Shown piece by piece: positions 1 to 38,850 of a stretch of 38,850 nt of DNA; the first letter of the stretch is position 1; every line of letters starts with the position of its first letter. Source of the stretch: Deltaproteobacteria bacterium (GTDB lineage Bacteria > Desulfobacterota > Dissulfuribacteria > Dissulfuribacterales > QOAL01); contig WGBG01000092.1 in assembly GCA_015494395.1 (NCBI GenBank), positions 1 through 38,850 of the forward strand, read 5' to 3'. The position numbers and the translations under genes were made by a program. The notes below the pieces were generated by a model. The model saw nothing but the letters and a program-made list of their open reading frames with translations, was not told where the DNA came from and searched no databases.

Positions 1-1123
1 GGAACAGATCACCCCTGGCCTTGACGTTTACTTCAAAAGGCAGTTCCGCTGTGATTTCCCTGATCCTTTTTTCGAATTTTTTTCCAGGGGTTCCTGTAAC
101 TATATGCACCGGCCACATATCAAGGGACACAAGGAATTCAGTCATGGCGATGAGCTGATCAGGGTCCCCTGCAAGGGCCACTTTTTTGTGGTAGAGCCAC
201 GCATGCATGTCGCTTATCAGGTCAACGAGCTGGCCTCTTTCCACAAGCAGTTCTTCCGGCACATTTACCCCGGCAATATTGCGCAGCGTATCAACGAAGC
301 GGTCCGTTGCCTTGAGACCAAAGGGCATGTCAAGAACGGAACATGGTACATTGTGTTTCTTGTCAAGGGTACGGGCCGCATCCGCTGAGCACCACTCACC
401 CAGGGCCAGTGTACCAATGGCATCTCCGGTAGCCTTTACTTCATCCATGGTGGTGCCGCCGTCGGGAAACATCTTGTACTTGCCGGTGAGAGGCGCGTTG
501 AGCACCCCTGAAGTGTCAGGCATCATGATGTTTTTTACCCCCATCATGGAGGCTATCCGTTTTATCTCCTCCATGTCGCACGGCTCTACCCAGCCCGGCA
601 GGATATTTACCCTGCCGTTTTTTCTGCCGGTTGATTCGGAAAATTCCGTCATGGCCTTTACCATGTTGGAAAAACCGGTCACATGAGACCCAACATAACT
701 GGGAGTGGAGGCACACATGACATATTTGCCCTCAGGAATCTTGCCTTCCTTCATGGCCTTTTTCCTGATCTGGGGCAGGTCATCACCTATGGTTTCAGAA
801 AGACAGGTGGTGTGAACTGCAATGACCTCCGGGTCATATACTGTAAATATATTGTTGAATGCCTGAACAAGATTAGCCTGGCCACCGAATACCGAGGCCC
901 CCTCTGTGAAGGAACTGGTAGCCGCGGATATGGGCTCCTTGTAATGCCTTGTAAGTGTTGATCTGTGGTAGGCGCAGCAGCCCTGGGAACCATGACTGTG
1001 CGGCAGGCATCCGTGGATACCCAGAGCCGCATACATGGCTCCTATTGGCTGGCAGGTCTTTGCCGGATTAATGGTAACAGCCTTGCGCTCTGTAATCTCT
1101 TCTGGTGTATGTCTAAGTAACAT
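1..1123 (-). CDS. nifK: Nitrogenase MoFe protein beta subunit NifK, C-terminus beyond left edge
   Basis: NifK pairs with NifD to form the MoFe protein that reduces N2; each alpha-beta pair carries one P-cluster at the interface. I translated the open frame from the ATG at 1123-1121, which follows a GAGGT ribosome site; it stays open to position 2, giving 374 residues. The P-cluster cysteines are visible as C24 (AKTCQPIGA), C49 (HGSQGCC) and C107 (HTTCLSETIGDD). The N-terminus is short, starting only about 20 residues before the first cysteine, as in NifK of anaerobes and unlike the longer Azotobacter form. It lies 62 nt downstream of nifD in the same operon. The last part of the protein is outside the window, so completeness cannot be judged. 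Confidence 0.97.
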   Translation of the reverse strand, partial: MLLRHTPEEITERKAVTINPAKTCQPIGAMYAALGIHGCLPHSHGSQGCCAYHRSTLTRHYKEPISAATSSFTEGASVFGGQANLVQAFNNIFTVYDPEVIAVHTTCLSETIGDDLPQIRKKAMKEGKIPEGKYVMCASTPSYVGSHVTGFSNMVKAMTEFSESTGRKNGRVNILPGWVEPCDMEEIKRIASMMGVKNIMMPDTSGVLNAPLTGKYKMFPDGGTTMDEVKATGDAIGTLALGEWCSADAARTLDKKHNVPCSVLDMPFGLKATDRFVDTLRNIAGVNVPEELLVERGQLVDLISDMHAWLYHKKVALAGDPDQLIAMTEFLVSLDMWPVHIVTGTPGKKFEKRIREITAELPFEVNVKARGDLF

Positions 1124-1185
1124 CTCTTTTACCTCTATGGTTGGTATTGCACAAAAAAACAGAGACTCTCAGGAATCATCCGGGC

Positions 1186-2823
1186 TTATTCCCAGACATA
1201 GGCGGCTGAGAGCTGTGGATTATCCTGCCAGGGGGCCTTCATGTAGCTCCAGACCCTGCTGTTAACCAGTCTGTCAATCTCGTTGTAAAAGTTGACTGCA
1301 CCTTTAAATCCCGCGTAAGGTCCACCTGAGTCATAGCTGTGGAGCTGCTTCATCGGTACTCCCATTTTCTGTATGGAGTATTTCTCCTTGATCCCTGCGC
1401 AGAACAGGTCAGGCCGTAGAAGCTCAACAAGCTTTTCAGCCTCATACTGATTGAGGTCATCAATAATAAGGGTGTCGGGCTCCATGTCAGGCGCAAGGCC
1501 GTCATAACTTTTGAATTTGATACCTGCCTTTTCAAGGGCAGCCACCTGTTCCTCTGTCTTTCTTGGCCTATAGCGATTTTCGTCAGGCTCTACCTCTATT
1601 TCCTCGATGTTTCTGCTGTCTGCATCCACCTTGAGAAATGGAAGAACCCTTCGCCCTTCATAATCATCCCTGTGGGCAAACTCGTAGCCAGCGGAGATAA
1701 CCTTCATGCCCAGTTCCCTGAAGAGTTCCTGGTAGTGGTGCGCCCTTGAACCGCCCACAAAGAGCATGGCGGTCTTGCCCTCTGTGCGGGGCCTTACATC
1801 ATCAATGGCTTTTTCAACTTCAGGCATTTCCTCTGCAATAACCTCTTCCACCCTGTCCGTAAGCTCCTGGTCTTCAAAATAGGCTGCTATCTTTCGAAGT
1901 GATTTTGCTGTGGCATTGGCTCCGATGAAGTTCACCTTTATCCATGGAATACCAAACTTTGTTTCAAGCATGTCTGCAACATAGTTGATAGACCTGTGAC
2001 ACATGACACAGTTCAGGTCAGCCTGGTGTGCCGATGCAAACTGGTCATAGGTGGAATTGCCGGAAAACGTGGCAATATTGGTTATGCCGCACTTGTTGAA
2101 TATCCTGTCTATCTCAAAGCCGTCGCCACCTATGTTGTACTCGCCAAGGAGGTTTATCTTGTACTTTCCTTCCTTGGGGACATCGTTTTCACCAACCACA
2201 TGCCTGAATATCTGATTGTTGGCTATGTGATGGCCCGCGGACTGGCTCACACCCTTGTATCCCTCGCAGCTGAATGCAAAGACATTGCAGTCCCCCAGTT
2301 TTTCCTTCATTTTCCTGGCCACCGTGTGGATGTCATCGCCTATGAGGCCAACCGGACAGGTTGCAAAGACACCGATGGATTTGGGGTGCATCAGGTCATA
2401 GATCTCCTGAATGGCCTGCGCCAGCTTTTTTTCTCCACCGAAAATGATGTCCGAATCCTGCATGTCTGTTGAAAAACAGTAGTTCATGAAATTTTCGTCA
2501 TCAGGCCCAGGGCCAGTCTGGTTGCGCCTTGTAAGCCACGCATAGAAGGAGCAGCCTATGGGCCCGTGGACCAGATTGACTATGTCTCTTGTAGGCCCCA
2601 TGATAACACCCTTGCAGCCTGCGTATGTGCAGCCGCGCATGGTAATAATGCCTGGAATGGTCCTGACATTTGCAGTTATCTCCGGAGTCCCGTTTTCAAT
2701 GGCCTCATTTATCATTATCTGTTTGGAGCGTTTGCGGGCCACCTTGGGGGGATACTTCTTTATAAGCTCCGCCTTGATGTCAGTTGGATCCCACTGCACC
2801 ATCTTCCTGTTTGCTGTTGCCAT
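1186..2823 (-). CDS. nifD: Nitrogenase MoFe protein alpha subunit NifD
   Basis: NifD binds the FeMo-cofactor, the site of N2 reduction. The ATG at 2823 is preferred over a TTG 12 nt upstream because GGAGA, a good ribosome site, overlaps that TTG. The product is 545 residues. P-cluster cysteines are C65, C91 and C156. The cofactor ligands are C275 (CVMCHRS) and H495 (QLHSYDSGGPYAG). The substrate-channel motif GVSQSAGHHIAN supplies the equivalents of Gln191 and His195 of Azotobacter NifD. The cofactor-entry region reads GGSRAHH, and Ala replaces the His of the GPYHG motif; both are known in the anaerobe/methanogen branch. Length is about 50 residues above the Azotobacter type, with extra sequence around residues 390-450. 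It is the fourth gene of nifHI1I2DK. Confidence 0.98.
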   Translation of the reverse strand: MATANRKMVQWDPTDIKAELIKKYPPKVARKRSKQIMINEAIENGTPEITANVRTIPGIITMRGCTYAGCKGVIMGPTRDIVNLVHGPIGCSFYAWLTRRNQTGPGPDDENFMNYCFSTDMQDSDIIFGGEKKLAQAIQEIYDLMHPKSIGVFATCPVGLIGDDIHTVARKMKEKLGDCNVFAFSCEGYKGVSQSAGHHIANNQIFRHVVGENDVPKEGKYKINLLGEYNIGGDGFEIDRIFNKCGITNIATFSGNSTYDQFASAHQADLNCVMCHRSINYVADMLETKFGIPWIKVNFIGANATAKSLRKIAAYFEDQELTDRVEEVIAEEMPEVEKAIDDVRPRTEGKTAMLFVGGSRAHHYQELFRELGMKVISAGYEFAHRDDYEGRRVLPFLKVDADSRNIEEIEVEPDENRYRPRKTEEQVAALEKAGIKFKSYDGLAPDMEPDTLIIDDLNQYEAEKLVELLRPDLFCAGIKEKYSIQKMGVPMKQLHSYDSGGPYAGFKGAVNFYNEIDRLVNSRVWSYMKAPWQDNPQLSAAYVWE

Positions 2824-2898
2824 ATCTTTCTCCAAATATACCTTGATGTTTCAATGGACTTCTCAGCCTCTCCTGTAATATCCAGGAAAAGCCTCAAG

Positions 2899-3273
2899 TT
2901 ATGAAATAGCGGAAACACCAGTTTCTGCCGTGCGCACCCTGATCGCGTCTTTTATTGGCATGACGAAGATCTTGCCATCGCCGGGCATCCCCGTCTGATT
3001 GACAGCAATAATGGATTGAACTACCTCGTCAACCTGATGGTCATCCACAACAACGGTTATCATACGCTTCGGGTAGAGTTTTCCCCTTTCGCCGAGCACA
3101 GCAGCAGCTTCCTCAAAGCCCTGTTCTGCTCCTTCAAGAACCCTGGGATTTGCAAACCCCCTGCCCCGTCCCTGTGCTTCCCTTGCAAAAAAGGCGTCAA
3201 TGCCGGCATCAGTAAGTGCCTGCTTTGTCTGGTTCATCCTGTTTATTCGCACCACGGCGATTACTTCCTTCAT
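2899..3273 (-). CDS. nifI2: Nitrogen regulatory PII-like protein NifI2
   Basis: NifI2 is a PII-family protein. In methanogens NifI1 and NifI2 form a complex that binds the MoFe protein and blocks its activity when fixed nitrogen is plentiful; 2-oxoglutarate relieves the block. The 124-residue product starts MKEVIAVVRINRMNQTKQAL and ends with the PII-like GDGKIFVMPIKDAIRVRTAE segment. The central T-loop region is longer than in GlnB and contains RGRGFANPRVLEGAEQGF. The start overlaps the end of nifI1 by 4 nt, implying translational coupling, and GGAGG lies just upstream. Its position between nifH and nifD, paired with nifI1, separates it from the ordinary glnB/glnK genes. Confidence 0.95.
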   Translation of the reverse strand: MKEVIAVVRINRMNQTKQALTDAGIDAFFAREAQGRGRGFANPRVLEGAEQGFEEAAAVLGERGKLYPKRMITVVVDDHQVDEVVQSIIAVNQTGMPGDGKIFVMPIKDAIRVRTAETGVSAIS

Positions 3274-3623
3274 TCCGCATCCTCCCCGGCAGGTCTGGAA
3301 ACCTCCTTCTTGCCCGAGCTTATGGTGTAAACCTCGTCAACATCGCTTATGAAAATCTTGCCATCGCCAAATGCTCCCTTGCCTGGTGACCTGGCCGCAT
3401 CCATGATTGTTTCAACAACGAAATCCTTGTCTTCATCGCTTACAACCGACATGAGCATGGTCTTCGGGATTTCGTCATAGGTTACATCTCCGATCTTGAT
3501 GCCCCGCTGCTTTCCACGGCCTGCAACCGCGTATCTGGTGACAGCAGGAAAACCGGCGTCCATAAGGGCGGCCAGAATTTCATCGCTTTTTTCCGGTCTT
3601 ACAATGGCTCTTATCATTAACAT
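3270..3623 (-). CDS. nifI1: Nitrogen regulatory PII-like protein NifI1
   Basis: This is the partner of NifI2 in post-translational switching of nitrogenase. The 117-residue product begins MLMIRAIVRPEKSDEIL and has the PII fold signature GDGKIFISDVDEVYTI near the C-terminus. The T-loop region contains VAGRGKQRGIKIGDVTYDEI. The charged tail (KKEVSRPAGEDAE) extends beyond the PII core. The ATG at 3623 has GGAG eight bases upstream. The gene sits 59 nt after nifH, within the same transcription unit, and overlaps nifI2 by 4 nt. The pair is found in anaerobic diazotrophs such as methanogens, clostridia and Desulfovibrio relatives. Confidence 0.95.
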   Translation of the reverse strand: MLMIRAIVRPEKSDEILAALMDAGFPAVTRYAVAGRGKQRGIKIGDVTYDEIPKTMLMSVVSDEDKDFVVETIMDAARSPGKGAFGDGKIFISDVDEVYTISSGKKEVSRPAGEDAE

Positions 3624-3682
3624 TTTGTATTCTCCGCTGATTTAACTTTTGTTAAGATTTGACTGCGCTGAAATGACCTTTT

Positions 3683-4630
<948 letters not shown>

Positions 4631-4702
4631 TCAATATATTATAAAAGGAGTGCTGTTTCGCAGGTGAGCATAGTTACAATAATGAAGGAGCGGGTCCTTT
4701 TT

Positions 4703-4718
4703 TGTAGCCTGGATTACA
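4703..4718. promoter_or_regulatory. NifA upstream activator site for nifH
   Basis: The sequence is TGT-N10-ACA (TGT at 4703-4705, ACA at 4716-4718), the classical NifA binding site. It lies about 120 bp upstream of the predicted nifH start, a usual distance for looping onto a sigma-54 promoter. No gene was recognised in the rest of the 4508-4874 gap; small open frames there lack support. Confidence 0.8.
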
Positions 4719-4874
4719 TTTTGGAGGGACAGGATGGCCTACGGCACCTGGCAGCCCGCTGCATACAGATATATACGCTGGAAGGATAATATTGAGAAAT
4801 TACTATGATGATGAAAAATGGTGGGAAATTGAGGGAATCTTGAACCTGAATCCAGCCCCTTACAGTCGTCTGTG

Positions 4875-6029
4875 TTACATACTTATGCTCCTGGCAAGCT
4901 TCAAAAGATAATCTTCTTTCCGGCCGGTGCGTTCGGCCATGCCGGCAGAGCGAACATGATCCCTGATCTCAGCAGCATGCTTTTCGGTTACAGAGATCCC
5001 CAGGGAGGAAAGGTATTTTTTTATAACACCCTTTCCGGTCATTGTACCAAAATCCATTATCCTTTGCGCGCCGACAGATTCCGGTCTGTAGGGCTCGTAA
5101 GTTGCCGGATCAACAGATATGCCGTGCTGATGAATACCCGATTTGCACGTGAATATATCGTGGCCTATAACAGGGCTGTTACCAGGGATGTCATTTCCTG
5201 TCCACCGGGCCACAAGATAACACAGCTCCTTTATCAAGGAGGGGCTGTATCTCCTGTCATTCCGGATTAATGCCATATACCCCGTAACCTCTTCGAGCCT
5301 GGCGCTTCCACAGCGCTCTCCTGTCCCCAGCAGCGTGGCATCTATCCAGCCGGCTCCAGCCTCAAGCGCGCTTATGGAGTTTGCCGTGGCCATGCCGAAG
5401 TCATTATGACTGTGAAATGCCGTCTCCATGCCCGGCACCTCATTCATTAAAAAAGTTATAAGGCTTGATACTTCAGCAGGGGTTGCAATGCCAACAGTAT
5501 CTGCGATCCTTATCCTGAATGCGCCATTTTCCCGCGCGGTTGAAGCTGCTTTAATCATAAAGTCCGGCTCTGCCCTTGTGGCATCTTCAAGCCCCACGGA
5601 AATGCGCCTTATTCCTCTCCGGGCAGCAAATTGCATGGCTGATGCCAGCAGGTCCAGTATTTCCCCTGGCTGTTTTCCCAATCTGCGCTGTATGTGAAGC
5701 ATTGACACAGGTATGGAAAGGGAGAGAATGTCGGGTCTGCACATAGCTGCAAATTCAATGTCGTCAATGAGACACCTGCTCCATATCGCCAGGGAGGCAT
5801 TGCCGGAAAGCTGCCGGGCACTGGTTATAAGACCCGGAAGGTGCGTATTAAGCGGAGATGCAACTCCAAGTTCTATCTCATCAACTCCTGCCTCGGCAAG
5901 CTTCCTGACAATGGTCAACCGCCGTGACGCGCTGAACTCCACGTGAGGGGCCTGCTCCCCTTCCCTGAGAGTTGAATCAATTATACCCTTAAATCCATCC
6001 AGGCTGAATCTTCTGTTTTGGTTTGTCAT
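4875..6029 (-). CDS. nifV: Homocitrate synthase NifV
   Basis: NifV condenses acetyl-CoA with 2-oxoglutarate to give homocitrate, the organic ligand of molybdenum in FeMo-cofactor. The 384-residue product has the DRE-TIM signature IIDSTLREGEQAPHVEFS near residue 16. The metal-binding HSHNDFGMATANS motif is near residue 205, followed by the glycine-rich LLGTGERCGSARLEEV. The segment CKSGIHQHGISVDP corresponds to the C-terminal subdomain motif of isopropylmalate/homocitrate synthases. Leucine or lysine pathway paralogs share these motifs, so the assignment rests on length and position inside the nif island. It reads leftward, 246 nt before the nifH operon's promoter, and is divergent from nifA. 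Confidence 0.93.
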   Translation of the reverse strand: MTNQNRRFSLDGFKGIIDSTLREGEQAPHVEFSASRRLTIVRKLAEAGVDEIELGVASPLNTHLPGLITSARQLSGNASLAIWSRCLIDDIEFAAMCRPDILSLSIPVSMLHIQRRLGKQPGEILDLLASAMQFAARRGIRRISVGLEDATRAEPDFMIKAASTARENGAFRIRIADTVGIATPAEVSSLITFLMNEVPGMETAFHSHNDFGMATANSISALEAGAGWIDATLLGTGERCGSARLEEVTGYMALIRNDRRYSPSLIKELCYLVARWTGNDIPGNSPVIGHDIFTCKSGIHQHGISVDPATYEPYRPESVGAQRIMDFGTMTGKGVIKKYLSSLGISVTEKHAAEIRDHVRSAGMAERTGRKEDYLLKLARSISM

Positions 6030-6114
6030 TAATAGTAGCCCTCATAGTAGCCGTCTGGTGTTGGCAGAATCCCGGGTTGCCCAGGATTAACAGTTCCACT
6101 TTCAGTATTTATTC

Positions 6115-6130
6115 ATCAATTTTTATGCCA
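6115..6130 (-). promoter_or_regulatory. Candidate sigma-54 promoter of nifV
   Basis: On the minus strand the sequence reads TGGCATAAAAATTGAT. The -24 box is excellent and the spacing is right, but the -12 dinucleotide is GA rather than GC. The predicted start is near 6104, about 75 nt before nifV. A NifA-type site lies about 140 bp further upstream, which supports the call despite the imperfect -12 box. Confidence 0.6.
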
Positions 6131-6243
6131 GGTCGCAGCATAAAACCAACTCATTTGCATGCTTGACTATTACCTGCTTTCAGCCGGATAGCGTCTTTTT
6201 AAAATTATATCTTTTGCATTTTTGTGAAACTATCCTTCAAATT

Positions 6244-6259
6244 TGTATTTTTTCTGACA
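6244..6259. promoter_or_regulatory. NifA upstream activator site between nifV and nifA
   Basis: The sequence is TGT-N10-ACA (TGT 6244-6246, ACA 6257-6259). It is well placed for the nifV promoter at 6115-6130. It could also serve nifA, but no convincing sigma-54 promoter was found at a usual distance on that side. Confidence 0.6.
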
Positions 6260-6261
6260 AG

Positions 6262-6299
6262 TTTGTGAACAGATAATGCTGCAGCATTGCTTTCACAAA
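6262..6299. promoter_or_regulatory. Extended dyad upstream of nifA, possible operator
   Basis: A perfect 14-bp palindrome, AATGCTGCAGCATT, at 6275-6288 is flanked by the inverted octamers TTTGTGAA (6262-6269) and TTCACAAA (6292-6299). A further direct copy of TTTGTGAA lies at 6221-6228. The symmetry suggests a regulator site or an RNA hairpin, and TTGTGA resembles CRP/FNR-family half sites, but the protein that binds it is unknown. Apart from this dyad and the nifV signals, the 6030-6506 gap is AT-rich and shows no gene. Confidence 0.4.
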
Positions 6300-6506
6300 T
6301 TTCCTTCATGCAACACAGCCGGAACCATGACTGCTTCCAATAAAAATATAATTTTTTTTACAATCATTTCAACAGGTAACACTAATACTTTCCGCCAGTA
6401 ATAAAGTTCTGAATTTTAATGCTCTACCGATACCTGAGGCTTGGTTATTGCACAAACAACAGGTAACCGGCATAAAAATCATCGTTAAGAATCAGGGGAA
6501 ATTGCC

Positions 6507-8165
6507 ATGATCGAAGCATTTGATAACAGGTTAAAGTCAGATGGGAACCGTATTGGGGATAGCAGCCCGGGCAAGGCTGCTACCCAGGCACTGGAGATAA
6601 GGGCCCTTTACAAAATTTCACAACTTATCAGTACAGCCGCCGGAGATCTTGACAATACGCTTGCTGCGATACTGAAAATCCTGAACCATACACTGCAGAT
6701 GGAGCGTGGTACCCTGTATCTTCTTGATGAAAATAGGAAAAATCTTAGGATTCGTGCGTCATGCGGCCTTTCCACTGCGGCACAGAGACGAGGTGTTTAC
6801 AGGTTTGACGAGGGTATCATCGGCAAGGTATTCCGCACCGCAGAGCCTTTTATTGTGCCTGATATTTCAAAGGAACCAATGTTTCTTAACCGCACCAGGG
6901 CCCGCAGTATAATTACAAAAAGTTCTGTTTCCTTCATCGGTGTTCCTGTTTTTCTTGACGGAACGCCTGAAGGAGTCCTGAGCGTTGACCGTCTTTTTGG
7001 ACCTGACATCCAGCTTGAGGATGATATGAGGTTCCTAATGGTGCTTTCCACCCTGATTTCCCAGTTCCTTGGCCTTAATCGTATCATTGTCAGGGAAAAG
7101 AAAGAACTGAAGACAGAAAACAGAAATCTCAAGGCACTGCTGCATGCAAAATTCAAGCAGCATTACATTGTGGGAAACTCCAAGGCCATGCAGGAAGTAT
7201 TCTGGAATATTGAAAGGGTGGCGCCAAGCAGCGCCACGGTACTGCTGCTCGGGGAATCAGGCACGGGAAAGGAGCTTGTAGCGCGCGCCATACACGAGGC
7301 AAGCCCAAGACGAAACATGGCCTTTGTCAGGGTAAACTGCGCTGCCCTTCCGGCACAGCTTCTTGAAGCCGAACTGTTCGGGCATGAAAAAGGTGCATTT
7401 ACAGGGGCGGTTGCCGCAAGGCCGGGTAGGTTTGAACTGGCGGACAAAGGAACAATATTTCTGGACGAGGTTGGTGAGATACCGATCGAACTCCAGGCCA
7501 AGATACTTCGAGTGCTTCAGGAACAGCAGTTCGAACGACTGGGCTCAACGGTTACACGCCAGGTGGATGCCAGGGTAATTGCCGCCACCAATGTAAATCT
7601 TGAAGAGGCCATTTCATCTGGCGCCTTCAGGGCTGACCTCTATTACCGCTTGAATGTCGTTCCTGTAAACCTGCCTCCCCTGAGAGACAGACGTGATGAC
7701 ATTCCGCTGCTTCTGGATCATTTTCTGAGCCTGAGTAACCGGCGTCACGGACGCAACATAAGAATGTCAGGTGAATTTCTTGATATTCTTACAGAGTACC
7801 ATTGGCCGGGAAATGTCAGGGAGCTGCAGAATCTGGTGGAACGGCTGGTCATTCTGTCCACATCAGACGTACTCACAGTCAGCGATCTGGAGGGCAGTCT
7901 GCGGACCTCTATTACCGCAAAGACCGGGGCTGCATCTTCAGCCGACCATGAACCGGTCGAGGTCTCCTGTCTGCAGGAGTCAAAACCACCGGAACGAAGA
8001 TCCGGAAAATCGCTGAAGGAGATAGAAAGAGAAGAGGTGATAGCAGCCCTTGAAAGGCATGGCTGGGTGCAGATACGCGCTGCAAGAGAACTGGGGCTTA
8101 CCCAGAGACAGATAGGTTACCGGATTAAAAAATACAACATCAGAAAGCCGGATTATCTGAAATAG
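6507..8165 (+). CDS. nifA: Nif-specific sigma-54 activator NifA
   Basis: NifA is an enhancer-binding AAA+ ATPase that opens sigma-54 promoters of nif operons. The 552-residue product has an N-terminal GAF domain at about residues 40-190. The central AAA+ domain has Walker A GESGTGKE near 249-256, the sigma-54-contacting GAFTGA near 296-301 and Walker [12 protein letters not shown] near 315-325. A C-terminal Fis-type helix-turn-helix lies around 510-550 ([20 protein letters not shown]). The linker between AAA+ and DNA-binding domains holds only one cysteine, so it lacks the four-cysteine oxygen-sensing motif of rhizobial NifA. No nifL is nearby. The start follows AGGGGA with good spacing. Three TGT-N10-ACA sites in the island are its likely targets. 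Confidence 0.95.
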
Positions 8166-8180
8166 CAAAAAACCAAAACC

Positions 8181-8212
8181 GCATGGGGCGAACCGCAATG
8201 TTCGCCCCATGC
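8181..8212. terminator. Bidirectional terminator between nifA and nifB
   Basis: A perfect 13-bp stem (arms 8181-8193 and 8200-8212) encloses a 6-nt loop, between the convergent ends of nifA and nifB. On the minus strand it is followed by a T-rich stretch (TTTTGGTTTTTTG), so it is best for nifB; for nifA the T-tract is missing. Confidence 0.8.
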
Positions 8213-8220
8213 ATGACCAA

Positions 8221-9507
8221 TCATCCACAGCCTGTACCCTCCCCTGTGCATGCCCCCCTGGAGGAGCATTTTCTCATGCGCCCCTGGAGTACATGAAGCC
8301 CCTTTCCAGTGTATACTGCCTGGAGCCCTTTCTCTATGAACCCTGCCATTGTAACCGGCTTTATCCCTTTTTTCGTTAGTATCTCCTTTGGCGTATGGCC
8401 AAGATCATTTACAAGGATGGCGCGGCAGTCACCAAGAATGCGGCTGATATTGAGCCAGCGTGCTGTACCCCCACCTGCAGGTGGCGCATCGCGCTCTTCT
8501 ACAAGCTGATAGCCGCCATTTCCGTCTTCACACCACACCTGAAAACGGCGCGCCTCTCCAAGATGCTGGTTTACCAGCACGCCCTCCATTGTAGCAACAG
8601 CCACATAGGGGCGGGCGGCGGCCTCTGAAAGTTCAGGCAGCCTTGCACAGGCCGAAAGACAGCCGCGCATTTCATCTGTACGGTCATCTTCCAGCAGGCC
8701 AACGGCATCGGCCCGGCAGCGGGTGCAGTGCCTCATCTGGGGAAGGTATTTTTCCGCCTGGTTTCTTATATCCGCCATCACGGACGCAGGCGGTTCAATT
8801 ATGTCCTCAAAGACAGTTGCCTCATTTGGAAACATGGCCATGCAGTTAAGCAGATCAGCGCCCAGCTCTTTCATGGCACTGGCTACTTCGATAATATGGT
8901 GATCGTTTATTCCAGGAATCACAATGGTATTTATCTTCACGGTTATGTTGTGTTTTTTCAGCTCCCTGATTGCATTAAGCTGTCTTGCCAGCAGTATCTT
9001 AGCACCCTGCAGGCCTCTATATATGACTTTGCCGTCCCTGACCCAGGAGTAAACCTTTGCAGAAATTTCGGGATCCACCGCGTTTACAGTAACCGTTACA
9101 TGGGATACCCCTATTTCCGCAAGCTCCGGAACGTGAGGAGACAGGTTCATACCGTTTGATGCAAGACACAGAATGGTTTCCGGAAACTTGCGCCGGATCA
9201 GGCGCATGGTCTCCAGTGTCACCTCAGCATTTGCAAAGGGATCCCCCGGACCTGCAATGCCTGCAACAGATATCCTGGGCTCTTTTTCCAGCACCTTACC
9301 CATATAATAGAGGGCCTGTTCAGGAGTAAGCACCGTACTTGTAACGCCGGGGCGCGATTCATTTACACAATCATATTTACGATTACAGTAATTGCATTGT
9401 ATATTGCACTTGGGGGCGACAGGCAGATGGACCCTGCCGTACTGTCCCTTGACCCTGGCGTTAAAGCATGGATGTTTTGTAAAATCCGGAAGAGGTGTGG
9501 TTCTCAT
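8221..9507 (-). CDS. nifB: FeMo-cofactor biosynthesis radical SAM protein NifB
   Basis: NifB is the radical S-adenosylmethionine enzyme that fuses [4Fe-4S] units and inserts the central carbide to make NifB-co, the precursor of FeMo-cofactor. In this 428-residue protein the radical SAM cysteines are C34, C38 and C41 (APKCNIQCNYCNRKYDC). The segment AGIAGPGDPFAN follows at the SAM-binding region. A C-terminal NifX/NafY-like domain begins near residue 300 (VAVATMEGVLVNQHLGEA), as in full-length bacterial NifB and unlike the short archaeal form. The tail is cysteine- and glycine-rich. The start follows GGAGAA. The gene lies downstream of nifE-nifN on the same strand, with no sigma-54 promoter of its own, so it is probably co-transcribed. 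Confidence 0.97.
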   Translation of the reverse strand: MRTTPLPDFTKHPCFNARVKGQYGRVHLPVAPKCNIQCNYCNRKYDCVNESRPGVTSTVLTPEQALYYMGKVLEKEPRISVAGIAGPGDPFANAEVTLETMRLIRRKFPETILCLASNGMNLSPHVPELAEIGVSHVTVTVNAVDPEISAKVYSWVRDGKVIYRGLQGAKILLARQLNAIRELKKHNITVKINTIVIPGINDHHIIEVASAMKELGADLLNCMAMFPNEATVFEDIIEPPASVMADIRNQAEKYLPQMRHCTRCRADAVGLLEDDRTDEMRGCLSACARLPELSEAAARPYVAVATMEGVLVNQHLGEARRFQVWCEDGNGGYQLVEERDAPPAGGGTARWLNISRILGDCRAILVNDLGHTPKEILTKKGIKPVTMAGFIEKGLQAVYTGKGLHVLQGRMRKCSSRGACTGEGTGCG

Positions 9508-9544
9508 TTTCCTGTTCTCCTGTTAAATCCGTGTCGGTCAGCTC

Positions 9545-9604
9545 AAGACCAGAAATGGTCTTCATCGTTTTTAATGTCGTGAGAAAAAGTTTGTTCAAAC
9601 TTTT
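9545..9604 (-). other. Two small hairpins between nifN and nifB
   Basis: Two stem-loops lie in the 116-nt gap between nifN and nifB. AAGACCA/TGGTCTT closes a GAAA tetraloop at 9545-9562, and AAAAGTTT/AAACTTTT closes a 4-nt loop at 9585-9604. They may stabilise mRNA ends or partly terminate transcription so that nifB is made at a different level; this is inference. Confidence 0.4.
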
Positions 9605-9623
9605 GAAATGCTCAATTCAGGTT

Positions 9624-10985
9624 TTACATGTATGAATAGCCCACATAAGATTTGTCCTGTTTACGGGCAATGACGGCATTTACCACTGTGTCAAAAAGCG
9701 CCTGGGCTCCTCTGTAACCAAGATGAAGTATCCTGTGCCCGCCAATCCGGTCATGTATTGGGAAACCAACCCTGATAAGGGGAATCCCAAGTTTTCTGGC
9801 CAGGGGATATCCCTTGGAGTGGCCTACAATGATGTCAGGTTTCATGGATTCCGCCATCTCGCTTATTTCAAAGAAGTCCATTCCCTCATAGACAGCAGGC
9901 TGCTCAGGGAGCATGTCAGCGGTAACGTCTCTTATGGCCCCTGCAAGAAGTCCGGACCTGCCGCCGGATGCACATAGAACCGGCCTTACCCCTGTCTCGG
10001 CCAGAAATGCTGCAATACCCGTTACCAGATCCTCTTCGCCGTAGATAACCGCCTTTTTCCCGAATACATACTTGTGGCCGTCAACATAGGAATCAACGAG
10101 CCTGCCCCTTTCCAGTACATATTTTTCAGGAACAGGCCTTCCTGTGATGCTGGACAGGATATCGAAGAACCTGTCAGTCTCTTCTATTCCTATTGGCATT
10201 CCGGTAAGATAGCGTTTTACTTCGAATCGTTCGTCAAGGACGGTCCCTGCAGTTTGGCTTTTTTCAAGCGTCCTTCCGAACTCAATGGTTGCCCTGCTCC
10301 TTCCCATTGCCCTGATTTTTTCAAGAGGTGTTCCTCCCTGGGGTACCTTTTCGTATTCAAGAAGGGCGGGACGGTCCATGGTAAGGGAAAGATCAGGAAG
10401 CATGGTAAACGGAGAGCCGAAATCCTCCATTATTTCGGACAGCAGGCGGTAATCCGCACAGGAGACAAAGCCTGGAAGCAGGTTTATGCATTCCGTTACC
10501 GGGCCGCCCTGTGCCATCTGTTCCACTGCTGCCTTGACCGCGCCGTGAAAGCCTTCCATGTGGGTGCCTGCATAGCTGGGTGAGGCTACGTTTACAAATG
10601 TGGGCAACCCGGTCTCATCCCCAGTTTCATTCATGTATTCCTTCAGGTACATGGGTACGTCGTCCCCGATGGTTTCTGTAAGGCAGGTAGTCGCTATACC
10701 GATCATGTCCGGGGCATACTTGTTTCGTACATTGGTAAGTCCCAGTTTGAGGTTTGGGCCGCCTCCGTAAACAGCATGTTTTTCCGAAAGGGAGGAGGAG
10801 GCTATATCCATTGGTTCATTGTAATGACTTATGATGTACCGCCTCATATAGGTCGCACACCCCTGGGAACCGTGAAGAAAGGGAACAGTGCCCTCCATGC
10901 CCTTGAAGGCAAGGCATGCCCCAAGCGGTCTGCAGAGTTTGCATGCATTTGTTGTGGATATATAATCCGGTGTGTTGTTTGACAT
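9624..10985 (-). CDS. nifN: FeMo-cofactor scaffold protein NifN
   Basis: NifN with NifE forms the NifK/NifD-like scaffold on which NifB-co is matured with molybdenum and homocitrate. The 453-residue product shares the NifK layout: NACKLCRPLGACLAF, then FLHGSQGCATYMRRY and ATTCLTETIGDDV. It lacks the full MoFe features and its neighbour is nifE, which separates it from nifK. The start follows AGGAGGT with ideal spacing. It lies 14 nt downstream of nifE and upstream of nifB. Confidence 0.95.
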   Translation of the reverse strand: MSNNTPDYISTTNACKLCRPLGACLAFKGMEGTVPFLHGSQGCATYMRRYIISHYNEPMDIASSSLSEKHAVYGGGPNLKLGLTNVRNKYAPDMIGIATTCLTETIGDDVPMYLKEYMNETGDETGLPTFVNVASPSYAGTHMEGFHGAVKAAVEQMAQGGPVTECINLLPGFVSCADYRLLSEIMEDFGSPFTMLPDLSLTMDRPALLEYEKVPQGGTPLEKIRAMGRSRATIEFGRTLEKSQTAGTVLDERFEVKRYLTGMPIGIEETDRFFDILSSITGRPVPEKYVLERGRLVDSYVDGHKYVFGKKAVIYGEEDLVTGIAAFLAETGVRPVLCASGGRSGLLAGAIRDVTADMLPEQPAVYEGMDFFEISEMAESMKPDIIVGHSKGYPLARKLGIPLIRVGFPIHDRIGGHRILHLGYRGAQALFDTVVNAVIARKQDKSYVGYSYM

Positions 10986-10999
10986 TTTGCACCTCCTGT

Positions 11000-12388
11000 C
11001 TATTCAGCCGCCAGGGCAGTCTTTTCTGTTTTTTCTGATACTGTGCATGAGGGTTTCCTGGGGACAAAGCGCCATACCGGGCTCATTACCGAAGAGTAAA
11101 TCTCTCTTGCAAAATTCAGCATGCCTTCAAAGCCTGCAAGAGGCTCCTTGCGTTCATGGTTATGATCGCAGAATCCGATCCCTAACTTGTAGGCTATTGG
11201 ACGCTCCTTTACCCCGCCCACAAATACATCCACACCCTTCTCCTTGAGAAATGCCGTAAGCTCAAGAGGATTGGAGTCGTCCACAATGACGGTTCCGGGG
11301 TCTGTGATTGCCTCAAGTTCCCGGTAATCTTCCTTTGTGCCGGTCTGTGATCCAACAAGTACAACTTTCATATCAACCAGCCTGAATGCCTTTACCAGTG
11401 AAAACGCCTTGAAGGAGCCGCCGACGTAGATAGCGGCCTTTTTCCCGGCAAGGGTCTTCCGGTATTTTTCCAGTCTGGGTACAAGGTTCGAGACCTCCTG
11501 CTGAACCACCTTTCTGGTGTTTGCCATGATCCGGTCATCCCTGAAAAAACGGGCTATGTCGTAAAGGGCCTCTGACATATCCTCGATACCGAAGTACGAG
11601 ACACGGATTGACGGGATTCCATATTTTTCCTCCATCATGTCAGCAAGCTGCATGGTTGAACCGGAACACTGCACAACATTAAGGGCGGCGCCGTGGGCAC
11701 GCCTTATGTCATCAACCCGGCCGTCGCCTGTTATGTTGGCCACAACCTCGATTCCCATGCGCCTGTAGTAGTCACGGATCATCCATATCTCCCCTGCGAT
11801 ATTGAAATCCCCCAGGATGTTTATGGAGTGCCTGGATATGCCTTGCGTGTTTCCGGTACCGATAAGGCGGAACAAGGCATTGCAGGCAGCCTTGTAGCCC
11901 GCGCGTTTGTTTCCCTTGAAACCTTCGGATTTTACGGGAATTACAGGTATGCCTTTTTCTGATTCAACGGTTTTGCATACCGCATCAAGGTCATCGCCGA
12001 TGATTCCCACAATGCACGTGGAGTAAACAAAGGTGGCCTTGGGGCTGTGACGGTCTATGAGTTCACAGAGGGCGCTTTTCAGCTTTTTTTCACCTCCAAA
12101 GATAACGTCCCGCTCCTGAAGATCAGTTGAAAATGACAGTCTATGAAGCTCCGGACCGGACGAAAGGGCTCCCCTTATATCCCATGTATATACCGCGCAG
12201 CCTATTGGACCATGCACAAGGTGTAGGGCATCGGCTATGGGATATAGCACAACGCGTGAACCGCAGAATGTGCAGGCTCTCTGGCTTACAGCGCCTGCCA
12301 GACTTTCCCTGTTGCAGGCAATATCCATCGGGGCATCGCCTTTTACGTGTATCTGTTTTTTTCTTTCTTCAAGAGCTATGGCTTCCAT
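11000..12388 (-). CDS. nifE: FeMo-cofactor scaffold protein NifE
   Basis: NifE is the NifD-like half of the NifEN scaffold. The 462-residue product has the conserved cysteines in RACTFCGSRVVL, HGPIGCAVYTWD and STCIVGIIGDDLDAVC. The substrate-region segment SEGFKGNKRAGYKAACNAL differs from the NifD GVSQSxGHH motif, which supports NifE rather than a second NifD. The C-terminal AGFEGMLNFAREI matches the family. The start follows AGGAGA. It is the first gene of nifE-nifN-nifB, with a sigma-54 promoter about 225 nt upstream and an unusually long leader that carries a palindromic repeat. Confidence 0.95.
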   Translation of the reverse strand: MEAIALEERKKQIHVKGDAPMDIACNRESLAGAVSQRACTFCGSRVVLYPIADALHLVHGPIGCAVYTWDIRGALSSGPELHRLSFSTDLQERDVIFGGEKKLKSALCELIDRHSPKATFVYSTCIVGIIGDDLDAVCKTVESEKGIPVIPVKSEGFKGNKRAGYKAACNALFRLIGTGNTQGISRHSINILGDFNIAGEIWMIRDYYRRMGIEVVANITGDGRVDDIRRAHGAALNVVQCSGSTMQLADMMEEKYGIPSIRVSYFGIEDMSEALYDIARFFRDDRIMANTRKVVQQEVSNLVPRLEKYRKTLAGKKAAIYVGGSFKAFSLVKAFRLVDMKVVLVGSQTGTKEDYRELEAITDPGTVIVDDSNPLELTAFLKEKGVDVFVGGVKERPIAYKLGIGFCDHNHERKEPLAGFEGMLNFAREIYSSVMSPVWRFVPRKPSCTVSEKTEKTALAAE

Positions 12389-12413
12389 TTAAGATCTCCT
12401 GTGAAGATTTACG

Positions 12414-12523
12414 GTATCTGCTCACAGGGTACCGCATCTGCTGCGTTGCTAGTGACCCGAAGTACAGGGAGTACGCCTTTCGCCCCCGCCGCCTTGCATA
12501 TGCAGCACCCTGCGAACAGATAC
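12414..12523. repeat. REP-like palindromic repeat in the nifE leader
   Basis: About 110 bp whose ends are imperfect inverted repeats: GTATCTGCTCACAGGGT on the plus strand at the left and ACCCTGCGAACAGATAC at the right pair at 15 of 17 positions. The inner parts pair again (GCATCTGC with GCATATGC), and a small GTAC-AGGGA-GTAC hairpin sits in the middle. It resembles the GC-rich intergenic palindromes scattered in many proteobacteria; that resemblance is from memory. It lies between the nifE promoter and start codon, so it would fold in the mRNA leader. Confidence 0.6.
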
Positions 12524-12623
12524 GCTGCGTGAAAAGCGTCTTTCCGTTAATCCTCCTGGAAGAGGGTAAACAGTTATGATTCAGGTTCAATTTTAGTTGC
12601 TCACCAAAGGTGCCTTTGATAAA

Positions 12624-12639
12624 CGCAATAGACATGCCA
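12624..12639 (-). promoter_or_regulatory. Sigma-54 promoter of nifE-nifN-nifB
   Basis: On the minus strand the sequence reads TGGCATGTCTATTGCG, with GG and GC exactly 10 nt apart, a near-perfect sigma-54 match. The predicted start near 12613 leaves a leader of about 225 nt before the nifE ATG. Confidence 0.88.
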
Positions 12640-12731
12640 CTGAAGATAGCCTGGATTTATACTTATATTTCAGCAAGTTATAAGCATGTTTTTCGTGCCT
12701 GGCCATCTCGTTGAAGAACAACGGTCTTTTT

Positions 12732-12747
12732 TGTGCCTTCAGATACA
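12732..12747. promoter_or_regulatory. NifA upstream activator site for nifE
   Basis: The sequence is TGT-N10-ACA (TGT 12732-12734, ACA 12745-12747), about 127 bp upstream of the predicted nifE transcription start. The geometry is nearly the same as at nifH. Confidence 0.78.
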
Positions 12748-12804
12748 AAAAGGTGAAATCAGCTGCATTTTTGTAGCGGGAACGAGTCCTGGCAAAGCCC
12801 GTAA

Positions 12805-13176
12805 ACATTAAGGAGAAAACCCTTTGCATACAGACTCCAATTCATGCGGCGTCTTTGTGACAGGGCAGGAGTAAAGAGATTTGGCTTTCATGCCATTCGC
12901 CATCTTACGGCCTCTCAACTCTTCAAAAAAGGCTACAGTGTGGGGATAAAACAGGCTATCCTTCGGCACAAAAGCGCCTCAACTACGGAGCTATATCTGA
13001 AGACATTGGGGCTGGAAAAAATCAGGGAAGCCCTTGAGGACATGACAGGAGAAACGGGGCGACATATTAATTTGAGGCTCATTCACCTTGAAGAAAGTGA
13101 TGACCAGAACAGGGCTTCTGAAAAAAGCCGTCACCCCAAAGTTATGTGGGCAAACAAAAAAGGAAACCAAGCCTAA
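12805..13176 (+). pseudogene. Tyrosine integrase fragment, C-terminal part only
   Basis: This is the C-terminal catalytic part of a phage/island tyrosine recombinase. The reading frame is open from 12805, after a TAA at 12802, and family-like sequence begins before the only ATG (12844): FAYRLQFMRRLCDRAGVKRF. The HxxR box is GFHAIRHLTASQL, the second His lies in LRHKSASTTELY, and the tyrosine nucleophile is in ELYLKTLGLE. The whole N-terminal arm-binding and core domain, with the first catalytic arginine, is absent; the upstream DNA is now the nifE control region. The last codons lie inside the tRNA terminator. It is probably a relic of the element that delivered or flanked the nif island. Confidence 0.75.
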
Positions 13177-13191
13177 CAGCTTGATTTCCTT
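13156..13191 (-). terminator. Rho-independent terminator of the tRNA-Lys/tRNA-Glu operon
   Basis: On the minus strand AAGGAAATCAAGC and GCTTGGTTTCCTT form a 13-bp stem (one G-U pair) around a 6-nt loop, followed by a T run. It starts 12 nt after the encoded CCA end of tRNA-Glu. It overlaps the 3' end of the integrase fragment on the other strand. Confidence 0.88.
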
Positions 13192-13202
13192 GTGGAATAT
13201 TT

Positions 13203-13280
13203 TGGCGTCCCCGACCGGATTTGAACCGGTGTTGCCGGCGTGAAAGGCCGGTGTCCTGGACCTGACTAGACGACGGGGAC
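13203..13280 (-). tRNA. tRNA-Glu (TTC)
   Basis: On the minus strand the acceptor arms GTCCCCG and CGGGGAC pair, followed by discriminator G and an encoded CCA. The anticodon stem CCGGC/GCCGG holds the loop CTTTCAC, giving anticodon TTC. The T arm is ACCGG-TTCAAAT-CCGGT. It is second in a two-tRNA operon. Confidence 0.96.
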
Positions 13281-13303
13281 GTTGATTTTGTAATGTATAA
13301 ATT

Positions 13304-13379
13304 TGGTGGGCCGTACTGGGCTCGAACCAGTGACTCTCTGCTTAAAAGGCAGATACTCTACCAACTGAGTTAACGGCCC
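13304..13379 (-). tRNA. tRNA-Lys (TTT)
   Basis: On the minus strand the acceptor arms GGGCCGT and ACGGCCC pair, followed by discriminator A and an encoded CCA. The anticodon stem TCTGC/GCAGA holds the loop CTTTTAA, giving anticodon TTT. The T loop is TTCGAGC. It is first in the operon, 23 nt upstream of tRNA-Glu. Confidence 0.97.
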
Positions 13380-13409
13380 CTGTGTATGCCCTGCGTTAAC
13401 AGGCAGCCA

Positions 13410-13438
13410 TTGATATCATGTGGAGCTTTGCTTGTCAA
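13410..13438 (-). promoter_or_regulatory. Sigma-70 promoter of the tRNA operon
   Basis: On the minus strand a perfect -35 TTGACA (13438-13433) is followed after 17 nt by TATCAA (13415-13410). The predicted start is about 24 nt before tRNA-Lys. Confidence 0.75.
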
Positions 13439-13465
13439 CTATATATATAAAAAAAATAGTGTGTA

Positions 13466-13673
13466 CCTAAATTGAGCGTTTCAAAATCTGGAAAATTATT
13501 TTTTCAATGAAATTAAAAGGAGTTATGTCGATTATAGCTTTCCTGTTTTGAAACCCTTCGGGATTGCCGTATTTACTGCACCTCCTTTGTCAGAGGAATC
13601 CCCATATAGCCGACTATTATGGGAATTCCTCTTTCGCGGATCTGCAGCAAATCCGACAATCGCTCAATCTAGG
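13466..13673. repeat. Dispersed ~208-bp structured element, copy 1
   Basis: First of three related intergenic copies (others at 20943 and 31338). The ends CCTAAATTGAGCG and CGCTCAATCTAGG are inverted repeats. Inside lie a stem from GTTTCAAAAT near the left end and its partner TTTTGAAAC, a long AGAGGAAT.../...ATTCCTCT hairpin, and a CGGAT/ATCCG hairpin. By hand count it differs from copy 3 at about 19 of 208 aligned positions. It has no convincing open frame. It fills most of the 13439-13709 gap between the tRNA promoter and the DUF362 gene. Confidence 0.85.
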
Positions 13674-13709
13674 GTGTAAAAAAACAAAATTTTATAATGT
13701 GAAAAGGTG

Positions 13710-14648
13710 TTAGAAAAACCTCATGTAAAGGCTCTTTAGACGGCCCTTTGCAAGGCGTACAGGGTGGAATGTAAATTGCTGAAGCCTTTCAGGCAGCCTG
13801 AATTTTTCAAGGTTAAAATCTTGCGGCCTTTCAAGGGGAAAACTGATGTCTTCAAGGCTTGTCCCCCTAATCTGTCGTCTCAGGGCTTCCCGGTGTACCG
13901 GCAGAAGGTCTGCCGGTATGTTTAACATGTTGTAAAATACTGTGTCCACAGCAAAAGGTGAGACAGAGGCAGCGATAACGCCAAGGTGGCAGGGGCGGCC
14001 TCCTGATGGACCTGTTCTGTCCATTGCAGTAATGGCATCAACAATACTGAAAGATGGGGGCAGTACCGCAGGGATCTCTGTTAAAATGGTTTCAAAGAGA
14101 GTTCCTACATCTCCATACTTGCAGTGTGCAAATGCCTTTCTGAACCCTGTAACGCAGCCAAAGAAATTTTTTACAGCAGCGGTAATGCCGGCTTGCGCAT
14201 GCGCCTTAAACCGCGGGCAGTTTATTATAAGATCAGCATCAAGTGCCTTTTGCGATATTCCAACTGAAATTCCTGATGGCAGTTTTATATTTTTCGGTTT
14301 GTCAAGCTCTGAAAACTCCACATCAAGTCCTTTCAGAGCGTCAAGGATGCCACTTTTCATTGCAACCCGCCTGGCTGAGCCAAATGCCGGAGAATCCCCT
14401 ACCTTTACCTTTGCCCCCATTTCAACAAGGAATGAGCACACGGCACCAATGAAGTCCGGTTCTGATGCAGCAAGTGGGTCCCTTGGGGTAACAAGATTTG
14501 GTTTGACCAGCACGTGAACATTTTTAAGGGAATCCGGCCCTGCTGCTTTGAAGAGTGTTTTAATAATCTGGTCGGTAAAGAGGGCCTTATAAGAATTGCA
14601 GCGGGAAAGGGCTACCGGTATAGGTGAAAGAGAGGTATCTGATTCCAT
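13710..14648 (-). CDS. DUF362 domain protein
   Basis: A member of the DUF362 family (COG2006), whose role is not established; some members carry ferredoxin domains, but this one has no cysteine cluster of that kind. The 312-residue product has the family segments VLVKPNLVTP near residue 47, GDSPAFGSARRVA, INCPRFKAHAQAGITAAVKN and IVDAITAMDRTGPSGG. I prefer the ATG at 14648 (MESDTSL) because AGGTG lies six bases upstream; GTG or ATG codons at 14657 and 14654 are possible. It follows the helicase gene by a few bases, so it is the last gene of the 20919-13710 cluster. Confidence 0.85.
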   Translation of the reverse strand: MESDTSLSPIPVALSRCNSYKALFTDQIIKTLFKAAGPDSLKNVHVLVKPNLVTPRDPLAASEPDFIGAVCSFLVEMGAKVKVGDSPAFGSARRVAMKSGILDALKGLDVEFSELDKPKNIKLPSGISVGISQKALDADLIINCPRFKAHAQAGITAAVKNFFGCVTGFRKAFAHCKYGDVGTLFETILTEIPAVLPPSFSIVDAITAMDRTGPSGGRPCHLGVIAASVSPFAVDTVFYNMLNIPADLLPVHREALRRQIRGTSLEDISFPLERPQDFNLEKFRLPERLQQFTFHPVRLAKGRLKSLYMRFF

Positions 14649-14662
14649 TTGCATCACCTGTC

Positions 14663-17600
14663 TTATGAAAACAGCACCTCAAGGTCTTCAGATGACAGGT
14701 TTTTCAGCATGTCTCCACTTCCACTCAAAATTGAGGTTACCAGTTCCTGCTTCTGCTTCTGCAGCGCCAGGACCTTTTCCTCTACTGTGTCAACCGTAAT
14801 AAATCGGTATGTAAAGACACGTTTGTCCTGGCCGATTCTGTGGGTGCGGTCAACTGCCTGAAGCTCAACTGCAGGATTCCACCAGGGATCAACAATAAAC
14901 ACATAATCTGCTGCGGTAAGATTAAGCCCTACGCCACCTGCCTTAAGGCTTATCAAAAACAGTTTGACATCATCATTCTGCTGAAAATTAGCAACCCTTT
15001 GCTCACGTTTTTTCTGTGGCACGCTGCCATCAAGGTATTCATAGGTTATGCCCGTGGTGTCAAGATATTCGGTTATAAGGCGAAGCATCCTTGTAAATTG
15101 AGAGAAGATCAGGGCCTTGTGTCCGCCTGCTACTGCCTCTTCCACAAGCATCATAAGCTCGGAAAATTTCCCCGAAGGTGCATCGGGATGCCCTACCAGT
15201 GCCGGGTGGTTTGCTGCCTGCCTGAGCCGCAGGAGCGCCTCAAGCACCTTGATCTTTGATTTGCCCATTCCCTTTTTCTGGACAGAGGTGAGTATGGCAG
15301 AGCGGTAGTGATCCCGCAGCCTTGTGTATATCTCGATCTGTTCAGGAGGCATGGCACAAATCACTGTCTGCTCCATCTTCTCAGGAAGCTCAGAGGCAAC
15401 CAGCTCCTTGGTGCGCCTCAGGATAAACGGCTTTACTATGGTTTTAAGGGTCTCAAGAGCCTTTTCATCATTACGCTCAATGGGTTTTAAAAAATTTCTT
15501 TCAAAAACCGCCCTGTTACCAAGTATACCCGGGTTAAGAAACTCCATCTGGGACCACAGCTCTCCCACGTTGTTTTCAAGCGGGGTTCCTGTAAGGCACA
15601 GCTTGTGTGAGGCCTTAAGAAGTCTTGCTGCCTTTGATGTGAGGGACATGGGATTCTTTATCGCCTGACTCTCATCAAGAATTACATACTGGAATTCAAT
15701 CTTTGAAAGTTTTTCTATGTCCCTGCGCAGGAGGCCATAGGTTGTAATAACCAGATGATATTCATCAAGCTTTTCAAGCAGTGTGTCACGCTCTGTTCCG
15801 CCATAAACCATCACCTTCATGTCAGGCACAAAGCGGCCTGCCTCTGCCTTCCAGTTGAATACAAGGGAGGTGGGAACTACAATCAGAGACGGCCTGACAT
15901 CCGGGGATTCCTGGTGGATATCGTCTTTGGTATCTTTATGTTTTTCAGAGGTGGGTACAAGACGGGAGAGCCAGGCAAGCACCTGCACTGTCTTTCCAAG
16001 GCCCATGTCATCGGCAAGAATGCCTCCGAATCTGAATTTTTCAAGGAAATTGAACCATCCCAGCGCTTCCCTCTGATAACCTCTGAGAGTACCCTTGAAC
16101 TGTAGCGGAACAGGCGGGGTTTCTATGCCGCTGAAGTTTTTAAGCGCGTGGCGAAGTTTTTCAAAATCCCTGTCTATGGATACGTCCTGAGCCTCGGCAA
16201 GCAGTGCGTCAACCAGAAGTGCCCGGCTTGTTGGAAACCTGAGCCCGGCCTTCCCTGCTCCCTTTTTGTTCCCACTTCCGTGCTGCAGGGCCATCTCAAA
16301 CAAAGGGGCGTTATCCTCCATCCACTCACAGGGCAGAATACCAACGCTGCCATCTTTAAGGGTGACAGTGCGGTTTCCCTTTATAAAATCCCTTATTGCC
16401 CTGGGAAGGGGAATAATGTCATCTCCAAAAGAGATATGACCTTCAAGGTCAAACCAATCCACCCCGCTCCTGATTTTAAACCCTGCGCCAGTTCCAGTAT
16501 GAATTTTTTTCCGGTTAATTGCCTCAAGACGAAACCCCTTATCACCAAGTGCGGTCAATGCAGTTGAGATCTGCTTAACATCCCGAACAAACCTGTTATT
16601 TTCCTGTCTGAAACCGTATTTTTCCAAAAGTTTCACAAAAGATTGTTCCTTCTGCACATCCCGTGGGATTCGTACCCACCGGTCAGGATCAAGGATGCTT
16701 GTTCTCCTGTCAAGCCAGTCAATCTCAAGGCCTTCATAATCTACCACAAGGGTGGCAAACGCCTGTTCCTTTTCAAACTCAACGATAAATACAGGTTTTG
16801 GCTCAACATTATCAAGGAGTTCAGGGGAAAGATTGTCAGGAAGTTCAATTTCAGGGGCATGACTCAAGGTATCGGACTGCTGCACAAACTCCCGCACCTC
16901 ACTGGCCGGGACCTCAAGGAATTTCAGAGGATATAGCTGGTTAATAAAGCTGAAAGGGACCCCTTCTGCCTGATAAAGCCTTCCATCTGCAATAAACATA
17001 ACGGGCTCGGTATTAAAAATGCAGTCCATGTTATCACCTGCTATGTCAATGCATTTATCACCTTCCTCTTGTTCCTGGCTCAAAGGCTCCCTGCCCTCAA
17101 TGCAGAATACAGGATGGATTTTTAAAACTTCTGTTTTTTTCTTATTGGTCTCAGTTGATTTGGTGGACTTTTCCGGCTGGTTATCTTTTTCAAACTCATC
17201 CTCTGACGCCTTCAGCCTGAATGTTGCCTTAAAGGGCACGCCCCGGGCAAGTGGATCGGCAACAACGCCCTTTCTCCAATGTGTAACAATACAGCGGCCT
17301 GAGTCAGCAAGGAGGGGAAGGAGAAGCTCAAGATCTTCCTTCTGGTTAAGCTGAATCTCTTCATAGTTAATGCCATTTGTGCCATAATAGCTGTACCTGG
17401 CATTGCCTCTGCCAATATCTCCTGCAAGGGCAAGAAGGATGCGGTCAGAACGGGGCAAGGATGCCCGCACGGTAGATGCGTAGGAGATCTTTCGCTTTCT
17501 TCCAAGGGTCCCGTCTTTTTTCACATATTTTTCAACAACGGAGAGAATAACACCGTGCTCTTCCACCATGAGTTTGTACACAGGAATAAAGTTGCCTGAG

Positions 17601-18079
17601 CCTGAATCCTTTTCATTCTCCTTATCTCTACCTAAAAGTTCAGGAACCAGGAGATTTCGCCAGTTCCTGTCAGGCCCGCCCTGATCTGCCGATGTATCCC
17701 TGGCTGCACTGCCCTCCCCTGCCTCTGCACGTTTAATGCTCAGAATTCGGTCAGCCTCAAGAATTGCTGCCCAGATATGCTTGCATGGAAAGCCCTGCCT
17801 GAAAAATGGACAGTCGCAATATGTGCTTATCCTGTCACGGGATGCCTCTTTATCTGTTACAAAGAGCTCAACATTATATGAAATGGTGCCCTCAACAGTA
17901 GCTGCAATCTTATCTTCAGTGGCACTGTTTATATGCACCCTGCGTTCCCTGGCATAGCGCTCTCCACGCTCCCTGATTACAGGCAGAAATGACCCCCTTA
18001 GCCTGGATGCCCAGGTGGGCAAATCATTTTTGGCACTTGCGGATTCTGAATTGTTATGGTCGTTGAGTGTTATCATCAT
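14663..18079 (-). CDS. SNF2-family helicase with N-terminal SWIM zinc finger
   Basis: A large (1138-residue) DEAD/H-type ATPase of the bacterial SNF2 group, which remodels protein-DNA complexes; the cellular target is unknown. The SWIM zinc finger is CxCx8CxH at C88, C90, C99 and H101 (TYCDCPFFRQGFPCKHIW). A long middle region of the bacterial SNF2-associated type follows. The ATPase has motif I GGILADDMGLGKT near residue 690, motif II DESQ near 800 and motif III LTGTPLENN. The helicase C lobe ends with DPWWNPAVELQAVDRTHRIG near 1076. The start codon overlaps the stop of xerD (ATGA), and the DUF362 gene follows within about 15 nt. Similar proteins occur as stand-alone housekeeping genes and in some defence islands; nothing here decides between these. 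Confidence 0.93.
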   Translation of the reverse strand: MMITLNDHNNSESASAKNDLPTWASRLRGSFLPVIRERGERYARERRVHINSATEDKIAATVEGTISYNVELFVTDKEASRDRISTYCDCPFFRQGFPCKHIWAAILEADRILSIKRAEAGEGSAARDTSADQGGPDRNWRNLLVPELLGRDKENEKDSGSGNFIPVYKLMVEEHGVILSVVEKYVKKDGTLGRKRKISYASTVRASLPRSDRILLALAGDIGRGNARYSYYGTNGINYEEIQLNQKEDLELLLPLLADSGRCIVTHWRKGVVADPLARGVPFKATFRLKASEDEFEKDNQPEKSTKSTETNKKKTEVLKIHPVFCIEGREPLSQEQEEGDKCIDIAGDNMDCIFNTEPVMFIADGRLYQAEGVPFSFINQLYPLKFLEVPASEVREFVQQSDTLSHAPEIELPDNLSPELLDNVEPKPVFIVEFEKEQAFATLVVDYEGLEIDWLDRRTSILDPDRWVRIPRDVQKEQSFVKLLEKYGFRQENNRFVRDVKQISTALTALGDKGFRLEAINRKKIHTGTGAGFKIRSGVDWFDLEGHISFGDDIIPLPRAIRDFIKGNRTVTLKDGSVGILPCEWMEDNAPLFEMALQHGSGNKKGAGKAGLRFPTSRALLVDALLAEAQDVSIDRDFEKLRHALKNFSGIETPPVPLQFKGTLRGYQREALGWFNFLEKFRFGGILADDMGLGKTVQVLAWLSRLVPTSEKHKDTKDDIHQESPDVRPSLIVVPTSLVFNWKAEAGRFVPDMKVMVYGGTERDTLLEKLDEYHLVITTYGLLRRDIEKLSKIEFQYVILDESQAIKNPMSLTSKAARLLKASHKLCLTGTPLENNVGELWSQMEFLNPGILGNRAVFERNFLKPIERNDEKALETLKTIVKPFILRRTKELVASELPEKMEQTVICAMPPEQIEIYTRLRDHYRSAILTSVQKKGMGKSKIKVLEALLRLRQAANHPALVGHPDAPSGKFSELMMLVEEAVAGGHKALIFSQFTRMLRLITEYLDTTGITYEYLDGSVPQKKREQRVANFQQNDDVKLFLISLKAGGVGLNLTAADYVFIVDPWWNPAVELQAVDRTHRIGQDKRVFTYRFITVDTVEEKVLALQKQKQELVTSILSGSGDMLKNLSSEDLEVLFS

Positions 18080-18996
18080 GCCCTTGGGTGGAACTGTTTG
18101 TGTACTGCACGAAGGCGGCCTATATCCAGGTGTGTATAAATCTGTGTGGTTGTGATGTTGCTGTGGCCAAGCAGAACCTGTACAGTCCGCAGGTCTGCAC
18201 CGCCTTCAAGAAGATGAGTTGCAAAGGAGTGTCTGAGCGCGTGTGGATAAACTCCCTTCTCAATGCCTGCTGCAACCGCATATTGCCTTAATATCTGCCA
18301 GAAACGCTGCCTGCTCATGTGCCTGCCACCCCTTGCCGGGAACAGGTAATGGCTGAGCTTCTTCCCGCATAACTTGCCGTGTCCCTTTTGAAGATATGTC
18401 TGAATCCAGTCCATTGCCACAGCGCCTGCAGGCACTACCCGCTCCCTGTTACCCTTTCCTCTGATTCTAAGGTATCCCAATTCCATATCAATGGAATCAA
18501 GTGTGAGGGTCACGGCCTCTGATGCCCTTAGTCCGCAGGCATAGGTAATTTCAAGCAGGGTCCTGTCTCTTAATCCGCGCGGCTTTGAAGTATCAGGCTG
18601 CTCAAGGATGCTCTCTATCTGCTTAACAGATAATACCACAGGAAGGGTACGACCGGAACGTGGGTTGTTTATAAGGGATGTTGGGCTTGATTCAAGCCCG
18701 TACTCTTTTACAAGAAAACGGAAAAAACTCCGGAGTGCTGAAAGCTTCCTGGTGGCAGATGATGGGCTTATGCCGTCTTTTCTGAGCCTGCTTAACCAGT
18801 CAAGTATGTGAACCGGCTTTACCTCTTCCGGCCTTTCTATGCCCCTTGATGTCATCAGGGCCAGAAAATTCATTATATCCCGGCTATAGCCGTCAAGTGT
18901 GTGCAAAGAGGCTCCGCGCTCAACTGACATGTGGGCCATGAAGTCATCAAGGAGAAGGTTCCAGTGTTCAGAAGACAGATTTTCTTCTTCTATCAT
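18076..18996 (-). CDS. xerD: Tyrosine recombinase XerD
   Basis: XerC/XerD resolve chromosome dimers at dif. The 306-residue length and two-domain layout fit: a SAM-like N-domain at about residues 10-105 and a catalytic domain after that. All catalytic residues are visible: R157 (GLRASE), K181 (GKGNRER), H252 and R255 (PHALRHSFATHLL), H278 (LLGHSNI) and Y287 (QIYTHL). The C-terminal LRAVHKQFHPRA is closer to XerD than XerC. It overlaps the upstream 144-residue gene and the downstream helicase gene by 4 nt each, so all three are translationally coupled. An island integrase is less likely given the short length and standard end. Confidence 0.9.
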   Translation of the reverse strand: MIEEENLSSEHWNLLLDDFMAHMSVERGASLHTLDGYSRDIMNFLALMTSRGIERPEEVKPVHILDWLSRLRKDGISPSSATRKLSALRSFFRFLVKEYGLESSPTSLINNPRSGRTLPVVLSVKQIESILEQPDTSKPRGLRDRTLLEITYACGLRASEAVTLTLDSIDMELGYLRIRGKGNRERVVPAGAVAMDWIQTYLQKGHGKLCGKKLSHYLFPARGGRHMSRQRFWQILRQYAVAAGIEKGVYPHALRHSFATHLLEGGADLRTVQVLLGHSNITTTQIYTHLDIGRLRAVHKQFHPRA

Positions 18997-19427
18997 AAAC
19001 GGGAAAGTGCCTCTCCTGCCGCTTCCTGAACGTCAGGGTCCGACTCTGTCATCTTCATGATTTTAAGTCGGCTTTCAAGTCCCCTTAGCTCTGACGATGA
19101 AGGGGGCTGCTCTGAAACAAGCTCAACAAGCCGGTCAATTACATCACATACAAGGTCTGGCCGGTCTTTAAGCTCAAGGAGCATAATCAATGTGCTCCAC
19201 TTGTCCGGAAGCCCATATTTTTTTACATACTCCGCGGCATTTCGGCTGAAGCTCTTTTTCCCAAAGGAGTTTTCAAGCTTTCTGAGATCATTTTCATGCT
19301 CAGGTTTGCCCTTGGGCCCCATAAAGAGTTTTTCTGCCTCTTTAAGGTAATGCCGTTTCAAGGATGAATCTTCAAGTGCCTTTTCTAGTGTGTTCCTGGA
19401 TTTAAAATTGTTTTTCTGTGACGCCAT
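18993..19427 (-). CDS. Hypothetical protein, 144 residues, upstream of xerD
   Basis: I do not recognise this family. The product is charged and predicted all-helical by eye, with no signal peptide or membrane segment. It has a lysine-rich N-terminus, a stretch KLFMGPKGKPEHENDLRKLE near residue 34, and a region VCDVIDRLVELVSEQPPSSS near 93. The C-terminal part (SRLKIMKMTESDPDVQEAAG) looks like a HEAT-type or short helical repeat. The 4-nt overlap with xerD and the fit of its end to the downstream start argue that it is real. The upstream universal stress gene ends 9 nt before its start. Confidence 0.75.
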   Translation of the reverse strand: MASQKNNFKSRNTLEKALEDSSLKRHYLKEAEKLFMGPKGKPEHENDLRKLENSFGKKSFSRNAAEYVKKYGLPDKWSTLIMLLELKDRPDLVCDVIDRLVELVSEQPPSSSELRGLESRLKIMKMTESDPDVQEAAGEALSRL

Positions 19428-19436
19428 TAAACAACC

Positions 19437-19895
19437 CTACTCTACCACCCATACCGTGCAGTCCTTTGCGTAGTGCACAACCTTGTTTGAAACGCTGCCA
19501 AACAGAAACTCCTCCTGCTTTGTAACCCCGCGCCTTCCAAGTGCCACAGTGCCAAAGCCTCCTTCCTGTTGTACTTTCATTATCTCTGAAGCTATGCTTG
19601 TGCCATGGGATTTGACAATCCTTGTGTTGATTGCACTCCTGTCAAGCCCGCAGGCAACCAGCTCCTTAACAGCCTGCTCAAGGGCATCCTTGCCCTTCTG
19701 CTCAAATTTCACGCATGCCTCCTCCCACTGGGAACTGTCCGGGAAGTGATCTCTTGAAGGATAGCGGACAATATTCAGAAGCGTTACAGCAAATCCTTGT
19801 GATGTGCCCACAATGGTGCCTACATACTTCACAGCCCGCATTGCATTTTCAGAATCATCAATTGCAACAAGAATATTTTTTACATTATATCCCAT
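19437..19895 (-). CDS. Universal stress protein (UspA family, ATP-binding type)
   Basis: A single-domain, 152-residue Usp, a family linked to survival under stress and energy limitation. D13 in ILVAIDDSENAM and the motif G120-x2-G123-x9-G133-S134 (GRRGVTKQEEFLFGS) mark it as an ATP-binding member. The C-terminus ends in a beta strand TVWVVE as usual. The ribosome site AGGAGGTAATC before the ATG at 19895 is the strongest in this cluster. It lies between the kinase-like gene and the 144-residue gene. Confidence 0.93.
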   Translation of the reverse strand: MGYNVKNILVAIDDSENAMRAVKYVGTIVGTSQGFAVTLLNIVRYPSRDHFPDSSQWEEACVKFEQKGKDALEQAVKELVACGLDRSAINTRIVKSHGTSIASEIMKVQQEGGFGTVALGRRGVTKQEEFLFGSVSNKVVHYAKDCTVWVVE

Positions 19896-19953
19896 GATTA
19901 CCTCCTGCTATTTAACCAAATCATCATTTTCTTGCCCTGCGAACCATTTTATC

Positions 19954-20919
19954 TCAGCCTTTATGTATCAAATCAATACATGGCTCAAGATCATTCAGGA
20001 ACTCTTCCACTGTCTCATAAAAGACCTCTGCTGATGTGGAAAAATGCATAAGAATAGAGTTAAGTTCAGTGGGAATCCACGGAAGCAGCTTTTTGAGATT
20101 GACAATCCGGTTCCGGTAAAGCAGAGAGAAATCACCGGGCTTGATTGAGTCTATATTCTCTGCAGGAATGCCCCGTTCCTCCAGGGTATGCATGGTGTAG
20201 AGGCCCTTTCCACTAAGGAAAAGCAGCAGACTACCAAGTCCAAAAAGATCAAGCCCGAAGGGATTTTCCTCAAAATCATAAGTATAGTCAAAATCAATCC
20301 ATCTGTATAGGCCGCTCTTGTGTTCTATCCAGAGATGATCTCTCCTTATGTCACCGTGAATCTCGGAGTGGTTGTGTAAAAACTGGATTGCCCTGCAGGA
20401 CGCAATAAATTTGTCAAGGATTTCAGGGAAAAGCTCAAAAAAATATGTCCTGTGGTCTGCTTCAATGGCAGATACCCAGTTGTCGAGGCGTTTACCCTTT
20501 ACAACCTCAAGGATCCTTACCGGGTTGCCCTTTATATCCCTGACCGTTACACCCTGCATGAACCGGCGGTCACCCCTGACAAGGTCCAGTATCCGCGATT
20601 CCTTTTCGGGGCTGCGGTAGCATTCAATTTTCAACTCGCCAAGGGGTAATGTAAAGCGTTCATGAAAGACAAGTTTCAGGATCTTGCGTTCTCCTGTTTC
20701 AAGCACCATGCACCGCTTAACCCAGTACTTGGGATCTTCTATTCCAAAGCTCCGTTCAGCCTCGTCCCGGATGACAAGATAATGGAGACCGTCAAGCTTT
20801 ACGACATCCCCTGACTCAATCTTCATGAACTCGGTAGTATCAGTAAAGATGTCTCCATACTCGCCTATGGACAGGCCCGGGCGGTATTTTTCAACAAGCT
20901 CCTTTACCTCCTTTGACAT
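19954..20919 (-). CDS. Protein-kinase-like protein with altered catalytic loop
   Basis: A 321-residue cytoplasmic protein with a Ser/Thr-kinase-type fold. The ATP-anchoring lysine is probably K82 (RKILKLVF). The catalytic loop is HGDIRRDHLWI at 188-198, with D190 as catalytic base, but the magnesium-binding Asn of HxDxxxxN is replaced by H195. The DFG position reads D209-F-D. A region of about 70 residues precedes the kinase core. The substitution leaves open whether it phosphorylates proteins, phosphorylates small molecules or is inactive. The start at 20919 follows GAGG with 8-nt spacing. It is the first gene of the cluster and is preceded by repeat copy 2. Confidence 0.8.
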   Translation of the reverse strand: MSKEVKELVEKYRPGLSIGEYGDIFTDTTEFMKIESGDVVKLDGLHYLVIRDEAERSFGIEDPKYWVKRCMVLETGERKILKLVFHERFTLPLGELKIECYRSPEKESRILDLVRGDRRFMQGVTVRDIKGNPVRILEVVKGKRLDNWVSAIEADHRTYFFELFPEILDKFIASCRAIQFLHNHSEIHGDIRRDHLWIEHKSGLYRWIDFDYTYDFEENPFGLDLFGLGSLLLFLSGKGLYTMHTLEERGIPAENIDSIKPGDFSLLYRNRIVNLKKLLPWIPTELNSILMHFSTSAEVFYETVEEFLNDLEPCIDLIHKG

Positions 20920-20942
20920 GTGTAAGACCTCACTTTCCCTGA

Positions 20943-21149
20943 CCTAAGTTGAGCGTTTCAAAATGCGGAAAATTATTTTCCCATGAAATTAAAAGGAGTT
21001 ATATTGATTATAGCTTTCCAATTTTGAAACCCTTCGGAATTGCCAGCTTCACTGCATCTCCTTTGTCATCGGCCTTCCCACATAGCCTACTATAGTGGGA
21101 AACCCTCTTTCGCGGATATGCAGCAAATCTGGCAATCACACAACTTAGG
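20943..21149. repeat. Dispersed ~208-bp structured element, copy 2
   Basis: This is the most diverged of the three copies. Its ends are CCTAAGTTG and CAACTTAGG, which remain exactly complementary although both arms changed relative to copy 1. The internal hairpin also changed on both sides: TTCCCAC pairs with GTGGGAA around CATAGCCTACTATA. Such paired changes argue for selection on structure. It fills most of the gap between the kinase-like gene and the promoter at 21242. Confidence 0.85.
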
Positions 21150-21241
21150 CCTGAATAAAATTTTCTTTTAAACCACATCTATTAAAATCATCATTAAATC
21201 CGTTCAGGGCAATACCTGAACCAATGGATTTCTCGTCCTGT

Positions 21242-21270
21242 TTGACTATTGGTCTGACCGTTACTAAAAT
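21242..21270 (+). promoter_or_regulatory. Sigma-70 promoter of the small membrane protein gene
   Basis: TTGACT (21242-21247) and TAAAAT (21265-21270) are separated by 17 nt. The predicted start near 21277 gives a leader of about 48 nt. A small hairpin (GTTCAGG/CCTGAAC, 21202-21221) lies just upstream. Confidence 0.65.
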
Positions 21271-21324
21271 TGCATGAAATGTATTTTGTTGGTTATTGTT
21301 CGTAATATTTTTTGGGAGTATTGC

Positions 21325-21729
21325 ATGAAAGTTAACATTTCCAGAAGCCCTGATCCGGATATCTTTCATAACAGAAAGAGTCAAAGTTTCTGGTTTTCCC
21401 TGTTTTTCGTTATTGCCATTGGCGCCATAGGAGTGGGTGCCTATGTAATGTATGTTGATACCAAGCTCGATCCTCACCTGGTTGACTGGGCACTTGGTGT
21501 ACTGGTTGTTTCCTCTCTTTTGATAACAAGGTTTGGCAACAGACTTCAGGCGTACAAGGAACTGCTTCCCCCTGAAAAGGAAAAACTTGCCAAATTGCGG
21601 CAAAATCACCCTGTAATTGACAAGTACTGCTCCAGGGTTGAGAAGATGGGAAGAAGAATCATTCGTGCCGAGTATGAAGCCTGTGTTGATTATGCTGAAG
21701 ATCAGGAAGATCGTTCAGGTTCAAATTAA
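21325..21729 (+). CDS. Small two-helix membrane protein, function unknown
   Basis: I do not recognise a family. The ATG at 21325 is chosen because GGGAG lies 7 nt upstream; an upstream ATG at 21274 lies within the predicted transcript start region. The 134-residue product has two hydrophobic segments, FWFSLFFVIAIGAIGVGAYV near residue 21 and a second near 52 (ALGVLVVSSLLI). A charged cytoplasmic-type tail follows (LPPEKEKLAKLRQNHP, then KMGRRIIRAEYEACVDYAED). It stands alone between two repeats. Confidence 0.65.
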   Translation: MKVNISRSPDPDIFHNRKSQSFWFSLFFVIAIGAIGVGAYVMYVDTKLDPHLVDWALGVLVVSSLLITRFGNRLQAYKELLPPEKEKLAKLRQNHPVIDKYCSRVEKMGRRIIRAEYEACVDYAEDQEDRSGSN

Positions 21730-21985
21730 GTAAATTCCGGTATCAAAATGATCGTTCCATTGAACCTTTACCGGGCCAGTTCAATAGAGCCTTTACTTTA
21801 TTGACAAGAAGTGCTGTACAGTTATACTTTCAGCCTGAATTCCGGGGGTGAGGTAAAGGCTTGTATCTCTCACGCCAGCATCGTTTTCTATTGTCACGTG
21901 CATTCGTATCACATTTTTCAACCGTATTGCCTGGAGCTGGACTAAGCATCCAGACAACAAATCCATTATCCTATAACAAATGTAT

Positions 21986-22202
21986 CTATTCAGTGTGGTA
22001 AATGGTCTTGTTTTGGAGTGACTCTGAAGAATTTCGTAGTTTTTCTTGGCGAAGCGCAGCCAAAAAATCGCGTCTGTCTGAGCGAGGCACGAGCGAGTTT
22101 CGCGATTTTGGCGTAGCGAGCCTTAGAAAAACAAGAAATTATTCACCGGAACGGAAAAACAAGGCCATTTACCAACCTTATTAAAGTTAATGCGCTGAAT
22201 AG
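21986..22202. repeat. Nested inverted-repeat element upstream of purB
   Basis: About 217 bp able to fold into one long hairpin. The outer ends are CTATTCAG and CTGAATAG. The next pair is GGTAAATGGTCTTGTTTT (21997-22014) with its near-exact complement at 22156-22173 (17 of 18 positions). The inner arms around GTTTTTCT and AAAATCGCG pair again. The centre is a GAGCGA-rich loop near 22085-22100. It is unrelated to the 208-bp family. The remaining gap sequence 21730-21985 shows no gene. Confidence 0.8.
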
Positions 22203-22239
22203 TTACTAACAAATTTCCTTAAATATAGCGGAGTTCCAA

Positions 22240-23607
22240 ATGATTACAGCAGTTAGCCCCATAGACGGTCGTTACGCCTCAAAAGTTAAAGACCTGACAC
22301 ACTGTTTTTCAGAATTTGCCTTGATAAAAAACAGAATCCATATAGAGATTCTGTGGCTGATTGAACTTGGTGCTGAACCGAAAATCCCGCAGTGCAGGGA
22401 GCTTTCTTCTGATGAGCAGAAGTTTCTTTCTGATATTGTTGAGAATTTTACCCCTGAAGAGGCAGAGAAGGTAAAGGCCATTGAGCGCACAACCAACCAC
22501 GATGTGAAGGCTGTTGAGTATTACCTGAAGGAGAAGACAGCGGGGACGAGCCTTGAGCAGCTATCTGAATTTATGCATTTTGCCTGCACATCAGAAGATA
22601 TAAATAACCTCTCCCATGCCTTGATGCTAAAAAGCGGCCTTGAGGTAATGTTTCCGTTTCAGGACAATCTCATAGACAAATTAACCGGGCTTGCCAACGA
22701 GTGGAAGTCTGTACCCATGCTTGCAAGAACCCATGGACAGCCTGCATCCCCAACCACTGTGGGCAAGGAGATTGCCGTATTTGTTGACAGGCTGAGGAGG
22801 CAGCAGCAGAAGATCAAAGCAGTAGAGCTTCTTGGAAAACTGAACGGTGCAGTGGGAAATTTCAATGCACATACCGCAGCATATCCTGAAGTTGACTGGC
22901 TTGCATTTTCCAGGAGGATAATTGAGGAAAAACTTGGGTTAAAACAAAATATCTTTACCACCCAGATAGAGCCCCATGACTACATGGCTGAACTGTTTCA
23001 CGCAATCTGCAGGTTCAACAATGTCCTTCTTGACCTTGATCGTGACATCTGGACGTATATTTCAATGGCATATTTTGGGCAGAAGACAGTTAAGGGAGAG
23101 GTGGGCTCATCCACCATGCCGCACAAGGTAAACCCAATTGATTTTGAAAATTCAGAGGGGAATATCGGTCTTGCCAACAGCATCCTTGAACATCTTGCCT
23201 CAAAGCTCCAGGTCTCAAGGCTTCAAAGGGATTTGAGCGATTCTACGGTTCTCAGGAACATGGGCGTAGGCTTTGGGTACAGCATCATTGCCTATCAATC
23301 CACCCTTAAGGGTCTTGGCAAACTGAAACTTAATGATCATGTTATAGCCCAGGATCTTGAAAACGCGTGGGAGGTTCTGGCTGAACCCATTCAGACTGTA
23401 ATGCGTAAGGCTGGTATTGAAAAACCCTATGAAAAACTCAAGGCCCTTACCAGGGGACAGAGCATTACCAGGGATACAATCAGAGAATTTATTGAAACCC
23501 TGGAGCTTCCAGAAGAAGACAAAAAGAGACTGCTTGACATGACACCTGCCTCATACATTGGCATTGCTGAGGAAATAGTTGACATGCTTCAAGACAGACA
23601 GAGTTGA
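22240..23607 (+). CDS. purB: Adenylosuccinate lyase PurB
   Basis: PurB catalyses two fumarate-releasing steps of purine synthesis (SAICAR to AICAR, and adenylosuccinate to AMP). The 455-residue product matches the E. coli-type length and starts MITAVSPIDGRYASKVKDLT. The fumarase/aspartase superfamily signature SSTMPHKVNPIDFEN is near residue 290. The catalytic-histidine region ARTHGQPASPTTVGKE lies near 162. The start follows GGAG. It stands between the hairpin element and the AsmA-like gene, and the 50-nt spacing downstream may allow read-through. Confidence 0.97.
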   Translation: MITAVSPIDGRYASKVKDLTHCFSEFALIKNRIHIEILWLIELGAEPKIPQCRELSSDEQKFLSDIVENFTPEEAEKVKAIERTTNHDVKAVEYYLKEKTAGTSLEQLSEFMHFACTSEDINNLSHALMLKSGLEVMFPFQDNLIDKLTGLANEWKSVPMLARTHGQPASPTTVGKEIAVFVDRLRRQQQKIKAVELLGKLNGAVGNFNAHTAAYPEVDWLAFSRRIIEEKLGLKQNIFTTQIEPHDYMAELFHAICRFNNVLLDLDRDIWTYISMAYFGQKTVKGEVGSSTMPHKVNPIDFENSEGNIGLANSILEHLASKLQVSRLQRDLSDSTVLRNMGVGFGYSIIAYQSTLKGLGKLKLNDHVIAQDLENAWEVLAEPIQTVMRKAGIEKPYEKLKALTRGQSITRDTIREFIETLELPEEDKKRLLDMTPASYIGIAEEIVDMLQDRQS

Positions 23608-23657
23608 ACAAATAACGCTGATTCCATAACCCTTAACATCACTCAAGGAGAATGATC

Positions 23658-26180
23658 ATGAAGGGACTTACCAAATTTATAGCTATAATCACGGGATTAG
23701 TGGTTATTTTCATTATTGCCGGAGTTATACTTGTTAAAACCCTTGTCACACCTGAAAGGGTAAAGGAGACTGTGCTCCCAATTGCAAACAAGGCCCTGCA
23801 TCGTGAGGTAACATTAAGTGATGTAAGTATCAGCATATTCTCCGGGATTGAGCTTAAGGGGTTAAAAATCATGAATAAAGAGGGAGACAGGCCATTTGTC
23901 TCCTGTCAGGCTGCAAGGCTGCACTACGATCTGCTTCCGCTGCTTCATGGCAAGGTCCAGGTTGGTGAGGTTACAATTGTCTCCCCAGAGATTCATGTCA
24001 TCAGAAACAGCGACGGCAGCTTCAACTTCAGCGACCTTCTTGAACAGAAGGATGATCAGGGCACGGGCAGGACGGCTGACACAGGGCTTGTGGCCGTTGC
24101 CCATGCAGGAGAAAATGTTTCTGAGAAAAATAATCCTGCACCCTCCCCTGCCCCGGCTGAAAATACAGAAAAAACCGATAGAAGCCTTGCCATAGCGGTT
24201 TCAAACATCAATATAAGTGATGGAAAGGTCATATTTACAGACCATGCAGCACCTGGCGGAAAGGTTGTTGAGACAACACTTTCTGACCTGGACCTGAAGG
24301 TAAATGATTTCTCATTGAATGACCCGTTTCCTGTAAAGCTTGAAACCATGCTTAACCAGGGGAACATAAAGGCAGAGGGTTCTTTAAACATCCAGGGGCC
24401 TGATGCAGACATGAGGATTGAGATATCAGGGCTTTCAATTACCGATTTTGCCCCCTATTTTGCTGCATCCATTCCCGGGAAACTGGACAGTGCCCGGTTT
24501 CAAAGTGATGTAAATGTAAAATTTTCCGCTGGCGTTATAAACAGTTCAGGAAATCTTCAGGTTGAAAATATCAGCTTCACCCCTTCAGACCTGCCTGAAG
24601 CATCTCTAAAAAATGTCTCTGCTGCCCTTTATTATGACATCATCTTTAATGCACAAAAGGGCACTGTCACAATTAACAGCAGCAAACTTGATCTTGATGG
24701 TATCAAGGTCAATGCAAAGGGACATGTTTCAGGGCTCAATACCCAGCCTGTGCTGGCACTTGACATTTCACTGCCTGAGCAGAGTCCTGGAGATATGGTA
24801 AATGCCCTTCCTGCTGTTTATGCGGCAAAGGCACAGAAGTTCAAACCGCAAGGCAAGATTGCTGGAACAATCAGGGTCCAAGGCAAGGCAAGTAATGGAG
24901 CAAAACTTCTCAAGCAGGCAAGCCTCATCTTTAACAATGTTACTGTTAATGCCCAGGGCATTCCTGCTGGTATAAACGGCAGTATCACCCTGGCAGGTGA
25001 TACTGTAAAGAGCAGTGGACTTGCGCTCAGTCTGGACAATTCTGTAATTGATACAGAACTGGTTGCTGAAAAGATCTACTCAAAGCCTGTGGTGGTAAAG
25101 ACCAAGATGACCTCCCAGGAGATTGATCTCGATGCCATATTGGCAAAGATGGAAAAGGAGGCCAAGCCAGAGACCGGGTCAGGGAATAAAGCCGTGCAGG
25201 CAGAAAAGGCTGAAGCCGGAAGCGCCTCAGGCGGAAAAGAAAAAGGATCTGGGCAAAGCGGTGCTGCCTCAGAGCCCGCCCCCCTGAACATACCGGTAAA
25301 TGCGTCTGGCTCCGTATATGTTGCCCTTCTAAAGTACCATAATGTACCAATGAGGGATGTTCGTCTGAACTATACCCTCAGGAACAACAAGCTTCACATT
25401 ACCCAGACAGCCATGGTTGCAGAGGGTAAGATTGAGAAAAATGTCAATGTTGACCTGGGTGTTAAAGGATACAGGTATGACGGGGACTTCAAGGTCTCTA
25501 GTGTTCTGGTTCAGAAGGTGCTCTCATATGCATCACCCTCCATGAGCAAGGCGGCCAGCGGAATACTTGACCTTAAAGGAAACTTCAAGGGTGCCGGCAT
25601 TGCCGTTTCTGATATAAAAAAGAATCTCTGGCTTAAAGGTGACTGGACACTTCTTAATGGTCAGCTTGCAAACACCGGGGTTGTTTCAGGCCTTATATCA
25701 TTTCTTGGTCTTAACTCTTATCTCAAAAACATTGATATACAGAATGCCGCAGGAGATTTTATTGTTGAGGCTGGAAAGGTGCTGTTCAAAGGAAAATTTA
25801 CATCCTCAAACATAGACCTGGCACCTGAAGGAACTGTTTCTCTTGACGGGGACATGAACATCCACTTGAACTCAGTACTTTCTCCTGAGCTGGCATCAAA
25901 GATACCTGCCGGGCAGTTTGTTGCCCCTGCAAAGGATGATCGCGGTTGGAGCAAACTTCCACTCATGGTAACCGGAACCTGGTCCAGCCCAAGAATAACT
26001 CTTGATAAGGGGGCAGTAACCCAACAGGCGACCAGGTTTTTGACAGACAAGCTGTTTGGAAGCCCTGACAAGAAGGATGATAAAGGCACAGCTGCGGAGG
26101 GCAAGGATACAGACACCACACAGAAAGCCCCTGAAAAACAGTTGCTTGAAAATACTTTAAAGGGACTTTTCGGGAATTGA
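23658..26180 (+). CDS. AsmA-like protein, envelope lipid-transport type
   Basis: AsmA-family proteins are anchored in the inner membrane with a long periplasmic beta-groove and are implicated in moving phospholipids to the outer membrane. The 840-residue product has one N-terminal membrane anchor (FIAIITGLVVIFIIAGVILV). The typical region IFSGIELKGLKIMNKEG follows near residue 65, then repeated beta-rich segments. A low-complexity Ala/Glu/Lys/Gly stretch lies near 500-545. The C-terminal domain contains ASGILDLKGNFKGAG and VSGLISFLGLNS. The second ATG (23658) is preferred because AAGGAG is then correctly spaced. It directly precedes lptC, linking lipid transport with LPS export. Confidence 0.88.
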   Translation: MKGLTKFIAIITGLVVIFIIAGVILVKTLVTPERVKETVLPIANKALHREVTLSDVSISIFSGIELKGLKIMNKEGDRPFVSCQAARLHYDLLPLLHGKVQVGEVTIVSPEIHVIRNSDGSFNFSDLLEQKDDQGTGRTADTGLVAVAHAGENVSEKNNPAPSPAPAENTEKTDRSLAIAVSNINISDGKVIFTDHAAPGGKVVETTLSDLDLKVNDFSLNDPFPVKLETMLNQGNIKAEGSLNIQGPDADMRIEISGLSITDFAPYFAASIPGKLDSARFQSDVNVKFSAGVINSSGNLQVENISFTPSDLPEASLKNVSAALYYDIIFNAQKGTVTINSSKLDLDGIKVNAKGHVSGLNTQPVLALDISLPEQSPGDMVNALPAVYAAKAQKFKPQGKIAGTIRVQGKASNGAKLLKQASLIFNNVTVNAQGIPAGINGSITLAGDTVKSSGLALSLDNSVIDTELVAEKIYSKPVVVKTKMTSQEIDLDAILAKMEKEAKPETGSGNKAVQAEKAEAGSASGGKEKGSGQSGAASEPAPLNIPVNASGSVYVALLKYHNVPMRDVRLNYTLRNNKLHITQTAMVAEGKIEKNVNVDLGVKGYRYDGDFKVSSVLVQKVLSYASPSMSKAASGILDLKGNFKGAGIAVSDIKKNLWLKGDWTLLNGQLANTGVVSGLISFLGLNSYLKNIDIQNAAGDFIVEAGKVLFKGKFTSSNIDLAPEGTVSLDGDMNIHLNSVLSPELASKIPAGQFVAPAKDDRGWSKLPLMVTGTWSSPRITLDKGAVTQQATRFLTDKLFGSPDKKDDKGTAAEGKDTDTTQKAPEKQLLENTLKGLFGN

Positions 26181-26205
26181 TGCAGTTAAGCCTCCAAACA
26201 TCTAA

Positions 26206-26784
26206 ATGATTAAGAACAGTAAATTACGGGGAGCACTTCTACTTGTGGCAGTGCTCCTGATATCAGGGATTGTTGTATGGAAATTTGTATTGTCACAACA
26301 GGAACAGATACCTGATATCTGGAAAGAACAGTTCAAGAACGTAAAGGCTGACCTCACACTTGAGAAGGTAAAATATTCCAGGTTGACCCCTGAGGGCACA
26401 AAGTGGACTGTCAGGGCCGGGCGTGCAGGACTCTATGAAAACAGTGATATCATGGACCTTGAGCAGGTAAAGATTACACTGGTCAAGAAGAATGGAACCA
26501 ATACCGATATAGTTGCAGATGAGGGGAGCTATGACAGGGCAAATGAACTTATTACCCTTAAAAAGCATGTAATTGTAAAATTTGAATCGGGTGAACGCCT
26601 TTATGCTGATGTTCTGAACTATGATCAGAAGAAGCAGATTATCTGGAGTGATAAACCTGTTGTGGTTAGGCGGGAACAGGACGGACTGGTTATAAATGCA
26701 AAGAAGATGAAGTACTATGTGGATACAGGACTTATTGTGCTTAAAGACCAGGAAAGTATAATACCTGATTCAGAAATTTCCTAA
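26206..26784 (+). CDS. lptC: LPS export protein LptC
   Basis: LptC is the membrane-anchored periplasmic bridge that takes lipopolysaccharide from the LptBFG transporter to LptA. The 192-residue product has one N-terminal helix (ALLLVAVLLISGIVVWKFVL) and then a beta-jellyroll region. Family-like segments are WTVRAGRAGLYEN and DEGSYDRANELITLKKHVIV. The ribosome site is weak. It lies 25 nt after the AsmA-like gene and 42 nt before lptA. Confidence 0.88.
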   Translation: MIKNSKLRGALLLVAVLLISGIVVWKFVLSQQEQIPDIWKEQFKNVKADLTLEKVKYSRLTPEGTKWTVRAGRAGLYENSDIMDLEQVKITLVKKNGTNTDIVADEGSYDRANELITLKKHVIVKFESGERLYADVLNYDQKKQIIWSDKPVVVRREQDGLVINAKKMKYYVDTGLIVLKDQESIIPDSEIS

Positions 26785-26826
26785 TCTTATGTATTTTTTC
26801 TTTTTACTTTACCAAGCGGAGTCAAG

Positions 26827-27369
26827 ATGAAACATTTCAATAAATATCTTTGCCTCACAGGTCTATTTGTGTTCACAGCAACACTTTTTTCATTATTTAT
26901 TACAACATTTGCGTCTGCAGCACCAACCACCTCCAAACAGCCTATTCATATTAAAAGTGACAGCATGGAGGCCGTTGACAAGGCAGGAAAGGTTGTATTC
27001 AAGGGAAATGTTGTTGCTGTAAAGGGAGACCTTACAATCAACTCCGATCGTCTGGAGGTGATTTATTCAAAGCAGGATACCATTAATAGTGATAACAAAC
27101 AGGATGCTGATAACAAAAAGCGCCGCCGTCTGAAAAAACTGATTGCAACAGGCCACGTCAAGATAATCCAGGGAAAGAAGGTCGGTACTTGCAAAGAGGC
27201 AGTTTATGACAAAAATTCTGAAAAATTGATTCTCACAGGGGATGCACAGGTCTGGGAGGGTTCAAACCGCATCAAGGGAAGCGTTATCACCATGTATATC
27301 AATGAGGACCGGAGCGTGGTTCAGGGCTCCCAGAACCAGAAGGTTGAAGCCACAGTTTATTCAGATTAG
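26827..27369 (+). CDS. lptA: LPS transport periplasmic protein LptA
   Basis: LptA forms the periplasmic bridge for lipopolysaccharide. The 180-residue product has a signal peptide with a hydrophobic core (LFVFTATLFSLFITTF) and a likely cleavage after ASA near residue 31. The OstA/LptA domain shows IHIKSDSMEAVDKAGKVVF, LTINSDRLEVIYS and KLILTGDAQVWEG. CGGAG precedes the start with good spacing. It lies between lptC and lptB, as in many Gram-negative bacteria. Confidence 0.93.
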   Translation: MKHFNKYLCLTGLFVFTATLFSLFITTFASAAPTTSKQPIHIKSDSMEAVDKAGKVVFKGNVVAVKGDLTINSDRLEVIYSKQDTINSDNKQDADNKKRRRLKKLIATGHVKIIQGKKVGTCKEAVYDKNSEKLILTGDAQVWEGSNRIKGSVITMYINEDRSVVQGSQNQKVEATVYSD

Positions 27370-27385
27370 GCAGAGTTAATTAGCC

Positions 27386-28108
27386 ATGTCCTGCATTAAA
27401 GCCCTGAAGCTGATAAAGAGATACCGGGGAAGGCCGGTCGTTGATGGGGTAAGCCTTGAACTTCACACATCTTCAATTATAGGTCTCCTTGGACCAAACG
27501 GTGCAGGAAAGACCACTACTTTTTATATGATAGCAGGTCTAATCAAACCTGATGAGGGCACCATACTGCTGGACGATGAAGACATCACCTCTCTTCCCAT
27601 GCATCTCAGGGCAAGGAAGGGCATTACATACCTTCCACAGGAGGCATCTGTATTCAGACGGCTTTCAGTGGCTGATAATGTCAGGCTTGTGCTTGAGGCA
27701 AAGGGGCTGTCCAAGGCAGAGATTGAGGAACGCACGGCAGAGCTCCTAGAAGATATGGGGCTTACTCGCCTGGCTGATCGCAAGGCTGAGGTCCTTTCTG
27801 GTGGAGAGCGTCGAAGGGTTGAAGTAATGCGTGCCCTTGCAACTGATCCACGGTTTATACTGCTGGATGAGCCTTTTGCCGGTGTTGATCCACTTTCCAT
27901 CGCTGATCTTCAGGATATTATAAAGGACCTCAGAAATAGGGGAATGGGAATATTTATCTCTGACCATAATGTACGAGAGACCCTTACTGTCTGTGAGCGT
28001 GCCTACATAGTCAGTGACGGTCATGTTATAGAATCAGGCACCCCTGAAGAGATTGCAGCAAGTGAGGTTGCAAGAAGGGTGTATCTTGGTGAAAAATTTG
28101 AAATGTAG
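27386..28108 (+). CDS. lptB: LPS export ABC transporter ATPase LptB
   Basis: LptB is the cytoplasmic ATPase of the LptB2FG complex that extracts lipopolysaccharide from the inner membrane. The 240-residue product has Walker A GPNGAGKTT at 36-44, the Q-loop PQEA, the ABC signature LSGGERRRVE and Walker B FILLDEPFAGVDP, followed by the switch histidine in ISDHNVRETL. Length and motifs are normal. It is 16 nt from lptA. In many proteobacteria rpoN follows lptB; here an FmdB-type gene follows instead. Confidence 0.96.
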   Translation: MSCIKALKLIKRYRGRPVVDGVSLELHTSSIIGLLGPNGAGKTTTFYMIAGLIKPDEGTILLDDEDITSLPMHLRARKGITYLPQEASVFRRLSVADNVRLVLEAKGLSKAEIEERTAELLEDMGLTRLADRKAEVLSGGERRRVEVMRALATDPRFILLDEPFAGVDPLSIADLQDIIKDLRNRGMGIFISDHNVRETLTVCERAYIVSDGHVIESGTPEEIAASEVARRVYLGEKFEM

Positions 28109-28128
28109 AATGGAAGGAGGGAAGAGTC

Positions 28129-28629
28129 ATGCCAGTTTATGAATTTTACTGTCCCGACTGCCACATGATATTTAACTTTCTGTCAAAGCGCATAAACACG
28201 GAAAAACAACCGGATTGCCCCAAGTGCGGCAGAGAAAAGCTGGAACGCCAGGTCTCCATTTTTGCCATATCAAAAAACCGGCAGGAAGAAGATGACGACT
28301 TCATGCCTGATATTGACGAGAGCAAACTGGAACAGGCCATGATGTCTATGGCCTCTGAGTTTGAAAACATAGATGAGGATGACCCGCGCCAGGCAGCAGC
28401 CATGATGAGAAAGCTCATGTCTGCCACAGGGCTTGAGATTGGCGGCCCCATGGAAGAGGCAATAAGCAGGATGGAGGCAGGGGAAGATCCGGACAAGATC
28501 GAGGAAGAGATGGGTGACCTGCTTGATGGAGATGATCTTTTCAAACAGATGGGAAAGGGCAAGGGACTCAAGGGCTTCAGAAAGAAATACATGCGTCCCG
28601 GCGTTGACGACACCCTGTATGAGCTGTAA
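28129..28629 (+). CDS. FmdB-family zinc ribbon protein with acidic extension
   Basis: FmdB-type proteins carry a short N-terminal zinc ribbon and are mostly uncharacterised. The four zinc ligands are C8, C11 (YEFYCPDCHMIF) and C30, C33 (PDCPKCGREKL). The 166-residue protein continues with a long acidic, methionine-rich region (MMSMASEFENIDEDDPRQ, then GGPMEEAISRMEAGEDPDKI), longer than the usual family member. The ribosome site GGAGGG is strong. It follows lptB by 20 nt and is probably the last gene of the lpt operon, since a strong terminator comes next. Confidence 0.85.
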   Translation: MPVYEFYCPDCHMIFNFLSKRINTEKQPDCPKCGREKLERQVSIFAISKNRQEEDDDFMPDIDESKLEQAMMSMASEFENIDEDDPRQAAAMMRKLMSATGLEIGGPMEEAISRMEAGEDPDKIEEEMGDLLDGDDLFKQMGKGKGLKGFRKKYMRPGVDDTLYEL

Positions 28630-28724
28630 ATCAGGCATACTGTCTTATAATGACCATATTCAGTGTATATCCGTAATTTAGGCTAAGCAGCTGAACTGTC
28701 ACAACTGGAAGTAGAACATTTTTT

Positions 28725-28750
28725 AAGACCGCCTGCTGGCGGTCTTTTTT
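28725..28750 (+). terminator. Rho-independent terminator after the lpt operon
   Basis: AAGACCGCC and GGCGGTCTT form a perfect 9-bp stem around the loop TGCT, followed by a run of T to 28750. It separates the lpt/FmdB operon from the copper ATPase gene. Confidence 0.93.
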
Positions 28751-28777
28751 GTTGGCCCGTTTCAAGAGGAAATACTC

Positions 28778-31300
28778 ATGCCACATACCAAGATTGTAAT
28801 CAAGCTTTCAGGTCTGTCATGCGCTGTATGCGCATCAAAGGTGGAAGAAGCTCTCAAAAAACTTCCTGGTGTTGTAGATGCCTCAGTGAATTTGGCCGCA
28901 TCCATTGCGGTTGTTTCATTTGATTCTTCTGTCATTATTCCTCAGGACCTGATTGATGCGATCAAGGCACTTGGTTACGGCGCAGAATTTGACCATTCTC
29001 TACACCAGAAAAGGCTTGCATCTGTTGTGCTGGATATACAGGGAATGAGCTGTGCAGCGTGTGCCTCCCGTGTTGAAAAGGCCCTTTCTGAAATGCCCGG
29101 TGTTGCAGAGGCATCTGTAAACCTGGCAACTTCCCAGGGAATTGTAAAATTTGACCCAAGTATTACAGACATTAAAAATCTGGTCAATGCCGTAATATCC
29201 GCAGGTTACAGGGCATCTCCCCTGGAAGGTGGCTCAGCGAAAACAGAGTACAGTGAAGCCGGAGGACCAGCTCCTGCTGCTTCTGAGGAGCTTGTTGACC
29301 TTAAACGCAGGCTCGCAATCGGTATAATATTGGCTGTGCCAATCTTTGTGCTCTCAATGCCTGGTATTTTCCCCTTTGTAGAAAAATTATCATGGGAGTC
29401 CAGGGCATGGGCACTTATGGTTCTCACCTCTGTTGTGCAGTTCTGGGTAGGATGGCCCTTTTTAAGAAATGCCTGGTTTGCCGCACGGCACCGGAGTGTT
29501 GACATGAATACCCTGGTCTCTGTGGGGACCCTGTCAGCCTTTTCGTATTCTTTTTTTGTAACACTTTTCCCAAATGTTTTTCGTAATGCCGGCTTGTCCC
29601 TGCATCTCTATTATGACTCTGCATCAATGATAATTGTCTTTGTGCTCATGGGGCGTATGCTTGAACGGCGAGCACGTGACCGGGCAGCAGGAGCCATTGC
29701 CAGGCTCCTGACACTTACACCGTCTGTGGCCACGGTTATTTATGAAGGGATACCCAAGGAGGTACCCGTTTCAGAAGTAAGGCCGGGGGATATAATAAGG
29801 GTTGGTCCATCACAATCTGTACCAGTGGATGGTAAAATTATTGAAGGCACAAGTGAAGTAGATGAATCAATGCTTACCGGCGAATCAGCCCCGGTTGAGA
29901 AAGGGCCTGGCAGCAACGTGATAGCTGGCACTATCAACCTGTGGGGTGTTTTTACAATACGCGCTGAAAAGGTTGGTTCAGAGACGGTGCTTGCCCAGAT
30001 TGTGCGGGTGGTCCAGGAGGCGCAGGGCTCCAAGGCCTCCATACAGCGTCTTGCAGACAGAGTGGCAGCAGTTTTTGTGCCTATTGTAATTTGCGTTGCC
30101 ATCATAGCCGGGCTTGTTTGGTTCATGACAGGCCCGGAACCCAGAGTAACAAACGCATTGATAACATTTGTTACTGTAATGGTTATTGCATGTCCATGTG
30201 CCATGGGGCTTGCAACACCAGCTGCAATCATGGCTGGAACCGGACGGGGAGCTGAACGTGGCATACTTATAAAAAATGCCCGCGCGGTTGAGCAGGCATC
30301 TTCCATTACCGTTGCTGTATTTGATAAGACAGGCACTCTTACCATGGGAACACCCTCTGTCAGTGACATCGTGCCTCTTGATGACTATGATGAAACCACT
30401 ATTTTAAGGGCTGCCTATGCTCTGGAGGCCCTGTCTGAACATCCACTGGCACGGGCAATAATAGACAAGGCTGAAGAATCAGATATAACACCTGCCACTG
30501 TTCAGGAGTTCAGGGCTGTACCTGGCCGTGGCCTCAGGGGAAAGGTCATAATAAGCCCCAAGAGTGGCACCCAAAAAGGTAATGACATCCTGGCAGGGAC
30601 ACCCAGATTTCTAAAGGAGGCTGGGATTGACGTTTCAAAGGCGGATGACGTTCTTCAACAACTTTCAGGCAGGGGTAACACCATTATCTGTATTGCCATT
30701 GATGGAGATATTGCAGGACTTGTTGCATTGTCAGATACTATACGCCCTGAGGCACATGAGGCAGTTACTGCCCTTAAGGAAAGGGGTATAAAGGTCATGA
30801 TGCTTACAGGTGACAACACCATTACTGCCGCTGCAGTTGCGGAAAAACTGGGGCTTCAAGGTTTTGAAGCGTCTGTACTACCTCAGGACAAGGCAAGGCA
30901 TATAGGGAAGCTTCAGGAACAGGGTGAAAGTGTGGCAATGATTGGAGATGGTGTCAATGATGCCCCGGCACTTGTACAGGCTGACGTAGGAATTGCCATG
31001 AGCAGCGGAACAGATATTGCCATGGACTCTGCAGACATAGCACTCATGCGCGATGATTTACGGGCAGTGCCTGAGGCTATTGATATTGTCAGGGCTACTT
31101 TAAGGGTAATAAAACAGAATCTCTTCTGGGCATTCGCTTATAATATTTTTGCAATACCAGTGGCCGCAGGCGTATTTTATCCTGTTTGGGGGATAAGGCT
31201 TTCCCCTGTATTTGCCGCAGCCGCAATGGCAATGAGTTCTGTAACAGTGGTTTCAAATGCATTGAGATTAAGGTATATGCACAGGCAAAAAATGACGTAA
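28778..31300 (+). CDS. copA: Copper-exporting P-type ATPase with two HMA domains
   Basis: A P1B-type ATPase that uses ATP to move Cu(I) across the inner membrane. The 840-residue protein carries two heavy-metal-associated domains with CxxC sites: C15/C18 (GLSCAVCASKVE) and a second near residues 91-94 (GMSCAACASRVE). The membrane metal site is CPC in VIACPCAMGLATP near 472, the form typical of copper. The phosphorylation site is D516 in DKTGTLT, the actuator motif is LTGES, and the hinge is MIGDGVNDAPAL. Export rather than uptake is inferred from similarity to CopA. No copper regulator or chaperone gene is adjacent. Confidence 0.95.
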   Translation: MPHTKIVIKLSGLSCAVCASKVEEALKKLPGVVDASVNLAASIAVVSFDSSVIIPQDLIDAIKALGYGAEFDHSLHQKRLASVVLDIQGMSCAACASRVEKALSEMPGVAEASVNLATSQGIVKFDPSITDIKNLVNAVISAGYRASPLEGGSAKTEYSEAGGPAPAASEELVDLKRRLAIGIILAVPIFVLSMPGIFPFVEKLSWESRAWALMVLTSVVQFWVGWPFLRNAWFAARHRSVDMNTLVSVGTLSAFSYSFFVTLFPNVFRNAGLSLHLYYDSASMIIVFVLMGRMLERRARDRAAGAIARLLTLTPSVATVIYEGIPKEVPVSEVRPGDIIRVGPSQSVPVDGKIIEGTSEVDESMLTGESAPVEKGPGSNVIAGTINLWGVFTIRAEKVGSETVLAQIVRVVQEAQGSKASIQRLADRVAAVFVPIVICVAIIAGLVWFMTGPEPRVTNALITFVTVMVIACPCAMGLATPAAIMAGTGRGAERGILIKNARAVEQASSITVAVFDKTGTLTMGTPSVSDIVPLDDYDETTILRAAYALEALSEHPLARAIIDKAEESDITPATVQEFRAVPGRGLRGKVIISPKSGTQKGNDILAGTPRFLKEAGIDVSKADDVLQQLSGRGNTIICIAIDGDIAGLVALSDTIRPEAHEAVTALKERGIKVMMLTGDNTITAAAVAEKLGLQGFEASVLPQDKARHIGKLQEQGESVAMIGDGVNDAPALVQADVGIAMSSGTDIAMDSADIALMRDDLRAVPEAIDIVRATLRVIKQNLFWAFAYNIFAIPVAAGVFYPVWGIRLSPVFAAAAMAMSSVTVVSNALRLRYMHRQKMT

Positions 31301-31337
31301 ACATCAACTTATGTACTGCTGCTAAATGTTATACTAT

Positions 31338-31545
31338 CCTAAATTGAGCGTTTCAAAATGCGGAAAATCATTTTTCTCATGAAATTAAAAGGCGTTATAT
31401 TGATTATAGCTTTCCAATTTTGAAACCCTTCGGGATTGCCGGATTCACTGCATCTCCTTTGTCAGAGGAATTCCCATATAGCCGACTATTATGAAAATTC
31501 CTCTTTCGCGGATCTGCAGCAAATCCGACTATCGCTCAATCCAGG
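31338..31545. repeat. Dispersed ~208-bp structured element, copy 3
   Basis: It is closest to copy 1 (about 19 differences over 208 positions by hand count). The ends are CCTAAATTGAGCG and CGCTCAATCCAGG. The inner stem GTTTCAAAAT (left, from 31350) pairs with ATTTTGAAAC ending at 31426. The AGAGGAATTC hairpin lies near 31466-31505 and the CGGAT/ATCCG hairpin near 31509-31527. It occupies the first half of the copA-to-CBS gap. Confidence 0.85.
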
Positions 31546-31586
31546 ACAATGTCATCTCCCTTGCAACCGGGGATGTATTAAAATAT

Positions 31587-31604
31587 AAATGTATCTATTC
31601 AGTG
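31587..31604. repeat. 18-bp exact match to the left end of the hairpin element at 21986
   Basis: AAATGTATCTATTCAGTG here is identical to 21978-21995, where it forms the outer left end of the nested inverted repeat. No right arm is found nearby, so this may be a solo end or decayed remnant. Confidence 0.5.
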
Positions 31605-31687
31605 ACTTTATTATGGATGGTTCTTGAGTGTTTATATAAAGCGGATTTCAGGGAGTCAGGCACCATTCATACCGGGGGAGGAAGGTA

Positions 31688-32290
31688 ATGAAAGTAAAAA
31701 ACTGGATGATAACAGACCTTATTACAATAGGTCCTGAAGCCTCTGTCAGGGATGCCATTGCCCTGATGCACAAACATTCCATCAGACACATCCCGGTAGT
31801 AAAGGGAGATGTCATGGAGGGGCTGGTTACCGAGAGCAATCTCAGGCAGTACCTGTTTCCTGCCATGATGGATGATCTCAATCTTGAAGATGTCATGATA
31901 GTAAACCCTATCACCATTGACCCGAATTCAAGTATTGATTCAGCAGCCCGTCTCATCCACAATTACAAGATCGGCGGTCTGCCGGTGATGGAGAAGAGGA
32001 AACTGGTTGGGATAATTACCATTACCGACATCCTGGGGGCGTTTATAGAGTTTCTCGGTCTGCTTGAAGACAGCTCCAGGCTTGATGTGGTGATTGACGA
32101 GAAGAAAGGTAATATCGACGATGTCATCAGGGTCATTCGGGAGCTGGGCGGTAATATTGTAAGTGTTGGTGTAGATGCGCCAACTTCCCGCAAAAAAATA
32201 CATTACATCAGACTTGACAGATGCGATCTTAAACCAATAGTAGGGGCGGTTGAAGAGTTGGGCCACAGGGTGGTATCCGTCCTTGATTGA
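31688..32290 (+). CDS. CBS-domain-pair protein with C-terminal ACT-like domain
   Basis: CBS pairs bind adenosyl ligands such as AMP or SAM and regulate partner proteins. The 200-residue product has two CBS motifs (MITDLITIGPEASVRDAI near residue 7 and MIVNPITIDPNSSIDSAARL near 69, with GLPVMEKRKLVGIITITDIL). A C-terminal ACT-like region follows at about 130-200 (IDDVIRVIRELGGNIVSVGV). The AcuB-type layout is similar. The ribosome site GGAGG is strong. It directly precedes the DUF39 gene. In the methanogen homocysteine protein MA1821, a CBS pair is fused to DUF39, so the two genes here may be the split form of that protein. Confidence 0.85.
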   Translation: MKVKNWMITDLITIGPEASVRDAIALMHKHSIRHIPVVKGDVMEGLVTESNLRQYLFPAMMDDLNLEDVMIVNPITIDPNSSIDSAARLIHNYKIGGLPVMEKRKLVGIITITDILGAFIEFLGLLEDSSRLDVVIDEKKGNIDDVIRVIRELGGNIVSVGVDAPTSRKKIHYIRLDRCDLKPIVGAVEELGHRVVSVLD

Positions 32291-32327
32291 TTTTTTTGTA
32301 TAGACTTAAAAAGTGCCGGGTGAATAC

Positions 32328-33506
32328 ATGAGCAAATACAAGGTAAACAAGACTTTTCAGGAGATAAATGCAAAGATAAAGTCTGGCAAGGCAGTTGTGG
32401 TTACAGCCGAGGAGATGATCGGCATAGTCAAGGATGAAGGTCCTGAAAAGGCGGCAAAAAAGGTAGATGTTGTTACAACCGGCACCTTCTCCCCAATGTG
32501 TTCTTCCGGGGCGTTTATAAATTTCGGCCATTCGGTTCCAGGTATCAAGGCATCAAGGGTGTGGTTGAACGACGTACCCTGTTATGCAGGAATTGCTGCG
32601 GTGGACCTCTACATCGGAGCCACTGAACCCACGGAAAACGATCCTCTAAACATCATCTATCCTGGAGAATTCCTCTATGGCGGCGGTCATGTCATCCAGG
32701 ATCTTGTTGCCGGAAAGCCCGTACGGCTCAGGGCCGAGTCTTACGGTACCCACTGTTATCCCAGGAAATTTTATGAAAAAACTGTAAGGTTATCGGACCT
32801 GCCATACGCGAGACTGGTAAACCCAAGAAATGTCTATCAAAATTATAACTGTGCGGTCAATCTTACCAAGAAAACCGTCTATACATACATGGGAACCCTG
32901 AAGCCCAATGCAGGTAATGCCAACTACTGCACAGCCGGCCAGTTAAGCCCGCTCTTTAATGATCCCCTGTACCAGACAATAGGTACCGGCACCAGAATCT
33001 TTATTGGCGGTGCGCCCGGATACGTTATATGTGAGGGAACCCAGCACAACCCCAATGCTTCCAGAACAGACAGGGGTATTCCAAGGACTCCCGCAGGGAC
33101 CCTTATGGTCACCGGTGATATGAAGCAGATGAATGCCAGATTCCTTCGCGGAGTAAGCCTTCTTGGATATGGCTGCTCCCTGGCAGTAGGTATTGGTGTG
33201 CCTATCCCTGTTCTTAATGAGGAGATTGCCATGAGAACAGGAATATCCGATGAAGAGATTGTAACCCAGGTGGTAGATTACGGCGAAGGCTATCCCAAGG
33301 GCAAGGGTGAGAGCCTTGCCGAGGTGACCTATGCCCAGTTAAGAAGCGGTCATATCACACTTAACGGCAAAAAGGTGAAAACTGCTCCCCTTTCAAGCTA
33401 CGTCCGTGCAAGGGAGATAGCAGAGACCCTTAAAGAGTGGATCAACAAGGGAAGTTTCCTGCTGGGAGAACCCCAGGAACTGCTGCCTGGACCAGCAGAA
33501 AAATAG
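32328..33506 (+). CDS. Homocysteine biosynthesis protein, DUF39/COG1900 family
   Basis: DUF39 (HcyBio) proteins take part in direct conversion of aspartate semialdehyde plus sulfide to homocysteine, a route shown genetically in methanogens and in Desulfovibrio (from memory). The ATG at 32328 (MSKYKVNKTF) is chosen over a GTG 15 nt upstream because GGGTG is then well placed. The 392-residue protein has candidate active-site cysteines C58 (SPMCSSGAF), C85 (NDVPCYAGIA), C143 (GTHCYP) and C175. The glycine-rich PNAGNANYCTAGQL and IFIGGAPGYVICEGTQHNP are family-like. The partner NIL-ferredoxin protein is not in the window. Confidence 0.9.
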   Translation: MSKYKVNKTFQEINAKIKSGKAVVVTAEEMIGIVKDEGPEKAAKKVDVVTTGTFSPMCSSGAFINFGHSVPGIKASRVWLNDVPCYAGIAAVDLYIGATEPTENDPLNIIYPGEFLYGGGHVIQDLVAGKPVRLRAESYGTHCYPRKFYEKTVRLSDLPYARLVNPRNVYQNYNCAVNLTKKTVYTYMGTLKPNAGNANYCTAGQLSPLFNDPLYQTIGTGTRIFIGGAPGYVICEGTQHNPNASRTDRGIPRTPAGTLMVTGDMKQMNARFLRGVSLLGYGCSLAVGIGVPIPVLNEEIAMRTGISDEEIVTQVVDYGEGYPKGKGESLAEVTYAQLRSGHITLNGKKVKTAPLSSYVRAREIAETLKEWINKGSFLLGEPQELLPGPAEK

Positions 33507-33524
33507 CAACAAAGCTTCTGCTGA

Positions 33525-34334
33525 ATGCCATTCAAACATGATGATCACAGTTCATCAGCCCTGAACAAGTACAATGAACTGTGCAGGTATCTTTCCTCTC
33601 TGAGGCATCCTGCAGCCATTGCATTTTCCGGGGGTAGTGACAGCTCATTCCTCCTTGATGCAACGATACAACACTGCAGGGTGCCTGTACATGCAGTGCA
33701 TGCAGTCTCTCCATTTGTTCACCCTGATGACAGGAACGCTGCCGTTATTATGGCAGACAGGCTCAATGCCTCTCTGCTTCATCTTGAGTGGAACCCGTTT
33801 CATCATCCTGAAATTATCAGAAACACGGAGAAGCGCTGCTATTTCTGTAAATCCTTCATGTATAAAAATATATTGCAGCACATCTCAAACCTCGGGATTG
33901 CGCTCCTCATGGATGGTACCCAGTCAGATGACCTTAATTCAGACCGTCCTGGACTGCAGGCCATAAATGAACTTGGAATAATTACACCTCTTGCACAATT
34001 CGGGCTTGACAAGAAGGATATAGCACATTTAAGCTATCTTAAAATGCAGGAAACACGGGCTGTAGCAGTAAACCAGTCGTGTCTTGCAACTCGTATTGAA
34101 ACAGGCAGACATATCACTCAAAGGGAGCTGCAGCTCGTAGCTGGGATTGAGACCATGCTGTCTCAAAAGGGATTAAAGAATACCAGATTCAAAATTGGCA
34201 CCAGACGTGCAAGACTTCTTGCACCTGATATATCAAGGGCAGAATTAGAAACACTTTTCCCAGAAATCAGAACCATTATGTCAGACTCAGGTTTTGGCCA
34301 TCTGGAACTTTCAGCAGGGCCATTAACAGCCTGA
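33525..34334 (+). CDS. LarE-family ATP-dependent sulfur transferase-like protein
   Basis: LarE is a PP-loop ATPase that donates sulfur to the nickel-pincer cofactor of lactate racemase; relatives may serve other sulfur transfers. The 269-residue product has the PP-loop AFSGGSDSSFL at 33-43, C105 and C108 (KRCYFCKSF) and C186 (NQSCLATRIETGRH). Three conserved cysteines are the pattern described for LarE types that use a [4Fe-4S] cluster and exogenous sulfur, rather than sacrificing one cysteine. No larB or larC is nearby. It follows DUF39 by 18 nt, so a role in sulfur handling for homocysteine is possible but unproven. The ribosome site is weak. Confidence 0.82.
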   Translation: MPFKHDDHSSSALNKYNELCRYLSSLRHPAAIAFSGGSDSSFLLDATIQHCRVPVHAVHAVSPFVHPDDRNAAVIMADRLNASLLHLEWNPFHHPEIIRNTEKRCYFCKSFMYKNILQHISNLGIALLMDGTQSDDLNSDRPGLQAINELGIITPLAQFGLDKKDIAHLSYLKMQETRAVAVNQSCLATRIETGRHITQRELQLVAGIETMLSQKGLKNTRFKIGTRRARLLAPDISRAELETLFPEIRTIMSDSGFGHLELSAGPLTA

Positions 34335-34388
34335 AACAACACTAATGATTGCCAATTAAGTAATCAAATTATTTTAGGGAGGGTTTAA

Positions 34389-34661
34389 ATGAACAAGGGA
34401 CAGCTTGTGGAACATGTGGCTAAGGCAGCAGGTATCTCAAAAAGTGCCGCGGACAAGGCAGTTAATGGTTTCATCGAGGCCATTGAAGAGGCCATGAGCG
34501 CTGGAGACAAGGTAACACTGGTTGGATTCGGTTCTTTTTATGTCTCAGAAAGAAAGGCTCGCACTGGCCGCCATCCTAAAACCGGTGAGGCCATTGAGAT
34601 ACCTGCACGCAAGGTTGTGAAGTTTAAACCCGGAAGCAGGTTGATGGAAAGCGCATCCTGA
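34389..34661 (+). CDS. hup: HU-family DNA-binding protein
   Basis: HU is a small histone-like dimer that bends DNA without strong sequence preference. The 90-residue length is standard. MNKGQLVEHVAKAAGISKSA starts the helical body, VTLVGFGSFYVSERKARTGR holds the core signature, and HPKTGEAIEIPARKVVKFKP forms the DNA-clasping arm and final strand. The start follows GGGAGGG. A terminator follows directly, so it is the end of a transcript or a single-gene unit. IHF would have a different arm; HU is favoured but not certain. Confidence 0.93.
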   Translation: MNKGQLVEHVAKAAGISKSAADKAVNGFIEAIEEAMSAGDKVTLVGFGSFYVSERKARTGRHPKTGEAIEIPARKVVKFKPGSRLMESAS

Positions 34662-34689
34662 GACCAGAAAAATTATCTTTTTTCATGAC

Positions 34690-34719
34690 AGCCGCAGGGA
34701 TAAGCTCTGCGGCTTTTTT
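34690..34719 (+). terminator. Rho-independent terminator after HU
   Basis: AGCCGCAG (34690-34697) and CTGCGGCT (34707-34714) form an 8-bp stem around a 9-nt loop, followed by six T. Confidence 0.88.
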
Positions 34720-34742
34720 CGTGCATGAGGAAGGGATATTAT

Positions 34743-35708
34743 ATGTCAACCATCAGTGCTGACGGCTCTGACAGGATATTCAGGCGTGCAACAGTTGACG
34801 GGCAAGAAGCAGTGACTATTATTCCATCCGCTTCTAGCACCGGGCGTGCCGAGGCAGATGCCTTTTTCAGCATAGGCAGGCATCTGCATAATTCAGGTGT
34901 ACCTGTGCCTGAAATTTATGATTTTGATGTTTCAACAGGCACTGTAACAGTTCAGGACCTGGGTGATACCCTGTTTTATGACATTGCCATAACTCTTAAA
35001 AAGGAAAAAGAGTGGGACAGGCTTGAATCACTTTATAAAAAGGCACTTGAAATTCTGGACTTGTTACAGCAGAGGGGAACGGAAAATTTTAATACTGACT
35101 GGTGTTTTGATACACCGGAATACACCTCCCAATTTGCCTATGAAAGAGAAGCCCTTTACTTCACGGATGCATTTGTAAAGAACAAATGCAGGGTTGCCGT
35201 GGATGAATCTATCAAAAAAGAACTTAAAAAGATTTGCCTCCTTCTGGACGGGTTCAGGAGTAAAAAGTGCCTGATGCACAGGGATTTTCAGTCAAGAAAC
35301 CTGATGATTAAAGACGGCAAACTATATATTATTGACTTTCAGGGGGCACGTATAGGTTACTGGGGCTATGATCTGGCATCACTAGTTTATGACCCATACA
35401 TGGATCTTCCTGAAAATATTCGTGTCAGGCTTGTTGAGTATTTCATTCATGAACATTATCTTGCCCGTCAAGGAATAAGGGCAGACAGGGAGGAATTGCT
35501 TGCAGAATTTCATGTAATTGCCCTTTTAAGGATGCTTCAGGCCCTTGGGGCATATGGATTTCTTACTGTCGTAAGGAAGCGTAATTTTTTTGAGCCTTTT
35601 ATAAAACCTGCACTTAAAAACCTTGAAACTTTACTTCACAGTGGCTATTTCAAAGAAATTGCAAACCTTGAGGCTCTTGTATGTGAATTGAGGGTTTCAA
35701 AATTCTGA
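34743..35708 (+). CDS. AmgK-like sugar kinase (aminoglycoside phosphotransferase fold)
   Basis: COG3178 proteins include AmgK, which phosphorylates the anomeric carbon of N-acetylmuramate and N-acetylglucosamine for peptidoglycan recycling. The ATG at 34743 (MSTISADGSDRIFRRA) is preferred because GGAAGGG precedes it at good distance; the product is 321 residues. The N-terminal GSDRIFRR loop is family-like. The catalytic loop is LMHRDFQSRNLM and the metal-binding segment YIIDFQGARIGYWGYDLASL. The usual partner nucleotidyltransferase MurU is not seen here. It follows the HU terminator by about 24 nt. Confidence 0.82.
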   Translation: MSTISADGSDRIFRRATVDGQEAVTIIPSASSTGRAEADAFFSIGRHLHNSGVPVPEIYDFDVSTGTVTVQDLGDTLFYDIAITLKKEKEWDRLESLYKKALEILDLLQQRGTENFNTDWCFDTPEYTSQFAYEREALYFTDAFVKNKCRVAVDESIKKELKKICLLLDGFRSKKCLMHRDFQSRNLMIKDGKLYIIDFQGARIGYWGYDLASLVYDPYMDLPENIRVRLVEYFIHEHYLARQGIRADREELLAEFHVIALLRMLQALGAYGFLTVVRKRNFFEPFIKPALKNLETLLHSGYFKEIANLEALVCELRVSKF

Positions 35709-35763
35709 GGAAAGGCATGATTGATTGCTGTTATCTTTCAATCGTATGTTTCAATAAACCTAA

Positions 35764-38700
35764 ATGATTCTTCCATCAAGAAAAGTCAGGCTATTATGCC
35801 TCCTGCTTTTTACCCTGTTTCTTGCCGCAGCCATCTTACTTCCGCAATTATTGGAACAACCCGAAGTACAGAGAAAAATAAAAAAGATAATCACGTCTAA
35901 TGCCCCTGGAGAAATTTCAGTAAACAAAATTTCATTAGAATGGTTGCCTCTGCCTCATATCAAAATCAGTCACATTTATCTGAAAAGTCCTGAATTTATC
36001 ATCAAAGCACCCTATATTGAGTTGTACCCTGATCTTCTGTGGCCTGTTCATAGGCGCAATCCTGTCAAAAAGGCAGTGCTTGAATCCCCGAATGTAAATC
36101 TGATCAGCTACTCGCCTGGGGACAGTTCTTCTATCCCGCTTTCCCTACTGCCAGAAGTAATGACCGCACATGATGCAACAGTTGTTTCAAATGCCGGAAT
36201 TTTCCTGCCTGGCCTCCTTTTAGGAGACAGGAAGACCACATTCAGGGAGTGTGACCTTGAGATAAGGTTCAGCAGGGATGAGGATATTTTCAAAGTGAAT
36301 TTTGAGGGAAGGCCGGGTTATGCTGACTCCCTTCAGATTGAGGCAAGCCTTCACACTGACCTTGAACGTTTTTCCGCTTGGGGAAAGGTACAACACCTGG
36401 ATATGAACAGGCTCTTCAGTCACTACATACAGGAAAAGGCAGTGCCTGTAACCCACAACATCAACCTATTTCTCTCAATAGACAGCACCAAACCAGGATT
36501 CTACAACGCAACCCTGAATGCTGATACCCCCTGCATCATACTTGGTGCCAGCCAGAAAAAGAAAATAGAAGTCTCCTGCGGTGTCCTGTCCATGGATGTT
36601 GCTGTAACCCCGGGCATTATTGATGCGTCAGTTCTTCAGTGCGACCTTAAAAATCCTCGCCTGAGCCTTTCGGGAAAAATTCATCTTGATCTCCCTGATA
36701 ATCAGCAAAAAACTGATAAAAAAAGCAGATCATCAAGACAGGAAGCATTTTGGGATATCGGGCTTCAGGCAAGAGACGTGGATGTTGAGGCAGTAAGAGG
36801 GGTTGTGCTTAATCTCTTTGGCAAAAATCCTGATGTGAGGGAGGTTTGCGATATTGTTCGCGGAGGACGTGCAGACACGCTGGGGTTCAAATTTAAAGGT
36901 ACCACCAGCCAGTTAGAACATTTGGACCGGATGATAATAACCGCCCAGGTTGACAAGGTACCTGTGTATATCCCTGATCCGGATCTCTTTCTTGATGAAG
37001 CATCAGGCTCAATAGTTATCAGGGACGGGATCCTATACGGAAAAGGGCTTACTGCACGAATTGGTAAATCAGAAGGATGGAATGGAACCATTGAACTTGG
37101 ACTTTCCGATCACCTGTATGATTTCAGGCTTGACCTTGATCTTCGTGCAGATGTTACCGAGCTTAAGCCGATTCTTGAACGGCTGATTGAGGACAGGGAT
37201 ATTGTAAACGAGATTAAAAAATTCCGGAATGTAAAGGGAACCGCCTTTGGTCACCTAAGCATAGGCCATGATCTAAGGGATTTTGATGTTTTTGTAAAAA
37301 TAAATGATGTTAATGCGGCAGGGTTTTATGAAAGGCTTGGCTGGCCAGTTAATGTCTCATCCGGAAAGGCGGATATTACACCTGACAGCGTGGCATGGCA
37401 TGATATTAAGGGAAAGGCAGGCAAAAGCAGTATAGTCAAGTGCAGTGGGAAAATAACATGGAAGGATGTGCCGGAACTTACCATCTCGAAATTAAGCGCA
37501 AGGATAGATACCAGGCAGTTACTCTCGCACCTTTTGAGCTATCCGGTACTTAAAAAACAGATTTTACCGGTAGTAACACAGCTTGACGGCACTCTGGCAC
37601 TGCACAGTGCGTCTCTCAAGGGAGCGGTTTCCCTGCCTGAAAAATGGCGCTACACCCTTAATGCATCTCCTGTTTCAATTTCAGTTAAATCCCCGTTACT
37701 TCCAGAGGATACCTCTGCGATTTCCGGCAGGGTAACTCTTTCAGAAAACAAACTGCTTTTAAGCAGTATGCAGATAAAAGCAGGACACGATCCCCTGTTT
37801 TTGGATGGAGCGCTTACTCACCATATGCTTCAGAGCTGGAGAGGAAAAATTGAATTTCATGGTCAATACGGCAGGAGAGCTGATCAGTGGGTAGTGCGCA
37901 ATGGATGGCGCTCAAAGGAACTTGCCTTTTCCGTTCCTTGCCTTATCAAGAAATCAATGGTTGAGTTTTATGATAACAGTGCACACTTCAAAGGCAATTT
38001 TTTGTTCAGAAAGGGTAAACCTGATCAGGTTTCCTTTTTTATTGATCGTTATATCACAGAAAACAACCACGATATTCTGTTTGTCAAGGTTAAGAGTCTT
38101 TCAGACAGGATAGTCATTTTCCTTGACTCCTTAAACCCGGAAAGGGGCCTGTATTTCTCCGTTGACGGCAGCCTTACCAGAAACACCGTAAATACAATCC
38201 TTGCCAAAAAGGATATCCTCAAAGATAAAATTCAGGGAAGTTTTGCATGCCTTATTGGAGAATATTCTCCTGGCAAAAAACTGAAATACAGCCCTGACAT
38301 CAACTCTCTTAAACAGCCGGGATTTAGAGGGTCTATGGAGATCAGGGGGCTAAACTGGCTTTGGGGAACCGATAAGCCATTTGTTATTGATTCCTTCTCT
38401 GTAAACGGCAACGGAAGCACAGCCAGAATCAAAAACTCTGAGTTTGATTTTTCCAGTGATATTTTAAATGCACAGGGCATGGCCAAGGCGTCATCAAAAG
38501 GTCTTGAATTAGACCTTGATCTTTATTCCGACCTTTTTCACCTCTCCTCGCTTCCCGCTTTAAAGAAAGACACTGATGATAAAACTTCATCTGGTAAAAC
38601 TTCTTCAGATACGGGTCATACCGATGTTTCCAGCAACAAGGGCACAAAGACTTCCTTACAGATAGAAAAGGAGCCGGGCAGTGAATCAGTACATGCAAAG

Positions 38701-38850
38701 CAATTTAAAATCTGGGGTAAGGCAGGTTTTTATTTCAAGACTTTTATAAATGATACAGAGCCGGTCTCTGCAACAATCGAGGAATCATACCCCAAACAAC
38801 TTTCCTTCAGTGATATTTCCGGAAACCTGAATCTTTATCCAGACGGGGCA
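35764..38850 (+). CDS. Second large AsmA-like protein, cut by right edge
   Basis: An AsmA/YhdP-type envelope protein. I translated the frame from the ATG at 35764; it is open to the last base, giving 1029 codons, and the end still reads as AsmA-type sequence (SFSDISGNLNLYPDGA). The N-terminus has one hydrophobic anchor (LLCLLLFTLFLAAAILL), then WLPLPHIKISHIYLKSPEF, as in the family. The rest alternates beta strands. The upstream gap is 55 nt with only weak translation signals. It may act with the AsmA-like protein at 23658 and the Lpt proteins in building the outer membrane. The true length is unknown. Confidence 0.8.
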   Translation, partial: MILPSRKVRLLCLLLFTLFLAAAILLPQLLEQPEVQRKIKKIITSNAPGEISVNKISLEWLPLPHIKISHIYLKSPEFIIKAPYIELYPDLLWPVHRRNPVKKAVLESPNVNLISYSPGDSSSIPLSLLPEVMTAHDATVVSNAGIFLPGLLLGDRKTTFRECDLEIRFSRDEDIFKVNFEGRPGYADSLQIEASLHTDLERFSAWGKVQHLDMNRLFSHYIQEKAVPVTHNINLFLSIDSTKPGFYNATLNADTPCIILGASQKKKIEVSCGVLSMDVAVTPGIIDASVLQCDLKNPRLSLSGKIHLDLPDNQQKTDKKSRSSRQEAFWDIGLQARDVDVEAVRGVVLNLFGKNPDVREVCDIVRGGRADTLGFKFKGTTSQLEHLDRMIITAQVDKVPVYIPDPDLFLDEASGSIVIRDGILYGKGLTARIGKSEGWNGTIELGLSDHLYDFRLDLDLRADVTELKPILERLIEDRDIVNEIKKFRNVKGTAFGHLSIGHDLRDFDVFVKINDVNAAGFYERLGWPVNVSSGKADITPDSVAWHDIKGKAGKSSIVKCSGKITWKDVPELTISKLSARIDTRQLLSHLLSYPVLKKQILPVVTQLDGTLALHSASLKGAVSLPEKWRYTLNASPVSISVKSPLLPEDTSAISGRVTLSENKLLLSSMQIKAGHDPLFLDGALTHHMLQSWRGKIEFHGQYGRRADQWVVRNGWRSKELAFSVPCLIKKSMVEFYDNSAHFKGNFLFRKGKPDQVSFFIDRYITENNHDILFVKVKSLSDRIVIFLDSLNPERGLYFSVDGSLTRNTVNTILAKKDILKDKIQGSFACLIGEYSPGKKLKYSPDINSLKQPGFRGSMEIRGLNWLWGTDKPFVIDSFSVNGNGSTARIKNSEFDFSSDILNAQGMAKASSKGLELDLDLYSDLFHLSSLPALKKDTDDKTSSGKTSSDTGHTDVSSNKGTKTSLQIEKEPGSESVHAKQFKIWGKAGFYFKTFINDTEPVSATIEESYPKQLSFSDISGNLNLYPDGA

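Follow-up and report, generated by a model that had tools for sequence, protein, structure and literature searches.

The gene cluster at positions 13710–20919 of the DNA analysed here (38,850 nt in total, referred to as the window) is probably a housekeeping transcription unit, as judged from gene content and its conservation in relatives. The draft genome (G000) probably belongs to the order Dissulfuribacterales. XerD would act together with XerC, which is encoded elsewhere, at a canonical dif site under the control of FtsK and would resolve chromosome dimers in the ordinary way. The genes for the SWIM-SNF2 helicase and DUF362 would be inherited neighbours outside the recombination machine, and a gene pair encoding a kinase-like protein and a Usp would have been joined by rearrangement. 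A small helical protein encoded directly upstream of xerD is the sole neighbour with a functional-looking tie.

Organization of the xerD cluster

All six genes are closely packed on the minus strand. They encode a kinase-like protein (20919–19954, 321 aa), a member of the universal stress protein family, Usp (19895–19437, 152 aa; PF00582, E = 2.4e-17), an uncharacterised helical, HEAT-like protein (19427–18993, 144 aa), the tyrosine recombinase XerD (18996–18076, 306 aa; TIGR02225), a SWIM-zinc-finger helicase of the SNF2 family (18079–14663, 1138 aa; four Pfam domains), and a DUF362 protein (14657–13710, 315 aa; PF04015, E = 6.2e-48). The open reading frames of the window confirm the outer limits and the overlaps given in the initial annotation. 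The gene for the helical protein overlaps xerD by 4 nt (18993–18996), and xerD overlaps the helicase gene by 4 nt (18076–18079), both overlaps being of the ATGA type. The remaining gaps are 58 nt (kinase-like/Usp), 9 nt (Usp/helical protein), and 5 nt (helicase/DUF362).

The 4-nt overlaps and the recurrence of the xerD–helicase adjacency in three families render co-expression of the cluster genes, as proposed earlier, plausible. A pattern scan returned 18 promoter-like sites (10.8 expected in shuffles) and 15 terminator-like sites (9.2 expected), and did not tell one transcript from several. With regard to its origin, the cluster appears to be composed of two inherited units that were joined, kinase-like–Usp and helical protein–XerD–SNF2–DUF362.

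XerCD-dif components and the SNF2 helicase

In profile searches, XerD scored 342.9 bits against the equivalog model TIGR02225 (cut-off 329.6), and the catalytic residues R, K, HxxR, H, and Y are readable in its translation. A second recombinase of the XerC type is encoded elsewhere in the genome (G000:C41; TIGR02224, 342.5 bits, cut-off 335.15), as is an FtsK gamma domain (G000:C184; PF09397, 91.3 bits, cut-off 30.6). A dif site, a 28-mer with two mismatches to the 22-nt search pattern, is located at G000:C158:4086; the pattern search of the genome returned one further site with three mismatches, and the reversed-pattern control returned none. Within the window, no dif was found, ruling out a site beside the cluster. 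One site with 0–2 mismatches was identified in each of the nine genomes searched, and in the single-contig genome G023 dif (position 1407317) and xerD (602477) lie about 0.8 Mb apart. Since other parts of the genome supply XerC, the gamma domain of FtsK, and a canonical dif, standard dimer resolution would need no SNF2 helper.

The equivalog scores of XerD and XerC and the FtsK gamma domain are as expected for XerCD-dif dimer resolution, and the dif 28-mer is close to those tabulated for delta-proteobacteria in PMC2731167. Nothing tested points to another mechanism. What differs from the known system is the position of xerD in an operon-like run together with a lineage-specific helical protein.

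The helicase resembles SWIM-domain bacterial SNF2 helicases in that all four of its Pfam domains exceed the cut-offs (SWIM, 1.3e-6; SNF2_assoc, 1.2e-12; SNF2-rel_dom, 1.5e-72; Helicase_C, 3.3e-25). It differs in falling short of the thresholds that NCBIfam sets for its named equivalogs, pilus_reg_Snf2 (NF053675; 412.1 versus 1100 bits) and SCO1167 (404 versus 1200 bits). Orthologues, defined as matches reaching residue 1138 at an identity of at least 48%, are present in 31 genomes of the order, the genomes compared being mostly draft assemblies. In 15 of the 31, xerD and the helicase gene are directly adjacent, with a 4-nt overlap in five cases; they are apart in 10, separated by one or more genes in three, and end at contig edges in the other three. 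Among the other 15 genomes of the order, 10 gave no match in a helicase search at 1e-60 and five (G025, G027, G033, G034, and G036) partial SNF2 matches alone (40–50%). Adjacency of the two genes is seen in three families (f1, f2, and f6), so that the neighbourhood, contrary to the refuting condition named in the initial annotation, is kept beyond close strains but, with 10 genomes having the two genes apart, by no means throughout.

The initial annotation had raised the possibility that the helicase assists XerD at dif or during stress, by remodelling complexes of DNA and protein. While direct adjacency in 15 genomes and the overlap in five of these would be in line with such a function, both genes are kept by the 10 genomes in which they are apart, G022 and G024 carry XerD and dif and have no helicase match at 1e-60, and FtsK with its gamma domain is at hand. 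These distributions lend no support to a remodeller that works for XerD at dif, and we regard such a role as very unlikely. The recurrence of the pair and the 4-nt overlaps are nevertheless some sign of selection for co-expression, which counts against the explanation as a housekeeping unit with mere neighbours. The DUF362 gene adjoins the helicase gene in six genomes. In the same region, the unlike genes PurL, DUF7826, AI-2E, radical SAM, and phosphoesterase stay adjacent in 26–28 genomes per pair, all adjacent-pair counts giving what the fetched stretches show and having no common denominator between pairs; conserved gene order by itself is therefore only weak evidence that genes of this region share a function. 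No title or opening abstract in the open-licence literature was found to report a XerD–SNF2 or XerD–HEAT partnership, and the available parts of PMC7159879 and PMC13109099 have no bearing on either.

The combination of a recombinase and a helicase may also be read as an anti-phage defence or mobile island. The SNF2 domain resembles the defence helicases DpdE and ZorD in PADLOC (best score 486 bits), the surroundings include tRNA genes and a piece of an integrase, and repeats flank the cluster. We consider this reading very unlikely. XerD scores as a housekeeping equivalog, and 96 of 99 genomes encode a recombinase of the XerD or XerC type (E ≤ 1e-40); the other five proteins had no PADLOC match at 1e-3; the NCBIfam scores for Zorya ZorD (NF041790; 215.3 versus 1500 bits) and DISARM DrmD are far below the cut-offs; and the repeats belong to an element that the genus carries in many copies, copy B of which is lacking in G001. 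Taken together, the XerD score, the PADLOC result, and the low ZorD and DrmD scores disfavour a defence island.

The helical protein encoded upstream of xerD

The most conserved link of the cluster, passed over by the initial annotation, connects xerD to the gene of the 144-aa helical protein. Wherever this gene was detected within the order, in 40 genomes, it is located directly upstream of xerD. The script recovered 38 of these, and G017 and G021 were added from match coordinates, as the ORF picker, which took the longest frames and may thus misjudge single gaps in relatives by a start codon, had hidden the gene; in G034, where xerD is split over two contigs, adjacency rests on a contig-end piece. 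In a wider survey, covering the best 80 of 111 places and sharing some genomes with the searches within the order, the gene is adjacent to xerD at 37 of the 80 loci, and a radical SAM–phosphoesterase–helical protein–XerD block occurs at 27, Thermodesulfobacteria among them. At eight of the same 80 loci, from another set of genomes, a member of the family directly precedes polA, the gene of DNA polymerase I. This position hints at a DNA-linked role for the family.

The protein is a short representative of an uncharacterised family of helical, HEAT-like proteins. Its structure model is helical and HEAT/ARM-like (mean pLDDT 87.3), and in fold comparison parts of it matched a large number of unrelated HEAT/ARM chains with Z scores of 8–10 (up to 9.9), which amounts to a general likeness to helical repeats and no more. 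In contrast to established HEAT/ARM-repeat proteins, it scores below the Pfam cut-off for HEAT_2 (PF13646; E = 0.012, 16.4 versus 27.7 bits), and Foldseek returned no match at E ≤ 0.001. A profile search of solved structures gave two weak matches of no use, the better one to a JUBO2 chain at E = 0.088. In PHROGs, XerD and the SNF2 protein matched integrase and helicase families, respectively, and the helical protein matched none. Most other members carry an N-terminal SWREID-type motif, which is located in a low-confidence N-terminal tail in the model of a full-length member. In the alignment, the motif is absent from the window's protein and from the four other sequences of the window's family, where it has been lost.

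As judged from its constant position, the protein is a better candidate for a functional partner of XerD than the helicase and would most likely serve as an adaptor in a DNA transaction, although the link to xerD may reflect no more than slow change of gene order in a region where unlike pairs are kept. A more specific possibility is an accessory role for XerD, and for DNA polymerase I in the other set of genomes, in which a conserved tail or helical surface would dock the enzyme and place or regulate it on DNA. The invariant position upstream of xerD in the order, the adjacencies to xerD and polA, and the helical model, with the SWREID motif in a low-confidence tail in a full-length member, would fit this proposal. 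Yet XerD is missing from the fetched stretch at 40 of the 79 loci at which the script recognised the family, and single checked loci have genes for Lon and an Era-like GTPase, for AMP-binding protein and enoyl-CoA hydratase, for phosphofructokinase, or for transporters nearby. In addition, five members including that of the window lack the motif, and HEAT-like folds are common and silent on the partner. We hold the proposal to be rather unlikely. In its extension, SWREID-family proteins of Thermodesulfobacteriota would be undescribed accessory factors that serve enzymes of DNA processing, being coupled to XerD in Dissulfuribacterales and Thermodesulfobacteria and to DNA polymerase I in the other genomes; this, too, is rather unlikely. 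Setting aside the tempting link between an SNF2 remodeller and dimer resolution, it is this well-conserved gene beside xerD that is worth testing. If its product did act on XerD, it would join FtsK as a factor of dimer resolution, within an order to which, according to PMC10553843, belong Seep-SRB2, partners of methane-oxidising archaea.

The kinase-like–Usp pair and the flanking repeat

The assignment of the kinase-like protein is a weak call, as its match to Pkinase (PF00069) is below the gathering cut-off (E = 0.06; 13.2 versus 31.7 bits). It contains the catalytic-loop-like motifs HGDIRRDH and DFDY, and its relatives outside the genus reach up to about 70% identity. The Usp gene is located downstream of the kinase-like gene at nine of 10 loci examined, that of the window included, and the two form a conserved pair of their own in relatives. 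In G002, which belongs to the same genus, a different gene follows the pair. Neither protein had a match in 175 loci including the xerD neighbourhoods of relatives, for which the helical protein as positive control gave 131 rows. The pair was seen beside xerD only in the present genome; G001, in which contig breaks interrupt both xerD and the kinase-like gene, may or may not share the arrangement. We infer that kinase-like–Usp was brought upstream by rearrangement in this lineage, and the Usp/helical protein junction of G000 may be an assembly error.

At gathering scores, Rfam identified two tRNAs and nothing else in the window. The ends of the flanking repeat (CCTAGATTGAGCG) are reminiscent of IS1380/ISEcp1, a tie that is unproven as the transposase model PF13701 gave nothing over the cut-off in G000, G001, and G002, with one weak piece in G002. 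The repeat is 208 nt long, MITE-like, and of high copy number, and was found only in three genomes of this genus. Copy B (13466–13673, minus strand) follows just after the DUF362 gene and has no counterpart at the corresponding position of G001, whereas copy A (20942–21149, minus strand), just upstream of the kinase-like gene, is found at the same place in G001.

Layout of the cluster

The window constitutes an entire contig (C92, 38,850 bases) of a draft genome, G000, of 3.21 Mb in 206 contigs that is 92.3% complete. In agreement with the initial annotation, six genes occupy 20919 to 13710; ORF reading places them on the minus strand, where they encode a kinase-like protein (20919-19954), Usp (19895-19437), a 144-aa helical HEAT-like protein (19427-18993), XerD (18996-18076), a SWIM-SNF2 helicase (18079-14663), and DUF362 (14657-13710). 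The 4-nt overlaps of xerD with the genes on either side were likewise found, both of the ATGA type, and the other junctions have gaps of 58, 9, and 5 nt. Profile searches upheld the identities of Usp, XerD, the helicase, and DUF362; the kinase-like gene remained under the Pkinase cut-off, and no family scored over the cut-off for the HEAT-like protein. Overall, this is an operon-like run of an ordinary kind whose XerD is canonical, and co-expression of its genes is plausible.

Conservation of the links around xerD

We searched 99 genomes (G000 and 98 relatives), 46 of which (G000-G045) are of the window's own order, by kinship probably Dissulfuribacterales, using all cluster proteins except Usp as queries; the corresponding stretches were then fetched and their genes mapped. 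Seep-SRB2 is assigned to Dissulfuribacterales in PMC10553843. The gene of the HEAT-like protein was present in 40 of the 46 genomes of the order, and in all 40 it immediately preceded xerD in the same orientation, a count that includes two genomes hidden by the ORF picker (G017 and G021; script tally 38) and one, G034, that is represented by an xerD piece at a contig end. A helicase orthologue, defined as a match that extends to residue 1138 with an identity of at least 48%, occurred in 31/46 genomes. It directly followed xerD in 15 of these 31; one or more genes intervened in three (G008, G029, and G039), the arrangement ran into contig ends in three (G040, G041, and G045), and in the remaining ten the two genes were separate, with a different gene after xerD. 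Among the 15 other genomes of the order, ten had no helicase row at 1e-60 and five had partial SNF2 matches only. Helicase and DUF362 genes were neighbors in 6 genomes. For comparison, adjacency of functionally unlike genes further upstream was found in 28 genomes for PurL-DUF7826, DUF7826-AI-2E, and phosphoesterase-HEAT-like protein, and in 26 for AI-2E-radical SAM and radical SAM-phosphoesterase, counts which were taken from the fetched stretches and have no common denominator. All adjacency counts refer to genomes of shared ancestry and not to independent events. The persistence of these upstream pairs in 26-28 genomes indicates that gene order here changes slowly, and the XerD-helicase link is among the weaker links of the region.

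In G039, a small PIN-domain gene on the opposite strand (locus L158, 11315-11725) lies between xerD and the helicase, and stretches resembling it lie in the same interval at loci L202, L203, and L205, in some SeepSRB2-like genomes. The helicase gene of G001, a genome of the window's genus, reads as two pieces (G001:C343, locus L116, 6693-10107), either because the gene is damaged or because of a fault in the assembly.

The initial annotation had suggested that the SNF2 remodeller might help XerD at dif or during stress. G000 encodes XerC (locus L002) and an FtsK gamma domain and has a canonical dif 28-mer on contig C158. The dif pattern was built from two delta-proteobacterial sequences in an excerpt of PMC2731167, allowing up to 3 mismatches. 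Each of the nine genomes searched contained one site with 0-2 mismatches; six weaker sites had 3 mismatches, and a reversed-pattern control gave seven matches, confined to G022 and G023. Both G022 and G024 have XerD and dif, and the helicase gave no match there at 1e-60. The dimer-resolution parts are those of the standard system, which does not require a remodeller. A remodeller serving XerD is not supported, and a helper role of the helicase is improbable rather than impossible.

The small protein encoded upstream of xerD

The worthwhile lead of the locus is the small HEAT-like protein. In a wider survey of genome contigs, the best 80 of 111 loci placed its family in Dissulfuribacterales-like genomes, Syntrophaceae, Desulfobacca, and others, and also in Thermodesulfobacteria (Thermodesulfatator, Thermosulfurimonas, Thermodesulfobacterium, and Caldimicrobium). 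Among these 80, the gene was directly upstream of xerD in 37, and the radical SAM-phosphoesterase-HEAT-like protein-XerD block was complete in 27; one ORF separated the gene from xerD at L239 and L270. XerD was missing from the fetched stretch in 40 of the 79 loci of this set recognized by script. Eight of the 80 (L220, L221, L222, L223, L226, L231, L232, and L240) carried the gene directly before that of DNA polymerase I, at gaps of 3 to 162 nt; the polymerase was called by Pfam at one locus, to which the other seven are 62-93% identical. Single loci checked by Pfam had Lon and an Era-like GTPase nearby, and others AMP-binding and enoyl-CoA hydratase, phosphofructokinase, or transporter genes. 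That the gene accompanies xerD in one group and the Pol I gene in another suggests that the protein may have a role in DNA transactions.

In an alignment of 27 family sequences, G56, F60, and P74 were invariant and 21 had an N-terminal motif of the SWREID type, which was absent from the window's protein, four other aligned members of its family within the order, and that of locus L155. The AlphaFold2 model of the window's protein has eight helices (mean pLDDT 87.3), and structural comparison yielded a general HEAT/ARM likeness only. In the predicted model of a full-length member, the SWREID stretch is a tail of low confidence that includes one short helix.

A probable rearrangement, and repeats

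The cluster joins two units. The kinase-like gene of relatives is not near xerD (in G023, a single-contig genome, the distance is 780 kb), and in nine of the ten loci examined, the window among them, Usp is encoded downstream of it. A tblastn search at 1e-4 with either protein found no match in 175 fetched loci totalling 2.0 Mb, among them the relatives' xerD neighborhoods; the HEAT-like protein, as positive control, gave 131 rows in the same loci. In G002, also of the window's genus, the gene after the pair is convergent and encodes a 747-aa, apparently LptD-like product. The old upstream block has also been broken up in the genus, as the radical SAM gene shares a contig with a XerC-like gene in G000, G001, and G002, and PurL, DUF7826, and phosphoesterase are on another contig in G001.

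A 208-nt MITE-like repeat with inverted ends (consensus CCTAGATTGAGCG/CGCTCAATCTAGG) has three copies in the window, two at the cluster ends (20942-21149, copy A, and 13466-13673, copy B) and one at 31338-31545. A 5-bp target duplication flanks 18 of 25 distinct full copies, compared to 1.0 on average and at most 5 among 1000 shuffles, and copy B folds far better than its own shuffles (z -10.3). The repeat gave 41 rows in G000, 51 in G001, and 14 in G002, some of them partial or partial on the opposite strand; the G000 and G001 figures are lower bounds on such rows, as 40 of 275 (G000) and 40 of 200 (G001) first-look candidates were scored. There were no rows in G003, G004, and G009, which belong to other genera. 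G001 also has copy A, which lies immediately before the kinase-like gene, but it lacks copy B, after DUF362, at the matching place, and therefore the two are not the ends of one mobile unit.

Beyond DUF362, a C-terminal tyrosine integrase fragment of 110 aa (12844-13176, plus strand) beside tRNA-Glu and tRNA-Lys (13203-13379) is probably left over from an integrated element. Another interspersed repeat, about 228 nt long (21981-22208), is absent at the matching place in G001; it also matches G000 contigs C22 and C41 and the end of G001:C103. A third repeated stretch, of about 105 nt (12415-12523), recurs at 78-81% identity twice on G000:C41 and once on G001:C70.
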